This document shows, one piece after another, positions 1-64,000 of a DNA stretch of 64,000 bases. The notes below the pieces were generated by a model. The model was not told the DNA's origin, made no database searches, and was given only the letters and a program-made list of their open reading frames with translations. The position numbers were made by a program, and so were the translations under genes. Within the stretch, counting starts at the first letter, position 1, and every line of letters begins with the position of its first letter. Origin of the DNA: Verrucomicrobia bacterium IMCC26134 (GTDB taxonomy: Bacteria; Verrucomicrobiota; Verrucomicrobiia; Opitutales; Opitutaceae). The stretch lies in NCBI GenBank assembly GCA_000972765.1, contig CP011265.1, positions 1,674,001 to 1,738,000 of the forward strand, written 5' to 3'.

Positions 1-1
1 G

Positions 2-475
2 CGCTTAAACGCCCTTACCGCCGGCGTGTTGCTTGCCCTGATCGCGGTTCCGACCATTTTTACACTCGCCGAGGATGCCATCAACAACGTGCCTCGGGCA
101 TTCAAGGAGGCTTCGTTTGCCCTTGGTGCCTCCAAAATGCAGACGATCATTCGTATAATCGTGCCCGCCGCGCTTTCGGGCATCATATCGGCGGTCCTAC
201 TCGGCTTGGGCCGTGTGATCGGCGAGACCATGGTGGTGCTTCTCTGTGCGGGTAATCGCATCGCCATCCCTGATTTTACTGCGGGACTCGCCGTTGCTGT
301 GCAGCCAGTCCATACCATGACTGGTATCATCGCGCAGGAAATGGGAGAAGTTGTGCGTGGCAGTATCCATTATCGGGCACTTTTTGTCGTGGGATTAGTG
401 CTCTTTTTTATCGCTATGTTGATCAACTTCCTCGCGCAAAAAATTGTTCGTAAATACCGTATCTCTGTCGGTTGA
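2..475 (+). CDS. pstC: Phosphate ABC transporter permease PstC, C-terminal part
   Basis: This is the C-terminal 157 residues of an inner-membrane permease of the high-affinity phosphate transporter; the reading frame is already open at base 2, so the start lies upstream of the window. The sequence contains the EAA-type cytoplasmic loop of ABC permeases (residues reading [17 protein letters not shown], with the conserved G of ALGAS), followed by two hydrophobic helices and the PstC-typical segment [16 protein letters not shown]. It ends 4 bases before the pstA start, so both are surely co-transcribed. PstA carries a second copy of the same loop, and the order pstC-pstA-pstB-phoU is the standard one. 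Identity as PstC rather than PstA comes from position and from the second, clearly PstA-like gene that follows. Confidence 0.93.
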
Positions 476-479
476 TCCC

Positions 480-1559
480 ATGAGCACTCCCGCACATCCT
501 TTTGTCAGTCGCCCCAGTGCGGCGCGAACGATCGAGAAATCCACTTTCTGGATTTTTCGAATCGCCACGTATATCATACTGTTCGCGGGACTCGCGGTCT
601 TTGGTGATATCGTGGTCAAGGGTTCTTCCGCCGTATTTGGTTCATTCAAAGAGACTGATCGTTTCCCCTATTTCACCAATACCTTCCTCGCTGAGGCACC
701 TGAGTCGCTTTATGTTTTCGAACACGAGGGCATGAAGCGGGAGATGGGAGATCGTGAATACCGAGCTTTCAGAGAGAAGGAGACTGCCGCCGCCGCGGCG
801 GCCGGGCGCCCTGCACCTAAGTTCAAGGCAGAGAGCTACGTGTATTCCGCAGGTGGTATCTGGCCCTGTATTGTTGGCACCGTTTTACTGGTGGTCGGAT
901 CGATGACGATCGCACTCACTCTTGGCGTATCCAGCGCAGTCTTCCTTAGCGAATATGCCAAGGACGGTCCATTTGTGCGTTTTGTGCGTCTCGCGATTCT
1001 CAATCTGGCTGGTGTGCCCTCAATTGTATTCGGTCTGTTCGGGTTCGGGATGTTTGTGATCTTTTTCGACTGGAACGTTTCCCTTCTGGCCGGCTGGTTT
1101 ACCCTGGCTTTTATGGTGCTCCCTGTGGTCATTACGGCCTCCGAAGAAGCACTTAAAGCAGTGCCCAAAGGCTTTCGCGAGGGCTCTCTGGCCCTCGGGG
1201 CCACAAAATGGCAGACGATCCGAAGCAATGTTCTGCCTTACGCCCTGCCTGGCATTCTCACTTCTTCAATCTTGGGCATCGCCCGTGTCGCCGGCGAGAC
1301 TGCCCCGATCATGTTCACCGCAGCTTACGTGGTGCGCGACAAGCTGCCATGGGATGTTGAAAAGTTTTCGGACTTCTTCTTCCAAGGCGTCATGGCTTTA
1401 CCCTATCATATCTACGTCGTCTCCTCCAAGATTCCGCAGAATGCGTATACCTCGCGTGTTCAATACGGCACGGCTTTCGTTTTTCTAGGCATCGTCGCGC
1501 TCATCGCGCTCTCCTCTATTTTACTCCGCAATAATCTTCGCGGTCGCTACAAATGGTAA
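480..1559 (+). CDS. pstA: Phosphate ABC transporter permease PstA
   Basis: Inner-membrane permease that pairs with PstC to form the phosphate channel of the Pst importer. The ATG at 480 was chosen because it follows the pstC stop by 4 bases; an in-frame TTG at 444 would overlap pstC. The protein has about 359 residues. A first membrane helix near residues 25-45 is followed by a charged, alanine-rich segment of roughly 70 residues that probably sits in the periplasm, then five more helices. The EAA loop of ABC permeases is seen as [20 protein letters not shown], followed by [17 protein letters not shown], a signature of PstA. The extra segment after helix 1 makes it longer than the E. coli protein (about 296 residues). 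Its stop overlaps the pstB start. Confidence 0.95.
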
Positions 1560-2434
1560 CCGCTAAAGCCTCCGCCATCTCGCACTCCACCTCTTCCACG
1601 TCCATGGAAACGCCTGCCTCTACGCCAACCTCCCGCCCTTTTAATTTGAGCTCGCCCGCTGCGGATAGCGATCAAACTGATACGCTCATTGAGATCAGTG
1701 ATTTCGATTTTTACTATGGGACAAAGCAGGCCCTTTTCGATATCAACCTGAAGCTTGATGACAAACGAGTCACTGCCTTTATCGGCCCTTCCGGCTGTGG
1801 CAAATCCACACTTTTGCGCTGCTTAAATCGCATGAACGATCTGATTGACGGCACGCAGATAAAGCGAGGTGGGGTAAAGATACGTGGCGTGGATATTTAT
1901 GGCCGGGAGGTAGATTCCATCGAGCTTCGTAAACGCGTCGGCATGGTTTTTCAGAAATCAAATCCATTTCCGAAGTCCATTTACGAAAACATTGTCTACG
2001 GTCTTCGTATTCAGGGTGTGAAGAGCAAGGCCCGCCTCGATGAGATCGTTGAAAAATCGCTGCGCGGCGCCGCCCTTTGGGATGAGGTGAAGGATCGCCT
2101 TCACGAAAGCGGTCTCAGTCTTTCCGGCGGACAGCAGCAACGTCTCTGCATCGCCCGCACCATCGCCGTAGAGCCCGAGATCATTCTTATGGACGAGCCG
2201 TGTTCCGCGCTTGATCCAATCGCCACCGCCAAGGTGGAGGAACTGATTCATGAGCTCAAAAAACAGTTCACGATCATTATCGTCACACACTCTATGCAGC
2301 AAGCCGCCCGCTGTTCGGACAAGACCGCTTTTTTCTACATGGGTAAATTAATTGAATACGCAGACACGCGCACCATCTTCATGAATCCAGCCAACGCACA
2401 GACAGAAGCTTATGTATCGGGTCGTTTTGGTTGA
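1553..2434 (+). CDS. pstB: Phosphate import ATP-binding protein PstB
   Basis: ATPase that drives phosphate uptake through PstCA at the cytoplasmic face of the membrane. All ABC motifs are intact: Walker [10 protein letters not shown] at residues 78-86, the signature LSGGQQQR near 192, Walker B IILMDEP near 213-219 and the switch histidine in [10 protein letters not shown]. The stretch CLNRMNDL just after Walker A and the segment [16 protein letters not shown] are typical of PstB and separate it from other importers. The start at 1553 overlaps the last 7 bases of pstA. It gives a Ser/Thr-rich N-terminal tail of about 45 residues not seen in most PstB proteins; an ATG at 1604 would remove part of it, so the exact start is uncertain. 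Confidence 0.97.
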
Positions 2435-2520
2435 TCGTCGGTTCTCGAGTCAGTAATTTGGAAATCAAAATCCAGATACCAACTTAATATTCAGCCTTTC
2501 GCATATTCACACCCTTACGA

Positions 2521-3207
2521 ATGAAACGTTTTTTTGACTCCGAACTCGAAACCTTCCGCTCCGACCTGATCCGAATGGGGGAGGTTTCCATCCGCCAAGT
2601 GCGTAACGCGATCAAGGCGCTTGTGGAAGCAGACGTGGGCCTTGCGGATCAGGTTATAGCGGCCGATGACGAATTGGATGACCTTGAAAAGCGCATCGAT
2701 AACGAGGCCATTCGCTACATGAATTTACGCGCTCCTATCGCGACCGAACTCCGGTTAGTCATCGTCGGCATGAAGGCATCGCACGATCTGGAGCGGGTGG
2801 GGGACGAAGCGACCAGCATCGCCAAGCGCGCGGTTAAACTCGCCGCCGAGCCCCCCTTAAAGGCCTATATCGACATCCCTCGTATGGCAGCGATAGCCGG
2901 TGAAATGCTCCGTGAGGCGATGGACACGTTTCTATCCGGTGATATCGACAAGGCCATCGCGGTCGTGCGCCGCGACAAAGAGGTCGATGACATTAACAAG
3001 CAACTCTATCGCGAACTGAGCAGCTTCATGATTGAGAAGCCCGGAAACATTACTCGCGCACTCGAACTCATGTTCATTTCAAAATCCATAGAGCGCATCG
3101 CGGATCATGCTACCAATATAGCGGAGGAGATGGTATTCCTCGCCCAAGCCCAAGATATACGGCACCTTGATGAACTTAAAAAATCTACCAGGCCTGATGG
3201 CGCTTAA
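2521..3207 (+). CDS. phoU: Phosphate signalling protein PhoU
   Basis: Cytoplasmic regulator that links the Pst transporter to the PhoR/PhoB phosphate-response system and limits phosphate uptake. The 228 residues form two PhoU helical-bundle repeats. Each repeat shows the metal-binding acidic pattern: DLERVGDEATSIAKRAV in the first half and SIERIADHATNIAEEMVF in the second. Length and both motifs match the family. It lies 86 bases downstream of pstB on the same strand, the usual last place in the operon. No Shine-Dalgarno is visible before the ATG at 2521. The 86-base gap holds no recognisable hairpin, so read-through from pstB is likely. Confidence 0.95.
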   Translation: MKRFFDSELETFRSDLIRMGEVSIRQVRNAIKALVEADVGLADQVIAADDELDDLEKRIDNEAIRYMNLRAPIATELRLVIVGMKASHDLERVGDEATSIAKRAVKLAAEPPLKAYIDIPRMAAIAGEMLREAMDTFLSGDIDKAIAVVRRDKEVDDINKQLYRELSSFMIEKPGNITRALELMFISKSIERIADHATNIAEEMVFLAQAQDIRHLDELKKSTRPDGA

Positions 3208-3266
3208 AGACTTTAGGTGAGGCCAGTCCTTTATGGCGCGTGAACTTCTCCTGTGTTGCCAGTTAG

Positions 3267-5543
3267 TTGATTTCCACGCACACACCTGCCGTGAGTAATA
3301 AGCTGCTTCGTTACACTCGATTCTGGATAGGGCTGGGTTCCGTGATGACTGCGCTGATCTGGTGCGTGGTTTCTTACTCCGGTTTCCTGCAACCATTGGA
3401 GCGATTAACCGTGGATGCGCGTTTTTGGATTCGTGGCCCGCTTCCATCTCCCCTCAAACTTATCTATGTAGACATAGACAGCGACGCCATTTTGGAGCAC
3501 GGCAGTTGGCCATGGGACCGCAGCATCTTTGCCAAAGTTTGTGATGTGTTGATTAAAAAGGGAAAGACCAAGGCAATAGGTATTGACGTTGTATTTTCCG
3601 AGGCGGGTGTGCCGAATATTGCAGACCGAAACTTGATCAGTAGCGGCAATCGCGAATTTGGCCGTTATTTATGGGCAGGATCGCCTGTTGTGCTGGGTGC
3701 TTCCTACGCCAGCGGGGTTAAGCGAAATAACGATGGTTCTTTTACACAACGTGTCTTCCCGCGTATCGACGATCCCCAGCCCAATGCGTTGCCGCCGGAG
3801 TTGCCGGAGTGGCCGGTTGGCCCCGTGGTTTTTACTCCTCCAAATATTGGTCTAATCGACACCGTTGCCGGGCAGACTCGGGAAGTTAGGCTGTTCGCTC
3901 CTGTGCCTTTGCGGACTTATTATCATCTATCACTCGAGCTGGCTAGAATGCACTGGGGGATCCGAACGCAGGACATGAATTATTTTGATGACCGGGTCGA
4001 GTTACGAGCAGCCGATGGCTCGCTTGTGAGGAGTGTGCCCTTCAAAGGTGCTCAGGAGACGGCAATCAACTGGTTTTCGCCCTGGATACATCCCAGCAAT
4101 CCACGTTACAGCATTAATACCATCCTACTCGCATCACAAATGTTGGTAGCCGAGGACAAGGCCGACCGTGACGAGGCAGAGGCGTTTTTTAAGGAAAACG
4201 ATTTTACCGACGCCATCGTGTTGATCGGTCCGGTTGACCCCTTGATGCAGGATTTGGGAGCGACATCGATGGACAAAGATCCGGTTCCCAAGGTTGGAGT
4301 CCATGGTAATATGCTAAAAACCATTGTTAGCGGTCGTTTTTTACGTGAGTCCCCTCACTGGGTCATGTGGCTGATAACGTTGCTTTTGGCTGCATCGGTT
4401 ACCCCTCTGATCGTGGCGCCTGGTAAACTCGGCGTTCTTGCTCGTTTGCTGGGCGGGGGAATATTTATTGGTTATATTAGTTTCTGCCTTTGGTCTTTTG
4501 CGAAATTTGACTTGGTGCTGCCAATCACAGCACCGGTTGGGGCTGTGATGATTTCGGTCTTGGGTGGACTGGTTACACAGCTGATCGTCGAGCAGAAGCA
4601 GAAGGGCCGTATCAAATCCATGTTCGGCACCTATCTGGCGCCGTCTGTAGTCGCTCAGATGGTGGATTCCGGTCGTGAGCCTCAGCTAGGTGGCGTCGAG
4701 GAAGAAATCACTGCTTATTTCAGCGATATTGAGTCCTTCTCATCTTTTTCAGAAGTGCTGTCGCCTGTGCGTTTAGTTGCGTTGATGAATGAATATCTGA
4801 CTGCCTGCACTGATATCGTGCAGGCTGAAGGCGGGACACTTGATAAATACATTGGTGACGCTGTAGTCGCGATGTATGGCGCACCGCTGGCCTTGCCCAG
4901 TCACGCGCACAAGGCATGTGTATCCGCTCTCCGCGTGCAGCGTCGCGTGACTGAGCTTCGCACCAAGTGGTCGCACGAGCCAGATAAACAATGGCCCGAG
5001 ATCGTGCTGCGTTTGCAAACTCGCATAGGACTCAACTCGGGTCGTGCCGTTGTAGGTAACATGGGCAGCACCAGCCGCTTTAACTACACCATGATGGGTG
5101 ACACCGTTAACCTCGCTGCCCGCATGGAGTCTGGTGCGAAGTTTTTCGGCGTCTACACCATGTGCACCGAGGACACACGCAACGGGTGCGTCGCGGTAGA
5201 CGCGGATGCGGTGGTTTTTCGCGCGCTTGGTAGTATCGTTGTTAAGGGCCGCAAGGCTCCGGTTCCGATTTTTGAGCTAGTGGGATTAAAAGAGGACGTT
5301 AGCGAAACGACACGAGAAGCTCTGGCTCTTTTTGCTGAAGGTATGCGATACTATCTGGCTAGGGAGTGGGACGAGGCGCTGGCGCTGTTTGCAGCGAGCG
5401 CGAACTTGGAGCCTAACCAGCCCGGGCTTTCCCGCGGCGTCACCACGAACCCCTCTTTAGTTTATAAGAAATTCACCTCTCATTTGAAAGCTAATCCACC
5501 TGAATCCGGCTGGAATGGGGCCTATACTATGACAGAGAAATAA
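3267..5543 (+). CDS. CHASE2-domain class III adenylate/guanylate cyclase
   Basis: Membrane sensor that makes a cyclic nucleotide. An N-terminal helix (about residues 15-37) is followed by an extracytoplasmic CHASE2 domain of about 320 residues (start recognised by the LKLIYVDIDSDAILEHGSWPW stretch), a cluster of about three membrane helices near 365-440, and a class III cyclase domain at about 465-650. In that domain the metal-binding Asp lies in YFSDIESF (D487) and DKYIGD (D531), with K527 in the purine-recognition position. The C-terminal half has NYTMMGDTVNLAARME with the Asn and Arg needed for catalysis. Lys plus Thr at the specificity sites favours ATP as substrate, as in CyaB-type enzymes (inference). 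A TPR-like pair of helices follows. The start may be TTG 3267 or GTG 3291; neither has a good ribosome site. Confidence 0.9.
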   Translation: MISTHTPAVSNKLLRYTRFWIGLGSVMTALIWCVVSYSGFLQPLERLTVDARFWIRGPLPSPLKLIYVDIDSDAILEHGSWPWDRSIFAKVCDVLIKKGKTKAIGIDVVFSEAGVPNIADRNLISSGNREFGRYLWAGSPVVLGASYASGVKRNNDGSFTQRVFPRIDDPQPNALPPELPEWPVGPVVFTPPNIGLIDTVAGQTREVRLFAPVPLRTYYHLSLELARMHWGIRTQDMNYFDDRVELRAADGSLVRSVPFKGAQETAINWFSPWIHPSNPRYSINTILLASQMLVAEDKADRDEAEAFFKENDFTDAIVLIGPVDPLMQDLGATSMDKDPVPKVGVHGNMLKTIVSGRFLRESPHWVMWLITLLLAASVTPLIVAPGKLGVLARLLGGGIFIGYISFCLWSFAKFDLVLPITAPVGAVMISVLGGLVTQLIVEQKQKGRIKSMFGTYLAPSVVAQMVDSGREPQLGGVEEEITAYFSDIESFSSFSEVLSPVRLVALMNEYLTACTDIVQAEGGTLDKYIGDAVVAMYGAPLALPSHAHKACVSALRVQRRVTELRTKWSHEPDKQWPEIVLRLQTRIGLNSGRAVVGNMGSTSRFNYTMMGDTVNLAARMESGAKFFGVYTMCTEDTRNGCVAVDADAVVFRALGSIVVKGRKAPVPIFELVGLKEDVSETTREALALFAEGMRYYLAREWDEALALFAASANLEPNQPGLSRGVTTNPSLVYKKFTSHLKANPPESGWNGAYTMTEK

Positions 5544-5651
5544 GCTTCATGAAATGGATACAGTATGTTTACATACGCCGAGTCGGTTAGGTCGTTGCTC
5601 ACCGTTTGCTGAACTTGAGTCACATAGCTTTTCAACAGTCCTTTTCCCAGG

Positions 5652-7379
5652 TTAACCACCAAATTCGACCGAAGTATTGGCTTCAATTTCCTCGATGGTT
5701 GTGAGACCAAGCAGGACTTTTTTAAGTCCATCATATCGAAGGGGTTTAAAGCCTACTTTGGCAGCAGCGATAGTGATTTCATAGACTGGGGCACGCTGGG
5801 TTATTAAAGTGCGCACTTCCTCTGTAATTATTACAAGTTCATGAAAAGCGATACGCCCCTTGTATCCAGTGCCTCTGCAAACAGTGCAGCCTTTGCCACG
5901 GAAAAAATGAACCAATTCCCGGCCCTCATCCTTGAAGTATTTGTCTAGCACATCGGGGCTCGGAATATACGCTTCCTTACAACTTTCACAGATTCGACCG
6001 ACCAAACGTTGTGCCAGCACCCCAATAACGGCAGGTGCCACCATAAAGGCATCAACACCGATGTCCATTAAGCGTATTATCGCTTGAGCGGCCGTGTTTG
6101 TGTGGAGCGTGGCGAAAACAATATGACCGGTAAGGGCTGCTTCGGTCGCTATTTTGGCGGTTTCAAGATCTCTAATTTCACCGATTAAAATGACGTCTGG
6201 ATCTTGCCGTAAAAGAGAGCGTAGCACAGTGGAAAACTTCAGGTCTATATTGGCGTTTACCTGGGTTTGCGTAACCCCAGGTAACTGAATTTCTACGGGG
6301 TCCTCTATTGTCGAAATGTTTACATCGGGCGTATTTATTTCGTTCAACGCTGCATAAAGGGTGGTCGTCTTTCCGCTGCCAGTAGGTCCGGTTACAAATA
6401 TGATTCCGTTGGGGTTACGTATCAGGTGCTGTAGCGGACCGAGAATGCTTTGGGACATCATCATTTTGTCCAAGGTGATCATCGATTTTTTTGTCGAGCT
6501 TGGCAGAATACGCACAACGGCCTTTTCGCCATATTGGGTGGGTATGGACGAAAAACGAAAATCAGCTTTATTCTGTGCTATGCCTATTGAAAAGCGTCCA
6601 TCTTGCGGGAAACGACTCTCTGCAATGTTAAGATTGGAAAGTATTTTAAGCCTGGAGATAAATGAACGATGCAGTTTTCTGGAAAAGCACAGTATTTCCC
6701 TTAGCATGCCATCTATACGGAACCGAACCCGTGAACTTGTCTCTTGGGGCTCAATATGTATATCAGTAGCGCGTTCGCGTATGGCGTAGTAAATGATCTC
6801 CTCAAGTATTGAGATTAGTTCTGCGGTGTCTGCGATGGCGGCGAGTTTGTCGGTGGCCAGGTCGGGGTTTTCGAATATATTAGAGCGCGCCAGGGCGGAA
6901 AGACTTTCGGAGAGATTTTCTTCACTCGAATACTGGATCAGGATGGCATGTTCGATCTCGGAGGGCAGCGCGAAAACCGGGCTGACTGGCATCTTGGCGA
7001 TCTGACTTAGACGCCGGACAAGATTCTCGTCCTCTGGTTTTGACATCGAGGCAGTGAGCACGCCTTCTATAATATAGATTCCAATGACACCTGCCTTTTG
7101 CGCGATTTCAACGGGTATGGCAGCCACCGCACTATCTGTCATGATAGAGGAAAAAGGATCTACATACGCAAACCCGAGTGATTCAGCATAGCAGCGACAC
7201 GCATCATCTTTAGTGAGATACTGGCGCTCTATAATTATGTGCAAGAGGTCGAGTCCTTCACCGAAATCACGGACAAGATTGTCTACATCGTGCACATAGC
7301 CGAAGTTCGGGAGCGTTTTCAGGCGAAGGGAAAACGAGTGATCAGGTTTTTTTTGCACGATTTTTTCTCTTGTTCTCAA
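5652..7379 (-). CDS. gspE: Type II secretion / type IV pilus assembly ATPase (GspE/PilB family)
   Basis: Hexameric cytoplasmic ATPase that powers assembly of a pseudopilus or pilus. Residues about 30-150 form the GspE/MshE-type N-terminal domain. The ATPase core shows Walker A GPTGSGKTTT at residues 331-340, the Asp box with IEDPVEIQLPG, Walker B DPDVILIGEIRD, and the His box TGHIVFATLHTN. Two Cys-X2-Cys pairs (CESC and CTVC) form the zinc module of GspE/PilB. At 575 residues it has family length. GspE and PilB cannot be told apart without the rest of the machinery, which is not here. The annotated TTG start at 7379 overlaps the 79-residue ORF upstream by 38 bases; a GTG at 7358 is an alternative. 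It follows signalling genes on the same strand, suggesting regulated pilus or secretion activity. Confidence 0.9.
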   Translation of the reverse strand: MRTREKIVQKKPDHSFSLRLKTLPNFGYVHDVDNLVRDFGEGLDLLHIIIERQYLTKDDACRCYAESLGFAYVDPFSSIMTDSAVAAIPVEIAQKAGVIGIYIIEGVLTASMSKPEDENLVRRLSQIAKMPVSPVFALPSEIEHAILIQYSSEENLSESLSALARSNIFENPDLATDKLAAIADTAELISILEEIIYYAIRERATDIHIEPQETSSRVRFRIDGMLREILCFSRKLHRSFISRLKILSNLNIAESRFPQDGRFSIGIAQNKADFRFSSIPTQYGEKAVVRILPSSTKKSMITLDKMMMSQSILGPLQHLIRNPNGIIFVTGPTGSGKTTTLYAALNEINTPDVNISTIEDPVEIQLPGVTQTQVNANIDLKFSTVLRSLLRQDPDVILIGEIRDLETAKIATEAALTGHIVFATLHTNTAAQAIIRLMDIGVDAFMVAPAVIGVLAQRLVGRICESCKEAYIPSPDVLDKYFKDEGRELVHFFRGKGCTVCRGTGYKGRIAFHELVIITEEVRTLITQRAPVYEITIAAAKVGFKPLRYDGLKKVLLGLTTIEEIEANTSVEFGG

Positions 7380-7581
7380 ACAACTTCAATATCTCAGCCT
7401 GGTTCAGCTTCTCCATGGCGAAGGACCCGGTGCTGCGTTCAGCCGCTAGTTCAGCTAGCATTTGCTGCAAGGAATAGCGCACGGTAAGCGCAGTGATCCG
7501 CGGGGGCGAAGTGGACTCAGGCGACGCCGTTGTAACGGGAAGCGGACTTGATGTCAGCGGAGTGGGGGTGTGAGACGACAT
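7342..7581 (-). CDS. Small hypothetical protein overlapping the GspE/PilB start
   Basis: A 79-residue ORF not recognised as a known family. The N-terminal 30 residues are rich in Pro, Ser and Thr and look disordered. The remainder (VRYSLQQMLAELAAERSTG, then KLNQAEILKLFENKRKNR) looks helical and ends in a basic tail. It lies 22 bases after the receiver protein gene on the same strand and its stop lies 38 bases inside the ATPase gene, in a different frame. The last codons run through a stretch of eight A (T at 7347-7354 on the plus strand). If one A were skipped or absent, this ORF would continue in frame into the ATPase. It may thus be a separate gene or the true N-terminus of the ATPase. Confidence 0.55.
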   Translation of the reverse strand: MSSHTPTPLTSSPLPVTTASPESTSPPRITALTVRYSLQQMLAELAAERSTGSFAMEKLNQAEILKLFENKRKNRAKKT

Positions 7582-7603
7582 AATGCAAGCTGGTTAGCTG
7601 TTT

Positions 7604-8014
7604 CTAGGTCCGTTCTCGAACGTCATTACCATTCGTTTCCTCATCTAGCACAAACTGGAGCTGTTTTACGATTTCGTCCTTAGGCGTATCTTTCCTGATA
7701 TAGTGGTCGGCACCGGCTGCTATTGCCTCTTCGATACGCTGTCGGGTCGCTAGGGAGGTCAGCATGACGATAGGGCATAGTGCACCATCGTGCCGGAGTT
7801 GTCTTAGCGTTTCTATTCCGTCCATACCCGGCATGTTTACATCAAGCATGATCAAGCAGGGCGGTTTAGTCAGTGCATTGAAAATGTTTACAGCGTCTTT
7901 TCCCGTGGGTGCTTCAAGTATGGTGGCGGTTCCCATTGAACGAACTATGAGTGAAAGGAAGAGTCGGACATGCGGCTCGTCGTCTACTATAATCACTTTG
8001 CCATTCAGTCTCAT
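7604..8014 (-). CDS. Single-domain response regulator (receiver only)
   Basis: A 136-residue stand-alone receiver domain with no output domain. The acidic pair is in IIVDDEP, the phosphorylated Asp in IMLDVNMPGMDG, the conserved Thr in VMLTSLA and the Lys in YIRKDTPKDE. A CheY-like role acting through protein contacts is inferred. Its ATG overlaps the stop of the upstream histidine kinase by 4 bases (ATGA type), so the two are translationally coupled and probably a phosphorelay pair. The pilus or secretion ATPase follows 230 bases downstream, and the regulator may act on that machine, which is inference from position. Confidence 0.92.
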   Translation of the reverse strand: MRLNGKVIIVDDEPHVRLFLSLIVRSMGTATILEAPTGKDAVNIFNALTKPPCLIMLDVNMPGMDGIETLRQLRHDGALCPIVMLTSLATRQRIEEAIAAGADHYIRKDTPKDEIVKQLQFVLDEETNGNDVRERT

Positions 8015-9195
8015 GGACTTAATGGTAGTGTGAAGCTGAATACACAGCCTCCCCCAGATTGGTTTATTGCTTCGATATTTCCCCCATGAGCTTCCACGAT
8101 TTTACGGCAGATCATGAGTCCGAGTCCGGTGCATTTTTCGCCCCCCGTCGGTTGTGTCGAAAGAAGACTGAAATCCTTAAATAAACGATCGTGCTCTGCT
8201 ACCGGAATCCCTGGTCCCTGATCGCGAACTGAAATGGACGCGAAACCGAGCGGGGATTCATGAGGAGGAATTCCGATCGAAACCGTAATGACTGACCCCG
8301 ATGGGGAAAACTTAATCGCATTACTGATAAGATTGTCCAGCACCTGGCGTATTTTGGGAGCGTCAATACTTAATACGGGTGATGCAGACGTATCACTTAA
8401 TGTGATACTCATTCCCTTGCGAGACGCATTAATGGAAGCTAACCGAATGGCATTGGCCGCGAGCTCATGAAGGGATGTCGCCGAACGATTCAAAGTTAGC
8501 GCGCCGGACTCGATTGTTGAGATATCAAGCAACTCATTGACCAGCGTTAACATGGTCTGGCTGGCGTCGTGAATTGAGGAAACTATCGCTAATTGCTCGG
8601 GCGTAAGTTTACCCAACGTTGGATCCTTTAGGAATTCCGCTAGTCCTCGGATCGATGCGAGGGGGTTGCGCAAATCATGCGCGCACATGCCTATAAATTT
8701 ATTTTTTGCTTCATTGGCACGTCCCAGTTCGTCTGCAAGTCGTTGCTGCCTTCTCGCATATAGATGCACGCCAAGATGGGCACGTATGCGTAGCAATGCG
8801 TCTTTTGCCTGAATGGGCTTGGCAAGGTAATCGACTCCACCGGCTCGAAAGCCGTCATTTTGCTTCATGTTTTCAGCACTCGCACTTATGAATAAAACGG
8901 GAGCGCAACCTTCGCCGTGCTTGTCTCGTAAACGTCGGCAAACCTCGAAACCATCGATTCCAGGCAACATAACATCCAGGAGCAACAAGTCTGGTTGCCT
9001 ATGCTCATATTCCACCAATGCGGCCTCACCGCTAGGTGCGTAGCGCAGGTTATAGCCCTCCTTTTTGAGTATCTCCTCTAGCGTTCTTATGCTTGTTCTA
9101 TCGTCATCAACCAAAAGAATTGTCGGGGTAGTGTAGCGAGGCCAGGAGTCTGACGCGACACGCTCAGGTAGTGTGTGATTTGAAGTGTTAAGCAT
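8011..9195 (-). CDS. Receiver-histidine kinase hybrid (REC-HisKA-HATPase)
   Basis: Soluble two-component kinase of 394 residues with no membrane helix. An N-terminal receiver domain (about 24-145) has VDDD, the Asp in LLLDVMLPGIDG and the Lys in YLAKPI. A short coiled segment leads into the HisKA domain with the phosphorylated His in FIGMCAHDLRNPLASIRG. The ATP-binding domain shows the N box DNLISNAIKFSP, the G1 box RDQGPGIP and the G2 box CTGLGLMICRKIVEAHGG. Receiver-first kinases usually receive phosphate from another kinase or through a partner. It is the first gene of the minus-strand block and overlaps the receiver-only protein by 4 bases. No Shine-Dalgarno is seen before the ATG. Confidence 0.93.
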   Translation of the reverse strand: MLNTSNHTLPERVASDSWPRYTTPTILLVDDDRTSIRTLEEILKKEGYNLRYAPSGEAALVEYEHRQPDLLLLDVMLPGIDGFEVCRRLRDKHGEGCAPVLFISASAENMKQNDGFRAGGVDYLAKPIQAKDALLRIRAHLGVHLYARRQQRLADELGRANEAKNKFIGMCAHDLRNPLASIRGLAEFLKDPTLGKLTPEQLAIVSSIHDASQTMLTLVNELLDISTIESGALTLNRSATSLHELAANAIRLASINASRKGMSITLSDTSASPVLSIDAPKIRQVLDNLISNAIKFSPSGSVITVSIGIPPHESPLGFASISVRDQGPGIPVAEHDRLFKDFSLLSTQPTGGEKCTGLGLMICRKIVEAHGGNIEAINQSGGGCVFSFTLPLSP

Positions 9196-9546
9196 TTTTT
9201 AATAAATAGGATGCATGATAAATTAGCCGGCCCTCACATCTATTATTTAGGTCGGGCTCACGGGACTATTTATTTGCCAGTGGTTCAGTTTATTAAGGTT
9301 CTGTTGCGGTCTCTGCATTCACAGAACCATAGGTATAAATATCCATTTTTAAAATCAAGTCTAGCATGATTTTATGCCCTGCTTTTAAAATGCATTATTT
9401 CACTCGCTTACATCAGGTTAGATGCCTGCGGAAATCTTGGTGTTGCGACAAATTGGCTTGGACAGGATGAGTGTTGGTCTCTGCGCATTTTTCCCAATGG
9501 CCACACTATTTCAAAACGATAACTTTTTCGCCACAGGAGTGCCGGC
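9196..9546. other. Divergent AT-rich intergenic region with an inverted repeat
   Basis: This 351-base stretch separates the kinase operon (leftward) from lnt (rightward) and should hold both promoters. It is clearly richer in A and T than the flanking genes. An exact 8-base inverted repeat, GGTTCTGT at 9297-9304 and ACAGAACC at 9321-9328, is separated by 16 bases and has the look of an operator, although no regulator is known. No open frame with coding character and no RNA gene was recognised. Confidence 0.5.
9297..9328. promoter_or_regulatory. Candidate operator: 8-base inverted repeat
   Basis: GGTTCTGT is followed 16 bases later by its exact reverse complement. The centre-to-centre distance is 24 bases, a little over two helical turns, which suits a dimeric regulator. 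It lies about 100 bases upstream of the kinase start and 220 upstream of lnt. The loop is too long and no T tract follows, so a terminator is unlikely. Function is inferred only from symmetry and place. Confidence 0.3.
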
Positions 9547-11304
9547 ATGAAGCCCTTTACCACTGATATGCCCTCTTTCCCAAAAGATCCTGATGCGTTG
9601 GTCGACGTCAGTTTTATTGCGCGACACGCTCAGAGTCTCTCCGCAGCAGCGGTTTTGATTTCAACGGTGTTGGCGTCTGTCCTGATGATGCCTCCTTCGC
9701 GTTACCCAGAGTTGGCCTATCTATTTGCCGCACCCGCAGTCTATTGGGCCTACTCTTCGCCTAATTGGAGAGTTTTTTCCTGGACGATTTTCTGTGCGCA
9801 GGCGTTTGCATGGACTTTCACTTTGGGTTGGCTTAAAAATGTCACTTGGATCGGGTTGCTCCTTTTGGGTCCGTTTATCGGTGCTTGGACGGGAAGCTGG
9901 TTCATGGCGGTGCGTTGGACGATGCCGCGAATGCTGGGCCGGCCTTGGGCGCATCGAGTTGTGGCTGTTTTGGGATTGGCTGGTGTTTGGGTTGTGCTCG
10001 AGTGGTCCCGCACTTGGGTATTGAGCGGTTTTCCTTGGCTTACCCTATCGGCAACGCAATGGCAGCGGTTAAGTGTTCTCCAACCCGCCGCCTATACCGG
10101 GGCTTGGGGCGTATCCTTCGTATTGATTGCGGTCAACGTGGCCTTTGCCGCCTACGCACATAAGCTGATCAAGGGGAGCGCGGATACGGCGCGGACCCGG
10201 TGTCCTGAATTCATCGCTGCAATGATTCTGCTTCTCGGTTGCCTGTTACTGACCGTGAGGGAAACATTTAACCGTGGACGGTTTCATGTTCCGTGGGCAA
10301 AAGTTGGAATCATACAACCAGCTATTCCGCAGTCGTTAAAGTGGAATAATGAGGCGACTTACGGCATCCTTAAAACCCTTGAAACTGAGACACTCAATGC
10401 GGCCTTGGCGCGGCCTGATTTGTTGCTTTGGCCAGAGGCAACGACACCGCTCGCGGTCCTTGGCGATCCCAACATGAAGACATGGACGGAGTCGCTAGTC
10501 CGCAAGGGATGTGTGCCGTTATTGTTGGGCTCCATTGGCCGTGAGGCGTTCGACACAGCGGTTGAAAACTGGGTGAATGGCGTTTTTCTGGTTACGCCGG
10601 ATACGGGCCTGGATCCGCGGTATTATTCGAAGCGCCACCTCGTGCCGTTTGGAGAATATGTGCCGGTTCGGCCCCTTTTGGGGTGGCTGGAAAAAGTGGT
10701 GCCGGTGGGCGATGATTTTACAAACGGCCATGATGCCGCCTTGATCGAAGTGAAGTTAGGCCAGAATGGAATCAACGGATCGCCATCCACGACCCGGATT
10801 GGGCCGCTCATATGCTATGAAGACATTTTCCCTTCTTTGGCTCGCGAGAGCGTGCTGGCAGGTGCCGATGTGCTTGTGGTGAACACTAATAATGGTTGGT
10901 TTGGCGAAGGTGCGGCCGCCTATCAACACGCTGCGCATTCCGTGCTTCGTGCGGTTGAGACCCGCCGTCCGGTTATCCGAGCGGGTAACTCAGGATGGAG
11001 TGGATGGATCGATGAGTGCGGCGCCATCCGAGCGGTTTTGACCAAAAATCATGAAACCGGAGACGTGAGCACCTCACCGGGAGAAAAAGGCGATGAACCA
11101 GGCACGGTCTATTTTCGCGGAAGTGCCACCGTTCCTGTCACACGTGATAGTCGTTTCATAGGGGTGCAGACGCTTTATGTGCGTTGGGGGGACTGGTTTG
11201 TCGGCCTCAGCATGGCATTGGCATTAGTCACTTGGATGTTGCTGCGACGTCCCTATGTTCCTGCGCCAAAAGCAGAGAGACTACGCGCCTCAAAATTCGA
11301 GTAA
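9547..11304 (+). CDS. lnt: Apolipoprotein N-acyltransferase
   Basis: Inner-membrane enzyme that adds the third acyl chain to the N-terminal cysteine of lipoproteins, needed before Lol-dependent sorting in diderms. The 585-residue protein has about six or seven N-terminal membrane helices, a periplasmic carbon-nitrogen hydrolase domain at about 265-530, and a last C-terminal helix. The catalytic triad is present: Glu297 in LLLWPEATTP, Lys362 in YSKRHLVPFGEYVP and Cys423 in GPLICYEDIFP. The stretch NTNNGWFGEGAAAYQHAAHSV is a family signature. The ATG at 9547 is preceded by AGGAG at 9535-9539 with good spacing, one of the few clear ribosome sites in the window. Its presence implies an outer membrane with triacylated lipoproteins. 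Confidence 0.96.
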   Translation: MKPFTTDMPSFPKDPDALVDVSFIARHAQSLSAAAVLISTVLASVLMMPPSRYPELAYLFAAPAVYWAYSSPNWRVFSWTIFCAQAFAWTFTLGWLKNVTWIGLLLLGPFIGAWTGSWFMAVRWTMPRMLGRPWAHRVVAVLGLAGVWVVLEWSRTWVLSGFPWLTLSATQWQRLSVLQPAAYTGAWGVSFVLIAVNVAFAAYAHKLIKGSADTARTRCPEFIAAMILLLGCLLLTVRETFNRGRFHVPWAKVGIIQPAIPQSLKWNNEATYGILKTLETETLNAALARPDLLLWPEATTPLAVLGDPNMKTWTESLVRKGCVPLLLGSIGREAFDTAVENWVNGVFLVTPDTGLDPRYYSKRHLVPFGEYVPVRPLLGWLEKVVPVGDDFTNGHDAALIEVKLGQNGINGSPSTTRIGPLICYEDIFPSLARESVLAGADVLVVNTNNGWFGEGAAAYQHAAHSVLRAVETRRPVIRAGNSGWSGWIDECGAIRAVLTKNHETGDVSTSPGEKGDEPGTVYFRGSATVPVTRDSRFIGVQTLYVRWGDWFVGLSMALALVTWMLLRRPYVPAPKAERLRASKFE

Positions 11305-11359
11305 ACGACTGCTTCAGCCTGTCTTCTCGATTATTTTATAGGTTTTCATGATATGGGCT

Positions 11360-11386
11360 TGGTTGATGTCACTTCGGCATCAACCA
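11360..11386. repeat. Hairpin between lnt and smc
   Basis: TGGTTGATG at 11360-11368 pairs exactly with CATCAACCA at 11378-11386 around a 9-base loop containing CTTCGG. There is no T tract after it on either strand, so a classic terminator is not supported. It could be an RNA hairpin in the smc leader or a weak end for lnt. Confidence 0.4.
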
Positions 11387-11570
11387 CAGGGTCAGGCATT
11401 CATTCCTCCCTCTTTTCAAGCCGAAGGGACGGGGATACCTTAATCATCATGGCCAAACTTTGCGTTTGCCGCGCCATTCCCTAACACCTGAATCAGACAC
11501 CCTGCGTTGTGCTCTGCCTGCGCGTTCCCACTTTCCTCCTGCTTACCTGATTTTCCGCCACGTCCGTCGC

Positions 11571-14500
11571 ATGCATCTTCAAGCGCTCAAGCTCCACGGT
11601 TTCAAATCTTTCGCCGATCCGACCACTTTACGTTTTGAAACGGGCGTGACCGCCATTGTCGGTCCCAACGGCTGCGGTAAGTCCAACGTCGCCGACGCCA
11701 TCCGCTGGGTGCTTGGTGAGCAATCCGCCAAGGCGCTACGCGGTGGAAAGATGCAGGACGTTATTTTCGAGGGTGCAGACACCCGTAAACCTGCCCAGAT
11801 GTGCGAGGTTTCGCTTCTGCTTACCGACTGCGAGAAACAACTCGGCAGTGAGTTTCACGAGATCGAAATCATGCGTCGCGTCTATCGTGACGGCGGCGGC
11901 GAGTATTTCTTCAATGGCCAGGCTTGTCGGCTCAAAGACATCCAAAAGCTATTTATGGACACCGGCATAGGCCGGACCAGCTATTCGATCATGGCTCAGG
12001 GTCAGATTGACCAGATTCTTTCATCCAAACCCGAGGAACGTCGCGCCGTGTTCGAGGAGGCTGCCGGCATCACAAAGTATAAATCGCAGCGCAAAGAAGC
12101 CCTGCAGAAACTCGCTTTGACCGATGCCAACCTCGTTCGCGTTGCCGATATCGTAAGCGAGGTCGGTCGTCAGATCGGCTCTCTCAAACGTCAGGCTTCG
12201 AAAGCCCTTCGTTATAAAAAGCTCTCCTGGCGGCTTCGCCACCTCGCGCTCGCTCATCACGGGTTCCACTACGCGCAACTTTCGACCCAGCTCGCGACCC
12301 TGGAGGAGAATGTCATCAAGCTTCGCGCCGCTGCGGAAACCCGCCGCGTCCACCTGCACCAGCAGCAGTCCGCTCTCGATGAACAAAAATCCCTGCGCTC
12401 CCGCCTCAACCAGCGCGTGCAGGAGGCGCAACAAGCCGTTTTCGATCTTCGCTCCGAAAAGGAGCAGGCTGAGAACGCCGCAAATCTGGCCCAGATTAAA
12501 CGCAGCGGCCTCGCCGAGCGTCTCGATGGTTCTCGCGCGAATGTCGAGGAGCTGGAGATGCAGTTGCACGAGTTGGCCTCTCAGGCCGATACCGGCGCTC
12601 ACGATAAACAAATGGAGCTGGCCCTGCTCGGCAGTTCCGACGCCGTTTTCCAAGACCGCAATCGCGAGCTCACCGTTCTAGATGCCGAATTGTCCCGGTT
12701 TGAGCAGGAGCTTTCCCAGTTCAAGTTTCAGGTGCTGCAGTTTGAAAGCAACGTCGCCCGCTTGCGCACCGATACGACAGGCTTCGAGGTTGACCAAAAG
12801 ACCTCCGCCCAGCGCTACGAAGCCTTGGCCACAGATGTCGAGGTCGTGCGCCAGCAGCAATCCTCCGCGGTTCAACAGCTCTCCGATATTCAGGCTCGGG
12901 TGGAAGAGGCTCAAGTCACCAAGGCCCGCGCTCACTCCGAAACACAGGACCTGCAAATCCAGATCGGCGACCTCACGAAAGAGTTCAGAGAGGCCCAGAA
13001 AACGCTCCAAGAAATCGATCGCAACATTGCCCAGCGCAGCGCTCGTTTAAAACTCCTGCAACAACTCGCCGAGAAGTTCGAGGGTTTCGGGGAGGGCGCT
13101 AAGGCCGTTCTTCAGGGACGCTTTACACCTGTGTTGGGTGTCGGTGCCGCAAAACCGCGCCCGATTACCGACGGCCTCCGGCCTCGCGCCGAGTGGACGC
13201 GCGCACTGGAAGCATTGCTCGGCGCGGCGAGTGAAGCGGTTGTCGTCGCTGACCTCGACGTCGCTCAAAAAATACTGGCCGAGCTCGAGGGCCAGCAGAT
13301 CGGCTCCGCCGCCCTTCAGATTTCCAATCTCAAATCCGAAAACGCAATCCCTCCATCGGATCTGCCTCCCGGATTAAGGCCCGCCACCGATTCGCTGGTT
13401 GGCTTTGACGCCGATCATCCGGCCGTGGCGCTGCTGCGCAGTTGCTATCTTGCCGACGACCTTGGCTCTTTTCTGTCCTACTGGCATACTCACCCTGAGT
13501 TTCGCTTTCTTGCCGTCGCCACCGCGAAGGGTGAGCTGGTAGATTCGCGCGGTGTCGTCTTCGGCGGATTTCGTAAAAAATCGGGCAACAGTCTTGTGCA
13601 GCGTGAGGTTGACTTGCGTGAGACCGCCAAGGCGCTCGCCGATGATCAGGTCGCACACGATGGCCAGCGCCAGGTGATCGACTCCATCCAGCTCCGTCTC
13701 AACGAAGCCGAGCAGTCGCTCGATACGAAACGCGGCGAGGTGCTGGAGGCGTCCCAGTCGCTCGCAACTGTCCAGCAGGAGGAGCGCAATGCCCAGCGTT
13801 CGGTCGAGGAGCTCGTCCAACGCACGGAGCGTATGGATCGCGAACTCCAGCAACTCGAGGCCGCCCGCCACGAGACACAGACTCGTTTTGACCGCGCCCG
13901 CCTGCAACTCACCGAGGCCGAGCAGTCCGTCGAGGCCGGTCGTATTCGCATTAACGAAACCGACACCAAGATCATCACGCTGCGCACCGAGCGGGATGTG
14001 AAACGGGAAACGCTAGCCCAGGCTCGTCTCGAGCTTGCCGAGCGCCGTCAAAAGGTGGAGGTGCTCGACCGTGGCATCGCCGACATGCTGCGCAGACGCT
14101 CTCAACTCGCCGAGATTCTCGTGCAACGCCAGCGCGAGATCGAGACCTGGACCGAACAAAGCAGTGCGCTCGAGCAAGAGGCCGATGGCCAGCGTTACCG
14201 TGCCGGCCAGCTTGGCGAGACTCTCGCCGTTGCCATGCAACAGGTGGAGCTCATTCGCCAGCAGCTCATTGAAGTCGAGCGCTCCATCAATGGCGTCGAA
14301 TCATCGCAGGATGGCATACGCAATGATGCCGACAAATCCGCCTCCGACTTAAACCGTTGCGAAGTCGAGCTGGCCCAGGTGCAAAGCCGCGTGCAGTTCA
14401 TCACCGAAGACGTGCAACGCGAATACCAGCTACCCGTAGGTAGCTACGATTGGCGCGGGCTTCTTTACCGTGCCGACGATCAGCCGCCCGATTTAAAGGT

Positions 14501-15434
14501 CCTCGACCTCGAGGATGACGAGGAGGACAGCCCTGCGTCCGAGTTGGAGTCCACTCCCCAGGCAACACCAGGCTCCAGTTCGATCGCCGAGCCGGCGAAT
14601 GCGACTGACGTGGATTCAGCTCCGTCCAAACGCCGCCGGGTTAAGAAATCCGAACCCAAGCCTGATCCGACCGAGGACGATCTGGTCGCTTTCGCCGCAT
14701 CTGCGGATTGGCCCGCGATCAAGGTCGAGGTTGACGCCCTCCGCCAACGCCTCGGCGCGATGGGTGCGGTCAACACGGCGGCCATCGAGGAGTATGTGGA
14801 GTTGAAGCAACGCTACGATTTTCTCAAGGGACAGAGCGACGACCTCATCAACGCCAAGACAGAGCTGGTCAAAACCATCGACGAGATCAACGCGACGTCG
14901 ATGACGCAGTTTCAAATCACCTTTGATCAGATCAAAAAGAATTTCATCTACACCTTCCAAACCCTCTTTGGTGGCGGCGTGGCTAATCTCGAACTCGTCA
15001 TGACGGATGATATCCTCGAGTCCGGTATCGAAATCACCGCTCAACCCCCCGGCACGAAGTTAAAGAGCATCACGCTGCTTTCCGGCGGACAAAAGACCCT
15101 CACGGCGGTCGCCTTGCTCTTCGCGCTCTACATGGTGAAGCCTTCGCCTTTCTGCTTGCTCGACGAGTTGGACGCGCCTCTCGATGAGTCGAATATCGGT
15201 CGTTTCACCGACTTGTTAAAGAAGTTCGTGGATGCATCCCAATTCATCATCATCACGCACAACAAGCGCACGGTCTCTGCCGCTCAGGCGATCTACGGTG
15301 TGACGATGGAAGAGCGGGGGGTCTCCAAGACTGTTTCGATGCGATTCAACCAGGTGCAGGGCGAACCGGAGAAACATCCCGAGAACATTGCTGAGTCCGT
15401 TCGCGGCTCGAAGTCGGCGGCTTACAGTAGTTGA
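11571..15434 (+). CDS. smc: Chromosome segregation protein SMC
   Basis: Condensin ATPase that organises and segregates the chromosome. The start was set at ATG 11571 because the family begins at MHLQALKLHGFKSFAD; the open frame extends 37 codons upstream without similarity. Walker A GPNGCGKS is at residues 31-38, the hinge lies at about 515-670 between two long coiled coils, and the ABC signature LLSGGQKTL (about 1170) and Walker B CLLDELDAPLD (about 1195) close the head. The protein has 1287 residues against about 1190 for most bacterial SMCs. Part of the excess is an acidic, Ser/Pro-rich insert at about 978-1037 in the second coiled coil, ending in a basic patch KRRRVKK. No ScpA or ScpB gene lies in the window. 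Confidence 0.95.
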   Translation: MHLQALKLHGFKSFADPTTLRFETGVTAIVGPNGCGKSNVADAIRWVLGEQSAKALRGGKMQDVIFEGADTRKPAQMCEVSLLLTDCEKQLGSEFHEIEIMRRVYRDGGGEYFFNGQACRLKDIQKLFMDTGIGRTSYSIMAQGQIDQILSSKPEERRAVFEEAAGITKYKSQRKEALQKLALTDANLVRVADIVSEVGRQIGSLKRQASKALRYKKLSWRLRHLALAHHGFHYAQLSTQLATLEENVIKLRAAAETRRVHLHQQQSALDEQKSLRSRLNQRVQEAQQAVFDLRSEKEQAENAANLAQIKRSGLAERLDGSRANVEELEMQLHELASQADTGAHDKQMELALLGSSDAVFQDRNRELTVLDAELSRFEQELSQFKFQVLQFESNVARLRTDTTGFEVDQKTSAQRYEALATDVEVVRQQQSSAVQQLSDIQARVEEAQVTKARAHSETQDLQIQIGDLTKEFREAQKTLQEIDRNIAQRSARLKLLQQLAEKFEGFGEGAKAVLQGRFTPVLGVGAAKPRPITDGLRPRAEWTRALEALLGAASEAVVVADLDVAQKILAELEGQQIGSAALQISNLKSENAIPPSDLPPGLRPATDSLVGFDADHPAVALLRSCYLADDLGSFLSYWHTHPEFRFLAVATAKGELVDSRGVVFGGFRKKSGNSLVQREVDLRETAKALADDQVAHDGQRQVIDSIQLRLNEAEQSLDTKRGEVLEASQSLATVQQEERNAQRSVEELVQRTERMDRELQQLEAARHETQTRFDRARLQLTEAEQSVEAGRIRINETDTKIITLRTERDVKRETLAQARLELAERRQKVEVLDRGIADMLRRRSQLAEILVQRQREIETWTEQSSALEQEADGQRYRAGQLGETLAVAMQQVELIRQQLIEVERSINGVESSQDGIRNDADKSASDLNRCEVELAQVQSRVQFITEDVQREYQLPVGSYDWRGLLYRADDQPPDLKVLDLEDDEEDSPASELESTPQATPGSSSIAEPANATDVDSAPSKRRRVKKSEPKPDPTEDDLVAFAASADWPAIKVEVDALRQRLGAMGAVNTAAIEEYVELKQRYDFLKGQSDDLINAKTELVKTIDEINATSMTQFQITFDQIKKNFIYTFQTLFGGGVANLELVMTDDILESGIEITAQPPGTKLKSITLLSGGQKTLTAVALLFALYMVKPSPFCLLDELDAPLDESNIGRFTDLLKKFVDASQFIIITHNKRTVSAAQAIYGVTMEERGVSKTVSMRFNQVQGEPEKHPENIAESVRGSKSAAYSS

Positions 15435-15583
15435 GCCGCCGCGTGCCGAGCTTGAGTCCAGGCCACGCTCGTGTTTGCGGCTAGGCTACTCCGTGAGGTC
15501 GAAAGTTCCACCTTGGCGTTGGAGTCGCCGCTCGAGCGCAAATTCCATTTCTGATCTGCGTATTTTCACAGAGGGCAGGGGAG

Positions 15584-17596
15584 CTATCCCCTACTTTGCG
15601 CCCTTGTCTTCTTCGTTTTGGTTACGACCGGCTGCTCGATATTGAGATAGGTCTTGGCCATCATCTGGCTCTCGTAGAACTCCAGCAGGCGCACGCCTTC
15701 ACGGGGTTTCACAAGGTCTTTTTTCGTCGCGGTGTCGATCTGGGATTTGATGCGGCGGCAGAGTTCTTCCCACTGGTATTGCACGCCTTCTATGACCTCG
15801 CTCATGCGCACGCCACTGAGGGTTTCCTCGATATAGTAGCCATTGGGTTCGTCGTTTTCGAGAAACACGTGCACTTCATTCACACGGCCGAAAAGGTTGT
15901 GCAGGTCGCCCATGATATCCTGATACGCACCGGTGAGGAATACACCGAGGTAGTAGGGTTTGCCGTTGAGCGGATGAAGCTGCAGGTAGTCTTTCGTGTC
16001 CTGAAGGTCGATAAAGGTGCCGATCTTGCCGTCGGAATCGCAGGTGATGTCAACGAGCGTGGCGTTGACGGAGGGGTGCTCCTTGAGCCGGTGCAGCGGG
16101 GCGATGGGGAAGAGTTGTTTGAGCGCCCAGTGGTCGAGGAGGGATTGAAAGACGGAGAAGTTGCAGACGTATTGGTCGGCCAGGAGCTTGTTGAGCTCGC
16201 GCAGTTCTTCGGGCACGTAGCCTGCGTTGCGTGTTTCCTGGGCGATCTGTTCGCACACCTGCCAGAAAATGGACTCGGCGGCGGCGCGGTTTTCGAGGTC
16301 AAGGTAGCCAAGATTAAAGAGCGAAAAGGCCTCTTCTTTTTTCTGGGTGGCGTCGTGGAAACGCTCAAGGCGGCCGAGCTTGTGTTTGTTGCGCAGCAGG
16401 GTCTCCAGGTCAGTGACGACCTTGTGTTTGACCTTGGGTTGGTGCTGCACGCCAAGCGTCTCGCGCTTGTTAATGCGCTCGAATACCTCGACCACGAGCA
16501 TGGAGTGGGGCGCTACGACGGCGCGGCCGGATTCGGATACGAGGTTTGGAACGGGGACGTTCATGCTGTCGCAGATGTCGCGCACATTGGCGACGACGTC
16601 GCGGGCGTATTCGGCCATGGTGTAGTTCATGGACGACTCATAGTTCGTGCGGGAACCATCGTAGTCGATGCCAAGGCCGCCGCCGACGTCGAGATAGCCC
16701 ATCGGGAAGCCCATCTTGGCGAGCTGGCAGTAGAACCGGGAGGCCTCGATCACGGCGTTTTTAATCGTGAGGATGTTCGGCACCTGCGAGCCGATGTGGA
16801 AGTGCACGAGCTTGAGCGCGGAGGTGAGCTTGGCTTTGCGCAGTTTTTCACAGGCGAAAAGGATTTCCGCGGTGTTGAGCCCGAACTTGGCGTTATCGCC
16901 TGAAGAGGAGGACCATTTGCCCTCGCCACGGGTCTGGAGCTTGGCGCGGAAACCGATCAGGGGATCTACGCCGACCTCGGCTGCCACGCGAATGATGTCG
17001 TCCACTTCCGTAAGCTGCTCGACGACGATGATTATTTTCTTTCCCAGTTTACGGCCCAGAAGCGCGATGCGGATGTAGTCGTGGTCCTTGTATCCGTTGC
17101 AAATAATCAAGGAGTTGGCCCCTTCGTGCATGGCGAGGGCGATCATCAATTCTGGCTTGGAACCGGCCTCGAGTCCGTAGTCGTAGCCATCGCTGGCCGA
17201 GACGATTTCCTCCACGACTTCGCGGAGTTGGTTGACTTTGATCGGGAAGACTCCGCGGTATTCGCCTTCGTAGCCTTCGTCTTTTATAGCCTTGCGGAAG
17301 AGCTCGTTAAGTTGGGTGACGCGGTGGCGGAGCAGGTCTTGGAAACGGATGACCAACGGGGCCTTGAGTCCCATGCTCACCGCCTCGTCGATCACGTCCA
17401 TGATGCGGATCGAGGTGCCGTCGGCGAGGGGTTGCACCGAGACGGTTCCGTCATCTTCGACGCCAAAATGGCCGCCACCCCAACGTTTAAAGCCGTAGAG
17501 CTCTTCGGACTGGGCGGAGGACCACGTAGGGACGTTTTTGTTTTTCACAGGTGAGATGCGGGACGGGTTATGGCTTGCGTTCTTAAATGTGGACAC
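15584..17596 (-). CDS. speA: Biosynthetic arginine decarboxylase
   Basis: PLP enzyme that converts arginine to agmatine, the first step of the agmatine route to putrescine and spermidine. The frame is open up to 17842, but that part lies antisense to yajC; GTG 17596 is preferred, giving 670 residues, near the 630-660 of the family, with a GAGG ribosome site about 14 bases upstream. Motifs: the PLP lysine in GVFPIKVNQLREVVEE, GFRAKLQTRGEGKWSSSSG, HFHIGSQV, DVGGGLGIDYDGS, and VSESGRAVVAPHS. The fold is that of alanine-racemase-type decarboxylases. It is convergent with smc and divergent from yajC, only 49 bases away. No other polyamine genes are visible nearby. Confidence 0.95.
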   Translation of the reverse strand: MSTFKNASHNPSRISPVKNKNVPTWSSAQSEELYGFKRWGGGHFGVEDDGTVSVQPLADGTSIRIMDVIDEAVSMGLKAPLVIRFQDLLRHRVTQLNELFRKAIKDEGYEGEYRGVFPIKVNQLREVVEEIVSASDGYDYGLEAGSKPELMIALAMHEGANSLIICNGYKDHDYIRIALLGRKLGKKIIIVVEQLTEVDDIIRVAAEVGVDPLIGFRAKLQTRGEGKWSSSSGDNAKFGLNTAEILFACEKLRKAKLTSALKLVHFHIGSQVPNILTIKNAVIEASRFYCQLAKMGFPMGYLDVGGGLGIDYDGSRTNYESSMNYTMAEYARDVVANVRDICDSMNVPVPNLVSESGRAVVAPHSMLVVEVFERINKRETLGVQHQPKVKHKVVTDLETLLRNKHKLGRLERFHDATQKKEEAFSLFNLGYLDLENRAAAESIFWQVCEQIAQETRNAGYVPEELRELNKLLADQYVCNFSVFQSLLDHWALKQLFPIAPLHRLKEHPSVNATLVDITCDSDGKIGTFIDLQDTKDYLQLHPLNGKPYYLGVFLTGAYQDIMGDLHNLFGRVNEVHVFLENDEPNGYYIEETLSGVRMSEVIEGVQYQWEELCRRIKSQIDTATKKDLVKPREGVRLLEFYESQMMAKTYLNIEQPVVTKTKKTRAQSRG

Positions 17597-17645
17597 GGTT
17601 ATCTCGCGATTCCTCGTCTGATTACCACGACACGCAATTCTGAAA

Positions 17646-17981
17646 ATGACACTAGCCACTGATTCCCATCTATTCTTCGCGCAAGCTACCGGCGCTGGTC
17701 CCAACGCCGGCCTAATGAATATCATATTCATAGGTCTCATGTTCGCCGCGATGTGGTTCCTTATCATCGCCCCCCAGCGCAAAAAACAAAAGGAGCACGC
17801 CAAGCTCATAGCCGAACTCGACACCGGCGACCAAATCATCACCGCCGGCGGGATCTACGGCGAGATCACCAACAAGAAGGATGATTGTTTCGTGGTCCGT
17901 ATTGCCGATGGCGTTAAGGTCGAGATTGGTAAATCCTACGTGCTCGACGTGGTGCGCAAGTCCGGCTCCTCCAAGAACTGA
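17646..17981 (+). CDS. yajC: Preprotein translocase subunit YajC
   Basis: Small membrane accessory subunit of the SecDF-YajC complex, which supports protein export through SecYEG. The 111-residue protein has one membrane helix (NIIFIGLMFAAMWFLIIAPQ) directly followed by the family motif QRKKQKEHAKLIAEL. A cytoplasmic beta-rich domain follows, with GDQIITAGGIYGEITNKKDD and the final part VKVEIGKSYVLDVV, all typical of YajC. It lies 181 bases upstream of secDF on the same strand, the usual pairing. The start ATG has no clear Shine-Dalgarno. The gap to secDF has no gene. Confidence 0.95.
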   Translation: MTLATDSHLFFAQATGAGPNAGLMNIIFIGLMFAAMWFLIIAPQRKKQKEHAKLIAELDTGDQIITAGGIYGEITNKKDDCFVVRIADGVKVEIGKSYVLDVVRKSGSSKN

Positions 17982-18162
17982 GTTTGCCACCTTCGTATTT
18001 TTCCGCGGCATCGGCAGAGTGCCGGTGTCGCGCTGGCTTTGGATGCTTTGTTGTATTGCCCCCTTTACGTTTCGATTTCCCTTACCCCTATCCCCTTCCG
18101 TTTTTGACCGCACGCCAAGGGCGGTGCCGTCGTCTCAATTTCTTAAACCAAAATAAAACACC

Positions 18163-20745
18163 ATGCTTAAACGCAATCTCTGGAAACTCATCCTGAGTCT
18201 TGGCGTCGTGCTCTGGGCGTCGTTGTCGTTGTTTCCTATCCAGGATCGCGACTTCCCCGTCTATGTGCGCGGCGAAGCCAAGGCTCGTTCCGAGGAGTTC
18301 GGCAAACTCCTTGACGAAGCCAAGGCCCGCTTCGACGACAAATCGACGAAGACGCCTTCCGTTTTTGTCGGCCTTCGCGACATCGCTAACGAACGTAAAA
18401 TCGATCTCGCAGACGCTTATTTCCCCCAGATCCGGCTTGAGAGCTCCTTGCGCAATATCACCAAGCGCAATAATCTCCTCCTTGATCATCTGCTCAAGCA
18501 GTCCAAGGGCCATCTCCAGCTCGGCCTCGATCTGAGAGGGGGCGTCGCCTTCACTTTGGAGGTCGATGAAAAGGCTGCCGCGCAGGTCTCCGAACGCGAT
18601 CGCACCGAGAAGCTCAGCAAAGCGATCGAGATCATTGGCGACCGTATCAACGGCCTCGGCGTCGCCGAGCCCATCGTGCGTCCCGTGGGCGCCAATCGCA
18701 TCGAGGTTCAACTCGCCGGCGTAAACACCCGCGACAACCCCGAGGTCTTGGAAGCGGTCAAGAAACCCGCCCGTCTCGATTTCCGTCTGGTTTACCCCTT
18801 TGCTTCGCCCGGTCGTGGCGACGCCAGCGAGGTTCCGCCGCTTTACGAGATCAAATCCATGGATCGCGAGGGCTCCAACGGCCAGACGGTCACGGAAGAG
18901 CTCTATGTGAAACGCACTCCCGAAATGACCGGCGAGGGCGTTGACAGCGCTTATCCCTCGGTCGACGAGTTCGGCCGTTACCGCATCATGCTTCGCTTCA
19001 ACTCCGAAGGCAGCAAAAAATTCGCCGCAGTCACCGCCGAGGTTGCCCGCCAGACCCAGGATCTGCGCACCAAGACCAACAATCCCCGGATCAGCGCCCA
19101 GCTTGCCATTATTCTGGACGGCAAGGTCTGCTCCGCTCCCGGAGTGCAGGAAGAAATCGCAGGTGGCTCCGCCGTCATCACCGGACAGTTCACCCGCCGT
19201 GAAGCAGAGGATTTGGCCAACGTGTTGAATAATCCGCTCGACCTGCCGCTCGTCGTTCGCGAGCAATACGAGGTCGGTCCGTCCCTCGCTCAAGACGCCA
19301 TCGATAGCGGCGTTCGCGCCGCCGTCATCGGCACCGCTCTTGTCGCCGGTTTTATGGTGACCTATTACACCGTCGGCGGCGGTATCGCCCTCATCGCCCT
19401 CGGGTTTAACGTCCTGATCGTTTTCGCCACTATGGCATCCCTCGGGGCCACGCTCACGCTGCCCGGTCTTGCCGGTATCGTGCTGACCCTCGGTATGGCG
19501 GTGGACGCAAACATCCTGATTTTCGAGCGTATGCGTGATGAGCTTGGTATGGGCAAATCATTGGTGTCCGCCCACCACGCCGGTTACGATCGTGCCTTCA
19601 CCACCATTCTGGACGCGCATATTACTCAGCTTGCCATCTGCGCGGTCATGATCGGTCTGGGCACCGGCCCCATCAAGGGCTTCGGCGTCACTCTCGCAAT
19701 CGGTGTGTTCTCCACCTTGTTCTCCGTGCTAATTGTCGGCCACCTCATCCTCGATTGGCTCATTACCGGCGGCATCATCAAGAAACTTCCCATGATGAAG
19801 CCCATTACCATTGGCGCGGTTGATTTTGTGAAGCTCGGCAAACCGTCCTTTATCATCTCCTGGGCCATCGTGCTCGCCTCCGTCGTCTTCGTGTTCTTCA
19901 AGGGCGACAAGATCTACGGCGTGGATTTCTTGGGCGGCGACATCGCCACCCTGACTTTCGAGAAACGCATTGATAGCTCCGAGATTCGCAAGATCGCCGA
20001 GAGCGTCGGTATTGCCGAGACCACTCCCACCTACGTCGCACCTATCGGCGGCGGCACCGAGACTCTCCGCATCGAGACGCCCTTCAATCAGTCGCCTGCT
20101 CTCGTGCAAGCCCTCCAGAAGGCCCACCCCGAGGCCGGCCTGAAGCAGATTGGCACTAACAGCATCGGTCCGTCCATTGGCGGCGAGGTGCGCACGAATG
20201 CCCTCATCTCCCTCGCGCTTTCGATGGTCATCATCCTCATCTACGTCGCCTTGCGCTTCGAATGGGGCTTTGGCGTCGGCGCCGTGGTGGCCTCCATTCA
20301 CGATATTTTGATGACGATCGGCATCTTCGTGCTCTTCGGACACCAGTTCTCCGCTCCGATGGTCGCGGCCATACTCGCCATCGCGGGTTACTCGATTAAC
20401 GACACCGTTGTCGTCTTCGACCGCATCCGCGAAGAGATGAAGAATAATCCCAACGGCAATCTGCGCGATATCATCAATCTCTCGCTCCGCCGCGTGTTCT
20501 CCCGCTCCATCCTCACGAGTGTCACCGTGCTCCTCACCGCGATCGCCCTTTTCGTCGCGGGCACAGGCGTGATGCGGGACTTGGCCTTCACCTTTATCAT
20601 CGGTATCATCACCGGTGCGTTCTCCTCCGTATTCATCGCCTCGCCGGTCTTCTACTGGTGGCACAAGGGCGACCGCGGCAAGGTGGACGACGACGAGAAA
20701 CGCAAGGTTTACGACTGGGAAGTCCAGACCAAGGCATCCCGTTAA
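18163..20745 (+). CDS. secDF: Fused protein translocase subunit SecDF
   Basis: Proton-motive-force-driven membrane protein that pulls exported proteins across the membrane. SecD and SecF, separate in E. coli, are joined in one 860-residue chain. The SecD half has a first helix, a large periplasmic domain beginning with HLQLGLDLRGGVAFTLEV, and five helices with the conserved LTLPGLAGIVLTLGMAVDANILIFERMRDE. The SecF half starts near residue 545, contains the GVDFLGGDIATL motif, and ends with GYSINDTVVVFDRIREEM and its helix bundle. Both halves have the Asp-containing transmembrane motif used in proton conduction. It follows yajC. No Shine-Dalgarno precedes the ATG. Confidence 0.96.
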   Translation: MLKRNLWKLILSLGVVLWASLSLFPIQDRDFPVYVRGEAKARSEEFGKLLDEAKARFDDKSTKTPSVFVGLRDIANERKIDLADAYFPQIRLESSLRNITKRNNLLLDHLLKQSKGHLQLGLDLRGGVAFTLEVDEKAAAQVSERDRTEKLSKAIEIIGDRINGLGVAEPIVRPVGANRIEVQLAGVNTRDNPEVLEAVKKPARLDFRLVYPFASPGRGDASEVPPLYEIKSMDREGSNGQTVTEELYVKRTPEMTGEGVDSAYPSVDEFGRYRIMLRFNSEGSKKFAAVTAEVARQTQDLRTKTNNPRISAQLAIILDGKVCSAPGVQEEIAGGSAVITGQFTRREAEDLANVLNNPLDLPLVVREQYEVGPSLAQDAIDSGVRAAVIGTALVAGFMVTYYTVGGGIALIALGFNVLIVFATMASLGATLTLPGLAGIVLTLGMAVDANILIFERMRDELGMGKSLVSAHHAGYDRAFTTILDAHITQLAICAVMIGLGTGPIKGFGVTLAIGVFSTLFSVLIVGHLILDWLITGGIIKKLPMMKPITIGAVDFVKLGKPSFIISWAIVLASVVFVFFKGDKIYGVDFLGGDIATLTFEKRIDSSEIRKIAESVGIAETTPTYVAPIGGGTETLRIETPFNQSPALVQALQKAHPEAGLKQIGTNSIGPSIGGEVRTNALISLALSMVIILIYVALRFEWGFGVGAVVASIHDILMTIGIFVLFGHQFSAPMVAAILAIAGYSINDTVVVFDRIREEMKNNPNGNLRDIINLSLRRVFSRSILTSVTVLLTAIALFVAGTGVMRDLAFTFIIGIITGAFSSVFIASPVFYWWHKGDRGKVDDDEKRKVYDWEVQTKASR

Positions 20746-20892
20746 CCGGGTCGCGTCGCGACGTCCGAGTCGCGCGCATCACGGCCCGCAGGTCCGTCTC
20801 CGGCAAGCCGCGCTTCACGCCCGGTTTGTCCGGCGACCCTCCCGCTCGTCCTTGCGCCGGCTACGGCCCTTCGCGCGCGTCCCCTGACGCCC

Positions 20893-22608
20893 ATGCGTTG
20901 GCTCTATCAACCCTCGCCACCCGCCCAGGTGGCGGCTTTGGCCCAGACGGCCGGGGTGAGTCCCGTCACCGCCGAGCTGCTGCTTCGTGTCGGCATAAGC
21001 GACGTGCAGCATGCCGAGCTCTTCCTGCGTCCCACCCTGGCGTCGCTGGCGGATCCGTTTCTGCTCAAATATCTCGACCGCGCGACCGCCCGCCTGCGGC
21101 GCGCCCTTGCGGCCAAGGAGGATATTGTCGTCCTTGGTGATTACGATGTGGATGGAGTCAGCAGCACCGCGCTGCTGGTCAGTATCTTGCGCCGCTTCGG
21201 CGCCTCTCCTCGCTTTATCGTGCCGCGCCGCATGGAGGATGGTTACGGTCTTTCCCGCAGTGCCATTGATCGTGCGCTTGAGGGCGGTCGCCCCGGTCTT
21301 TTTATTGCCCTCGATTGCGGCACCAACTCACGCGATGAGGTCGCCTACCTCGTTTCTCTCGGCGTTGATGTGCTCGTGGTGGATCACCACCGTTCCAAAG
21401 AGGCGCCGATGACCTCGGGCATCCTGATCAATCCCCACGCGCATGACGAGGCGGGGGACGACGAGTGGCGTAATCTCTGCACCGTCGGTCTCGTTTTCAA
21501 ACTTGTGCACGGTCTCGTCAAAGAGCTCCGCGCCGAGAAAGACGAGATCGCTCACTCCATAAAGCTGCGCGATTATCTCGATCTCGTTGCCCTCGGCACC
21601 GTGGCAGACCTCGTGCCTTTGCTCGGGGAGAACCGCACCATGGCCCGCCATGGCCTGCGCATCCTTCAAAACGCAGAGCGGCCCGGTCTCCGCGCACTCA
21701 TGGAGGTCGCCGGTGTGCGCCTCGGGCAGACGATCATGCCTGTCGATGTGTCCTTCCGTCTGGGCCCTCGCATCAACGCTTCCGGTCGGCTCGCCGACGC
21801 CGCTCTTTCCGTCGAGCTCATGCTCAGTGGAGACGCGCGCTTCTGCCGGGAAACCGCCCGCCAGCTGGATGATTTCAACCGCGAGCGTCAGGATATCGAA
21901 CGCGCCATCACCGAAGAGGCCGAGCGCATGGTGGAGACGCAGTATCGGGACGCCCCCGGCATCGTGCTCTACGCCGACGGCTGGCACCCCGGCGTGGTGG
22001 GTATTGTGGCCGGGCGTATCTCCCGTAAATACCACCGTCCGTGCATCGTGCTGGGCAACGAAGGTGTGCTCGCCAAGGGCTCCGGTCGCAGTGTCGATGG
22101 CATTAATCTTATTGAGATCCTGACGGAATGCTCGCCTCTGCTTTCGAGCTGGGGTGGCCATCCGATGGCCGTGGGCGTCGCCCTCGGCAAGGAGCATCTG
22201 GATACATTTCGCGCTGCTTTTGCCGAGGGTATCACCCGCTGGACCCAGGGTCGCACCAATCAGCGCGAACTCACCATCGCCGCATGGATCAACGCCGAGC
22301 AGGTGAATGATTCGCTGATGGAGGAGCTGGATTTGCTGCACCCCTTTGGCCAGGGCAACGCAGAGCCCATCTTCGGGCTTCGCCGCGTGGTCTTGCGCCA
22401 GCGTCCGGAAGTTTTCAAGGGGCAACATTTCCGTTTTCATCTGGAAGATGCTCAACGCCGCCGTCTCTTCGGCGTCGCATGGAAGATGGCCGACCGCATA
22501 CCCCCGTTGGGAGTCCCGCTCGACTTTGCGGTCGAGCTGGCTTGGAACCACTTCAACGACCGTAAATTGCTGCAGCTCGAGTTGGTCGATTGGCGCCCGA
22601 GCGAGTGA
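20893..22608 (+). CDS. recJ: Single-stranded-DNA-specific exonuclease RecJ
   Basis: Metal-dependent 5'-3' single-strand exonuclease used in recombination, mismatch and base-excision repair. The 571-residue protein shows the DHH superfamily motifs in order: LGDYDVDGVSSTALLVS, ALDCGTNS, VVDHHRSKE (the DHH motif) and LDLVALGTVADLVPL. The DHHA1 domain has RINASGRLADAALSVELML and GWHPGVVGIVAGRISRKY, with GKGSGRSV-like residues reading AKGSGRSVDG and the GGHPMAVG motif. A C-terminal OB-fold ends the protein. It lies between secDF and uvrB on the same strand, forming a small repair pair with uvrB. Confidence 0.96.
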   Translation: MRWLYQPSPPAQVAALAQTAGVSPVTAELLLRVGISDVQHAELFLRPTLASLADPFLLKYLDRATARLRRALAAKEDIVVLGDYDVDGVSSTALLVSILRRFGASPRFIVPRRMEDGYGLSRSAIDRALEGGRPGLFIALDCGTNSRDEVAYLVSLGVDVLVVDHHRSKEAPMTSGILINPHAHDEAGDDEWRNLCTVGLVFKLVHGLVKELRAEKDEIAHSIKLRDYLDLVALGTVADLVPLLGENRTMARHGLRILQNAERPGLRALMEVAGVRLGQTIMPVDVSFRLGPRINASGRLADAALSVELMLSGDARFCRETARQLDDFNRERQDIERAITEEAERMVETQYRDAPGIVLYADGWHPGVVGIVAGRISRKYHRPCIVLGNEGVLAKGSGRSVDGINLIEILTECSPLLSSWGGHPMAVGVALGKEHLDTFRAAFAEGITRWTQGRTNQRELTIAAWINAEQVNDSLMEELDLLHPFGQGNAEPIFGLRRVVLRQRPEVFKGQHFRFHLEDAQRRRLFGVAWKMADRIPPLGVPLDFAVELAWNHFNDRKLLQLELVDWRPSE

Positions 22609-22648
22609 GTTCCGGATCTTGGCCGCGCATGGCTGCTTGAGCGGTTTA

Positions 22649-22696
22649 ACCGGCGAAACGCTCCGCTGCGGTTTTCGCCGGTCAGACCCTCTTTTT
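22649..22696 (+). terminator. Possible terminator after recJ
   Basis: ACCGGCGAAA at 22649-22658 pairs exactly with TTTCGCCGGT at 22673-22682, loop 14 bases. A run of five T follows, but only after about nine bases (22692-22696), so the fit to a rho-independent terminator is imperfect. It lies 40 bases past the recJ stop and 46 before uvrB. Confidence 0.4.
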
Positions 22697-22741
22697 GATT
22701 TTCACCTAGCGCGCGCGCCAAAGCCGCGCACTTTGTCGGAT

Positions 22742-24805
22742 ATGGGAATGTTCAAGCTCAAGTCCGACTACGCGCCGACCGGCGACCAGCCGCAGGCCAT
22801 CGCCGCGCTGTCGGCCTCGCTGCTCGCGGGTAACAAGCACCAGACGCTTCTCGGTGTCACCGGCTCGGGCAAGACCTTCACCATGGCCAACCTGATCGTT
22901 GCGCGGGACCGCCCCACGCTCATCATCTCGCACAACAAAACCCTCGCCGCCCAGCTCTACTCCGAGTTCAAAAACTTTTTCCCCGAAAACGCCGTCGAAT
23001 ACTTCGTTTCCCACTTCGATTTCTACCAGCCCGAGGCCTACGTTCCGTCTTCCGATACTTTCATTGAGAAGGACTCTTCCATCAACGAGGAGATCGAGCG
23101 CCTGCGCATCGCCGCTTCCAGTGCGCTTGTCTCGCGCCGCGATGTCATCGTGGTCGCCTCGGTATCGTGCATCTACGGCCTAGGCTCGCCCGACGACTTT
23201 AGGGAGCAACGCATCTCGCTTGAGCGTGGTGGCATCCTTCCCCGCCAGAAACTCTTGGAGCGTCTGGTGGACAATATTTATTCGCGCAATGATTACGAAC
23301 TCAAGCGCGGCACCTTCAGGGTGCGCGGAGACGTGGTGGACATCATGCCCGCCTACCTCGAGCAGGGGCTGCGGGTCGAGTTCTGGGGCGACGAGATCGA
23401 GGCGCTGAGCGAGTTCGACGCCACCACCGGCGAGGTCATCCGCTCGCTTGATAAATTCGATCTCTATCCGGCGAACCAATACGTCACCAGCAAGGACAAG
23501 CTGGGCGACGCCGTCGCCCGCATCAAGGCCGAGCTCGATCAGCGCGTGGCGGAGTTCGAGGCCAAGGGTCTGCTGCTAGAGGCCCAGCGCATCCGCATGC
23601 GCACCAACTATGATTTGGAGATGCTTCAAGAGATGGGCTTCTGCAACGGGATCGAGAACTACTCCCGCCATCTCGCTGGTCGCGCCGCCGGTGACCGGCC
23701 CCTTTGCCTGATCGACTTTTTTCCCAAGGATTTCCTCCTGCTGATCGATGAGAGCCACGCCACGGTGCCGCAGGTAGGCGGGATGTTCAACGGCGACAAG
23801 GCGCGCAAATCGGTGCTGGTGAACTTCGGCTTCCGTCTGCCTTCGGCGCTCGATAACCGGCCGCAGAATTTTGATGAGTTCATGTCGATCACCGACCAAA
23901 TCGTCTATGTCACGGCCACGCCCGCGAAATTCGAGCTGGAGCGGTCTTCCGTCATCGCCGAGCAGGTCATCCGGCCTACCGGCCTGCTCGATCCGATCAT
24001 TACCATTCGACCGACCAAGGGGCAGGTTGAAAACTTAATCGCCGAGTGCCGTCGCGCGGTCGAGGCCGGTGAACGTGTGCTGGTGACCACGCTCACCAAA
24101 CGTCTCGCCGAGGACCTTACCGCTTTTTTCCGCGAGGCGAAGTTGAAGGTCGAGTATCTGCACAGCGATATCGACGCCATCGAGCGGGTGGAGATCCTGC
24201 GCAACCTGCGTCAGGGTAATTTTGATGTGCTTATCGGCATCAACCTTCTGCGCGAGGGTCTCGATCTCCCCGAAGTTGCGCTCGTGGCCGTGCTCGACGC
24301 CGACAAGGAGGGTTTTTTACGCAGCGAGACCTCACTCATCCAGACCTCCGGACGGGCTGCGCGTCACGAGCGTGGACGGGTGCTTTTTTACGCTGACACC
24401 ATCACCAACTCCATTCAGCGCACCCTAGACGTGACCGGGGCGCGTCGCGCCAAGCAACTCGCCTACAACGAGTCCAACGGCATCACGCCGCGCGGGGTGA
24501 AGCGCGCGACCCAGTCCAGCCTTCACGTTTACGATGGCTCGGGTAAACGCCCCGAGGATGACGTCGACATCGTGGACGAGAGTCGTCCCGAGGATGTGGC
24601 GGCCGTGATCGCCGAGTTGGAAGACGAGATGAGCGAGGCTTCGTCCCGTCTGGAGTTCGAGCGTGCGGCGGTCTTGCGCGACCAGATCAACGCGCTGCGC
24701 AGTGGCGATTTCCGCAAAGCCGCGCAGGCGCGCGAGCAAAAGGGCAAGGGGGGGAAGAGCCGCGGTGCCTATCCCCGTGGCGCCGCGCAGAAACGCCGGG
24801 GCTGA
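22742..24805 (+). CDS. uvrB: Excinuclease ABC subunit B
   Basis: Helicase-like damage-verification subunit of nucleotide excision repair, which hands DNA to UvrC. ATG 22742 is chosen because family similarity begins at FKLKSDYAPTGDQPQAI; the open frame reaches back into recJ without similarity. The 687 residues contain Walker A GVTGSGKTFTMAN near 38-50, the beta-hairpin region with FVSHFDFYQPEAYVPSSDTF, the DEAD-like LLIDESHATVPQ, helicase motif VLIGINLLREGLDLPEV, motif VI QTSGRAARH, and the C-terminal UVR motif with LEFERAAVLRDQI that binds UvrC. All are intact. It ends 19 bases before the convergent ffh stop. Confidence 0.97.
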   Translation: MGMFKLKSDYAPTGDQPQAIAALSASLLAGNKHQTLLGVTGSGKTFTMANLIVARDRPTLIISHNKTLAAQLYSEFKNFFPENAVEYFVSHFDFYQPEAYVPSSDTFIEKDSSINEEIERLRIAASSALVSRRDVIVVASVSCIYGLGSPDDFREQRISLERGGILPRQKLLERLVDNIYSRNDYELKRGTFRVRGDVVDIMPAYLEQGLRVEFWGDEIEALSEFDATTGEVIRSLDKFDLYPANQYVTSKDKLGDAVARIKAELDQRVAEFEAKGLLLEAQRIRMRTNYDLEMLQEMGFCNGIENYSRHLAGRAAGDRPLCLIDFFPKDFLLLIDESHATVPQVGGMFNGDKARKSVLVNFGFRLPSALDNRPQNFDEFMSITDQIVYVTATPAKFELERSSVIAEQVIRPTGLLDPIITIRPTKGQVENLIAECRRAVEAGERVLVTTLTKRLAEDLTAFFREAKLKVEYLHSDIDAIERVEILRNLRQGNFDVLIGINLLREGLDLPEVALVAVLDADKEGFLRSETSLIQTSGRAARHERGRVLFYADTITNSIQRTLDVTGARRAKQLAYNESNGITPRGVKRATQSSLHVYDGSGKRPEDDVDIVDESRPEDVAAVIAELEDEMSEASSRLEFERAAVLRDQINALRSGDFRKAAQAREQKGKGGKSRGAYPRGAAQKRRG

Positions 24806-24824
24806 ATGACCCGCGCGTGGTAGT

Positions 24825-26174
24825 TTACCGGCCGGGGATTTTGCCTTGGCGCTGCATTTGCTCCATCTGGCGCATCATCTTTTTGCCGCCGCCTCCTCGC
24901 ATCATCTTCATCATTTCCTGCATTTGCTGGAACTGTTTGAGGAGCTGGTTGACCTCGACGACCTTAACGCCCGCGCCATTGGCGATGCGGAGCCGGCGGC
25001 TGCCGTTTAGCACGGCCGGCTTGCGGCGCTCCTGATAGGTCATGGAGAGGATGATCGCCTCGGTGCGCTTCATGCCGGTTTCGGCGGCGTCTTCGTCTAT
25101 CTTCATGCCGCTCATGCCTGGCATCATTCCCATTATGCCGCCGAGTGAACCCAGCTTCTTGATTTGCTGCATCTGGGCGAGGAAGTCTTCGAGGGTGAAG
25201 TCGGCCTTCTTCATCTTCTCGGCCAACTTCTCCGCTTCCTTCTGGTCGATCACCTCGGCGGCTTTTTCAACCAGCGAGACGACGTCGCCCATGCCCAGGA
25301 TGCGGGAGGCGAGACGGTCGGGGTAAAAGACATCGAAGTCCGCTGTCTTTTCGCCGGTGCCCACGAATTTGATGGGCACACCGGTGATCGACTTGATGGA
25401 GAGCGCGGCGCCGCCACGGGCATCGCCGTCGAGCTTGGTCAGGATCAGGCCGGTGAGCTTGAGCGCGTCATGGAAGGCCTTGGCGACGTTGACCGCTTCC
25501 TGGCCAAGCGCGCCGTCGGCGACGAGGATGATCTCGTCGGGCTGGACGCGGGCGCTGAGTTTTTTAACCTCTTCGATGAGATCGGCGTCGATCTGCAGAC
25601 GACCGGCAGTGTCGAACAAGATCAGGTCGGCGCCGGCGGTCTGGGCGGCGGCGAGGCCGGCCGCGCCGATGGCGGGCACATCACGCGAAACTCGGTCAGC
25701 GTAGAAGCCGAGATCTTCCTGCTTGGAGAGGATTTCAAGCTGATCGATGGCGGCGGGCCGGTAGATGTCGCAAGCGACGGCAAAGGGCTTGGCAAAACCC
25801 TTTTTCTTGAGCAGGCGGCCGAGTTTCGCGGTGGAGGTGGTTTTACCCGAGCCATGGAGGCCGACCATGAGAATTTTGAGCGGTCGTGAACCGGAGAGCG
25901 TGTTGGTCCCTTCGCCGAGCAGGGAGACGAGCTCGTCGTTGATGATTTTGACGATCTGCTGGCCGGGGTTGACCCCCTTGAGCACCTCCTGGCCGACGGC
26001 CTTGGCTTTGACGCGCTCGATAAACTCCCGGGTGACGCGGAAATGGACGTCGGCGGAGAGCAGCGCCGTGCGCACCTCCTGGAGGGCAATCTCCATGTTG
26101 GCCTCTGAAAGTTGGCCCACGCCACGGAGGTTTCGGAGAGCGGAAGAGAGTTTTTCGGTGAGCGAGTCGAACAT
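24825..26174 (-). CDS. ffh: Signal recognition particle protein Ffh
   Basis: GTPase that binds signal peptides of nascent membrane proteins and 4.5S RNA and docks at FtsY. The 449-residue protein has the N domain (1-90), the G domain with the P loop [37 protein letters not shown] and the GTGE motif, and a methionine-rich M domain. The C-terminus is notably Met-rich with a Gly stretch ([14 protein letters not shown]), as expected for signal-sequence binding. Length is family-typical. It stands alone on the minus strand; no SRP RNA gene was found in the window. Confidence 0.97.
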
Positions 26175-26338
26175 GAGAGTTTGGCAACGTGAGTGTCGGC
26201 AGGCTCGCTGGCAAGTCGTGCGGCGGTCGCTTGAAGTTTTGTTAGGGCTGGTTTCAGCCGTCAGTGCATAGGTTTATCGCGATGACATTGAGGAATTGCT
26301 TTTTTCCTTACGTTCTAAGTCTAATGTTAAACACCCAT

Positions 26339-26959
26339 ATGAAAAACCCTATTATTGCCTCCTCTCGATTCGTGTCTACGGCCACCCTTCTCGCACTCGG
26401 ATGCTTGTTTGCACCTCTCAGTTCAGTTGCCGATACGATGGCGACCAGCAGCTCAAATAGTTCCGTTACCATTGCAACGACCGAGGCCGCGACCGCGGGC
26501 AAACCGGACGCCAAGCTGAAGGAGGAAAAGGCCAAGAAAAAGGCGGAAAAAGCGAAGGCTAAAGCAGATAAGGCCGCCGCCAAGGCGAAGTCCGACGGCA
26601 ATAGGGCAAAAGTCCATGTAAAGACCGATGCCAAGGCCGCACCGGTTGCCCCCGTTGTCAAAAAAGAGACCACGGTTTTGAAGCCTCAGGTTGATGCCGC
26701 TGCAAAACCCAAGGTTGCGGCCGCACCGGTTGCTCCCGTTGTCCAACAGAAAGCCGTCGCCCAGCCCGCCGCAGACGCTGAGAAAACCGCCACAGCAGCC
26801 AAGAGCAAAGCGGACGCGGAAAAGTTGGCCGCTGACGCCAAGGCCAAACAAGAAGTTGCCGCCAAGAAGACGCCCAAGAGCACCAAGCCCGGCAGAAAGT
26901 GGTATAAATTCGGCTTCGACCAGACCGCTTCGTCCGACTCAGAGGAGTTCGTTAGGTAA
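26339..26959 (+). CDS. Exported Ala/Lys-rich low-complexity protein
   Basis: A 206-residue protein of no recognised family. ATG 26339 is preferred over upstream in-frame codons because it starts a good signal peptide: MKNPIIASSRF, a hydrophobic core, and a likely cleavage after SSVA. Residues about 55-190 are almost only Ala, Lys, Glu, Asp, Val and Pro, with KKKAEKAKAKADKAAAKAK and two copies of AAPVAPVV. Such tracts form extended helices, as in TolA or cell-envelope linker proteins, and could be periplasmic spacers. The end (GRKWYKFGFDQTASSD) is a short non-repetitive motif. A strong hairpin terminator follows at 27009. It could also be histone-like, but the signal peptide argues against that. 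Confidence 0.7.
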   Translation: MKNPIIASSRFVSTATLLALGCLFAPLSSVADTMATSSSNSSVTIATTEAATAGKPDAKLKEEKAKKKAEKAKAKADKAAAKAKSDGNRAKVHVKTDAKAAPVAPVVKKETTVLKPQVDAAAKPKVAAAPVAPVVQQKAVAQPAADAEKTATAAKSKADAEKLAADAKAKQEVAAKKTPKSTKPGRKWYKFGFDQTASSDSEEFVR

Positions 26960-26978
26960 GCCAGCCCGCCAGTTTTTT

Positions 26979-27004
26979 ACCCAGCCGTTTGTATCGGCTG
27001 GGTA
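26979..27004 (+). terminator. First hairpin after the Ala/Lys-rich gene
   Basis: ACCCAGCCG pairs with CGGCTGGGT around a 7-base loop, followed by ATTTTAAAA. The T tract is short, so on its own it is a weak terminator. It sits directly before a stronger hairpin, making a tandem arrangement 20 bases after the stop codon. Confidence 0.5.
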
Positions 27005-27008
27005 TTTT

Positions 27009-27041
27009 AAAAGCCGGGATAACCTAGTATCCCGGCTTTTT
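27009..27041 (+). terminator. Strong rho-independent terminator
   Basis: A perfect 12-base stem (AAAAGCCGGGAT with ATCCCGGCTTTT) around an 8-base loop ends in a T run. Because the stem starts with A and ends with T, it can work on both strands and would also stop any transcript leaving the convergent 27141 gene. Confidence 0.85.
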
Positions 27042-27140
27042 CGTGCCTGCGATGTCTGCGCCCTTTCACGGCTACATTTCGAGTTCTTATCCGCGGGGAT
27101 TACGGTTGCATGTGAAAACAGAGACGAATGGCTGTGTGAT

Positions 27141-30100
27141 CTATTCCCCAAAGGCGCAAAGCGCCTCGATCGCGGCCGCGGAGCCATCGCGCAGCCAACC
27201 GTCGAGCTGGGCCTGGTCTTTGAGTTGCTGGCCTCGGATGCGGGGAACGGCGATGAAGCGGGTGTCGCACTCGGAAAGGGCGCTCATGTCACCCCATAGT
27301 TTTTCGAACTGGGCGACGGGGAGGATGTCTTCCTGGCCGTTGCCCCAGCGTTTTTTGACTTCTTTGAGGGTCACGTAGGTCGGCATGCGCGCGGCGAGTT
27401 TACGCACGCCGGCGAGCACACGGTCAGGGGCGTTCAACGCGGCGCGGTCGAGTCCGAAGAGGGCGAGCAAGGAGTCGATGCGGATCCAGCAGGTCGCGGT
27501 GTTGTAGTAGGTGAGGACGAACTCGTCCTCGTCGCGCGGCAGGGCGAGGCCTTCGACGAGACGGAGCTGGCCGTTGACGCGCGCCAGGCCACCGCCGCGG
27601 TCCTCGATGCGGCGGCGAATGACTTCGAAGCTGAGCGTCGCGCCGGATCGCAGGTGGTGGCCGAGCACCGCCGGGTCGAGGCTGGCGCCGAGGGTGTCGA
27701 TGTTATGCAGGAGCAAGGTCTCCAACTGCGGGCGGGAGGCGAGGAGCTCGCGCAGGGTGCCGTTGAGGAGTAGGTTCGCGATCTCATACCAGTGGCCCAC
27801 GGGGTGGAGCGACTGGTTGGGGATATTGTCGGTGTAGTCGCCGGCCTCGCCGGCGGTGGCAGCCCAGTCGAGCAGGGCTTTTTGCACGCTGCGGCGCATC
27901 TTTTCCTTTTGCGGGTCAAGCTGCTGGTGGGCGACTTCCTCGAAGGAGAAACGCAGATCGCGCACCGTCGGGATGAAGCGCAGGCCGATGGAGCGGCCGG
28001 GCGAGAGGCGGACTTCGCCTTTGTATCCGAAGAATTCTGACGTTGAAAGGAAGTCTGCGGTGGCGTCGTGGGTCAGGTGGCTGGTGGTGAAAAGGTGTGG
28101 TGCGTCGCCGCCGTGGGCGAGGGCGGCGGAGCGGGTTTTGGCGAGGTGGGTCTCGACAAAGCTGCGGTGGCGGCCGGCGAGCTTGGCAAAGGGGTGCAGG
28201 GCCTTGACCGTGCCCGCGCCTTGGGTCCAGCGGCTGCCGGCGCCGGCGGCGAGGGTGACGACCGCCACACTGCCGGCGGCGAGGGCTGAGCGGCCCAGGC
28301 GCAAGGCCTCGGCGTCGGTGGCATCGAGCGGGGCGACGTCGCCGGGGCGGGCGTCCTCGACGAGGGCGGAGGCGGGCAGGCGGTTTTGCGCGAGACCTAT
28401 GCGGCCGGTGCGGAGATCGTCGCGGATGCGCTCGTGTTGCACGGGATCGAAGCCCTGGGCGGCGAGCAGGTCGCGGAGGGTTTCGTTGCCCGAGGAGGCG
28501 GCGGACGCGGAGGATTTTTTTGCGGCGGGCGGGAAGATGCGGGCGATGAGCGGCTCGATGAGCGGGCGGTCGCCGGCGAGGAGTTGGTGGCCGGCGAAGC
28601 GGTCGAGTTCGGCGCGCGTCTCGGGGCGGAGGGTGCGAGGATCCTGGCGGAGCCAGCGCGGGACCATCATCAGGTAATACTCCGGCGAGAGCATGGCGGC
28701 CGGGCCGGCACGGAGGTGGGCGAAGGAGCCGTTTTCATTGAGGTCGAAATCGTAAACGACCGGGTCCATCGCGAAAGGCAGGGCGTGTTCGAGGGCGCGT
28801 TTGGTGCGGCGCATGAGCGCGAGGATTTTCGGCACGGCGGAGGCGCGGTGCGCAGGGTCGATCCAGAAACCCATGCCTCCGCCGGACATTCCCCCGAGCA
28901 TGACGAAGCCGCGAAAGGCGTCGCCGAGCTCGGCACGGGCCTCGGAGACGAGGCGCTCGGTGTAGGCATTGGATGCCCACGGGATGATGGCCTGGAGGGG
29001 GCCGAAGAAATTGCGGGTGGTGAGCTCGGCCACTCGGCCCACGTCGCCGGCCTGAAGGGCTGCGACGAGATCGCGCAGTATGGCCTGCGCCTCGTTGCGG
29101 GCGGCGGCCTCGCGGGGCAGGCCGAGGAGGTATTTTTCGGTCACCATTTCGAGGATGGGACCGACGTTTTGGGACATGCCTCCGTGAACGAGCACGAGGC
29201 TGTCGCGCAGGGCCTGGCGGGTGGCGGGCGAAATCAGGTCGGGACCGAGGAGCTGATGGCGCGGGAGGAGGCGGCCGCGCGAGACGCCGTGTTCGCTGTC
29301 GCCGGGGAGGGCGGCCTCGCCACGGATGAATTTTATGCCGGGCCAGACGCCGCCGGAGTCCTGCCAACCGCCGCCAGAGCCGCCAAGCCATTCGCCTAGG
29401 ATGGCTCGGCTGGCGATGGTGCGGCGTTCGTCCTCGTCCAGTCCGCCGGTGAGACGGGCGGTCTGGCCGGTGGCGCGCATGAGCAGCGAGATGAGACAGC
29501 CGAGGAGATTGGTGGAGACGGCGAGGCGTGAACCCTTGGGAATGTCGCGCACCTGGGAAACGATTTCGAGGCCGCGACCGTGGCCGGCGAGAGTGGCGAG
29601 CAAGTCGGCGAGGGCGTGGCCGGAGCCTTCGAGGCCGGAGGGGATCAAGCCGGAGGCGATGACGGCGGCTTTGAGCAGGCCGAGGTAGTCCTTGGCGAAG
29701 TCGAAAACATCCGCGAGATCGGTCAGGTCGGCGGAGACGCCGAGGTCCACCGAGACGAGGCGGAGCACGGGCTCGTCGATGACACGGAGAAAAGCGCAGA
29801 CGGGCGGGCGGGTGTCGGCGTCGCGGCCGTGAACGCCGAGGTTGACCGAGAGGTTGAGGACCTGCGCGCCTTCGGGGTAGTCCATGCCGAGGAAGAAGAT
29901 GTCGCTCCACGCGGCGTGGGAGAGGTCGAGGCGGACGGCGGTCTCTTCGGCGAGCACGGGGTAGGGCGTGTCGGGGTGGGCGGAGTCGCGGGCGAGCAGT
30001 TCACGGCGCAGACGCAGCGGGTAGTCGAGCGGATGTCCCATGCGGAACATCCATTGGTTGCCGCGCACCTTGCGGACGGTTTTCTGGACTTGGGCGGCGA

Positions 30101-30479
30101 GGGTTTTGAAGGCGAGACCGTGGTAGGCGGCGGCGAAGGCGCTGCTCAGGGCGTCGCTGGAGCCGTGGACGCGGCGGTGCTCGTGATAAACGGCGAGCGC
30201 CTCTTCGAAACGGCGGGCTAGCGCGAGCTTGTGTCCGGCGTAGGGCACGAGGCCGCCGCCGCCGGCGGGGAAGTGGGGCGGCAGGTAGTAGCGGTGGACG
30301 GCAGAGAGAAAAAAGATCGCGCGGACGCCGTGGTAAAAGTTAGGAGTGGCACGGCGGAAGTCCTCGAGTTTCGCGCAAAAGATTTCGAGTTCGGCCTGGT
30401 CGGCGGAGCGGCAGAGGGAGTCGAAGGTTTGGCCCGCGACGGGGCGTCCTTCGGCGAGGGCGAGCAAGGTGGCGTCCAT
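27141..30479 (-). CDS. Bifunctional FKP-like sugar kinase / UDP-sugar pyrophosphorylase-like fusion
   Basis: A 1112-residue protein that appears to join a GHMP-type sugar kinase to a sugar-1-phosphate nucleotidyltransferase. After an N-terminal helical part (1-175), residues about 180-640 resemble the kinase half of L-fucokinase/FKP: VRLDLSHAAWSDIFF with GAQVLNLSVNL (motif 1), IPKGSRLAVST at 313-323 (motif 2), GGGWQDSGGVWPG at 369-381, and a Gly-rich MSGGGMGF at 531-538 (motif 3). Motif 2 lacks the usual GLGTSS. A Ser/Ala-rich linker follows, and residues about 735-1112 start with VVTLAAGAGSRWTQGAGTVK, the loop of UDPGP-type pyrophosphorylases. In known FKP and plant FKGP enzymes the pyrophosphorylase comes first; here the order is reversed. 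Substrate unknown. The GalU-like gene lies 18 bases upstream. Confidence 0.75.
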   Translation of the reverse strand: MDATLLALAEGRPVAGQTFDSLCRSADQAELEIFCAKLEDFRRATPNFYHGVRAIFFLSAVHRYYLPPHFPAGGGGLVPYAGHKLALARRFEEALAVYHEHRRVHGSSDALSSAFAAAYHGLAFKTLAAQVQKTVRKVRGNQWMFRMGHPLDYPLRLRRELLARDSAHPDTPYPVLAEETAVRLDLSHAAWSDIFFLGMDYPEGAQVLNLSVNLGVHGRDADTRPPVCAFLRVIDEPVLRLVSVDLGVSADLTDLADVFDFAKDYLGLLKAAVIASGLIPSGLEGSGHALADLLATLAGHGRGLEIVSQVRDIPKGSRLAVSTNLLGCLISLLMRATGQTARLTGGLDEDERRTIASRAILGEWLGGSGGGWQDSGGVWPGIKFIRGEAALPGDSEHGVSRGRLLPRHQLLGPDLISPATRQALRDSLVLVHGGMSQNVGPILEMVTEKYLLGLPREAAARNEAQAILRDLVAALQAGDVGRVAELTTRNFFGPLQAIIPWASNAYTERLVSEARAELGDAFRGFVMLGGMSGGGMGFWIDPAHRASAVPKILALMRRTKRALEHALPFAMDPVVYDFDLNENGSFAHLRAGPAAMLSPEYYLMMVPRWLRQDPRTLRPETRAELDRFAGHQLLAGDRPLIEPLIARIFPPAAKKSSASAASSGNETLRDLLAAQGFDPVQHERIRDDLRTGRIGLAQNRLPASALVEDARPGDVAPLDATDAEALRLGRSALAAGSVAVVTLAAGAGSRWTQGAGTVKALHPFAKLAGRHRSFVETHLAKTRSAALAHGGDAPHLFTTSHLTHDATADFLSTSEFFGYKGEVRLSPGRSIGLRFIPTVRDLRFSFEEVAHQQLDPQKEKMRRSVQKALLDWAATAGEAGDYTDNIPNQSLHPVGHWYEIANLLLNGTLRELLASRPQLETLLLHNIDTLGASLDPAVLGHHLRSGATLSFEVIRRRIEDRGGGLARVNGQLRLVEGLALPRDEDEFVLTYYNTATCWIRIDSLLALFGLDRAALNAPDRVLAGVRKLAARMPTYVTLKEVKKRWGNGQEDILPVAQFEKLWGDMSALSECDTRFIAVPRIRGQQLKDQAQLDGWLRDGSAAAIEALCAFGE

Positions 30480-30497
30480 GGGGCGGGGAATGGCGGC

Positions 30498-31355
30498 TTA
30501 CTTGCGCAGGGTGGCGTCGAGGGCGAGTTCTTCGGCGAGGACGGCGAGGATGGCCTCACGGGCAGGTCCGTGCAGGCCGAGGGCGAGCTGGGCGCGGAAG
30601 ACGCCGAGGCGCGCTTCCAGGTCTGCGCGCCGGCCGGAGAGGCGCACGGCGAGGTATTTTTCGCGAGTGGCCAGAGTGGCAAGGGCGGGGGAAAGACCGA
30701 GGCGTTCGGTCGGCGTGGCGACTCGGGCGGTTTCGAGCAGGGTAAAGACCGTCGGCGTCAGCACGTGCATGCCAAAGAAGCAAAGGTAGTGGCCGAGACG
30801 GAGGCCGGGCACGACGCAGGTTTGCTCTGCGACGGTGGGCGTGGGTTTCTCTATCACGCTCTCGATTTGGTAGAGATCGTTGCGGCCGGTGACGAGGGAG
30901 CCGGCGATGGTGCCGTAGTGGCAAAGCAGGCTTTCGGGCGTGGGTTGCACGGCGGAGAGCGCGCAGCCCTCGGCGCGGGCGAGGTCGAGGAGTTGCTTGG
31001 TGCAACTGGACTCGCCGCCGCCGACGTAGAGGTGGTCGCTGACTTGCAGCAGGAATGGATTCGCGCCGACGAATTCGCGACCGCAGAGCACGGCGTGTCC
31101 ATAGCCGAGAGGGGCGGGTTGTTCGACGAGCGTGACGCGTTGCCCGTAGACAGAGAGCACGGCCTCGTAGGCGGGGCGGTCGGCGGGGCGGATGATGACG
31201 CCGACTCGCTCAACTCCGGCTGCGAGCATCTCGTCGATCTGGATGACAATCACCGGCTTCCAGTCGCCATGGCGGTCGGTCAGGTTTTGGAGCGGGAGGC
31301 GACGTTCGTCGGCGCCAGCGGCGGTGATGAGGGCGTGTTTGACCTGGGTGCTCAT
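30498..31355 (-). CDS. GalU-like sugar nucleotidyltransferase, divergent
   Basis: A 285-residue Rossmann-type nucleotidyltransferase resembling UTP-glucose-1-phosphate uridylyltransferase. ATG 31355 is chosen because the long frame upstream is Arg/Pro-rich, non-coding in look. The first strand and loop read ALITAAGADERRLPLQN, which departs from the AAGxGTR(x)xP pattern with its Gly-Thr replaced by Asp-Glu. Other parts fit: PLGYGHAVLCGREFVGANPFLLQVSDHLYVG carries the GHA uridine-contact segment and the metal-binding Asp, and YQIESVIEKPTPTVA matches the VEKP motif. It precedes the kinase/nucleotidyltransferase fusion in a probable operon. It could be an active enzyme with altered specificity or a regulatory paralogue. 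Confidence 0.7.
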   Translation of the reverse strand: MSTQVKHALITAAGADERRLPLQNLTDRHGDWKPVIVIQIDEMLAAGVERVGVIIRPADRPAYEAVLSVYGQRVTLVEQPAPLGYGHAVLCGREFVGANPFLLQVSDHLYVGGGESSCTKQLLDLARAEGCALSAVQPTPESLLCHYGTIAGSLVTGRNDLYQIESVIEKPTPTVAEQTCVVPGLRLGHYLCFFGMHVLTPTVFTLLETARVATPTERLGLSPALATLATREKYLAVRLSGRRADLEARLGVFRAQLALGLHGPAREAILAVLAEELALDATLRK

Positions 31356-31441
31356 GGTGAGGGGACGATGGGGGCGTTGATTTAATGCAGGGGATTCAGC
31401 GTCAGCAGTGCGAAAAGACGCAGACCGGGGGCATGCGTCAA

Positions 31442-32731
31442 TCAGGCGTTGAGCTCGAAACCCAGGTGGCGGGCGAGGCGTTGCTCGCGCAGCCCGTAGA
31501 AGGCGGCATAGGCGCGGATACGGGCGCTGATGGCGGGGCGGCGGCGGGCGAGTTCGGGCGAGTCGGACGAGTGCTCGCGCACGGCGGCGATCATGAGGTT
31601 TTTTGAGGTGTGCTCGGGTGAAATGAACTCGAAGACCTTGGTGCGGTAGCCGGCGTATTCGAGCAACTGGGCACGCAAGCCCTCGGTGACGATCTCGGCT
31701 TCGCGCTCTTGGAGGATGCCGTGGCGCAAGGCGTCGTGCAGCACGGGCGGCGCGGTGAGCTGGGCGCGGATTTCGCGGTGGCAGCAAGGGGAGACGACGA
31801 GCAGACGCGCGCCGGCGGCTATGCCGGCTGCGAGAGCGTCGTCGGTGGCGGTGTCGCAGGCGTGGAGGGCGATCAGCGCGTCGAGAGGTGCGGTTGAAGC
31901 CTCATTCGAGGAAGGATTCACGGGGGTCGGGATGTCGCCGGCTACGAAGCGCAGGTGCGGCGCGAAGCCGTGCACCGCCGCGATGCGATTGCATTCGGCG
32001 ACGAGTTCCGGGCGGCGTTCGATGCCGGTGATGTCAGCGGCGCCACGAAGAATAGAGGCGGTGGCGAAGGTGAGATAGCCTTTTCCGCACCCCATGTCGG
32101 CGATGCGCAGCGGACGATCGAAGGGCACGGCGGAGTTGCCAGCGGGCAGATCGAGCTCGGTGTGGTGGGTGTGGAGACCGGCCTCACCGAGGAGATGGGT
32201 GAGCAGTTCGGCAAACTTCTGAATCTGGCGAAATTTACCCGCCATACCCTCGCGCGGCTGGCCGTGGGGATTGGTGACGCCCAGGGCGTGCAGCCAGGGA
32301 GCCGAGGCCGTGACCGGGTGCGCCTTTGCCTGATCGTTGCCGTCGGGTGAAGGCGGAGGAGCGGACGTGACGGCACGCGAGATGAGTTTCAGGCGGCCAT
32401 CAGGCAGCGTCTGCAACTGGTGGCTATGCAGCGGGGTGAAGAGATGGGCGTCGGCAAAGAGAGTGCCGAGCAGGGGCTCAAGTTCGGCCAGTGCCTCGGC
32501 GGGCGGGTGGTTTTTGGTGATGTCGTTCGAGGCGTGGCGCCACAGGAAAGCGAACTGCGGTCCGGCCTTGAGGGTGACGGGGCGGACGTAGAGGTTGCGC
32601 AAAGTCGCAGGCGCGGCAGCAGGCAGCGGTTTGCCCAGAGTGAGCTTGACCAGCGTGCCTTGGGTGACGGCGGCACGGAGCTGCACAAGGAAACGATCAC
32701 GGGCATCAGACGGGGGGACGGTGGCGGTCAT
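31442..32731 (-). CDS. METTL25-like SAM-dependent methyltransferase
   Basis: A 428-residue cytoplasmic protein with a class I methyltransferase domain in its C-terminal two thirds. ATG 32731 is chosen over the frame start at 32857, since the earlier part has no domain character. Motif I reads IADMGCGKGYLTFATASIL; later HACDTATDDALAAGI and VVSPCCHREI are signatures of the Methyltransf_32 (METTL25/RRNAD1) group, known in eukaryotes and many bacteria with poorly defined substrates. The first 150 residues include FLWRHASNDITKNHP, likely an RNA- or substrate-binding part found in bacterial members. It lies 86 bases upstream of the GalU-like gene on the same strand. Target is unknown; RNA is an inference. 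Confidence 0.75.
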   Translation of the reverse strand: MTATVPPSDARDRFLVQLRAAVTQGTLVKLTLGKPLPAAAPATLRNLYVRPVTLKAGPQFAFLWRHASNDITKNHPPAEALAELEPLLGTLFADAHLFTPLHSHQLQTLPDGRLKLISRAVTSAPPPSPDGNDQAKAHPVTASAPWLHALGVTNPHGQPREGMAGKFRQIQKFAELLTHLLGEAGLHTHHTELDLPAGNSAVPFDRPLRIADMGCGKGYLTFATASILRGAADITGIERRPELVAECNRIAAVHGFAPHLRFVAGDIPTPVNPSSNEASTAPLDALIALHACDTATDDALAAGIAAGARLLVVSPCCHREIRAQLTAPPVLHDALRHGILQEREAEIVTEGLRAQLLEYAGYRTKVFEFISPEHTSKNLMIAAVREHSSDSPELARRRPAISARIRAYAAFYGLREQRLARHLGFELNA

Positions 32732-32904
32732 GTCGCATGATTTGCCCAATACGTGAAAGTTGGAACCACGGATTTCGGGCAATTCATCGTTTGCAGGTGC
32801 TCTTTGCGACGAGACGCCGGCATTCGGAGCACGCTGCAGTGCGATCACGGGGCGCATGAGTTCTGATATAAAATAAGGAAGCAGTCGTTGTATTTTTTTA
32901 GTAG

Positions 32905-32933
32905 GTGATGCGTGGCGTTACGCCACGCATCAC
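32905..32933. repeat. Perfect 13-base palindrome upstream of the NarL-type regulator
   Basis: GTGATGCGTGGCG and its exact complement CGCCACGCATCAC surround a 3-base TTA loop. It ends 37 bases before the regulator start at 32971. No T tract follows on either strand (the T run lies on the 5' side), so it is not a standard terminator. It could be an operator, for instance for autoregulation, or a leader hairpin. Confidence 0.6.
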
Positions 32934-32970
32934 GCTTGCGCACCGGTCACAGCCCAGCACCGTTTAAAGG

Positions 32971-33636
32971 ATGACCGCCAAGGCTGCATCATTCGGCACG
33001 AAGACCCGCTCGTTTGTCCTCATCGACGATACTGCAACCCTGCGCGAATTGCTAAAGGATGCGCTCACGCGTCGGTTCGCACCCTGCGAAGTGCGGGATT
33101 TCGTAGACGGCAAAGACGGGCTGAAGTCGTGTCTCGCATGCGCCCCGGACCTGCTGATCGTCGACCTCTATCTCCGGGATACGGATGGCCGTGAAGTCAT
33201 ACGCGAACTGCGTCGTAAGGGACTCCAATTGAAAATAATCGTTCTAACGGCGCATCCCGATGCGAGTCTGCCGGCTGAGCTGGTGGGCTTGGGCGTGGCT
33301 GGTTTCGTGGACAAGAACTCGCCCATGGAGCAAATAGAACGCGCGGTGCAGCGGGTGCTAGATGGAGGCATGTTTTTCTCTGCGGCAGTGCCGCCACCGG
33401 TGCCTGCGATCGGAAGTGAACTCGAACTGCCACGGATGGGCGCGGAGGCGCTGTCCGAGCGTGAAAAAGAAGTGGTGCGACTCGTGGCGCGCGGATTTTT
33501 ATCCAAGGAAGTGGCCGACAAGCTCGGGCTCAGCACGCGCACGGTGGAGAAGCACCGTTCGCGCATTTTGGCCAAGCTTGGTCTGCGCGACGTGCCTTCT
33601 CTCGTGCGCTGGTGCCTTCGCAACGGGCTGGGCTGA
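32971..33636 (+). CDS. NarL/LuxR-family response regulator (orphan)
   Basis: Two-component transcription regulator of 221 residues. The receiver domain has the acidic pair in LIDDTA, the phosphorylated Asp in LLIVDLYLRDTDG, Thr in VLTAHPD and Lys in FVDKNSPME. The C-terminal LuxR-type helix-turn-helix reads LSEREKEVVRLVARGFLSKEVADKLGLSTRTVEKHRSRILAKLGL, complete in length. An AAAGG ribosome site sits directly before the ATG. There is no adjacent kinase; the TPR histidine kinase at 37881 is a possible partner (inference). The gene ends only 1 base before the convergent dehydrogenase stop. Confidence 0.93.
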   Translation: MTAKAASFGTKTRSFVLIDDTATLRELLKDALTRRFAPCEVRDFVDGKDGLKSCLACAPDLLIVDLYLRDTDGREVIRELRRKGLQLKIIVLTAHPDASLPAELVGLGVAGFVDKNSPMEQIERAVQRVLDGGMFFSAAVPPPVPAIGSELELPRMGAEALSEREKEVVRLVARGFLSKEVADKLGLSTRTVEKHRSRILAKLGLRDVPSLVRWCLRNGLG

Positions 33637-33637
33637 A

Positions 33638-34645
33638 TTACGCCGCCGGGTTCACCCAGGCTGGCACTGGCAACTCGGTCATCAGACGGACGCCGGCGGG
33701 GGCGGCGAGCAGGCGCGGAACGATGTTAATGAGTGAAGCCACGGTTGCGGAGTCGCCGGCAACGCCTCCATTTAGCGTGAGGTGGAGGGCCGGGTCACCG
33801 GCGATCACGATGGTATCGTGCGGGTTCTTGGCATCGAGGAACATCTGGAGATCCAGAATCAGCTTTGCTTCTCCCTTGACGGTGCCAATGGCACGCTGGT
33901 GCAGACCGCAGGTCTGGCCTTTGGCGACGGTGAAGAACTTTGTTGTGATGGGGCCTGGTGCGATCACGGGCTCGCACGTCTCCTCGATTTTATCGAGCTG
34001 CCATCCCATGGCATGAGCGAGGAGGGCTAGAGACTGCTGGAAGCCGGCGTGGCCGGCTTTGCCGGCGGCGAATTTGGCGCGGAAGGCATCGGGATCCTGT
34101 CCGCTGCCGATCTTGGCCTGAAGCGGTTGACGGCGGGTGGCGGCATTGACTACGCGTTCGACGTAGATCGAGTCCACCCGGCGGCTGACGCCGGTGAGGG
34201 TGATGGGCAGCACATCCATGACGAAACCCGGATTCACGCCGGTGCCTACGACGCGCGCTCCGGTGCGGCGGCAAAGCGCATCATACTCGGCGGTTAGCTC
34301 AGGCGTTTTGAGTGCGGGGAAGATCAGTTCTTCGCAAGTAGAGGCCACGCTTACGCCGGCCTCGAGGGCGGGCCTGACCTGGGCGAAGGATGCGGCTGCG
34401 CTGGAACCTGCGGTGTGGAGGATAACGTCGGGCTTCACCCCTGCGAATAGTTCACTTAGCGAGGAGTAAACCAAGGCGCCGCCGAGGGTGGGAACGCCGG
34501 TGAGCTCGGCGAGAGATCTGCCGATCTTGGCTGGATCGATGTCGACACCGCCAACGATCTCCAGCCACGATTGGGTGGCTGCAAGCTTGAGTGACTCGAT
34601 GCCGATGGGACCGAGACCGAATTGTGCGACTTTGATTTTTTGCAT
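33638..34645 (-). CDS. DapB-like NAD(P)-dependent amine dehydrogenase family protein
   Basis: A 335-residue oxidoreductase with an N-terminal Rossmann domain (KVAQFGLGPIGIESLKLA, then GGVDIDPAKIGRSLAELTG) and a C-terminal domain like that of 2,4-diaminopentanoate dehydrogenase. ATG 34645 starts the Rossmann strand; an in-frame codon at 34678 would add 11 residues. GTGVNPGFVMDVLP, with CEELIFPAL before it, is typical of the DapB-related amine dehydrogenases rather than true dihydrodipicolinate reductase, which is shorter. The natural substrate is unknown. It is divergent from gltS, so a role in amino-acid use is possible but inferred. Confidence 0.7.
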   Translation of the reverse strand: MQKIKVAQFGLGPIGIESLKLAATQSWLEIVGGVDIDPAKIGRSLAELTGVPTLGGALVYSSLSELFAGVKPDVILHTAGSSAAASFAQVRPALEAGVSVASTCEELIFPALKTPELTAEYDALCRRTGARVVGTGVNPGFVMDVLPITLTGVSRRVDSIYVERVVNAATRRQPLQAKIGSGQDPDAFRAKFAAGKAGHAGFQQSLALLAHAMGWQLDKIEETCEPVIAPGPITTKFFTVAKGQTCGLHQRAIGTVKGEAKLILDLQMFLDAKNPHDTIVIAGDPALHLTLNGGVAGDSATVASLINIVPRLLAAPAGVRLMTELPVPAWVNPAA

Positions 34646-34729
34646 GGTGAAAATGGGTCCGTCTACAGACAAACACATTTAAAACTTTGTGACGCGAAAC
34701 AGAAAAGGGAATCCAGACTATCGCCCCGT

Positions 34730-34751
34730 CGTTGCGGACTTCTACGCAATG
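34730..34751. promoter_or_regulatory. Imperfect inverted repeat upstream of gltS containing CTACGCAAT
   Basis: CGTTGCG and CGCAATG flank 8 bases with one mismatch between arms, in the 191-base divergent region between the dehydrogenase and gltS, about 90 bases upstream of the gltS ATG. CTACGCAAT inside it also occurs at 47664. It may be a regulator site; evidence is symmetry and recurrence only. Confidence 0.3.
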
Positions 34752-34836
34752 ACGAGAGCTTGCGGTCTACGCTAAGATGATTGCGATCACGCGCCTTTTG
34801 GCGCCTTCAGCAGAACCCTAAAAATCGTAATACCTC

Positions 34837-36126
34837 ATGACGCTCACTCTCGCCCCTTGGTGGCTGTTAATCCTTGCAGTCCCGGTGTTGTTGTTGGGTG
34901 AGGGCGTGCAGCGCAGGGTGGACTGGTTTTCACGTTTTAGTCTGCCACCCCCGGTCGTTGGTGGATTGTCGGTTAGTCTGATCATTTTGGTTTTAAGCCT
35001 CGTCGGGGTATTGAAGCTTAATTTTGTTACCAAGGTGGATTGGGCGTTGTGGAACTGGGTGGTCACTCCTGGCTTGGGCTGGGGAACGGGCGGCGCGAAG
35101 AACCTCACCCTGCCAATGCTGGTGGGGTTTTTCACGTGTGTCGGGCTCAATGCGACCTGGCGGTTGGTCAAAGGCGGCAGCGCTGGTTTGGTGGTTTTCT
35201 GGGTCGTATCTACGGTGCTCGCGGTTTTCCAGAATGTGGTGGGCGTGGCTCTGGCGAAATTCCTCGGTGAGTCGCCTTTGCTTGGTGTGATCTGCGGCAG
35301 CCTGACGCTGACCGGGGGGCATGGCACGGCGATGGGCTTTTCGCAGACATTCGTGCAGGCGGGTTTTCCTGCCGCGGCCACGGTCGGGGCGGCTGCGGCG
35401 ACCTTTGGTGTGGTATGTGGCAGTCTCATCGGCGGTCCGCTGACGACCGGTCTGATCCGTAAACACACGTTGAAGCCGAGCGCTGGAGCCAAGGGACGTT
35501 TCGCGACCCACGATGCGGAGGGTGGGGACGCAGGCTGGTTGGACCTGTTGCGCGCCTTGGTAAAAAACGGCCGTGTCACCTTGCTGCACATTGCCGGCCT
35601 GTTTGTGATCATCAAACTTGGCGCGGGGCTGAGTCACGTTTTACAGCAGGCAGGGCTGCTGTTTCCTTCCTACATGGGCGCATTGCTGGTCGGACTGCTG
35701 GTTCGCAACGCACTCGACCTTGCGGGGCTGCCTTGGATCGATAACCGGGTCGTGGATATTATGGGTGCCGTCTTACTCGCGGTTTTTCTGACGATGACGA
35801 TGGCCAGCTTGAACTTGGTCGAACTGGCGGGGACAGCGGGCCCGATGTTGGTCATTCTCACGGCCCAGATTCTAGTGGTGGCGCTGTTTGCGCGCTGGGT
35901 GGTTTTTCGCTGCATGGGACGCGATTATGAGGCGGCGATCATGACAGCCGGTTTTTGTGGTTTTGCACTTGGGTCCACTTCCAATGCGGTGGCGAACATG
36001 GATTCGCTTACCAAGCGCTTCGGGCCGGCGCCTCGTGCCTTTTTGATCGTCCCGACCGTGGGCGGACTGCTCGTCGATTTGACCAATTCCTTCAATATCA
36101 CTTGGTTTTTGAACATCCTCAAATGA
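34837..36126 (+). CDS. gltS: Sodium/glutamate symporter GltS
   Basis: Inner-membrane carrier that imports glutamate with sodium. The 429-residue protein is almost wholly hydrophobic, with ten or more helices in two inverted halves. Characteristic parts are GLGWGTGGAKNLTLPMLVGFF, GSLTLTGGHGTAMGFSQTF in the first re-entrant loop, and AGFCGFALGSTSNAVANMDSLTKRFGPAPRAFLIVP in the second. These Gly/Ser-rich motifs hold substrate and sodium in the ESS family. Its stop overlaps the start of the following gamma-glutamyltransferase (ATGA), which implies coupled translation and joint use of glutamate released outside the cytoplasm. Confidence 0.93.
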   Translation: MTLTLAPWWLLILAVPVLLLGEGVQRRVDWFSRFSLPPPVVGGLSVSLIILVLSLVGVLKLNFVTKVDWALWNWVVTPGLGWGTGGAKNLTLPMLVGFFTCVGLNATWRLVKGGSAGLVVFWVVSTVLAVFQNVVGVALAKFLGESPLLGVICGSLTLTGGHGTAMGFSQTFVQAGFPAAATVGAAAATFGVVCGSLIGGPLTTGLIRKHTLKPSAGAKGRFATHDAEGGDAGWLDLLRALVKNGRVTLLHIAGLFVIIKLGAGLSHVLQQAGLLFPSYMGALLVGLLVRNALDLAGLPWIDNRVVDIMGAVLLAVFLTMTMASLNLVELAGTAGPMLVILTAQILVVALFARWVVFRCMGRDYEAAIMTAGFCGFALGSTSNAVANMDSLTKRFGPAPRAFLIVPTVGGLLVDLTNSFNITWFLNILK

Positions 36127-37871
36127 GTTCACCGCGACCGCTGGCGCTGCTGTTCGCGGTGTTTTTCATGCCCTTGAAGGGTTTTTCCCTGTCGCCGGTG
36201 GTGACCACTTCGCGAGGCCTGCTGGTTGCGGCGGAAAGGCATGCGGCAGAGGCTGGCGCGGCTATTTTGCGCAAAGGCGGAAATGCCGTGGATGCGGCAG
36301 TCACGACTGCGCTCACGCTTGCCGTCACTTACCCGCGCGCGGGTAATATCGGTGGCGGCGGTTTTATGGTGGTGCGCCTGGCGGATGGCACGGCTACGGC
36401 TTTTGATTTTCGTGAAATGGCGCCTGCCGGGGCGACGCGCACGATGTATCAGGATGCCGAGGGGAAGTTGGTGAAGGGACGTTCCACCGAAGGCCACCTT
36501 GCGGCTGCGGTGCCTGGCACGGTCGCGGGTTTGTCTCTGGCCATGCAGCGTCTGGGCTCAGGCAAGATGGCATGGGCGGAGCTGGTGGAACCGGCGCGCG
36601 CCTTGGCGGAAAAAGGCTTCGAGGTGACCGATGCGATGGCGGAGGATTTGCGCGCCAGCGCTGATTTAATGGGGGACAATGCTGCGGCCCGGAGGATTTT
36701 TTTACGCGATGGAAATTTTTACCGCGCAGGCGAGACCATGCGCCAGCCGGAGTTGGCTGCAACGCTTGGGCGTTTGCAGGCGGAGGGGCCGAGGGAGTTT
36801 TACACCGGCCGCACGGCCGAGCTTTTGGCCTCCGACATGGCGGCGCACGGTGGTCTCATCACCAAGGAGGACCTTGCGAATTACCGCCCCGTGGAGCGGG
36901 CTGTCCTGCGGGGGGCGTATCGAGGATATGAGTTGATTACGATGCCGCCGCCCAGCTCGGGCGGCATCGCACTGTTGCAGATGCTGGCGATGCTGGAGGG
37001 CCGCGACGTTTCCGCGCTGGCCCCGTCCGGAGCGGAAAAGATTCACCTCTTTGCCGAAACGATGCGACGTGCCTATGCGGACCGTGCGGCTTATCTGGGA
37101 GATCCCGATTTCACGAAAATCCCCGTCGCTGCGTTGCTTGATCCTGACTATCTGGCCAGACGTGCAGCGACGATTGATTCGAAGCGCGCCACCCCTAGCA
37201 AGATGATCGGAGGCGGTCTTGCATCGGTGACTGAGGCGGAAAAACCGGAGTCGCTCGAGACGACGCACTTTTCGGTGATGGATGCGGCGGGCAACGTCGT
37301 GAGCTGCACCTACACCATCAACGGCATCTACGGCTGCGGCGTGGTGGCGGGTGAGACGGGAATTCTACTGAACAACGAGATGGATGACTTCACTTCACGG
37401 CCCGGCTCGCCCAACGCATTTGGACTTGTCCAAGGCGAGGCGAATGCCATCCAGCCCAGCAAGCGACCGCTCTCCAGTATGACGCCGACGATCGTTTTGC
37501 GTGACGACAAGGTTGTGATCGTGACCGGCAGTCCAGGCGGAGCGACGATCATAAACACGGTGGTGCAAGTGATTACCAATCTGGTTGATCATCACATGAC
37601 GCCGGCCGAGGCGGTAGCGGCGAAACGTTTTAATCACCAGTGGTTGCCGGATGCCATCACCCATGAACCCGGCTTCACGAGCGAGGCGGGGATGAAGGAA
37701 TTGGCAGCGAAGGGCCACGAACTGCGTATGCGCAAACTCTACCCGACTGATCCTCCCCGCTGGTCGGGCACCCAAGGCAGTGCGGAAACCATCGTTGTCG
37801 ATCCTGTCACCGGGGTGAGAACGGGAGTGCCAGATAGCAGGCGACCAGACACGGCTGCGGTGGCGGAGTGA
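36123..37871 (+). CDS. ggt: Gamma-glutamyltransferase / glutathione hydrolase (copy 1)
   Basis: Exported N-terminal-nucleophile hydrolase that cleaves gamma-glutamyl bonds of glutathione and related peptides. ATG 36123 overlaps the gltS stop and starts a signal peptide (PLALLFAVFFMPLKGFS). The 582-residue precursor should self-cleave before Thr380 in SLETTHFSVMD, giving large and small subunits. Other motifs: GGNAVDAAVTTALTLAVTYP, GNIGGGGFMVVR, and in the small subunit LNNEMDDF and KRPLSSMTPTIV. All catalytic residues seem present. It works in the periplasm, where released glutamate could be taken up by the co-translated GltS. The convergent kinase gene stops 9 bases further on. Confidence 0.95.
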   Translation: MSSPRPLALLFAVFFMPLKGFSLSPVVTTSRGLLVAAERHAAEAGAAILRKGGNAVDAAVTTALTLAVTYPRAGNIGGGGFMVVRLADGTATAFDFREMAPAGATRTMYQDAEGKLVKGRSTEGHLAAAVPGTVAGLSLAMQRLGSGKMAWAELVEPARALAEKGFEVTDAMAEDLRASADLMGDNAAARRIFLRDGNFYRAGETMRQPELAATLGRLQAEGPREFYTGRTAELLASDMAAHGGLITKEDLANYRPVERAVLRGAYRGYELITMPPPSSGGIALLQMLAMLEGRDVSALAPSGAEKIHLFAETMRRAYADRAAYLGDPDFTKIPVAALLDPDYLARRAATIDSKRATPSKMIGGGLASVTEAEKPESLETTHFSVMDAAGNVVSCTYTINGIYGCGVVAGETGILLNNEMDDFTSRPGSPNAFGLVQGEANAIQPSKRPLSSMTPTIVLRDDKVVIVTGSPGGATIINTVVQVITNLVDHHMTPAEAVAAKRFNHQWLPDAITHEPGFTSEAGMKELAAKGHELRMRKLYPTDPPRWSGTQGSAETIVVDPVTGVRTGVPDSRRPDTAAVAE

Positions 37872-37880
37872 GGATGCGTG

Positions 37881-39806
37881 CTAGGTTACTGCCGGCAAAA
37901 GGATGCGAAAAGTGGCGCCTTGCCCGGGCTGGGATTCAATTTCAAGCAGTCCATCGTGCATCGAAACCAGCTCGCGGGTGATGAACAGACCGAGACCATG
38001 CGATCCCTCTTGGCCGGTGGGCGTGGCGGAGAGCGGTTGAAAGGGCTGGAACATTTTAGAAAGGTCTTCCGGCTTCAGGCCGGGGCCGCTGTCGCGAACT
38101 TCTGCATAAACAAAACGTCCGGTTATGCCCACGCCCACCTCCACGTTGCCGCCGGAAGGTGTGAATTTGAGGGCATTGGCGATGAGATTATCGAGCATCT
38201 GGCGCAAGCGGGAGGCGTCGGCGAGAACGGCGGGTAAGGTATCGGGATCGGCGGCGGGCAGCAGATCGATGTTCAATTGCTTGGACTCGGCCAGCGGGCG
38301 GTAGTCGTCCACCGCATCGCGCGCGGCGGCCATAAGGTTGACGGGAGTGCGTAGGATTTGAATGCGACCGGCCTCGATGGCGGCGGAGTCCAGGAACTCG
38401 CGCACCAGACCGCCCATGTGGGCGGCGTCGGTGCGGATGTGGCGGGCGAGGTCGACCACTGAAGCGGTTTCCCCCGGGCATCGCTCGATGCGCAGGGCGG
38501 AGGCGGATACGGCGGAGAGAGGGGCCTTCAGATCATGGGCTGCGATCTGGAGAAGGCGGCTCTTGAGCCGAGCGGCTTGCTCTGCCTCGACGCGGGCGCG
38601 TTCTTCGGCGTGGTGCGCGGCACGCTCGGCTCGGAGGCGGGCTCGCTGGGCAAAGTAGATGATCGTGCCCAGGCCAAGAACGAGAGAGAGGCCCGCTCCG
38701 AGCAGGGCGTTTTGTTGCCGGCGGCGGGCGAGTTCGGCCGCTTTGGCCTCTTGATCGAGACGTAGCAGGTGGATTTCAGTTTCCCGACGCTCGGCCTGAT
38801 AGCGGGCATCCAGTTCGACGACTCGCAACCGGCTTTGTTCGCTGAGCAATGCTTCGCGGTCGGCGGCGTAGTTGCGCTGATAGAGCAACGCGGAGCGAAG
38901 TTCACCTCGGGCCTCGTGGGTGCGGGAAAGTTCGCGGTGAATGCCGGCCAGCACGGCGGGACTGTTGAGGGGCTCGGCGATATCCAAGGCGGTGTGCAGC
39001 TCGGCGATGGCCTCGTCGAGACGGCCCAAGCGGCGCAAGGCGGAGGCGATGCGGCGGTGGCCGTTGGCAACGCGACGAGGCTGGTTGATGCTTTGGTAGG
39101 TGGCGAGCGCCCGCCTGAAGTCATTGAGGGCGGCGGACGGGTCGCCGGTGGCGAGGTCAATGGTGCCGAGGTTGGTGATGGAGTCGGCGGCGCCGATCCG
39201 GTCTCCGATGGCTTCTCTAAGGGCGAGGGCTCGGAGGTGGAGGGTGCGCGCTGCGGCGTAGTCGCGTTTGGCGAGTAGATTATTGCCGGTGCCGTTGAGC
39301 ACATAGGCGATGCGGGAGCGCTCACCCCAGGCCTCGGCGAGGCGCAAGGCCTCGGAAAAGTGACGTGCGGCGGCGTCGAATTCTCGGGCTTCGGTGTAGG
39401 AGAGGCCGAGAGCATTATAGGTCGCGGAGAGGAGATCGGGGTCTGCCAAGGGCTCAGCCAGACGAAGGGTTTGCTGGAGGGTCTCTATGGAGGCAGGCAA
39501 ATCGCCGACACTCCAGTAAGTGCGTCCCAGCACGAAGAGGAATGCGGCCTGGGCGGCGGTGTCGCGCGCTTGCTCGGCTTCAAGTGCGCCGGCACGGGCG
39601 AGCGTGAGAGCGACGGGGTAGTCACTACGACTGCGTGCCTGGTTTACCTCGTTAAGCCTTTCGGAAAAAGTGTCGGTGGCGGGACTGATAGTCACGGCGG
39701 ACTCTTCCGGATTGATCGGTTCCTCGGTTAGCTCGCTCTCGGCTCCGAATGCAGCGCTGGAGAATAAGACCAGCAGAAGGGAAAACGAAAGGACGTGACG
39801 CGACAT
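37881..39806 (-). CDS. TPR-containing sensor histidine kinase
   Basis: Membrane histidine kinase of 641 residues. It has a signal peptide (residues 1-22), about six tetratricopeptide repeats at about 50-330 that would lie in the periplasm, one membrane helix near 360-380 (LLGAGLSLVLGLGTIIYFA), a coiled coil, and a HisKA domain with the phosphorylated His in IAAHDLKAPLSAVSA. The ATPase domain shows DNLIANALKFTPSGG, RDSGPGL and SHGLGLFITRELVSMHDG. TPR sensors of this layout are common in Bacteroidota and Verrucomicrobiota; the ligand is unknown. No regulator gene is adjacent; the NarL-type protein at 32971 is the nearest candidate. It is divergent from the second GGT. Confidence 0.9.
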   Translation of the reverse strand: MSRHVLSFSLLLVLFSSAAFGAESELTEEPINPEESAVTISPATDTFSERLNEVNQARSRSDYPVALTLARAGALEAEQARDTAAQAAFLFVLGRTYWSVGDLPASIETLQQTLRLAEPLADPDLLSATYNALGLSYTEAREFDAAARHFSEALRLAEAWGERSRIAYVLNGTGNNLLAKRDYAAARTLHLRALALREAIGDRIGAADSITNLGTIDLATGDPSAALNDFRRALATYQSINQPRRVANGHRRIASALRRLGRLDEAIAELHTALDIAEPLNSPAVLAGIHRELSRTHEARGELRSALLYQRNYAADREALLSEQSRLRVVELDARYQAERRETEIHLLRLDQEAKAAELARRRQQNALLGAGLSLVLGLGTIIYFAQRARLRAERAAHHAEERARVEAEQAARLKSRLLQIAAHDLKAPLSAVSASALRIERCPGETASVVDLARHIRTDAAHMGGLVREFLDSAAIEAGRIQILRTPVNLMAAARDAVDDYRPLAESKQLNIDLLPAADPDTLPAVLADASRLRQMLDNLIANALKFTPSGGNVEVGVGITGRFVYAEVRDSGPGLKPEDLSKMFQPFQPLSATPTGQEGSHGLGLFITRELVSMHDGLLEIESQPGQGATFRILLPAVT

Positions 39807-39925
39807 GGCTGGGCGGCAGGTTGATCAGCTCGGACAGGGAAGCAAACTCAGCGAGGGCATGGCGTAGAGATACCCTAACAGACGGCTTTGCGGTCGAGGA
39901 CGTAAAGACACAGAGTAAGCTTTAT

Positions 39926-41629
39926 ATGAACACGTCGGGCTTTTTTTGCGCGGTAACTTTGATCCTCTTCGGGTCGCTTGAGAGTTACGCCGCGCCAATG
40001 CCGGTGCAGGTTGCCGAGGGGCGGAATGGCATGGTGGCGGCGGGGCATCCGGAGGCGACGGCCGCGGGTGTCGCGGTTTTGCAAGCCGGGGGTAACGCGG
40101 TGGACGCCGCAGTGGCGGTGTCCTTTGCACTCGGGGTCACCGAACCCTACGGCTCAGGCACGGGGGGGAAGCTATCCTTGGTCTATCGCGAGGCGAAAAC
40201 CGGGCGTGTCTTGGTGGTAGAGGCGATGGATGAGGCCTCGCATCACTTGGTGCCGGCGGAGTTTCGGTCCCTGAGCACGGAGCAGCGCAGGGTTGGCGCG
40301 CAATCGGTGGCGGTGCCCGGGCAGGTAGCGGGCATCCTTGAAGCGCACCGCCGCTGGGGCTCGCTGCCTCGTGCGGAGCTGCTGGCCCCGGCTATAAAAC
40401 TGGCCGAGTCCGGCTTCGAGGTGCGGTCAGCCCAAGTAAAGTTTTTCCGTGCACAGGAGGACAAGTTGCGGGCCAATGCCGAGCTCGGCCGCATCTATCT
40501 GCCCGGCGGCGCGCTGCCGGCATCGGGAGAAAGAATGCGCAATCCCGATCTCGCGATCACCCTGCGCCTGATCGCAGAGAAAGGTGCGCCCGGGTTTTAC
40601 CAAGGCCCGGTGGCGGAAGCGATGGTCAGGGCCTTGCACGATGCAGGCAGTCCATTGCAGACGGATGATTTCGCCTGCTACGAGGCCCGGGTATCAGAAC
40701 CGATCCGGGTAAAGTTTCGCGGCGCGGATGTGTTCTCAGCGCCGCCTCCGGTGTCAGGTGGCGGTGTTTATCTACTCGCCTTGGCGGCACTGGATGAGAC
40801 GCGTCCGGCGGGCGGATCGGTGCTAACCCCCGATGCGCTGGACAGTTTAATGAAAGTGTATCTGGAAGCAGATACAGCCTGCCGGGAGGTGTTGGGTGAT
40901 CGTCCGGCATCGCGAGGCAAGTGGCAGGCGCTACTCGGGGCGGACCGGGTGTCAGCGCTTCGCAAACAGGCCCTGAAGCCGGCCGATGAGGCGACGACGA
41001 CCGCGGCAATCGTCCCCTTGGTTTCGACGGATGATGACGGATTTGAAGCGATGGCGGCGGAGACGACGCACTTCGTGGTGATAGACAAAGCGGGGAACGT
41101 GGTGAGTGCCACGCAGTCGCAGAGCAACCACTTTGGCTCGGGGATTGTGCCGCCGGGCACGGGAGTGGTGCTGAACAACAGCCTGAGTAATTTCAACCGG
41201 ATGGCCGGCAACCCCAATGAAGTCGCCGCTGGCAAACGTCCGCGTTCCACGATTACCCCGGCGGTGATCGTGAGGGACGGAAAGCTGGTGGCTGCGCTCG
41301 GGGTGCCGGGAGGCAGCCGCATCCCGAGTGCGATGGTGCAAGTGACGGCGGATTATCTGTTGTATGGCCGCTCGTTGGAAGACGCGATCGGTGCGCCGCG
41401 CTTCCATGCAGTGACGCGCAAGAGCGGGGATTCCACTAATCGCTATGAGACGGAAAAAGAGACGGATTACCGATTGGCAGAAGCACTGAAGATGAAGTTC
41501 GGCTGGAAAGATGGCACCGATGGCGACACCGAGTCGTTCGGCGGTTTTAATGCGGTGGAAGTAATGCCCGATGGACGGTTGCGGGGTTACGCAGACCAGC
41601 GCAGATCCAATACGGCGATGGGTTACTAA
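39926..41629 (+). CDS. ggt: Gamma-glutamyltransferase family protein (copy 2)
   Basis: Second exported gamma-glutamyltransferase, 567 residues. ATG 39926 begins a signal peptide (MNTSGFFCAVTLILFGSLES); the open frame starts earlier, overlapping the kinase gene. Autocleavage Thr380 lies in AETTHFVVIDKAGNVVS; GGNAVDAAVAVSFALGVTEP and GSGTGGKLSLV mark the large subunit, and KRPRSTITPAV the small one. GSGTGG replaces the NIGGGGF of copy 1 and the small subunit differs at several substrate-loop positions, so it is a distinct paralogue rather than a recent duplicate and may prefer another substrate. It lies 120 bases from the divergent TPR kinase. Confidence 0.92.
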   Translation: MNTSGFFCAVTLILFGSLESYAAPMPVQVAEGRNGMVAAGHPEATAAGVAVLQAGGNAVDAAVAVSFALGVTEPYGSGTGGKLSLVYREAKTGRVLVVEAMDEASHHLVPAEFRSLSTEQRRVGAQSVAVPGQVAGILEAHRRWGSLPRAELLAPAIKLAESGFEVRSAQVKFFRAQEDKLRANAELGRIYLPGGALPASGERMRNPDLAITLRLIAEKGAPGFYQGPVAEAMVRALHDAGSPLQTDDFACYEARVSEPIRVKFRGADVFSAPPPVSGGGVYLLALAALDETRPAGGSVLTPDALDSLMKVYLEADTACREVLGDRPASRGKWQALLGADRVSALRKQALKPADEATTTAAIVPLVSTDDDGFEAMAAETTHFVVIDKAGNVVSATQSQSNHFGSGIVPPGTGVVLNNSLSNFNRMAGNPNEVAAGKRPRSTITPAVIVRDGKLVAALGVPGGSRIPSAMVQVTADYLLYGRSLEDAIGAPRFHAVTRKSGDSTNRYETEKETDYRLAEALKMKFGWKDGTDGDTESFGGFNAVEVMPDGRLRGYADQRRSNTAMGY

Positions 41630-41923
41630 GGCATAGGTCCATCAATGTGTCATACCAACGTCCTATGATCTCCATAGCATTTTAAAGAAAACAGTAGCCG
41701 TTTTGAAGGCAGGGCGGGACCGCGGTCCAGCCCTGCCCCGGAGTGCCATGATTACGGCTACAGATTTATTTAAAAATGCTCTGGAGCGGCCGCTTCGTCT
41801 CGGCCATTCGCCTTCCGCTGTAAAAGCCGGAACACGGTCCTTGAACAACGGAGAATCGACATGGTTCGTCTGCAAAGCGTATGGGCTGTTGCGTCAGACC
41901 GATATGACTGCCTGCGGTGACAA
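41630..41923. other. Intergenic region with a long palindrome
   Basis: This 294-base stretch lies between the end of the second ggt and the end of the minus-strand repeat protein gene. It holds the palindrome described at 41708-41737. Short open frames exist on both strands, but they run through the palindrome and have no recognisable motif, so they are not annotated. No clear terminator was found. Confidence 0.5.
41708..41737. repeat. REP-like 30-base palindrome
   Basis: GGCAGGGC and GCCCTGCC flank a perfect inner palindrome GGACCGCGGTCC, with one G/A mismatch between them, so nearly the whole 30 bases can fold into one stem. It is GC-rich and extragenic between convergent gene ends, the usual place for repetitive extragenic palindromes. 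No T run follows. Confidence 0.55.
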
Positions 41924-44299
41924 TCAGAAACTACCTGCAACCTTGAGGCGGAGGAATTTTTTTGAAGCGCCGCTAGTTGTCACAGTGTAAACTCGGCGGA
42001 CACAGTTGGCGGGAAGATTGGTCTGGTCGGGGGCATTCACAACGTTGACGCCGGTGCTGGTCCAAGAGGCGGGCAGGCTGAGGTCGGCCGTCGTTTCGCC
42101 GCTGACCGTGAGAGCGCTGTCATTTGTGCGCACGACTGCAGTGAGAGAGAGTTCGGAGGCAGTCGTGCTGGTGGAGGGAGGCAGCGCGGATTCGGACGGG
42201 CTATTCGCACCGAGGGCATACTTCATGAGCGGGGACAGGCCGTCGACGCCGGGGATGGAAGCGTTGTTCATGGCTACGGTGACCGTGCGCGTGACGGGTG
42301 TGGCGATGTTGCCGGCGAGGTCGGTGGCAGTGTAGGTGACGGTGTAAACGCCTGGCTTGGCGGTGTTGACCGGATTGTTCGTATTGACGTTTACCGAGGG
42401 GTCTTGGTTGTCGGTGGCGGTGGCCCCGTCGTCGGTGTAGGTAGAGCCCCAGGCGACGGAGACGGAGGCGCTGCCGGTGCGGGTGATGACGGGAGGGGTA
42501 GTGTCGGAGGGAGCAGGGGTTCCGACCGTAAGTTGAAGGGTGTCGCCAGTGCTGTTCAAGCCCAGGGTGATGGACTCGCCGCCGAGGGTGCCGGTGGTGA
42601 CGGACCCGAGAGCTCCGATGATAGGGGAAGTGCTCGAGATCAGCGGGTAAACGCCCGGCGCGTAGCCGCCGCCAGTGGTGAAGACGAAGTCCGCAAGGTC
42701 AACCGCACCCGAGCCGATGTTAAGCACCGCGCCCGGAGCGAGAGTGATGAGGTCGCTGGAAGAAGGCGTATCCAGATTGTATAACAGGGTAGCGGAACCG
42801 AGGTCGATATTTTGATTAAAGACCAGTGTTCCGACGGCAGCGGTTTGGGCATTATTATCGTAGCTGGCGATGTCGATGGTTGAACCGTTCGCAAAGGTGG
42901 AGTTTCCGTTAAAAGTGCCATTGCCACGCAGCGTGGTGCCGGCGAGCAGGGTGATGCCGGAAAGGCTGGCATTGCCGCCTATGGTGCCGCCGTTGACCAC
43001 GAGTGTGCCGCCGCCGACCACGGTGCCTCCGGTGTAGGAGTAGCTGTTGCCTTCGAGCGAAAGAGAGCCGGGGCCGGTCTTGGTGAGCACGCCGGCTTGG
43101 CCGGAGACATCGCGCACGGAATTCAACAAGCGAAGGCTGGCGGATTCGTTGGTAACCTCGATCACGCTGGTGGCGTTGCCGACGCGCATACCGCGGTTGG
43201 CGCTGGAGGTCGTGGAGCTGTTGCCGGTGAATTGAAGCGTGCCGTTGGCTAAAATGAGGTGGTTGGTGTTTACGACCGTGGCGTTGCCAAGGCGGAGAGT
43301 GCTGTCGATGGAGAGCGTGCCGCCGTTCAACGTTAGGCCACCGCTGAAAGTATTGGTGGCGGTGAGAGTGAGGGTGCCGGGACCGGTTTTAGTGAGGGTG
43401 CCGTTTTGCGTGAGCACGTCTGCGATGACACCGTTGATGATAAACAGGCCTGCTGGATCGGCGACGTTGATGGTGCCGTTGGCGTTACCTAGTGCGAAGC
43501 CGCGGTTGGAGACGGAGGTGGTGGTCGTGTTTCCCGTTTTAGTCAGCGTGCCGCCGTTCAAGACCAGTGCGGTCGCGTTTAAGGCGAGCTCTCCGCCAAG
43601 ACGGTTTGAGGTGGCGAATGAGACCGTTCCCTCTGCGATGGTGAGTCCGCCGCTGAACGTGTTCGCCACGTTTATAAGGGACAGGGTGCCGTTGCCGGTC
43701 TTGGTTATACCGCCAGTCCCGGTGATCATCGGGGTGGTGCCGTTGTTGACGCCATCAAAGGTAAGGGTGCCGCCGGAGTTGACTGCGAAGTTTGCCATTC
43801 CGGTGTAGGTGAGGTTGAGGCTCAAGGTCGCATTGGCATTGCGCGCAATGAGGGTGAGCGCGGGGGCAGTGCCGCCCTTTAAGACGAGTGCGTCGATATC
43901 AGGCGTGTTGAGATTTAGGGTGTTGTTGCCGGGGGTGGCTGAGCTGGAATTTCGCATCTCCAGGCCTCCGACAGGGAACTGGGAGAGAGAGTTGTCGAAG
44001 GTGACGCTGCGCAGCGTCGGGGAGTAGGCGGAGTTGGCGGTGGCGGTCATGGCCATGTAGGAGCCATTGCCCAGCACAAGTATGCCACCGTTCAGTGCGG
44101 TGCCGCCGATGACGAGATCGTCACCGGTCGCAGGGGCGGTCTCGGTATTCCAACTGGTGCCGGTGGACCACGTGCGGGCGCTGCCGGCGTTGGTGGTGTT
44201 GTTACCTCCGTCGAAGGTCAGGGTGGCGGCGATGGTGCTGCTGACGATAGAGAGGCAGGAGAGCAGCAGCAGGGACGTGGAGAGGCCGGAGCGTTTCAT
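41924..44299 (-). CDS. Exported beta-strand-repeat protein with DUF5011-like domain
   Basis: A 791-residue secreted protein. The signal peptide (MKRSGLSTSLLLLSCLSIVSSTIAA) is followed by a long series of autotransporter-associated beta-strand repeats, seen as ITKTGNGTLSLINVANTFSGGLTIAEG and several similar copies, which form a beta-helix. Around residues 600-685 lies an Ig-like DUF5011 domain (DDGATATDNQDPSV, then GVYTVTYTATDLAGN). The last 100 residues start with SPLMKYALG and end in KKFLRLKVAGSF, a type of C-terminal region common in Verrucomicrobiota. There is no autotransporter barrel and no PEP-CTERM motif. Role unknown; surface or extracellular adhesion or polymer binding is an inference. 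It lies 74 bases downstream of the PEP-CTERM gene. Confidence 0.85.
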   Translation of the reverse strand: MKRSGLSTSLLLLSCLSIVSSTIAATLTFDGGNNTTNAGSARTWSTGTSWNTETAPATGDDLVIGGTALNGGILVLGNGSYMAMTATANSAYSPTLRSVTFDNSLSQFPVGGLEMRNSSSATPGNNTLNLNTPDIDALVLKGGTAPALTLIARNANATLSLNLTYTGMANFAVNSGGTLTFDGVNNGTTPMITGTGGITKTGNGTLSLINVANTFSGGLTIAEGTVSFATSNRLGGELALNATALVLNGGTLTKTGNTTTTSVSNRGFALGNANGTINVADPAGLFIINGVIADVLTQNGTLTKTGPGTLTLTATNTFSGGLTLNGGTLSIDSTLRLGNATVVNTNHLILANGTLQFTGNSSTTSSANRGMRVGNATSVIEVTNESASLRLLNSVRDVSGQAGVLTKTGPGSLSLEGNSYSYTGGTVVGGGTLVVNGGTIGGNASLSGITLLAGTTLRGNGTFNGNSTFANGSTIDIASYDNNAQTAAVGTLVFNQNIDLGSATLLYNLDTPSSSDLITLAPGAVLNIGSGAVDLADFVFTTGGGYAPGVYPLISSTSPIIGALGSVTTGTLGGESITLGLNSTGDTLQLTVGTPAPSDTTPPVITRTGSASVSVAWGSTYTDDGATATDNQDPSVNVNTNNPVNTAKPGVYTVTYTATDLAGNIATPVTRTVTVAMNNASIPGVDGLSPLMKYALGANSPSESALPPSTSTTASELSLTAVVRTNDSALTVSGETTADLSLPASWTSTGVNVVNAPDQTNLPANCVRRVYTVTTSGASKKFLRLKVAGSF

Positions 44300-44373
44300 G
44301 AGATTAAAAGTCAGCGTGTAAGCGGAGCGAGCGGGGCCGGAGGGTAGAGGATGGGGGCAAGAAGCGGCGGGTT

Positions 44374-46737
44374 TTAGCGCGCGGCTCTACGGCGGCGATA
44401 GAGCGCAATGCCGATGACCCCGAAGCCGGCGAGGACGGTTAGGGCAGCGGGTTCAGGTATGGCGGCGACGGTCAGCGCGCCGCTCGTTTGGTCGAAGGAG
44501 AAGCTGCGGCTGTTCACAATGTCGGTGCCGGACCAGATGTCGCCGATCCGGCTTAGGCTCGCGGCATAGGTGCCGGCGATGGTAATGGTATCGAAGTTGC
44601 CGGACTTGGTCGAGAAATCGAACAGATCATAAGCCACGGCAGGGGGGACGGTCGGAGAGTAGCCGAAGTTGACGGTCAGATCTCCATTGTAGGTGAGGGC
44701 ACCGGAGACATCAACGGCATCGTAACCGGTGCCACGACCGGTGCCGTTGACCTCGAAGACGGCGTTGGCGTCCACATGGTTGAGGGTGAGGTCGCCGGTG
44801 AAGGTGAGCAGGCCGGGGCTGTTGCCGGGGGCGAGGGTGCCACTATTGCCTATGGTGGTGACGCCGAGGATGGTGCCGGTGCCGCCCAGGGTGGCACCGG
44901 AGGTTACGAATTTACCGCCTGAGCCGCCGAGGGTGCCGTTGACGGAGAAGACACCGGAGCTGATGGTGGTGTTTCCCGTGACATTGATGATCGCGCCGGT
45001 GGCGATAGAGTTGGTGCCGGTGACCGCGAGGGTGGAGCTGAGGGCGATGGTATTGCCGGTGGTGCCGAGAGTGCCGCCTGAGGAGATGGTGGTGGCACCA
45101 CTGAGGGTGGCGTTACCGGAGAGGCTGCCGCCGCTGGCTACGGTGACGGTGCCTGAGCCGCCGAGGGTGCCGTTGACGCCAAGGTTGCCGTTGATGGTGA
45201 GGCTGCCGGATGTCAAAGTAGTGGTGCCTGCTACGTTGACGGTGGAAGCGGCGGCGACGTTGCTGGCGCCGGTGGTGGTGAGGGTGCTGGAGAGGCTGAG
45301 GGTGTTTCCAGCCGTGCCGATGGTGGCGGAATTGAGGGTGACGTTACCTCCGACGGTGCCGTTGCCGCCGAGGGTGGCGCCGGAGGATACGGTGACCGCG
45401 CCAGTGCCAGTGCCGGACCCGGTGGTATTGGCGATGAGTAAGGTGCCGGAGCTTACCAGTGTGGTGCCGGAGTAGGAATTGTCGCCCGAGAGTCTAAGCG
45501 TGCCAAGGCCGGTCTTGGTGAGAGTGCCGGTTTCGCCGCTTACATTCTGCACGACACCGGTGATGGTAAGTGTTTTGGCCGAATCGACTAGGTCTATGGT
45601 GCCGCCGGACGAGCCGACCCTGAAGCCGCGATTGGCATCGGATGAACTGGTGGTGTTGTTCGTGTAGCGCAGGGTGCCGCCGTTGATTACGACTGCGCTG
45701 TCATTCGCGACGTTTGCCGGGCCCAGTCCTGCCGTGAAGTCCACGATGAGCGTGCCTTGAGCGATGACCAAGCCGCCGCTAAAGGTGTTGTTGCTCGAGG
45801 TCAGATAAAGATCGCCTGCGCCTGTTTTAGTCAGCTTGGCTGCGCCGCCAATAGCCTGATCCCAGGTGGTGGTGGTGACGACATTGAGGGTGCTGTTTGC
45901 CGTGAGAGTGGTGGCTCCGCCTGCGGCGGTGCTAAAGGTCTGGTTGCCGTTACTGGTAAGGTCTCCCAGTGTGATATTACCTCCGAGATTGACGCTATTG
46001 TGATAAGTTCGGGCGCTGGTTGTGGCTGAGCGCACCGTGCCATTTAGCAGGGTCAGGGTGCCGGTTCCGAAAGGTCCGCTGGTGATCGCACCACCTGAAG
46101 CGGCGCTACTGAGCTGGGTTCTCCAGGTGCCGGCCGAGAGGGTTGATCCGCCCGAGAAGGTATTGTTGCCGCCAGTGCCGAGTGTGCCGGCGCCGGTTTT
46201 AATAATGCCCGCGCCACCGGTGATCGCCTGGGCGGTTACGAAGCTCAGGCTGCCGGTGGCGTTGCCGACCTGGAATGTGCGTGTGCCTGTCGCGCCCAGA
46301 TCCACGGTAAGATTGCCAAACGTGTTCCCCGGAAATACGACCGTGCCGGTGGCGAAATCAGTCATTACGATCCCGGTGTTGATCGTTAATGTCCGCGCGG
46401 TGGTGCCGCTGCCGTTGGTGGTGATGGAAAGGCTGGAGGGCAGGGTGGTGCCCGCTGCCGACGTGCCGCCGAAGGTCAAATTGCCGACGGTGCGGTTTGC
46501 GCTGATTGAAATATTGGAGCCGCTCGCCCCGCCTACGGTGGCATTTCCGGTGGCTGTTGCTATGATCCAATCATCACCGGAAGCCGGCAAGGCATCCCCT
46601 GCCCAGTTGGCCGCGGTGGCCATGGAGGTTCCGGTTCCGGCTGTGCCACCGTCCCAGATTGCGGTGCCGGCGATGGCCGAGGAACTGAAGAACGATAGGG
46701 CGAGAACGACAGGGGCGGGAGCTTTGATGATTTGCAT
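44374..46737 (-). CDS. PEP-CTERM protein with autotransporter-associated beta-strand repeats
   Basis: A 787-residue exported protein. It begins with a signal peptide (VVLALSFFSSSAIAGTA), continues with a beta-helix of many Gly/Thr/Ser-rich repeats such as LTKTGAGDLYLTSSNNTFSGG and GTLGGSGTVTVASGGSLSG, and ends with a PEP-CTERM tail: IPEPAALTVLAGFG, a hydrophobic helix and the basic end YRRRRAAR. Such tails are recognised by an exosortase and replaced during export; the exosortase gene is not in this window. The repeat section at about 420-640 has very similar internal copies (GNTLSLSSTLTTTG versus GNTIALSSTLAVTG). The gene follows a prepilin-like gene by 75 bases on the same strand. Confidence 0.9.
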   Translation of the reverse strand: MQIIKAPAPVVLALSFFSSSAIAGTAIWDGGTAGTGTSMATAANWAGDALPASGDDWIIATATGNATVGGASGSNISISANRTVGNLTFGGTSAAGTTLPSSLSITTNGSGTTARTLTINTGIVMTDFATGTVVFPGNTFGNLTVDLGATGTRTFQVGNATGSLSFVTAQAITGGAGIIKTGAGTLGTGGNNTFSGGSTLSAGTWRTQLSSAASGGAITSGPFGTGTLTLLNGTVRSATTSARTYHNSVNLGGNITLGDLTSNGNQTFSTAAGGATTLTANSTLNVVTTTTWDQAIGGAAKLTKTGAGDLYLTSSNNTFSGGLVIAQGTLIVDFTAGLGPANVANDSAVVINGGTLRYTNNTTSSSDANRGFRVGSSGGTIDLVDSAKTLTITGVVQNVSGETGTLTKTGLGTLRLSGDNSYSGTTLVSSGTLLIANTTGSGTGTGAVTVSSGATLGGNGTVGGNVTLNSATIGTAGNTLSLSSTLTTTGASNVAAASTVNVAGTTTLTSGSLTINGNLGVNGTLGGSGTVTVASGGSLSGNATLSGATTISSGGTLGTTGNTIALSSTLAVTGTNSIATGAIINVTGNTTISSGVFSVNGTLGGSGGKFVTSGATLGGTGTILGVTTIGNSGTLAPGNSPGLLTFTGDLTLNHVDANAVFEVNGTGRGTGYDAVDVSGALTYNGDLTVNFGYSPTVPPAVAYDLFDFSTKSGNFDTITIAGTYAASLSRIGDIWSGTDIVNSRSFSFDQTSGALTVAAIPEPAALTVLAGFGVIGIALYRRRRAAR

Positions 46738-46812
46738 AAAAGGTCAGGTTGAGGCTGGAGTTAAATAAGTGTGATGTGCTGCGAGGCGTTAAAGAGAGGC
46801 GCTGGGGGGGGA

Positions 46813-47616
46813 TTACGGATTGGCCGGGAAGTTGGTGGCTTTGCGGTATTCGGCATGGCCGTCGAAGAAGGCGAAATTGCGGCCTTCTTTGTGCGGATAG
46901 GGCACGGAGTCGGCGCCGCCAGCCGCAGGGTAGCCGCTCTGTCCGCCGTAGTTTGTGCTGTCGGCATCGGAGATCATCCAGATACGGCTGAGTTCGGTGG
47001 TGGTATTCCAGAGGCGGCCATTGGCATCCGTGCCGGCGTTGGTCGAGCTGGCCGCGGCTTTGATATCGGAGAGGCGGGCAGGAGCGGTGTTCGTGGTGCC
47101 GAAAGGCGAGGGTGGCACCATGCCGGTGGCGGCGGTGCGGTTTTGGTTAAGCAGGTAAGTGATCTCGGAGGCGGAACTGTTCGCCAGGCTGGCGGCGGCG
47201 CCGGCTTCGTTACCCGGGCAGCGCCAGAGCTGGCCGGCCTTGGTGGTGCCGAGGTAGGAAGCGATGTGCGAAGAGATCTGGGTGGATGAATCGACGGAAG
47301 ATGAGCTGGAGAAATTCACGGTGTTGAACTCCGGGTTGCGAATGCCTCTGGACATGGACTGCCAGGCGCCGGCGGTGGTCTTGGAGCCCGGGAGGTAGCC
47401 TTTGTTGCCCTCAGCGTAGATCATGCAGGCCATCGCAATTTGGCGAAGATTGCCGGCACAGGCTGCCCCCTTGGCGGTCTGGCGAACGGCCCCGACCGTC
47501 GGGATGATGATGGCTGCGAGGATGCCGATGATCGCGATCACGGTCAGCAGCTCGATCAAGGTGAAGGCACGGTGGCCGTCACGAGCGGTGGATGTCGCTG
47601 ATTTCGCAGGGTTCAT
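46813..47616 (-). CDS. Prepilin-like protein with N-terminal methylation motif
   Basis: A 267-residue type II pseudopilin-like protein. The class III leader [19 protein letters not shown] has the prepilin peptidase site between Ala and Phe (Ala instead of Gly at -1), Glu at +5 and a hydrophobic helix. The rest is a globular domain with [23 protein letters not shown] and, at the end, an aromatic-rich strand with [13 protein letters not shown], matching the H-X9-DG type common in Planctomycetota and Verrucomicrobiota, where dozens of paralogues occur per genome. Two GAACTACGC motifs lie upstream. It may be secreted or surface-attached; the GspE/PilB-like ATPase at 5652 could serve its assembly (inference). 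Confidence 0.88.
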
Positions 47617-47656
47617 GTGGTGGTAGTATATTGCAGGCTTCGCGCCTCAGGCTGGA

Positions 47657-47672
47657 CGTAGAACTACGCAAT
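47657..47672 (-). promoter_or_regulatory. Candidate regulator site CGTAG-AA-CTACG
   Basis: CGTAG and CTACG form a small inverted repeat around AA at 47657-47668, continuing as CAAT. The site lies 41 bases upstream of the prepilin-like start. The half GAACTACGC recurs at 47807 and 51637, both also upstream of minus-strand genes for exported proteins. The role as an operator is inferred. Confidence 0.4.
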
Positions 47673-47795
47673 CAGGCCTAGCGGTGACCGAGACGTAACT
47701 GGGCGGATGGAGTTGAAGACACGGAACGCAAACGGGGGACAAGGGGTAGACTGAGGGGAGGATTTGACTAATGTAGGACATCAAAGCTGATCCGA

Positions 47796-47816
47796 GAAGG
47801 GGGGAGAACTACGCCA
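47796..47816 (-). promoter_or_regulatory. G-tract plus GAACTACGCCA motif, copy A
   Basis: GAAGGGGGGAG followed by AACTACGCCA, 180 bases upstream of the prepilin-like gene and just past the end of the 47834 gene. It is almost identical to the copy at 51626, sharing CCGAG, GAAGGGGGG and GAACTACGCCA in order. On the minus strand it reads TGGCGTAGTTC then a C tract. Confidence 0.45.
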
Positions 47817-47833
47817 CCAAGTTCGCCAACGGC

Positions 47834-50512
47834 TCAGGGCGAGGTCTCGGCACGAAGTCGGAGAAAGCGGCGGGGCTGGGAGGAGAGGAGGGTGGCATCG
47901 GTGACGAGGACCTGGCCGTTGGTCTCCGTAGCAGTGGTGCCTGCGGTCAAAATCGTCCACGTAGTGTCTGCGGGCGTGCGGCGGGCGATCGGTGTCCACG
48001 TGGTGGCGGGGTCGTTGGTGGCCTCGACGGTCCAGATCAGGTCGCTGGCTGCGGTCTCTCGCAGGAAGGAAAGGGTGATACGGTCCGCCGCGAGGCCGAG
48101 TTCGTAGCGAGGGGCGGCGGCGGAGACGGCGGGGCTGGCGGCGAGGGCGTATTCGAGCAAAGCGGACAAACCGTCGCCATCGGGATCGGCACTGGCGGCG
48201 AGGGCGGGCACGAGGTTGTTAAGCGTGAGCCAAGAGGCGAAGGTCAGTTTGCCGTTAACGAGGGTGGAGACTTCGGCGACGGGAAGGGAGCGCTGGTAAA
48301 CCCTTAGATCGCGCAGCGCGCCTTTCATGAATTCGACCGGGGCGCCCTCAGTCGGCAGCCAGCCGAGCCAAAGGAGTTCGTTGGCGGCGAGGGTGCCGGT
48401 GCGACCGGTGCCGGTGCGCTGAAGCACGCCATCCAAGTAAACGCGGGCGGAGCCGTCAGCGGCGACTGCGAGGCAGTAGTGGCGCCAGACGCCGTCCTGC
48501 CAGGACGACGGGGCGGTGCGGGAGACGTCGAGCGCGCTGGATGAGAGGCCGGGTAGATTGGTGCGAAGCGCGACGGTGCCGCTGCTGGAGCTGGTGGTCG
48601 TGAGGTAAATATGCAGAGAACCGGCGGCTGAGCGCGTGCCGTAGGAGGCGAGGTTTTGGTCAACGACGGCACCGCCGGCATCGAGTCGAAAGAAAAAGGC
48701 GAGGGTGAAGGCGCCAGAGGGGTCGAGGGTGAAGCGCGGGAGGGCGAGGGTATCGTTCACGCCGTCGAAGTTGATGGCGGGGGCGTTGCCCGCGGCGGGC
48801 ACAGTGCTGGCGGTGGGGCCAGTCGCGAGGGTGCTGTTGGCGGGGAGGGTGGTGGCGTGGCGGGCCAGACCGGATGAATCGAGAGCGACGTTACCGGCGA
48901 GATCGCCGCGCAGCCAAGCAGCGAGTCCTGCGGGGCGGTCGTCGTCGAGGATGGATGCGCTGGCGGAGGCAGGCAGGCCGATGACGGCGCCCGGCGCACT
49001 CGACGGAGTGAGCATGAGGGTGCGGTCTGGGGCGGGGCGCCCGTCGTTGACCAGCGGCACATCGAGATCCAATGAGGCGACGCCAGGGCTAAAGGTGATG
49101 GAGGAGGGGGCGTTGAAATAGTCGGCGTTTGCGAGGGCGGTGCCGGACCAGGTGAGGGGGACGGTGAGACTATCGGCTGTGAGCGTGCGACTAAGCCGGA
49201 AGCGGGCAGCCCCGGCGGCCTCGGAGACGGAAGGAGTGAGGGCGGAGGCGCGCACGGTCTGGCTCAGGCCATCGCCAAGCGTGAGGGTGATCGGGGTGAG
49301 GTCGGCGGTCTGGGTGTTGGACGCGCTGAGGCTGACGATGAGTGACTTGTCGCCAAAGATCGCCGAGGCGGCGACGGGGGTGAGCGTGAAAGTGGCGGAC
49401 GATTGATTGGCGGCGAAGCTCAGGCTCGAGGTGGAGGTGGTGTAGTCGGCGTTGAGCGCAGCCGTGCCCGAGAACACGAGACTCAGGGTGGACGAGAGGC
49501 CCAGCCAGCCGTTGCGGTTGACGGTGACGGTGAGGGCGGGGCCGCCGCGGGTGAGCACGCTGGTGGCGGGAGTGGCGATACGTCCGAGCGAAAGGGTGCC
49601 GATCGAGTAGCCGTAGTTGTCGTAGAGGTAGGGCTGTAGAACCCGAAGCAAGGCCTCGGCAAAGGAGGCGCGATTGGTGGAGCTGTCGCGGACGCCGGTG
49701 TAGTTACTCTCGATCTGGACGCCATTGATGGCGCCGTTGTCCGTAAGGCAGGTCTGCGTCTGGACGGTGAATCCGCCGTTGAAAAAAGGTTCGGTTCCGG
49801 GCGAGGGATAATCGAGTGAGGGCCAGGAGGGGAATCCGCGCAGGTTCATGATGTCGCCGAAGCTGCGGTTACCCCGGAGCAGGGTCGAGAAAGGCACTCC
49901 CGGGCGGCGCAGGGCGGTGGTGCGCAGGGTGCCCATCCAGGCGTAGCCGGGGCTCTCGAGTGCTGCGTCGGAGAGATTGAGCTCTGAGGCACCATAGCCG
50001 TAGCCGAGCTCCAGGCGCTGGACGGTGTGGCCTTGGCCGTGGAGATCCACGAGGAAGCCGAAGCCGAACGCGGACTCGGCGGCGGCGCGGGCGGCGAGGA
50101 TGTAGTCGCGGTATTCGGTCCAGGCCTTTTCGGCAAAAGTGTTGCCCTGCGCGGCTTCGACGATCTCGCGGTTGACGTCGATCTTGGTGCGCTTGAGGTG
50201 ACAGATAATCAGGTGCGGGCGGAGGCCGGTCCGGGTGAACATCGCATTGGCGGCGGCGATGGCGAGTTCCTCGGTATTGCTATCGGTGACGGTGGTGCCG
50301 GTGGTGCGGTCGGGTATCTCGGAGGGGACGAGATCCCCGCCGTGGCCGGCGGTCAGGATGAGCGGGAGGTTTCCGGCCCGGTATTCGATGTAGTTGTTAC
50401 GCCCGAAGTAAGTCTGCCCCGCCAGGTAGGGTTGGGCGAGCCCGGTGCAGGTGAAGGAGACCGGCAGCAGGACATAAAAAAGCCACACGGAGAGGCGGGG
50501 GAAGGGGGGCAT
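47834..50512 (-). CDS. Exported N-formylglutamate-amidohydrolase-like protein with Calx-beta and LamG modules
   Basis: An 892-residue secreted protein not known to me as a described architecture. ATG 50512 starts a signal peptide (LFYVLLPVSFTCTGLA). Residues about 25-310 look like N-formylglutamate amidohydrolase: LPLILTAGHGGDLVPSEIPD, KRTKIDVNREI and GFLVDLHGQGHTVQRLELG hold the expected metal-binding His and Arg/Asn positions. Next come Calx-beta-like repeats (about 330-530; NADYTTSTSSLSFAANQSS, NADYFNAPSSITFSPG), a LamG/concanavalin-type domain (about 550-745) and a C-terminal region starting DGLSALLEYALA and ending RRFLRLRAETSP. The catalytic domain may be an amidase or another Zn hydrolase acting on extracellular polymer. 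It is 74 bases downstream of the BPL_N-like gene. Confidence 0.75.
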   Translation of the reverse strand: MPPFPRLSVWLFYVLLPVSFTCTGLAQPYLAGQTYFGRNNYIEYRAGNLPLILTAGHGGDLVPSEIPDRTTGTTVTDSNTEELAIAAANAMFTRTGLRPHLIICHLKRTKIDVNREIVEAAQGNTFAEKAWTEYRDYILAARAAAESAFGFGFLVDLHGQGHTVQRLELGYGYGASELNLSDAALESPGYAWMGTLRTTALRRPGVPFSTLLRGNRSFGDIMNLRGFPSWPSLDYPSPGTEPFFNGGFTVQTQTCLTDNGAINGVQIESNYTGVRDSSTNRASFAEALLRVLQPYLYDNYGYSIGTLSLGRIATPATSVLTRGGPALTVTVNRNGWLGLSSTLSLVFSGTAALNADYTTSTSSLSFAANQSSATFTLTPVAASAIFGDKSLIVSLSASNTQTADLTPITLTLGDGLSQTVRASALTPSVSEAAGAARFRLSRTLTADSLTVPLTWSGTALANADYFNAPSSITFSPGVASLDLDVPLVNDGRPAPDRTLMLTPSSAPGAVIGLPASASASILDDDRPAGLAAWLRGDLAGNVALDSSGLARHATTLPANSTLATGPTASTVPAAGNAPAINFDGVNDTLALPRFTLDPSGAFTLAFFFRLDAGGAVVDQNLASYGTRSAAGSLHIYLTTTSSSSGTVALRTNLPGLSSSALDVSRTAPSSWQDGVWRHYCLAVAADGSARVYLDGVLQRTGTGRTGTLAANELLWLGWLPTEGAPVEFMKGALRDLRVYQRSLPVAEVSTLVNGKLTFASWLTLNNLVPALAASADPDGDGLSALLEYALAASPAVSAAAPRYELGLAADRITLSFLRETAASDLIWTVEATNDPATTWTPIARRTPADTTWTILTAGTTATETNGQVLVTDATLLSSQPRRFLRLRAETSP

Positions 50513-50587
50513 GAGCTTCGTTCGGAGAGTAAGCAGCAAAAGGAGACTATGAAAAGGTTCAGCCTGTGGCGAAGACCGCGTATGCCG

Positions 50588-51469
50588 TTAAGGGGTGGCG
50601 GCTTGTTTATCCGCCGCCGCGGACCAGAGCAATGCGCGAGGTATCATGTTTTCAAGGCCGGGAGTGTTTTCAGGGTGTGGGCTTGAAATGAAAACGCGTC
50701 CTTTCCCGAAAGTGCCTATCGCTTGGGCTGGACTTCCCACCTGGATGCCCTTCGGGGTGTCATTCTCGGCGGTCTCGGTTCGGAAGGTTGAGACCGGCGT
50801 ATAGTCAGGGATGTCGTCGCGGTTAAAGGGTTTGATCACAGGGCCGTTGGCGTAGCGGACCTTGAAGGAGCCCTCCACCGGGCCGAAAAGATCGCGGCCG
50901 GCGGGGGTGAGCTCGATGTCCAGGAAGGCTTTACCACGCCTCCATTTGCTTGAAACGGTGCGCGCATCGAGGATGCCAAGGCCCCAGTCGTAGCCGGCGC
51001 AGGCGAGGTAGGCGCCGGCACAGACGCCAACGTAGCCGCCGCCGTTTTTTACAAAATCACGAATATTGGCGCGTCCGGCCTCGCCGATGGCCTTGGCCTG
51101 GGCGGAGCCGCTGCCACCCGAGAAAACCACGACATCGAAGCGGTTGGAAAGGTTGACCGTGCCTATTTCAGCGGGGGTGAGGCGGGTGACCGTTGCACCC
51201 TCGATCTGGTGTGCGCTGGCCTCGACATTGATTACGCCACCGTCGCCCGAGCCCGGGCCATCATAAAGCGCCACCCGGATCGGACGTATGGATCCGGGGC
51301 CGGCGACAATCGTTTTCAGGCCGTTAATATCGGGAGGGATTACGATGGGTTTGGCTGCAGCAGGCGTGGCCGGTTCGTCTTGGGCCTTTAGGACCTGGGC
51401 GAGTGAAAACGTCGCGGCCAGCAGGGTAAAAGGCAGGGAAAAGCGGTGGCAAAATAAAGGTCTTTTCAT
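50588..51469 (-). CDS. Exported BPL_N-type glutamine-amidotransferase-like protein
   Basis: A 293-residue protein with an N-terminal signal peptide (LPFTLLAATFSLAQVLKA) and a domain like the N-terminal part of eukaryotic biotin-protein ligase (BPL_N), a relative of class I glutamine amidotransferases. The nucleophile elbow GGYVGVCAGAYLACAG holds the Cys, GWGLGILDA-like residues read YDWGLGILDA, and FISSPHPENTP supplies a His. Family members in Planctomycetota and Verrucomicrobiota are often exported, and their activity is not established. ATG 51469 is used; an in-frame start at 51496 would spoil the signal peptide. A GAACTACGCCA motif lies 157 bases upstream. Confidence 0.8.
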   Translation of the reverse strand: MKRPLFCHRFSLPFTLLAATFSLAQVLKAQDEPATPAAAKPIVIPPDINGLKTIVAGPGSIRPIRVALYDGPGSGDGGVINVEASAHQIEGATVTRLTPAEIGTVNLSNRFDVVVFSGGSGSAQAKAIGEAGRANIRDFVKNGGGYVGVCAGAYLACAGYDWGLGILDARTVSSKWRRGKAFLDIELTPAGRDLFGPVEGSFKVRYANGPVIKPFNRDDIPDYTPVSTFRTETAENDTPKGIQVGSPAQAIGTFGKGRVFISSPHPENTPGLENMIPRALLWSAAADKQAATP

Positions 51470-51625
51470 GACGGTTAAAGGCGTGGAAAGGGTCAATTTA
51501 TGGAAACTGGGATTGGTTCAGAAAGTGGAGCGTAATGGCTGTGCCCCGCCGGCGTTCAGGAGCCTTTATGCACCGTCTAGTCGGAAGAAAAAGGTGTTTT
51601 AAGGTATCCGACGTCGCCCGCCGAG

Positions 51626-51646
51626 GGAAGGGGGGGAACTACGCCA
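51626..51646 (-). promoter_or_regulatory. G-tract plus GAACTACGCCA motif, copy B
   Basis: GGAAGGGGGGG followed by AACTACGCCA, 157 bases upstream of the BPL_N-like gene. It matches the copy at 47796 over about 25 bases with small indels. Because both copies lie at similar distances upstream of minus-strand genes for exported proteins, a shared control site is likely (inference). Confidence 0.45.
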
Positions 51647-51908
51647 TGCTGCCCCCTGCGCCGCCGTCCTAGCCGAAACCATGCCTGCTTAAAACCGGCC
51701 TGAGGCGCGGTTTCACCAGAAGGAAACTGATCCGCACCGACCTCGCGCTCTACGTGCTCATTACCGCGGCGAGCAATCGCGGTTTTTTTTGGGTGGGTAA
51801 AGCGCGAGGATGCAGGCCAAGGCGAATGGCGCATGAAAAACTCTTTCGTGAGAGGCAATTATCGCTACCACGCCAGTGATAAAGTCATCGCGAGGTAGCA
51901 CGGCGTTA

Positions 51909-52034
51909 ATTGAGGGTAGCGCGAATCGACTTCGAGGTTCTCAAAAGTAACTTTGAGGTTCACTGAAGTAACATCGGGGTTGAGCAAATTAGCTTCAGGG
52001 TTCCCCAGGGTTGATTCGAGGTTCTGGTTCGGTG
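51909..52034. repeat. Degenerate 21-base tandem repeats (about six units)
   Basis: Six consecutive 21-base units begin at 51909, 51930, 51951, 51972, 51993 and 52014. Units two and three share 17 of 21 positions; the common core is TTCGAGGTT, with AAGTAA at the unit end in the best copies. The first and last units are weaker. The period of 7 codons would give a heptad reading FEVLKSN, but stop codons interrupt every frame across the array, so it is not an intact coding repeat. Confidence 0.65.
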
Positions 52035-52257
52035 CGGGGCGGAAGTGTAGGTGTCGCGAGCTTAACAGATTTCATCGATGGGTGCGTGGATGTGCTGGCG
52101 GGGTAGAGTTTTACCCGAAGGGGTCGGACAAGGGCGGGGGGTGGGGCGCACGAGGGGCACCGGCAATTGTGCAGCGGGGGGGCGGGGCTTTCCAAACGTG
52201 CCGCACCCGCCTTCGCGCTTGTGTGGGACGTGGCATGGTAAATGATGGCTCCACGCC

Positions 52258-54705
52258 ATGTCATCCCGCGCAAACGCCATCCTGTCAGCCACTCTTGAGA
52301 CTCCCAGCTGCGGGGTGATCGAGCTTTTGCATGATTGGCGGGCGCGCAGCGTGCCCGTGCTGGTGCTCTCTGGCGGGATGCGTATGCGAACCCTGGAGCG
52401 TTATCCCACGGAGCGCTTCGCCCTGCACAGTGGTTACCACGTGCTGAAGGACGGGACGATCGAGTTTGTCTTTGATCCGGCCAATCATCCCGAACTGGAC
52501 GTCACCACCGAACGCGTGCACATCGCGGGCGAGTTCAACGGGTGGGTGGGCGCGGACAGGGCGGAGTGGGCGATGGTGCCCAAGATTCTGGAGGGCAAAC
52601 CGGTGCTCTCGTGGGTGGGGCCGCTGGACAAGATAACCGGCGTGGGGGGCGGGCCGGTGCGGTTTAAATTTGTGACGGCAAAGCATATCTGGCTGTCCGT
52701 GCCTTTGGGCACGCCAAACGCCCGGCGGGACGATGCGGGTAATTTCAACCGGGTGGTGGAGCCGGAGCGCACGGGGCTGCATCTTTTCTCCTTCGAGTTG
52801 GAGTCGCCGGCGGATCTCTCGCAGACGCTGACAGTGAGCTGGGCCTCCCGCCATGCCGGCGATGCGGTGCCATTGCATGCGGGGGCGTTTTTCTATGCCC
52901 TGCAGACGGAGCTGCCCCTCGGGGTGGATGCGCGCGCCAGCGGCACTCGATTCAGGATCTTCGCGCCGCGAGCCTCCCGGGTGGAGCTCGCGCTCTGCGC
53001 CGCTCTGGCCGAGCAGGGGAAGGCGCATCGCTATGCCCTGACGCGCCGGCAGGACGAGGACGGCGCGGCCGGCGTATGGGAGGTCACGCTGGAGGGCAAC
53101 CTGCACGGCTGGTATTACTGGTATCACGTGGACGGGCCGAAGGACGCCTTCGGTGCATTCGATCCCTCGCGGCGCGTGCTGGATCCCTATGCGGTGGCAG
53201 TGGTGGGGCGGGAAGGCCCCGGCATCATCTTCGAGCGGGCGCGACTCGGGATGGTGGGCGACGGGTTCAAGACCCCGGCCTGGCACGACCTCGTGATCGC
53301 CGAGGCCCACGTGCGCGACCTGGCGCAGTGTGCGCCGGTGACGGCGGATGACGGCCAGCGGCGCGGGTTTGCCGGGTTGAAAAAATGGGTGGAGAGCGAG
53401 GATTTCTACCTCTCGCGGCTCGGGGTGAACTGCGTCGAGCTGCAGCCCTTGCAGGAATTCGACAACCAGGCGCGCGAGGACTATCACTGGGGTTACATGA
53501 CGGTGAACTGGTTTGCCCCCGCCAGTGCCTATGCGTCGCGGCCGGAGGCGGCGACGGGCTTGCGCGAGTTGCAGGAACTGGTGCGGGCCTTCCACGAGCG
53601 AGGCATCGCGGTGATCGTCGATGTCGTCTATAATCATGTGGGCGAGCCGGCGCACCTGATGTTTCTGGACCGGCTTTACTACTTTGAGCAGGATATCTCC
53701 GGCAACCTTTCGAACTGGAGCGGTTGCGGTAACGACTACCGGGCCTCGGCGGCGATGGCGCAGCGCCTGATCATCGACAGCTGCACGCACTGGCTGAAGG
53801 TGTTTGGCGTGGATGGATTCCGCTTCGATCTGGCCGACCTGATCGGCAGGCCGGTGCTGGAAAGGGTCGAGGCCGCGCTGAAAAAGGTGAAGCCCGACGT
53901 CATCCTCATCGCCGAACCGTGGAGCTTCCGCGGGCACATCGCGGGTGAGCTGCGTGACACGGGCTGGTCGTCTTGGAACGATGGATACAGAAACTTCATG
54001 CGCGACTTCGTGCGCGGGGCGGCGCTGCCCGAGACCTTTGAATACTACCTCAAAGGCTCGCCCTGGTATTACGCCAAGTGGCCGGCACAGACCGTGAACT
54101 ACACCGAGTCGCACGACGACCGCACCTGGATCGACGTCATCACCGAGAATGGCGATGGCGACGGACACCTCCCGACGGTGAACGATCGCCGCCGCACGCA
54201 TTTGATGGCGGCGGTGCTCTTCTGCTCCATCGGCATCCCGATGGTCTCCGCCGGGCAGGATTACCTGCGGTCGAAGCACGGGGTGAACAACACCTACCTG
54301 CGCGGCGACCTCAACGCCCTCGATTACCAGCGCATACACCGCTTCCCGTCCACGCACGCCTACTTTGCGGACTGGATCGCCTTCCGCCGCTCCGAGACGG
54401 GCCACTTGTTGCGCCACTTTTCCCGCGCCACCGAAGGATTTTTTGAGTTTATACGCGGGGAAGGCCCGTCCATTGCGGTTATCTACAATGCCGATCTGAG
54501 CCAGGGGGCGGAACGCTTGCTTTTCGCCATCAATCCGGGTCTTGCCGACGCCACCATCCCCCTGTCCGCCTGGGCGATCAATGAGTGGCATCAAGTTGCC
54601 GATGCGGAGCGCTTTCTGGCGCCGGGACGTCCTGCGGGCACCCAGCGTGTGACGGAGAATCTTTTCGTGCCTGCGCTGGGCTTTGGACTCTGGCGGATGG
54701 GCTGA
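52258..54705 (+). CDS. GH13 alpha-glucan hydrolase, pullulanase/debranching type
   Basis: An 815-residue cytoplasmic enzyme (no signal peptide) acting on alpha-glucans, probably glycogen debranching. Two N-terminal beta-sandwich parts precede the barrel: one with VHIAGEFNGWVGADRAEW (about 85-200) and one with TRFRIFAPRASRVELAL (about 228-340), both CBM48-like. Barrel motifs are intact: VYNHVGE (region I), GFRFDLADLIG with the nucleophile Asp (region II, about 520), LIAEPWSF with the acid Glu (region III, about 550) and YTESHDDRTW (region IV, about 615). YHWGYMTVNW recalls the YNWGYDP sequence of type I pullulanases. The start is ATG 52258; a later ATG at 52378 is possible. Products may feed the glycolytic genes downstream. 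Confidence 0.85.
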   Translation: MSSRANAILSATLETPSCGVIELLHDWRARSVPVLVLSGGMRMRTLERYPTERFALHSGYHVLKDGTIEFVFDPANHPELDVTTERVHIAGEFNGWVGADRAEWAMVPKILEGKPVLSWVGPLDKITGVGGGPVRFKFVTAKHIWLSVPLGTPNARRDDAGNFNRVVEPERTGLHLFSFELESPADLSQTLTVSWASRHAGDAVPLHAGAFFYALQTELPLGVDARASGTRFRIFAPRASRVELALCAALAEQGKAHRYALTRRQDEDGAAGVWEVTLEGNLHGWYYWYHVDGPKDAFGAFDPSRRVLDPYAVAVVGREGPGIIFERARLGMVGDGFKTPAWHDLVIAEAHVRDLAQCAPVTADDGQRRGFAGLKKWVESEDFYLSRLGVNCVELQPLQEFDNQAREDYHWGYMTVNWFAPASAYASRPEAATGLRELQELVRAFHERGIAVIVDVVYNHVGEPAHLMFLDRLYYFEQDISGNLSNWSGCGNDYRASAAMAQRLIIDSCTHWLKVFGVDGFRFDLADLIGRPVLERVEAALKKVKPDVILIAEPWSFRGHIAGELRDTGWSSWNDGYRNFMRDFVRGAALPETFEYYLKGSPWYYAKWPAQTVNYTESHDDRTWIDVITENGDGDGHLPTVNDRRRTHLMAAVLFCSIGIPMVSAGQDYLRSKHGVNNTYLRGDLNALDYQRIHRFPSTHAYFADWIAFRRSETGHLLRHFSRATEGFFEFIRGEGPSIAVIYNADLSQGAERLLFAINPGLADATIPLSAWAINEWHQVADAERFLAPGRPAGTQRVTENLFVPALGFGLWRMG

Positions 54706-54834
54706 AGCCGGGCATAGCCGCGCCAAGCTTCCACTGAGGGGTGGCTAATCACGACACGCCAAAACCCTTGCGTTCCGCCCGCGCGCTCTTTTCGCTGATG
54801 TTTCCGCGTCCGCAAGGCGCGGTTCATCACCTGA

Positions 54835-55917
<1,083 letters not shown>

Positions 55918-55937
55918 GCGCGGCGCAGCCGCCACGC

Positions 55938-56049
55938 GGAATCTAGAAGCCAGGAGCTAGAATCTAGAATTCGCCCTTCCCAGGCGGAAGCAGCCACTGC
56001 CCCTCGCAGCCTGCTTCCGCCTTTTTTATTATTCTAGCTCCTAGATTCC
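55938..56049. repeat. Nested inverted repeat between gap and pgk
   Basis: GGAATCTAG (55938-55946) pairs with CTAGATTCC (56041-56049), and AGGAGCTAGAAT (55952-55963) pairs with ATTCTAGCTCCT (56031-56042); a terminator hairpin sits inside. The same AGGAGCTAGAAT/ATTCTAGCTCCT arms occur between pgk and tpiA. Confidence 0.75.
55982..56027 (+). terminator. Rho-independent terminator after gap
   Basis: AGGCGGAAGCAG (55982-55993) pairs exactly with CTGCTTCCGCCT (56011-56022) around a 17-base loop, followed by a T run to 56027. It lies about 65 bases past the gap stop, inside the nested repeat, and would limit read-through into pgk. Confidence 0.85.
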
Positions 56050-56072
56050 AACTCCCAGCTCCTTTCGATCTC

Positions 56073-57317
56073 ATGCCTAAATTCAAATCCATCCGCGACC
56101 TCGCCCTCTCTGGCAAACGCGTGCTCATGCGCGTCGATTTCAACGTCCCGCAGGACAAGGTGACCGGCGCCATCACCAACACCGCGCGCATCACCGCCGC
56201 GTTGCCCACGATCACCTACGCCATCGAACAGGGCGCCTCGGTCGTCCTCATGTCGCACCTCGGTCGTCCCGACGGCCAGCGCATCGCCAAGTTCTCGCTC
56301 CAGCCCATCGCGACCGAGCTTGAGAAGCTCCTCGGCAAGCCTGTCACGTTCCTCGATGACTGCGTCGGCGCCTCCGTCGAGGCCGCCTGCGCCAAGCTCG
56401 CCCCCGGCAGCGTTGTCCTGCTCGAGAACCTCCGCTTCCACATCGAGGAAGAGGGCAAGGTGAAGCTCGAGGACGGCACCTCCAAAAAGGCCGACCCCGC
56501 CGCGGTGGCCGCCTTCCGCGCCTCCCTCACCAAGCTCGGCGACGTGTTCGTGAACGATGCCTTCGGCACCGCGCATCGCGCCCACAGCTCCATGGTCGGC
56601 GTCACCCTCCCGCTCAAGGCCGCCGGCTTCCTCATGGAGGCCGAGCTCAAAGCCTTCGCCAAGGTCCTCGACAATCCCGACCGCCCTCTGCTCGCCATCC
56701 TCGGCGGCGCGAAGATCGCGGACAAGATCCCCCTCATCAACAACCTCCTCGACAAGGCCGACAAGGTCATCATCGGCGGCGGCATGGCCTACACCTTCCA
56801 CAAGGTGAATCGCGGCATGAAGATCGGCTCGTCCCTCTTCGACAAGGCAGGAGCCGAGATCGTCGCCGAACTCGAAGCCAAGGCGAAGGCCAAGGGCGTG
56901 GAGTTGATCTTCCCGGTCGACTTCGTCTGCGGCGACAAATTCGGTCCCGACGCCAACATCCAGGCCGCCACGATGGAAGGCGGCATTCCCGACGGTTGGG
57001 AGGGTTTCGACGCCGGCCCGAAGAGCATCGAGCTCTATCGCAAGGCGATCCTCTCCTCGAAGACCATCATCTGGAACGGCCCGGCGGGCGTGTTCGAGTT
57101 TGATATCTTCGCCGGCGCCACCAAGGCCATGGCCGAGGCGGTCGCGGAAGCCACGGCAAGCGGCGCCACCACCGTGGTCGGTGGCGGCGACACCGCCACG
57201 GCCGCCAAGAAATTCGGCGTGGCCAAGAAGGTCAGCCACTGCTCCACCGGCGGCGGCGCTTCCCTCGAATTCCTCGAAGGCAAAGCCCTCCCCGGCGTCG
57301 TGTTCCTGGAAAGCTGA
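56073..57317 (+). CDS. pgk: Phosphoglycerate kinase
   Basis: Cytoplasmic glycolytic kinase that makes ATP from 1,3-bisphosphoglycerate. The 414-residue protein shows [13 protein letters not shown] at the start, the substrate-binding [54 protein letters not shown], and the nucleotide-binding [14 protein letters not shown] and [14 protein letters not shown] near the end. All are canonical and length is normal. Third-position C bias matches gap and tpiA. It begins 155 bases after gap, beyond a terminator, and therefore probably has its own promoter in the repeat region. No Shine-Dalgarno is obvious. Confidence 0.98.
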
Positions 57318-57331
57318 GCTTTCCAACGCAT

Positions 57332-57388
57332 CCAGGAGCTAGAATTTAGAATCCAGAATATTTATTCTGGCTTCATTCTAGCTCCTGG
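57332..57388. repeat. Long inverted repeat between pgk and tpiA
   Basis: CCAGGAGCTAGAAT (57332-57345) pairs exactly with ATTCTAGCTCCTGG (57375-57388). Inside, CCAGAATA (57353-57360) pairs with TATTCTGG (57363-57370) around TT. The outer arms match those of the repeat between gap and pgk. There is no strong T tract directly after, apart from a run at 57404-57409. Confidence 0.8.
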
Positions 57389-57415
57389 CTCCTCACTCCT
57401 AGATTTTTTATCACC

Positions 57416-58186
57416 ATGTCCCTCCGCAAAAAACTCATCGCCGGTAATTGGAAAATGAACAAGACCGCCGCCGACGGCGCGGCCCTCGTGGCCGACATCG
57501 TCGCCGAGGTCGGCAAACAGAACGACGTCGAAATCGTGGTTTGCCCGCCTTTCACCGGTCTCGAAAGCGCCGCCGCCAAGCTCGACGGCTCGACCGTCAA
57601 ACTCGGTGCGCAAAACATGCACCCCGAGGCCTCCGGCGCCTACACCGGCGAGACCTCCGCGGGCATGCTCCGTGCGCTTTTCGTCTCGCACGTCATCCTC
57701 GGCCACAGCGAGCGCCGCAGCTACTTCGCCGAGAGCGACGCCTTCATCAACCAGAAGGTTATCTCCGCGCTGAAGAACCAGCTTAAACCCATCCTCTGCG
57801 TTGGCGAGACGCTCGCCGAGCGCGAGAACGGCAGCACCCTGCAGATCGTGCAGACCCAGCTCGAGGCCGGCCTTGAAGGTGTGTCCAAGGAGCTCGCGAC
57901 CAGCGTCGTGATCGCCTACGAGCCCGTGTGGGCCATCGGCACCGGCAAGGTGGCCACCACCGAGCAGGCGCAAGAGGTCCATGCCTTCATCCGCAGCCTC
58001 TTGGTGAAGCTTTTCGGTGATGTGATCGCCCAGAAGGTGCGCATCCTCTACGGCGGCTCGATGAAGCCCGCCAACGCGCCCGAACTGCTTGCGCAGAAAG
58101 ACATCGACGGCGGCCTGATCGGCGGAGCCAGTCTCGAAGCCCGCAGCTTTGTCGAACTCATCAAGGCGGCGATGGCGGTGAACTAA
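57416..58186 (+). CDS. tpiA: Triosephosphate isomerase
   Basis: Cytoplasmic barrel enzyme interconverting dihydroxyacetone phosphate and glyceraldehyde-3-phosphate. The 256 residues contain the substrate Lys in IAGNWKMNKT, the electrophile His in VILGHSERRSYF, the catalytic Glu in AYEPVWAIGTGKVAT (loop 6) and ILYGGSMKPANAPELL plus GGLIGGASLEA for phosphate binding. Length and motifs are canonical. It is the last of the gap-pgk-tpiA set, shares their codon bias and is followed by a terminator hairpin. It begins 98 bases after pgk across an inverted repeat. Confidence 0.98.
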   Translation: MSLRKKLIAGNWKMNKTAADGAALVADIVAEVGKQNDVEIVVCPPFTGLESAAAKLDGSTVKLGAQNMHPEASGAYTGETSAGMLRALFVSHVILGHSERRSYFAESDAFINQKVISALKNQLKPILCVGETLAERENGSTLQIVQTQLEAGLEGVSKELATSVVIAYEPVWAIGTGKVATTEQAQEVHAFIRSLLVKLFGDVIAQKVRILYGGSMKPANAPELLAQKDIDGGLIGGASLEARSFVELIKAAMAVN

Positions 58187-58229
58187 CTTACTCCACTTCG
58201 TTTGATACCGGCCCGCAGGCCGGTCTTCA

Positions 58230-58264
58230 CCCGGCGCACTCGTGAAAGGGCGCCGGGTTTTTTT
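58230..58264 (+). terminator. Rho-independent terminator after tpiA
   Basis: CCCGGCGC (58230-58237) pairs with GCGCCGGG (58250-58257) around a 12-base loop, directly followed by seven T (58258-58264). It ends the glycolytic gene set 43 bases past the tpiA stop. Confidence 0.88.
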
Positions 58265-58594
58265 GCGGCCGATATTCCGCAGTTTATTCGGCCAAGATAC
58301 GTTACGAAATAGGCTTTTCTACAGTCCAAAGTCTCTAAAAGACAAAGGGCGTGAAAATCGAAAAAGAAGTGCATCTTTTTCGTATCTCTGCGCTAGCCGA
58401 TCAGGTGCCAATGTTGCTGTATGATGCCAATCGCCCGTAACTTTCAGACTTTTATCGCAAAGACGCGGAGGCGCGGAGATACTCCAAGATTCATTTCGTT
58501 GTCAGGTCGGTGCGCACTATGTGTCTTGGCGACTTTGCGTTAATGAAGTTTAGATTATACGGGACGTTGATATGAAACCGACATTTGGGACGGT
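58265..58594. other. Intergenic region with imperfect inverted repeats
   Basis: This 330-base AT-richer stretch lies between the tpiA terminator and the stop of the giant repeat gene. CGAAAAAGA (58359-58367) pairs with TCTTTTTCG (58374-58382) and might end the minus-strand transcript. A further imperfect inverted repeat has arms at 58453-58477 and 58521-58543 with the common core CGCAAAG(A/T)CGC. No gene or RNA was recognised. Confidence 0.5.
58453..58543. repeat. Imperfect inverted repeat with CGCAAAG-CGC arms
   Basis: The left arm reads TCGCAAAGACGCGGAGGCGC; the right arm, on the other strand, reads ACGCAAAGTCGCCAAGAC. Similar CGCAAAGACGC-rich elements are dispersed in many environmental genomes, so this may be one end-to-end copy of such an element. 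Copy number cannot be judged from one window. Confidence 0.4.
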
Positions 58595-61500
58595 TTATAA
58601 TATCTTTATCTTGGATTTGATGGGAGTTGCTGCGCTGTAAACATTATCGCCGGATTGCTTTGCCTCGACTACGACGGTTCCGACGCCGTTAACTAAAAGG
58701 CTTCGCCCATCGGATCCGATCTGTGCAGGGCCAGACACTACGGCGTAGGTTACCGATAACTTTGAGCTGGCCGTTCCAGTTAAGGCCAGCGGCGAAGTGC
58801 TTAGTGAGGCCGAAGCGGGTAATTTGAATGTTATCTTCTGAGCAACCCGGGAGACCTTAATCGTCTTTGTTACGGTCGGTGCGGCAAGGTAGGCACCGTT
58901 TCCAGTTTGCGTAGCCTGGATCACTACGGCACCAGCACCAGTCAAGGTCAGCGTAGTGCCATTTGTGCCAAGCCTGGCCGGACCGGAGACCACGGATAGA
59001 ATCACCGGGAGCTTGGAGCTGGAGCTTGCGGTCAATGTGACCGGCGACGTGTTCATCAGTTTCGTCGCGGGTGGGGCGAAGGTGATGGACTGTGTGGCCT
59101 TTGACACCGTGAAGGAACGATCTACAGGCGCGGCGGAGCTGTATTTCGTGTCGCCTGCTTGAGAAGCACGAACGGTTACTATGCCAGCACCCGTGAGCGT
59201 AATCATATTACCATTGATCGTCGCCGGACCGGAGACAATGGAGAAGGTTGTGGCGAGCTTACTGCTGGACGTAGCTTTAACGACGAATGGCGTGGCACTG
59301 TAAACTTTTGTAGTCGGAGCGGCGAAGGTGATCGTCTGATCTAATCCGCGAACGACCAGCGTTCCCGTGGAGGAACCCTGGTAGAGATTGTCGCTAATCG
59401 TGCCGACTACGGTGTAAATGCCTGCTGCACTGGGCGCAGTCAGACTACCGCCATAAGTTAAGGTGACCGCGAGTCCGGTTGGTATCGTCGTGGCAGTCGC
59501 TGAGCGCGCCGTGCCGGTGTAGGATTGGTTAAGGCCGCCGAGTGTAACCTTCGCGATGGTCTTTCCGACCGTGAAGCTTTGTTCCACTGAGGTGGCGGCG
59601 GTGTAGTTGGAATCGCCTGATTGCGCAGCACGCACGACTACGGTGCCGACTCCGGTGAGCGACACGGTGTTACCGTCGATAGTAGCCGGACCGGAAACGA
59701 TGCTGAAGGCCGGGTTCAAGCCGCTGCTCGCGGTCACGCTCAGCGTAAACGGTGCATCTCCATAGGTTTTGGCTGGCAGGACGCCAAAGATGATCGTCTG
59801 CGAGCCTGGGGTAACGGTGAAGCTTTGTTCCACCGAGGTGGCGGCGTTGTAGTTGGCGTCGCCAGCCTGTTCCGCCCGCACCACCACTGAGCCCACGCCC
59901 GTGATCGTCACGGTTTTGCCGCTGAGCGTCGCTGGCCCGGAAACGATGCTAAAGGTCGGACTCAGGCCGCTGCTAGCCGTCGCGCTCAAAGTGAACGGTG
60001 CATCTCCGTAAGTTTTGCCCGGCAGGGCATCAAAGGTGATCGTCTGCGCCGCCTGAATTTTGCTGGTGACGATGCCAGCGGCGTTGCGCACGCGCACGCT
60101 GTAGCCGTTAAGGTCGGCGACGCTGGCAACCGTTATTGTGTGCCGGGCGGAGGTAGCTTCCCCAATGGGGAAACCGTCTTTGAACCACTGATAGGACAGA
60201 TCGCTACCGGTTGCGGTTACGGAAAGCGTCGCCGACGCTCCTACTTGCGCGAGCGAGGCGGGGTCCGTGATGACCGGAGCCGTCGTTACCACCTGACTGC
60301 GGGTGCGATGGATAGCGAGTCCCTCCCAGAAACTTTTTCTCGAATAATACCCAACCACGAAACCATCGAGTAGGGCGTTGGGCTTGCTCCTCATAAATTC
60401 GAAGGGCGCCAGACTATCAAAGTCATCTCTGAATCCAACGAACACACTTGGGTCGGCGACGAGTTGGCCCGTAGCGAGGGAACGAATGCCGTCGCCAGTG
60501 TTAAAATATCGGGAATCTATGACCCATTCTAATCTGTTATCTGACGCGATGTATTCATCCTCTACGCTCCACCTCATTGTAAACTGGGCGCCATTCCAGT
60601 CGAGAAGGGCATAGCTTGTTGTCTCGTTCATTGTGTAGTAATCCGCGACTGAGTATCTAACGATGATGAACTTTTCGTCAGCCTCCAGACCTGGGGCGAC
60701 GGCTCCCTCGCTATATCCGATGACATCAAATTCGCGCTGTGATCCGTTGATTACGCCCAAGTCTTCCCCGTCCAAAAGAGAGGCGACCAACACCGAGGTG
60801 ACGGCTGAGGGTGCGACAACCTTGAGTTGAGCGTTTGCTCCGAGGGTAAACAGACGAGGCGGCAAATCAGCCATGCTGCTTCCGGTTATTGAGTAAAACC
60901 CATTCAGGATCGCCGTCTTATCTTCGCTATTCTTTATCGTTGGACTTGGGTCGATCACCACAGCGCCCGTTGTGTTCGAGAAAATACGTCCTGCGAACTG
61001 CCAGTGTGCATCGCTCAAGAGTGTGATGGAGAAATTCAAAGCGCCGTAGTTGGTGAGGTCTTTTGTCCAAAGCACGGACCAAGCACCCCCATCCCAGCGA
61101 AGCGCCTTGGCCGTGGTTGCTCCGTCGCCCACAATTACCGTGGCGGTGTTGGTAAACCCGGTGGGGGCGTAGCCGCTGGCGGGGAGGGCAACTCGACAAT
61201 CAAAGCCTGCCACGGCGTTAAGTTCTGCCCTCGAGTGCCAGCTCACTACTCCGGTCGCACGACAAGTAAGGAGCCCACTTAAGGAATCGTGAGCATAGCC
61301 TCCTGGTATCGCGATTGTGCCGCGACCACCTATTAGGTCAGCCGTGACGCCAGTGACTGCCCCAGTGACTTGGCCCGTGGATTGGGAAATGAGTTGGCTG
61401 CCATAGAGCAATACGTCGGAGCCGAGGAGCACGGCCTCCCCAAGCGGGTCATTCGCCAGCCTGCTCTTTTCCCAAGCCTTGATCCAGCCGCTGGTGGTGG

Positions 61501-64000
61501 TGAAATTGAGGCGTGCGAGGCGGTAGGTGCTATCGTCTTGGGCAGTGCTCACGACCACGACGTAGGGCGCTGGGGATGCGAGGCCGGGGAAGGTGTCATT
61601 TCGAGCGTGCGGCACCACACCGATCACCTCAAAGCCAGCAGCGGTGGACCAGTCGGTTGCTTGCACTTCCTCGAAAAGAAGGTTGGCACCGCGACCACCA
61701 AGGGTGGCTGTTTCATCGAGCTGGCCGGGGGTTATGCCTGAAACGATCCCCGCAGTGAGCAAGCCATCCAGCAAGCCCGGCCCGGCGTTTACAGCTGCAG
61801 CTGTGTTTGCCGGCAGATTGGCTCGAAGGTCAAAAGGCTGGGCAGCGAAGAAGGACGCCAGATTCAGCTTGGTGCCGAGCGGCACTCCGGGCACGTGATA
61901 ACGGGCCGCGAGATCGTCGAAGCTCGTCGGGCTCGACAAGGCCGCAAGGAAGCGGTCGAGGCCGGTGCTGATTTCAGCCTGGGTATCGGCCAGCATGGTC
62001 GGCGTCAGCACAGGATCGATGCTTAGCAAATATGACCCTCCGCCTACGGGCGCGGGGCGGCTCCAGAGCGCGGTCTCGACGCCGCGATAGTGGGCGGCCG
62101 CTTGCTGGATAAGCGCCTTAGCCTGGGCGCGGTCGGTCGGACTTGAGGCGGCTAGGGCACTCAAGAGCGTGGGGTGACTCTTAAGCAGAGTATCCACGGG
62201 CTCCGGGTCGAAGCCATGTTCAGTAGCATTAGGAAAAGCGGCCGCCAACACTGAGTCGATGATATCGCCATTAGTGAGATCCACGCCGAAGTCGTAGCTG
62301 TCACTCAGCAACCGCACGGCTTGGAACAACTTGATCGCTGCTTTGATCATTTCGAGGTCAGGGTGGGCGAGGACGATGTCTTGCATGCTGCCGACATCGG
62401 CGCCGGCGAAGCGGATCTCGGCGGAGGCGGGGATGGCATCGAGATCGGCGAGGAAGGTCGCGAGCACGGCCACGTCCTGGGCTTTGAGAAACGCAAAGAC
62501 ATCGGCGAGATTGGCGCCCGCCTTGAAGCGAGGGACGTTATACCCCTTCTGGCCAGCGATCACCTGCACGCTGGCTGGCAGGTTGCCGACCACAGTGACG
62601 CGCAGCGGGTTGTAAGCGTATTCGAAATGCAACAAAGCGCTCTTGTGGGGAGGCAGCTGAAGGGTCACATTGCCCTGTGCGTCCATGACGCTCGGATCAC
62701 CGAGACGGCGTTCAAGTTGATCCTGTGACAGTTGTATAGCGTCACTCCAGTTCCCGGTGAAGGCCGAGCCGTCGGGTTGATCAAGCTTCAGGGTGAGCGT
62801 TACGCTGGCTGCGCTCTGATTATTGAAGGCAATACACGCTGATTCGTAGTCGACCACCTGCCAGCTGTTGCCGTTTTGCACCCAATTGCCGGGCGTGACG
62901 TGGTATTTGTTGGGAGATTGGATCTGGGGATTGCCCAAGGCGAAATCCGCGGGCTCCACGCGGGTGGCCCCGAGTTTGTCTTTTAGAAACGCGGGGGTCG
63001 AGGTGTCGGCCAAGATACCGAAGCGCGCTGCGCTGCGAAGCAGGCGGGCGAGCGGCACATCAAGGGCGGCGGGATTGGCGGTGATGTAGGCATCGAGCAA
63101 AGTCTTCGCCTGATTAAAAGCGTAGCCATAGAGCAGGTCGTAAGCATCGGCGGCCTTGGCCAGAGAGGTGGGCAGAGTGACCGCGAGCACCGCTGGCGAA
63201 GAAGTGACCGTGCCGAGGCTGTTGGTCACTTTTACCGTGTAGGAACCGGTGTCGTAGGTATTCGCCACGTTGAGCGCATAGCTGGCAGCGGTCGCACCGG
63301 GGATGGCCTCGCCGTTGAGATACCATTGGAAATAAAGGGGGCTCCCCAAGGCTTTGACCGAAAAGGTGACGCCTTGACCGATGGCGATCGTGGTGGCGGC
63401 GGGAGGGGTGGTGACCTGTGGAGCCGCCAAGGTGATTAAGGCGGCGGTGTGATACCCGCCGGCGGCAATCGCGGCAACGCCCTCCAAGTAGGGGACGGTG
63501 GTTTGGCCGTAGCTATTGTCGCCCCAAGCGACGACGGTGCCGTCTGCCTTCAGCGCCACCGTGTGGGAGGAGCCTGCGGAGATTGCCATCACGTTGCTGA
63601 GGCCGTCGGGGACGGTGGTTTGGCCCTGGTAGTTATAGCCCCAGGCGACGACGGTGCCGTCTGCCTTCAGAGCGGCCGTATGCGAACCGCCGGCGGAGAT
63701 GGCGACCACGTTGCTGAGGCCCTCGGGGATGGTGGTTTGGCCTGCCCAGTTATATCCCCAAGCGACGACGGTGCCGTCTGCCTTCAGCGCGGCCGTATGC
63801 GAATCGCCGGCGGAGATGGCGACCACGTTGCTGAGGCCCTCGGGGATGGTGGTCTGGCCCTGGTAGTTATAGCCCCAAGCGACGACGGTGCCGTCTGCCT
63901 TCAGCGCGACGGTGAAGGCGGAGCCGTCGGAGATCGCGACCACGTTGCTGAGGCCCTCGGGGATGGTGGTTTGGCCAGCCCAGCTATCGCCCCAAGCGAC
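58595..64000 (-). CDS. Giant RCC1/Ig/MBG repeat protein, C-terminal part
   Basis: About 1800 residues are seen; the frame is open through base 64000, so the start and probably a signal peptide lie outside. Order from the visible N-terminal side: five RCC1-like repeats of 39 residues (GTVVAWGYNYQGQTTIPEGL, NVVAISAG, HTAALKAD); an Ig-like domain (YFQWYLNGEAIPGATAA type); a long middle region without recognised family, partly helical (AYDLLYGYAFNQAKTLLDAY); a beta-propeller-like part; a second Ig-like domain (LSYQWFKDGFPIG); and a tail of five MBG-like repeats (YGDAPFTLSATASSGLSPTF, FSIVSGPATI) plus one bacterial Ig-like unit. It ends in IKSKIKIL with no sorting signal. A very large extracellular or surface protein is likely; function unknown. 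Confidence 0.82.
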   Translation of the reverse strand, partial: VAWGDSWAGQTTIPEGLSNVVAISDGSAFTVALKADGTVVAWGYNYQGQTTIPEGLSNVVAISAGDSHTAALKADGTVVAWGYNWAGQTTIPEGLSNVVAISAGGSHTAALKADGTVVAWGYNYQGQTTVPDGLSNVMAISAGSSHTVALKADGTVVAWGDNSYGQTTVPYLEGVAAIAAGGYHTAALITLAAPQVTTPPAATTIAIGQGVTFSVKALGSPLYFQWYLNGEAIPGATAASYALNVANTYDTGSYTVKVTNSLGTVTSSPAVLAVTLPTSLAKAADAYDLLYGYAFNQAKTLLDAYITANPAALDVPLARLLRSAARFGILADTSTPAFLKDKLGATRVEPADFALGNPQIQSPNKYHVTPGNWVQNGNSWQVVDYESACIAFNNQSAASVTLTLKLDQPDGSAFTGNWSDAIQLSQDQLERRLGDPSVMDAQGNVTLQLPPHKSALLHFEYAYNPLRVTVVGNLPASVQVIAGQKGYNVPRFKAGANLADVFAFLKAQDVAVLATFLADLDAIPASAEIRFAGADVGSMQDIVLAHPDLEMIKAAIKLFQAVRLLSDSYDFGVDLTNGDIIDSVLAAAFPNATEHGFDPEPVDTLLKSHPTLLSALAASSPTDRAQAKALIQQAAAHYRGVETALWSRPAPVGGGSYLLSIDPVLTPTMLADTQAEISTGLDRFLAALSSPTSFDDLAARYHVPGVPLGTKLNLASFFAAQPFDLRANLPANTAAAVNAGPGLLDGLLTAGIVSGITPGQLDETATLGGRGANLLFEEVQATDWSTAAGFEVIGVVPHARNDTFPGLASPAPYVVVVSTAQDDSTYRLARLNFTTTSGWIKAWEKSRLANDPLGEAVLLGSDVLLYGSQLISQSTGQVTGAVTGVTADLIGGRGTIAIPGGYAHDSLSGLLTCRATGVVSWHSRAELNAVAGFDCRVALPASGYAPTGFTNTATVIVGDGATTAKALRWDGGAWSVLWTKDLTNYGALNFSITLLSDAHWQFAGRIFSNTTGAVVIDPSPTIKNSEDKTAILNGFYSITGSSMADLPPRLFTLGANAQLKVVAPSAVTSVLVASLLDGEDLGVINGSQREFDVIGYSEGAVAPGLEADEKFIIVRYSVADYYTMNETTSYALLDWNGAQFTMRWSVEDEYIASDNRLEWVIDSRYFNTGDGIRSLATGQLVADPSVFVGFRDDFDSLAPFEFMRSKPNALLDGFVVGYYSRKSFWEGLAIHRTRSQVVTTAPVITDPASLAQVGASATLSVTATGSDLSYQWFKDGFPIGEATSARHTITVASVADLNGYSVRVRNAAGIVTSKIQAAQTITFDALPGKTYGDAPFTLSATASSGLSPTFSIVSGPATLSGKTVTITGVGSVVVRAEQAGDANYNAATSVEQSFTVTPGSQTIIFGVLPAKTYGDAPFTLSVTASSGLNPAFSIVSGPATIDGNTVSLTGVGTVVVRAAQSGDSNYTAATSVEQSFTVGKTIAKVTLGGLNQSYTGTARSATATTIPTGLAVTLTYGGSLTAPSAAGIYTVVGTISDNLYQGSSTGTLVVRGLDQTITFAAPTTKVYSATPFVVKATSSSKLATTFSIVSGPATINGNMITLTGAGIVTVRASQAGDTKYSSAAPVDRSFTVSKATQSITFAPPATKLMNTSPVTLTASSSSKLPVILSVVSGPARLGTNGTTLTLTGAGAVVIQATQTGNGAYLAAPTVTKTIKVSRVAQKITFKLPASASLSTSPLALTGTASSKLSVTYAVVSGPAQIGSDGRSLLVNGVGTVVVEAKQSGDNVYSAATPIKSKIKIL
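63480..64000. repeat. 117-base tandem repeats encoding RCC1-like units
   Basis: Near-identical 117-base units recur with GGTGGT(T/C)TGGCC at about 63495, 63612, 63729, 63846 and 63963. The second to fourth differ at few positions, suggesting recent expansion or gene conversion. The array continues beyond the window. Confidence 0.85.

Follow-up and report, generated by a model that had tools for sequence, protein, structure and literature searches.

The 21-bp repeats that lie upstream of a GH13 gene in Verrucomicrobia bacterium IMCC26134 form a tandem array, here called A1, in which each repeat unit consists of an imperfect palindrome of 20 bp and one extra base. The same genome holds a second array (A2), and two further arrays (B1 and B2) with the same period and dyad are present in a genome of a different phylum, Acidobacteriota, so that four arrays are known, two in each of two genomes. 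In these arrays the constraint acts at the level of sequence rather than of pairing. A1 may be a partly worn member of an intergenic family of arrays of putative sites for a protein that would bind as a dimer and cooperatively; this is the reading we tentatively prefer, at a probability that falls slightly short of even. The window analysed here is the whole stretch of 64,000 nucleotides at positions 1674001-1738000 of the source genome, which is a single contig of 4.0 Mb.

Array A1 and a second array in the same genome

A1 is located in a 761-bp intergenic stretch (51497-52257) between a BPL_N/ThuA-like gene and a GH13/CBM48 gene (Table 1). A sequence-only reading of this DNA had described six units keeping an exact 21-base period upstream of the GH13 gene. 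Both points hold: the units start at 51910, 51931, 51952, 51973, 51994 and 52015 with no indels, and the ATG of the GH13 gene, at 52258, is downstream of the array. A seventh, weak unit starts at 51887. Over 51909-52034, identity is 60/105 at a lag of 21, 42/84 at a lag of 42 and 34/63 at a lag of 63, and a 7-bp sub-period is absent (lag-7 identity, 31/119). The best periodicity in 51497-52257 has z = 7.18, compared with a maximum of 5.55 in 2000 dinucleotide-preserving shuffles. TRF scores 2.5 copies in A1 (51929-51981, score 64), a low count because the outer units are worn. An inverted repeat, GCTACC...GGTAGC, at 51850-51905 immediately to the left of A1 overlaps the worn first unit. The window also has two long tandem repeats that are likely to be inside repeat proteins, one of 246 bp x 1.9 copies (59571-60048) and one of 117 bp x 4.4 copies (63491-64000) that runs off the window.

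Table 1. Features at and around array A1 (window positions) and the related arrays.
Feature	Location	Strand	Remarks
Left neighbour gene	50588..51496	-	BPL_N/ThuA-like glutamine-amidotransferase-type, divergent from GH13; BPL_N match 4e-13
Terminator-like hairpin then T run	51763..51790	+	left of A1; 1 found vs 1.2 expected in shuffles
Stop-to-stop open frame	51868..52071	-	68 codons; no convincing start; no Pfam match; judged not a gene
Array A1	51887..52033	.	seven 21-bp units in register; no indel; outer units (51887, 51908, 52013) worn
Best-kept core of A1	51929..52012	.	four units of the form ACTTYGAGGTTC-C-TGAAGTA; imperfect palindromes centred on GG-TT-CC
Right neighbour gene	52258..54705	+	GH13 with CBM48; CBM48 and alpha-amylase domains matched
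Array A2	about 706640-706860 of own genome		ten units, two of them 22 bp; mismatch search and model R1
Array B1	L102, Acidobacteria gp4 MAG		15 units, exact 21-bp period; consensus close to ACTTTnGGGTWCCCnAAAGT-n
Array B2	same Acidobacteria gp4 MAG as B1		12 units in register; model R2, E 1.0e-10

A search of the genome for further periodic arrays, which the sequence-only reading had proposed as a check, turned up exactly one, the 10-unit A2, by both a mismatch search and the sequence-only model R1. A2 is about 1 Mb away from A1. It is flanked by a gene for a gspE-type ATPase and by one encoding a secreted Ig-domain protein, which by eye looks like a pectate lyase. In a periodicity scan of 469 kb of the genome (the window, 5 kb around A2 and 20 samples of 20 kb each), z reached at least 6 in 15 stretches, of which 12 have an open frame; the three that have none are A1, A2 and one stretch of period 56. 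Sampled GC skew changes sign at about 1.6-1.8 Mb, and the window is probably near the replication terminus. A tie between A1 and the terminus was considered and rejected, as a finer GC-skew profile has no clear turn at A1 and A2 is 1 Mb off.

A palindromic unit of two helical turns

When the units are phased as ACTTCGAGG-TT-CTCAAAAGT-A, a dyad becomes visible, each unit being an imperfect 20-bp inverted repeat followed by one base, with the overall form ACTTTnGGGTWCCCnAAAGT-n. The earlier reading did not note this dyad, and had regarded an exact multiple of three as odd for non-coding DNA. The palindromic unit alters the meaning of the number: 21 is 3 x 7, but 21 bp is also the length of two B-DNA turns, so that a period divisible by three need not mean coding. 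Successive units are spaced by exactly 21 bp across the 7 units of A1, the 15 of B1 and the 12 of B2, and by 21 bp with two exceptions of 22 bp in A2.

In 45 units from the four arrays (these took in 14 units of B2, the last ones past its clear end, and later analyses used 12), the per-position information profile is mirrored about the dyad with r = 0.83, and no other of the 21 axes does better. The mirrored columns are without covariation: Watson-Crick pairs number 156/279 against 156.8 expected in the 31 units of A1, A2 and B1. Dyad-mirrored information combined with a lack of covariation points to a symmetry in the sequence itself, such as a dimer would recognise, and not to one of pairing, as a hairpin would have.

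The kinship of the units is consistent with such a site. Units of B1 and B2 are identical to each other at 0.597 of positions in the forward orientation and 0.621 when flipped, and the values within these arrays are 0.604 and 0.608; identity between A1 and A2 is 0.552, and it is 0.524 within A1 and 0.607 within A2. Identity between arrays is thus about that within arrays, which, with the dyad-symmetric information, the lack of a codon-position signal and the missing covariation, favours putative dimer sites over a heptad gene relic or a hairpin RNA. Unit identity drops little with distance along an array. Adjacent units resemble each other slightly more than other units do in A2 (p 0.04) and in B1 (p 0.006), an excess that is not significant in A1 (p 0.13) and B2 (p 0.21); the excess in A2 and B1 implies some history of tandem duplication and counts against a binding-site reading. 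The flanks beyond the arrays are not common to them. On the whole the units look like draws from a single motif with a trace of tandem duplication. In addition, both arrays of each genome have one core variant, GGTTCC in one genome and GGGTACCC in the other, as would be expected if one trans-acting reader served both arrays of a genome.

Related arrays in Acidobacteriota and their distribution

A pattern derived from A1 and A2, with 20 fixed bases within about 27, was run over the genome_contigs collection (257 Gb) and gave two matches, one of which (L101) is due to chance and the other of which is in a contig of an Acidobacteria gp4 MAG (L102), where it falls inside B1. A stricter earlier pattern had given zero matches. 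These scans required exact GGTTCC-type cores, and arrays of the GGTACC type were outside their reach. B2 was found in the same MAG by a model trained on A1, A2 and B1 (R2), and hence lay outside the training set. In the reverse direction, a sequence-only model built from the Acidobacteriota arrays alone (R3) gave 7 matches at E <= 1 when run over 504 kb of the source genome, and every one of them is within A1 or A2, the best E values being 3.3e-7 and 2.3e-6; in A1 it matches 51929-51979 (26.3 bits, E 2.3e-6) and, on the other strand, 51929-51980.

Carriers other than these two genomes did not emerge. R1 found none in 252 family and 387 phylum genomes, the own genome being counted in both sets. 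R2 listed three of 387 Verrucomicrobiota genomes at E <= 0.01, and the two others were rejected, not being arrays of the A1/A2 kind. Of 396 Acidobacteriota genomes, R2 gave two at E <= 0.001, the carrier of B1 and B2 and a genome (G845) that was rejected as a second carrier on account of its 7/14-bp repeat. Weak model matches in G845, G268 and G453 proved on inspection not to be 21-bp palindromic arrays. These large genome searches used strict filters with 13-25 candidates scored per genome, and may have missed other carriers. No such array was found in the viral contigs, plasmids and phages searched, the sole viral pattern match (L103) being due to chance, and neither the intergenic DNA of the window nor the array DNA had a match in plasmids and phages. 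In a literature search, judged from listings, no publication was recognised as describing an array of the A1 type. A control pattern, TTGGAGYTT-N12-TTGGAGYTT (backward), had many matches in some family relatives, for example G116 (33 and 35), G027 and G164; several of these look like 7-bp tandem repeats, and a separate repeat family seems to be active in the family.

Among relatives, compared with one genome per species, the GH13 gene is present in 14 of 15 genomes of the genus, own included, and at the 13 other congeneric GH13 loci A1 is absent, the best upstream periodicity never being 21 bp. Homologous anchors to the left and right could be placed in one relative only (G191); it has the left neighbour of A1, and its anchors are about 325 bp apart, as against 859 bp in the source genome. 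Downstream of gspE, the locus of A2, seven relatives have no 21-bp array. The sequence-only reading had looked to further arrays and to conservation in sister strains; the former exist, and the congeneric species are without A1.

Gene contexts of the arrays

The gene contexts are mixed. A1 lies between divergent genes and A2 and B1 between co-directional ones, and B2 has a kinase-like gene remnant on one side and a convergent radical-SAM gene on the other. The remnant (L154, 2920-3320) consists of a kinase/TPR-like N-terminal fragment and a C-terminal end in different frames. None of A2, B1 and B2 adjoins a GH13 gene, and the position of A1 upstream of one therefore looks incidental. No gene is common to the neighbourhoods of the two genomes (20 kb around A2, B1 and B2; 32 kb around A1) except the array peptides themselves. 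With contexts so mixed and no common neighbour, the arrays are unlikely to share a role as promoter operators or as terminators.

A small protein is encoded beside B1 (L102, 3094-3459), and it forms a family with a protein of a Kovacikia plasmid (L124, 4001-4339; 39.8% identity). The two have a C-terminal (Y/H)GxDSxEYxxAGGxRxS motif, no NCBIfam match and a sub-threshold match to Pfam Phage_scaffold. Homologues of the small protein were not found in phages or viral contigs. As a partner of the array it was rejected and taken as incidental, the record of its Kovacikia plasmid homologue being without an array by R2. The Kovacikia minuta plasmid carries, at about 4943-5200 of L124, tandem repeats with a period of 41 bp, or about four turns of the helix, whose core is palindromic and CCCAATTTGGG-like.

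Possible origins and roles of the arrays

How might such arrays work? Protein binding, its dimeric and cooperative nature and the role of the resulting patch are what we infer from the pattern of the arrays. As each 20-bp two-fold-symmetric site is followed by one free base, successive sites would face the same side of the helix at a distance of two turns. Each site would take one dimeric protein, and neighbouring dimers would be in contact, so that 6 to 15 sites could be coated cooperatively into one nucleoprotein patch. Single sites would then be free to degenerate while the whole patch persists. The patch might titrate a regulator or serve local chromosome organisation; the mixed gene contexts make control of promoters less likely.

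The main rival to a cooperatively bound array, and a serious one, is a palindromic satellite, selfish or neutral, horizontally spread or ancient, without a function for the cell, which expands by unequal recombination and is now being worn down; we regard it as possible though doubtful. A satellite agrees with the very patchy distribution (of the genomes searched, the own one and a single one of Acidobacteriota), with the shorter anchor gap in G191, with the slight excess likeness of adjacent units in A2 and B1 and with the badly worn outer units of A1. On the other hand, the small decay of identity with lag, the likeness of units between arrays, which equals that within them, and the dyad constraint would be unexpected unless the motif itself is the copied unit, and three arrays with 34 units in all keep the exact 21-bp spacing although the units have diverged by about 40%. 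The sequence-only reading had itself offered a satellite kept for other reasons, which is closer to the evidence than its other suggestion, a relic of a heptad-repeat gene: further arrays speak for it, and the congeneric species without A1 speak against it. The likeness across phyla might also be a convergence, short palindromic arrays having arisen independently and come to notice only because 257 Gb were scanned. The scan pattern was after all built from A1 and A2, and two of its matches, in L101 and the viral L103, are due to chance. Against this, the pattern fixes 20 bases in about 27, the L102 match falls inside a 15-unit array of the same period and dyad, and the pattern had no part in picking out B2, the other array of the same MAG. 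We hold convergence to be very improbable.

Another reading is a structured RNA or a cruciform, the palindromic units acting as hairpins in a transcript or in single-stranded DNA. In its favour, folding energies are far below those of shuffles in B1 (z -11.9), B2 (z -13.4) and A2 (z -6.2). This strong folding is accounted for by the palindromic consensus, and A1 folds no better than shuffles (z -1.06). Furthermore, covariation is absent within the 31 units of A1, A2 and B1, the units do not pair along any array axis (best p 0.21), and Rfam gives no match at E <= 1 in 51000-53000, 2 kb around A1. The structured-RNA or cruciform reading is already weakened by these results and appears improbable. 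As for coding, stops had been said to interrupt all frames, which is not the case: on the minus strand a frame runs open from 52071 to 51868 through the whole of A1. A frame of 98 codons, from a TTG, is present in A2. The arrays could in principle be relics of a gene for a heptad-repeat protein on the minus strand, with the heptad N-L-K-V-T-x-G, or G-Y-P-K-V-T-L in the Acidobacteriota arrays. On the minus strand the heptad frame is free of stops in A1, in A2 with the 22-bp units trimmed, and in B2, and has one stop in B1, making 1 stop in four arrays against about 4.9 expected after within-column shuffling (0, 0, 1 and 0 in A1, A2, B1 and B2, against about 0.6, 0.6, 2.7 and 1.0). This mild deficit is a weak point in favour of coding; against coding, the consensus sequence avoids stops by itself. 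Information is flat over codon positions (0.79, 0.76 and 0.82 bits; 45 units, four arrays), conservation mirrors across the dyad, and owing to the dyad both strands encode an almost identical peptide. The two 22-bp units of A2 shift the frame relative to the motif, and no single frame holds the heptad phase. The only starts inside the A1 minus frame are TTG 51987, GTG 51963 and ATG 51888, none of them convincing. The array frames of A1, A2 and B2 have no Pfam match above cut-off, and the array peptides have no plasmid match; their repeat matches in phages and in de novo designed proteins are weak. A heptad-repeat gene relic is accordingly not favoured, and its chance is quite small.

Comparison with known systems

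Tandem sites of about 20-22 bp, phased by two turns and read cooperatively by a protein, are familiar from plasmid iterons and partition-site arrays such as the R6K iterons and pSK41 parC. A1, B1 and B2 share with these the tandem sites of that length at helical phasing. They differ in being palindromic and degenerate and, in the own genome, chromosomal, and in that no replication or partition gene was recognised as a common neighbour when the neighbourhoods were compared for common genes. Tandem operators of the ArgR type consist of 18-bp palindromic boxes with 3-bp spacers, that is, 21 bp from centre to centre. Palindromic sites and centre-to-centre spacing are alike in the two cases, whereas ArgR operators have two boxes of another consensus at promoters and the present arrays have 6-15 sites in mixed contexts. 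Heptameric short tandem repeats (STRR-like), which occur in some relatives, resemble the present arrays in being non-coding and of short period; A1, however, is without a 7-bp sub-period. CRISPR arrays resemble A1 and its relatives as regularly spaced palindromic repeats, but the present units abut without spacers and are degenerate, with a mean pairwise identity within arrays of 0.52-0.61.

REP/BIME repeats are palindromes tagged with GTAG and CGTC (PMC3733652), which are abundant in Opitutus terrae, a species that the same paper assigns to Verrucomicrobia. As short extragenic palindromes, sometimes clustered (PMC3733652), they have a likeness to the arrays. The arrays differ from them in that the tag tetranucleotide is missing, the period is fixed at 21 bp, and a genome has two arrays where REP repeats would be scattered in many copies. 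In the array units GTAG occurs on either strand in 3/44 and CGTC in 1/44, and a high dispersed copy number of the REP kind was not seen, R1 and R2 finding two arrays in the own genome. Membership in REP/BIME was rejected on tags and copy number.

Implications

The arrays might represent a previously undescribed class of chromosomal cis-element that crosses phyla, with few arrays of 21-bp-phased palindromic sites per genome (here two) and one putative protein that would polymerise along them into a nucleoprotein patch, the consensus drifting in step in all arrays of a genome; we consider this broader proposal rather unlikely. Whatever their role, the arrays illustrate that a non-coding period divisible by three need not signal lost coding, since 21 bp also corresponds to two turns of the helix. 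Were the arrays bound, they would offer a ready probe for a DNA-binding protein that reads the same site in Verrucomicrobiota and Acidobacteriota, and would be a natural case of helical phasing held over dozens of drifting sites.
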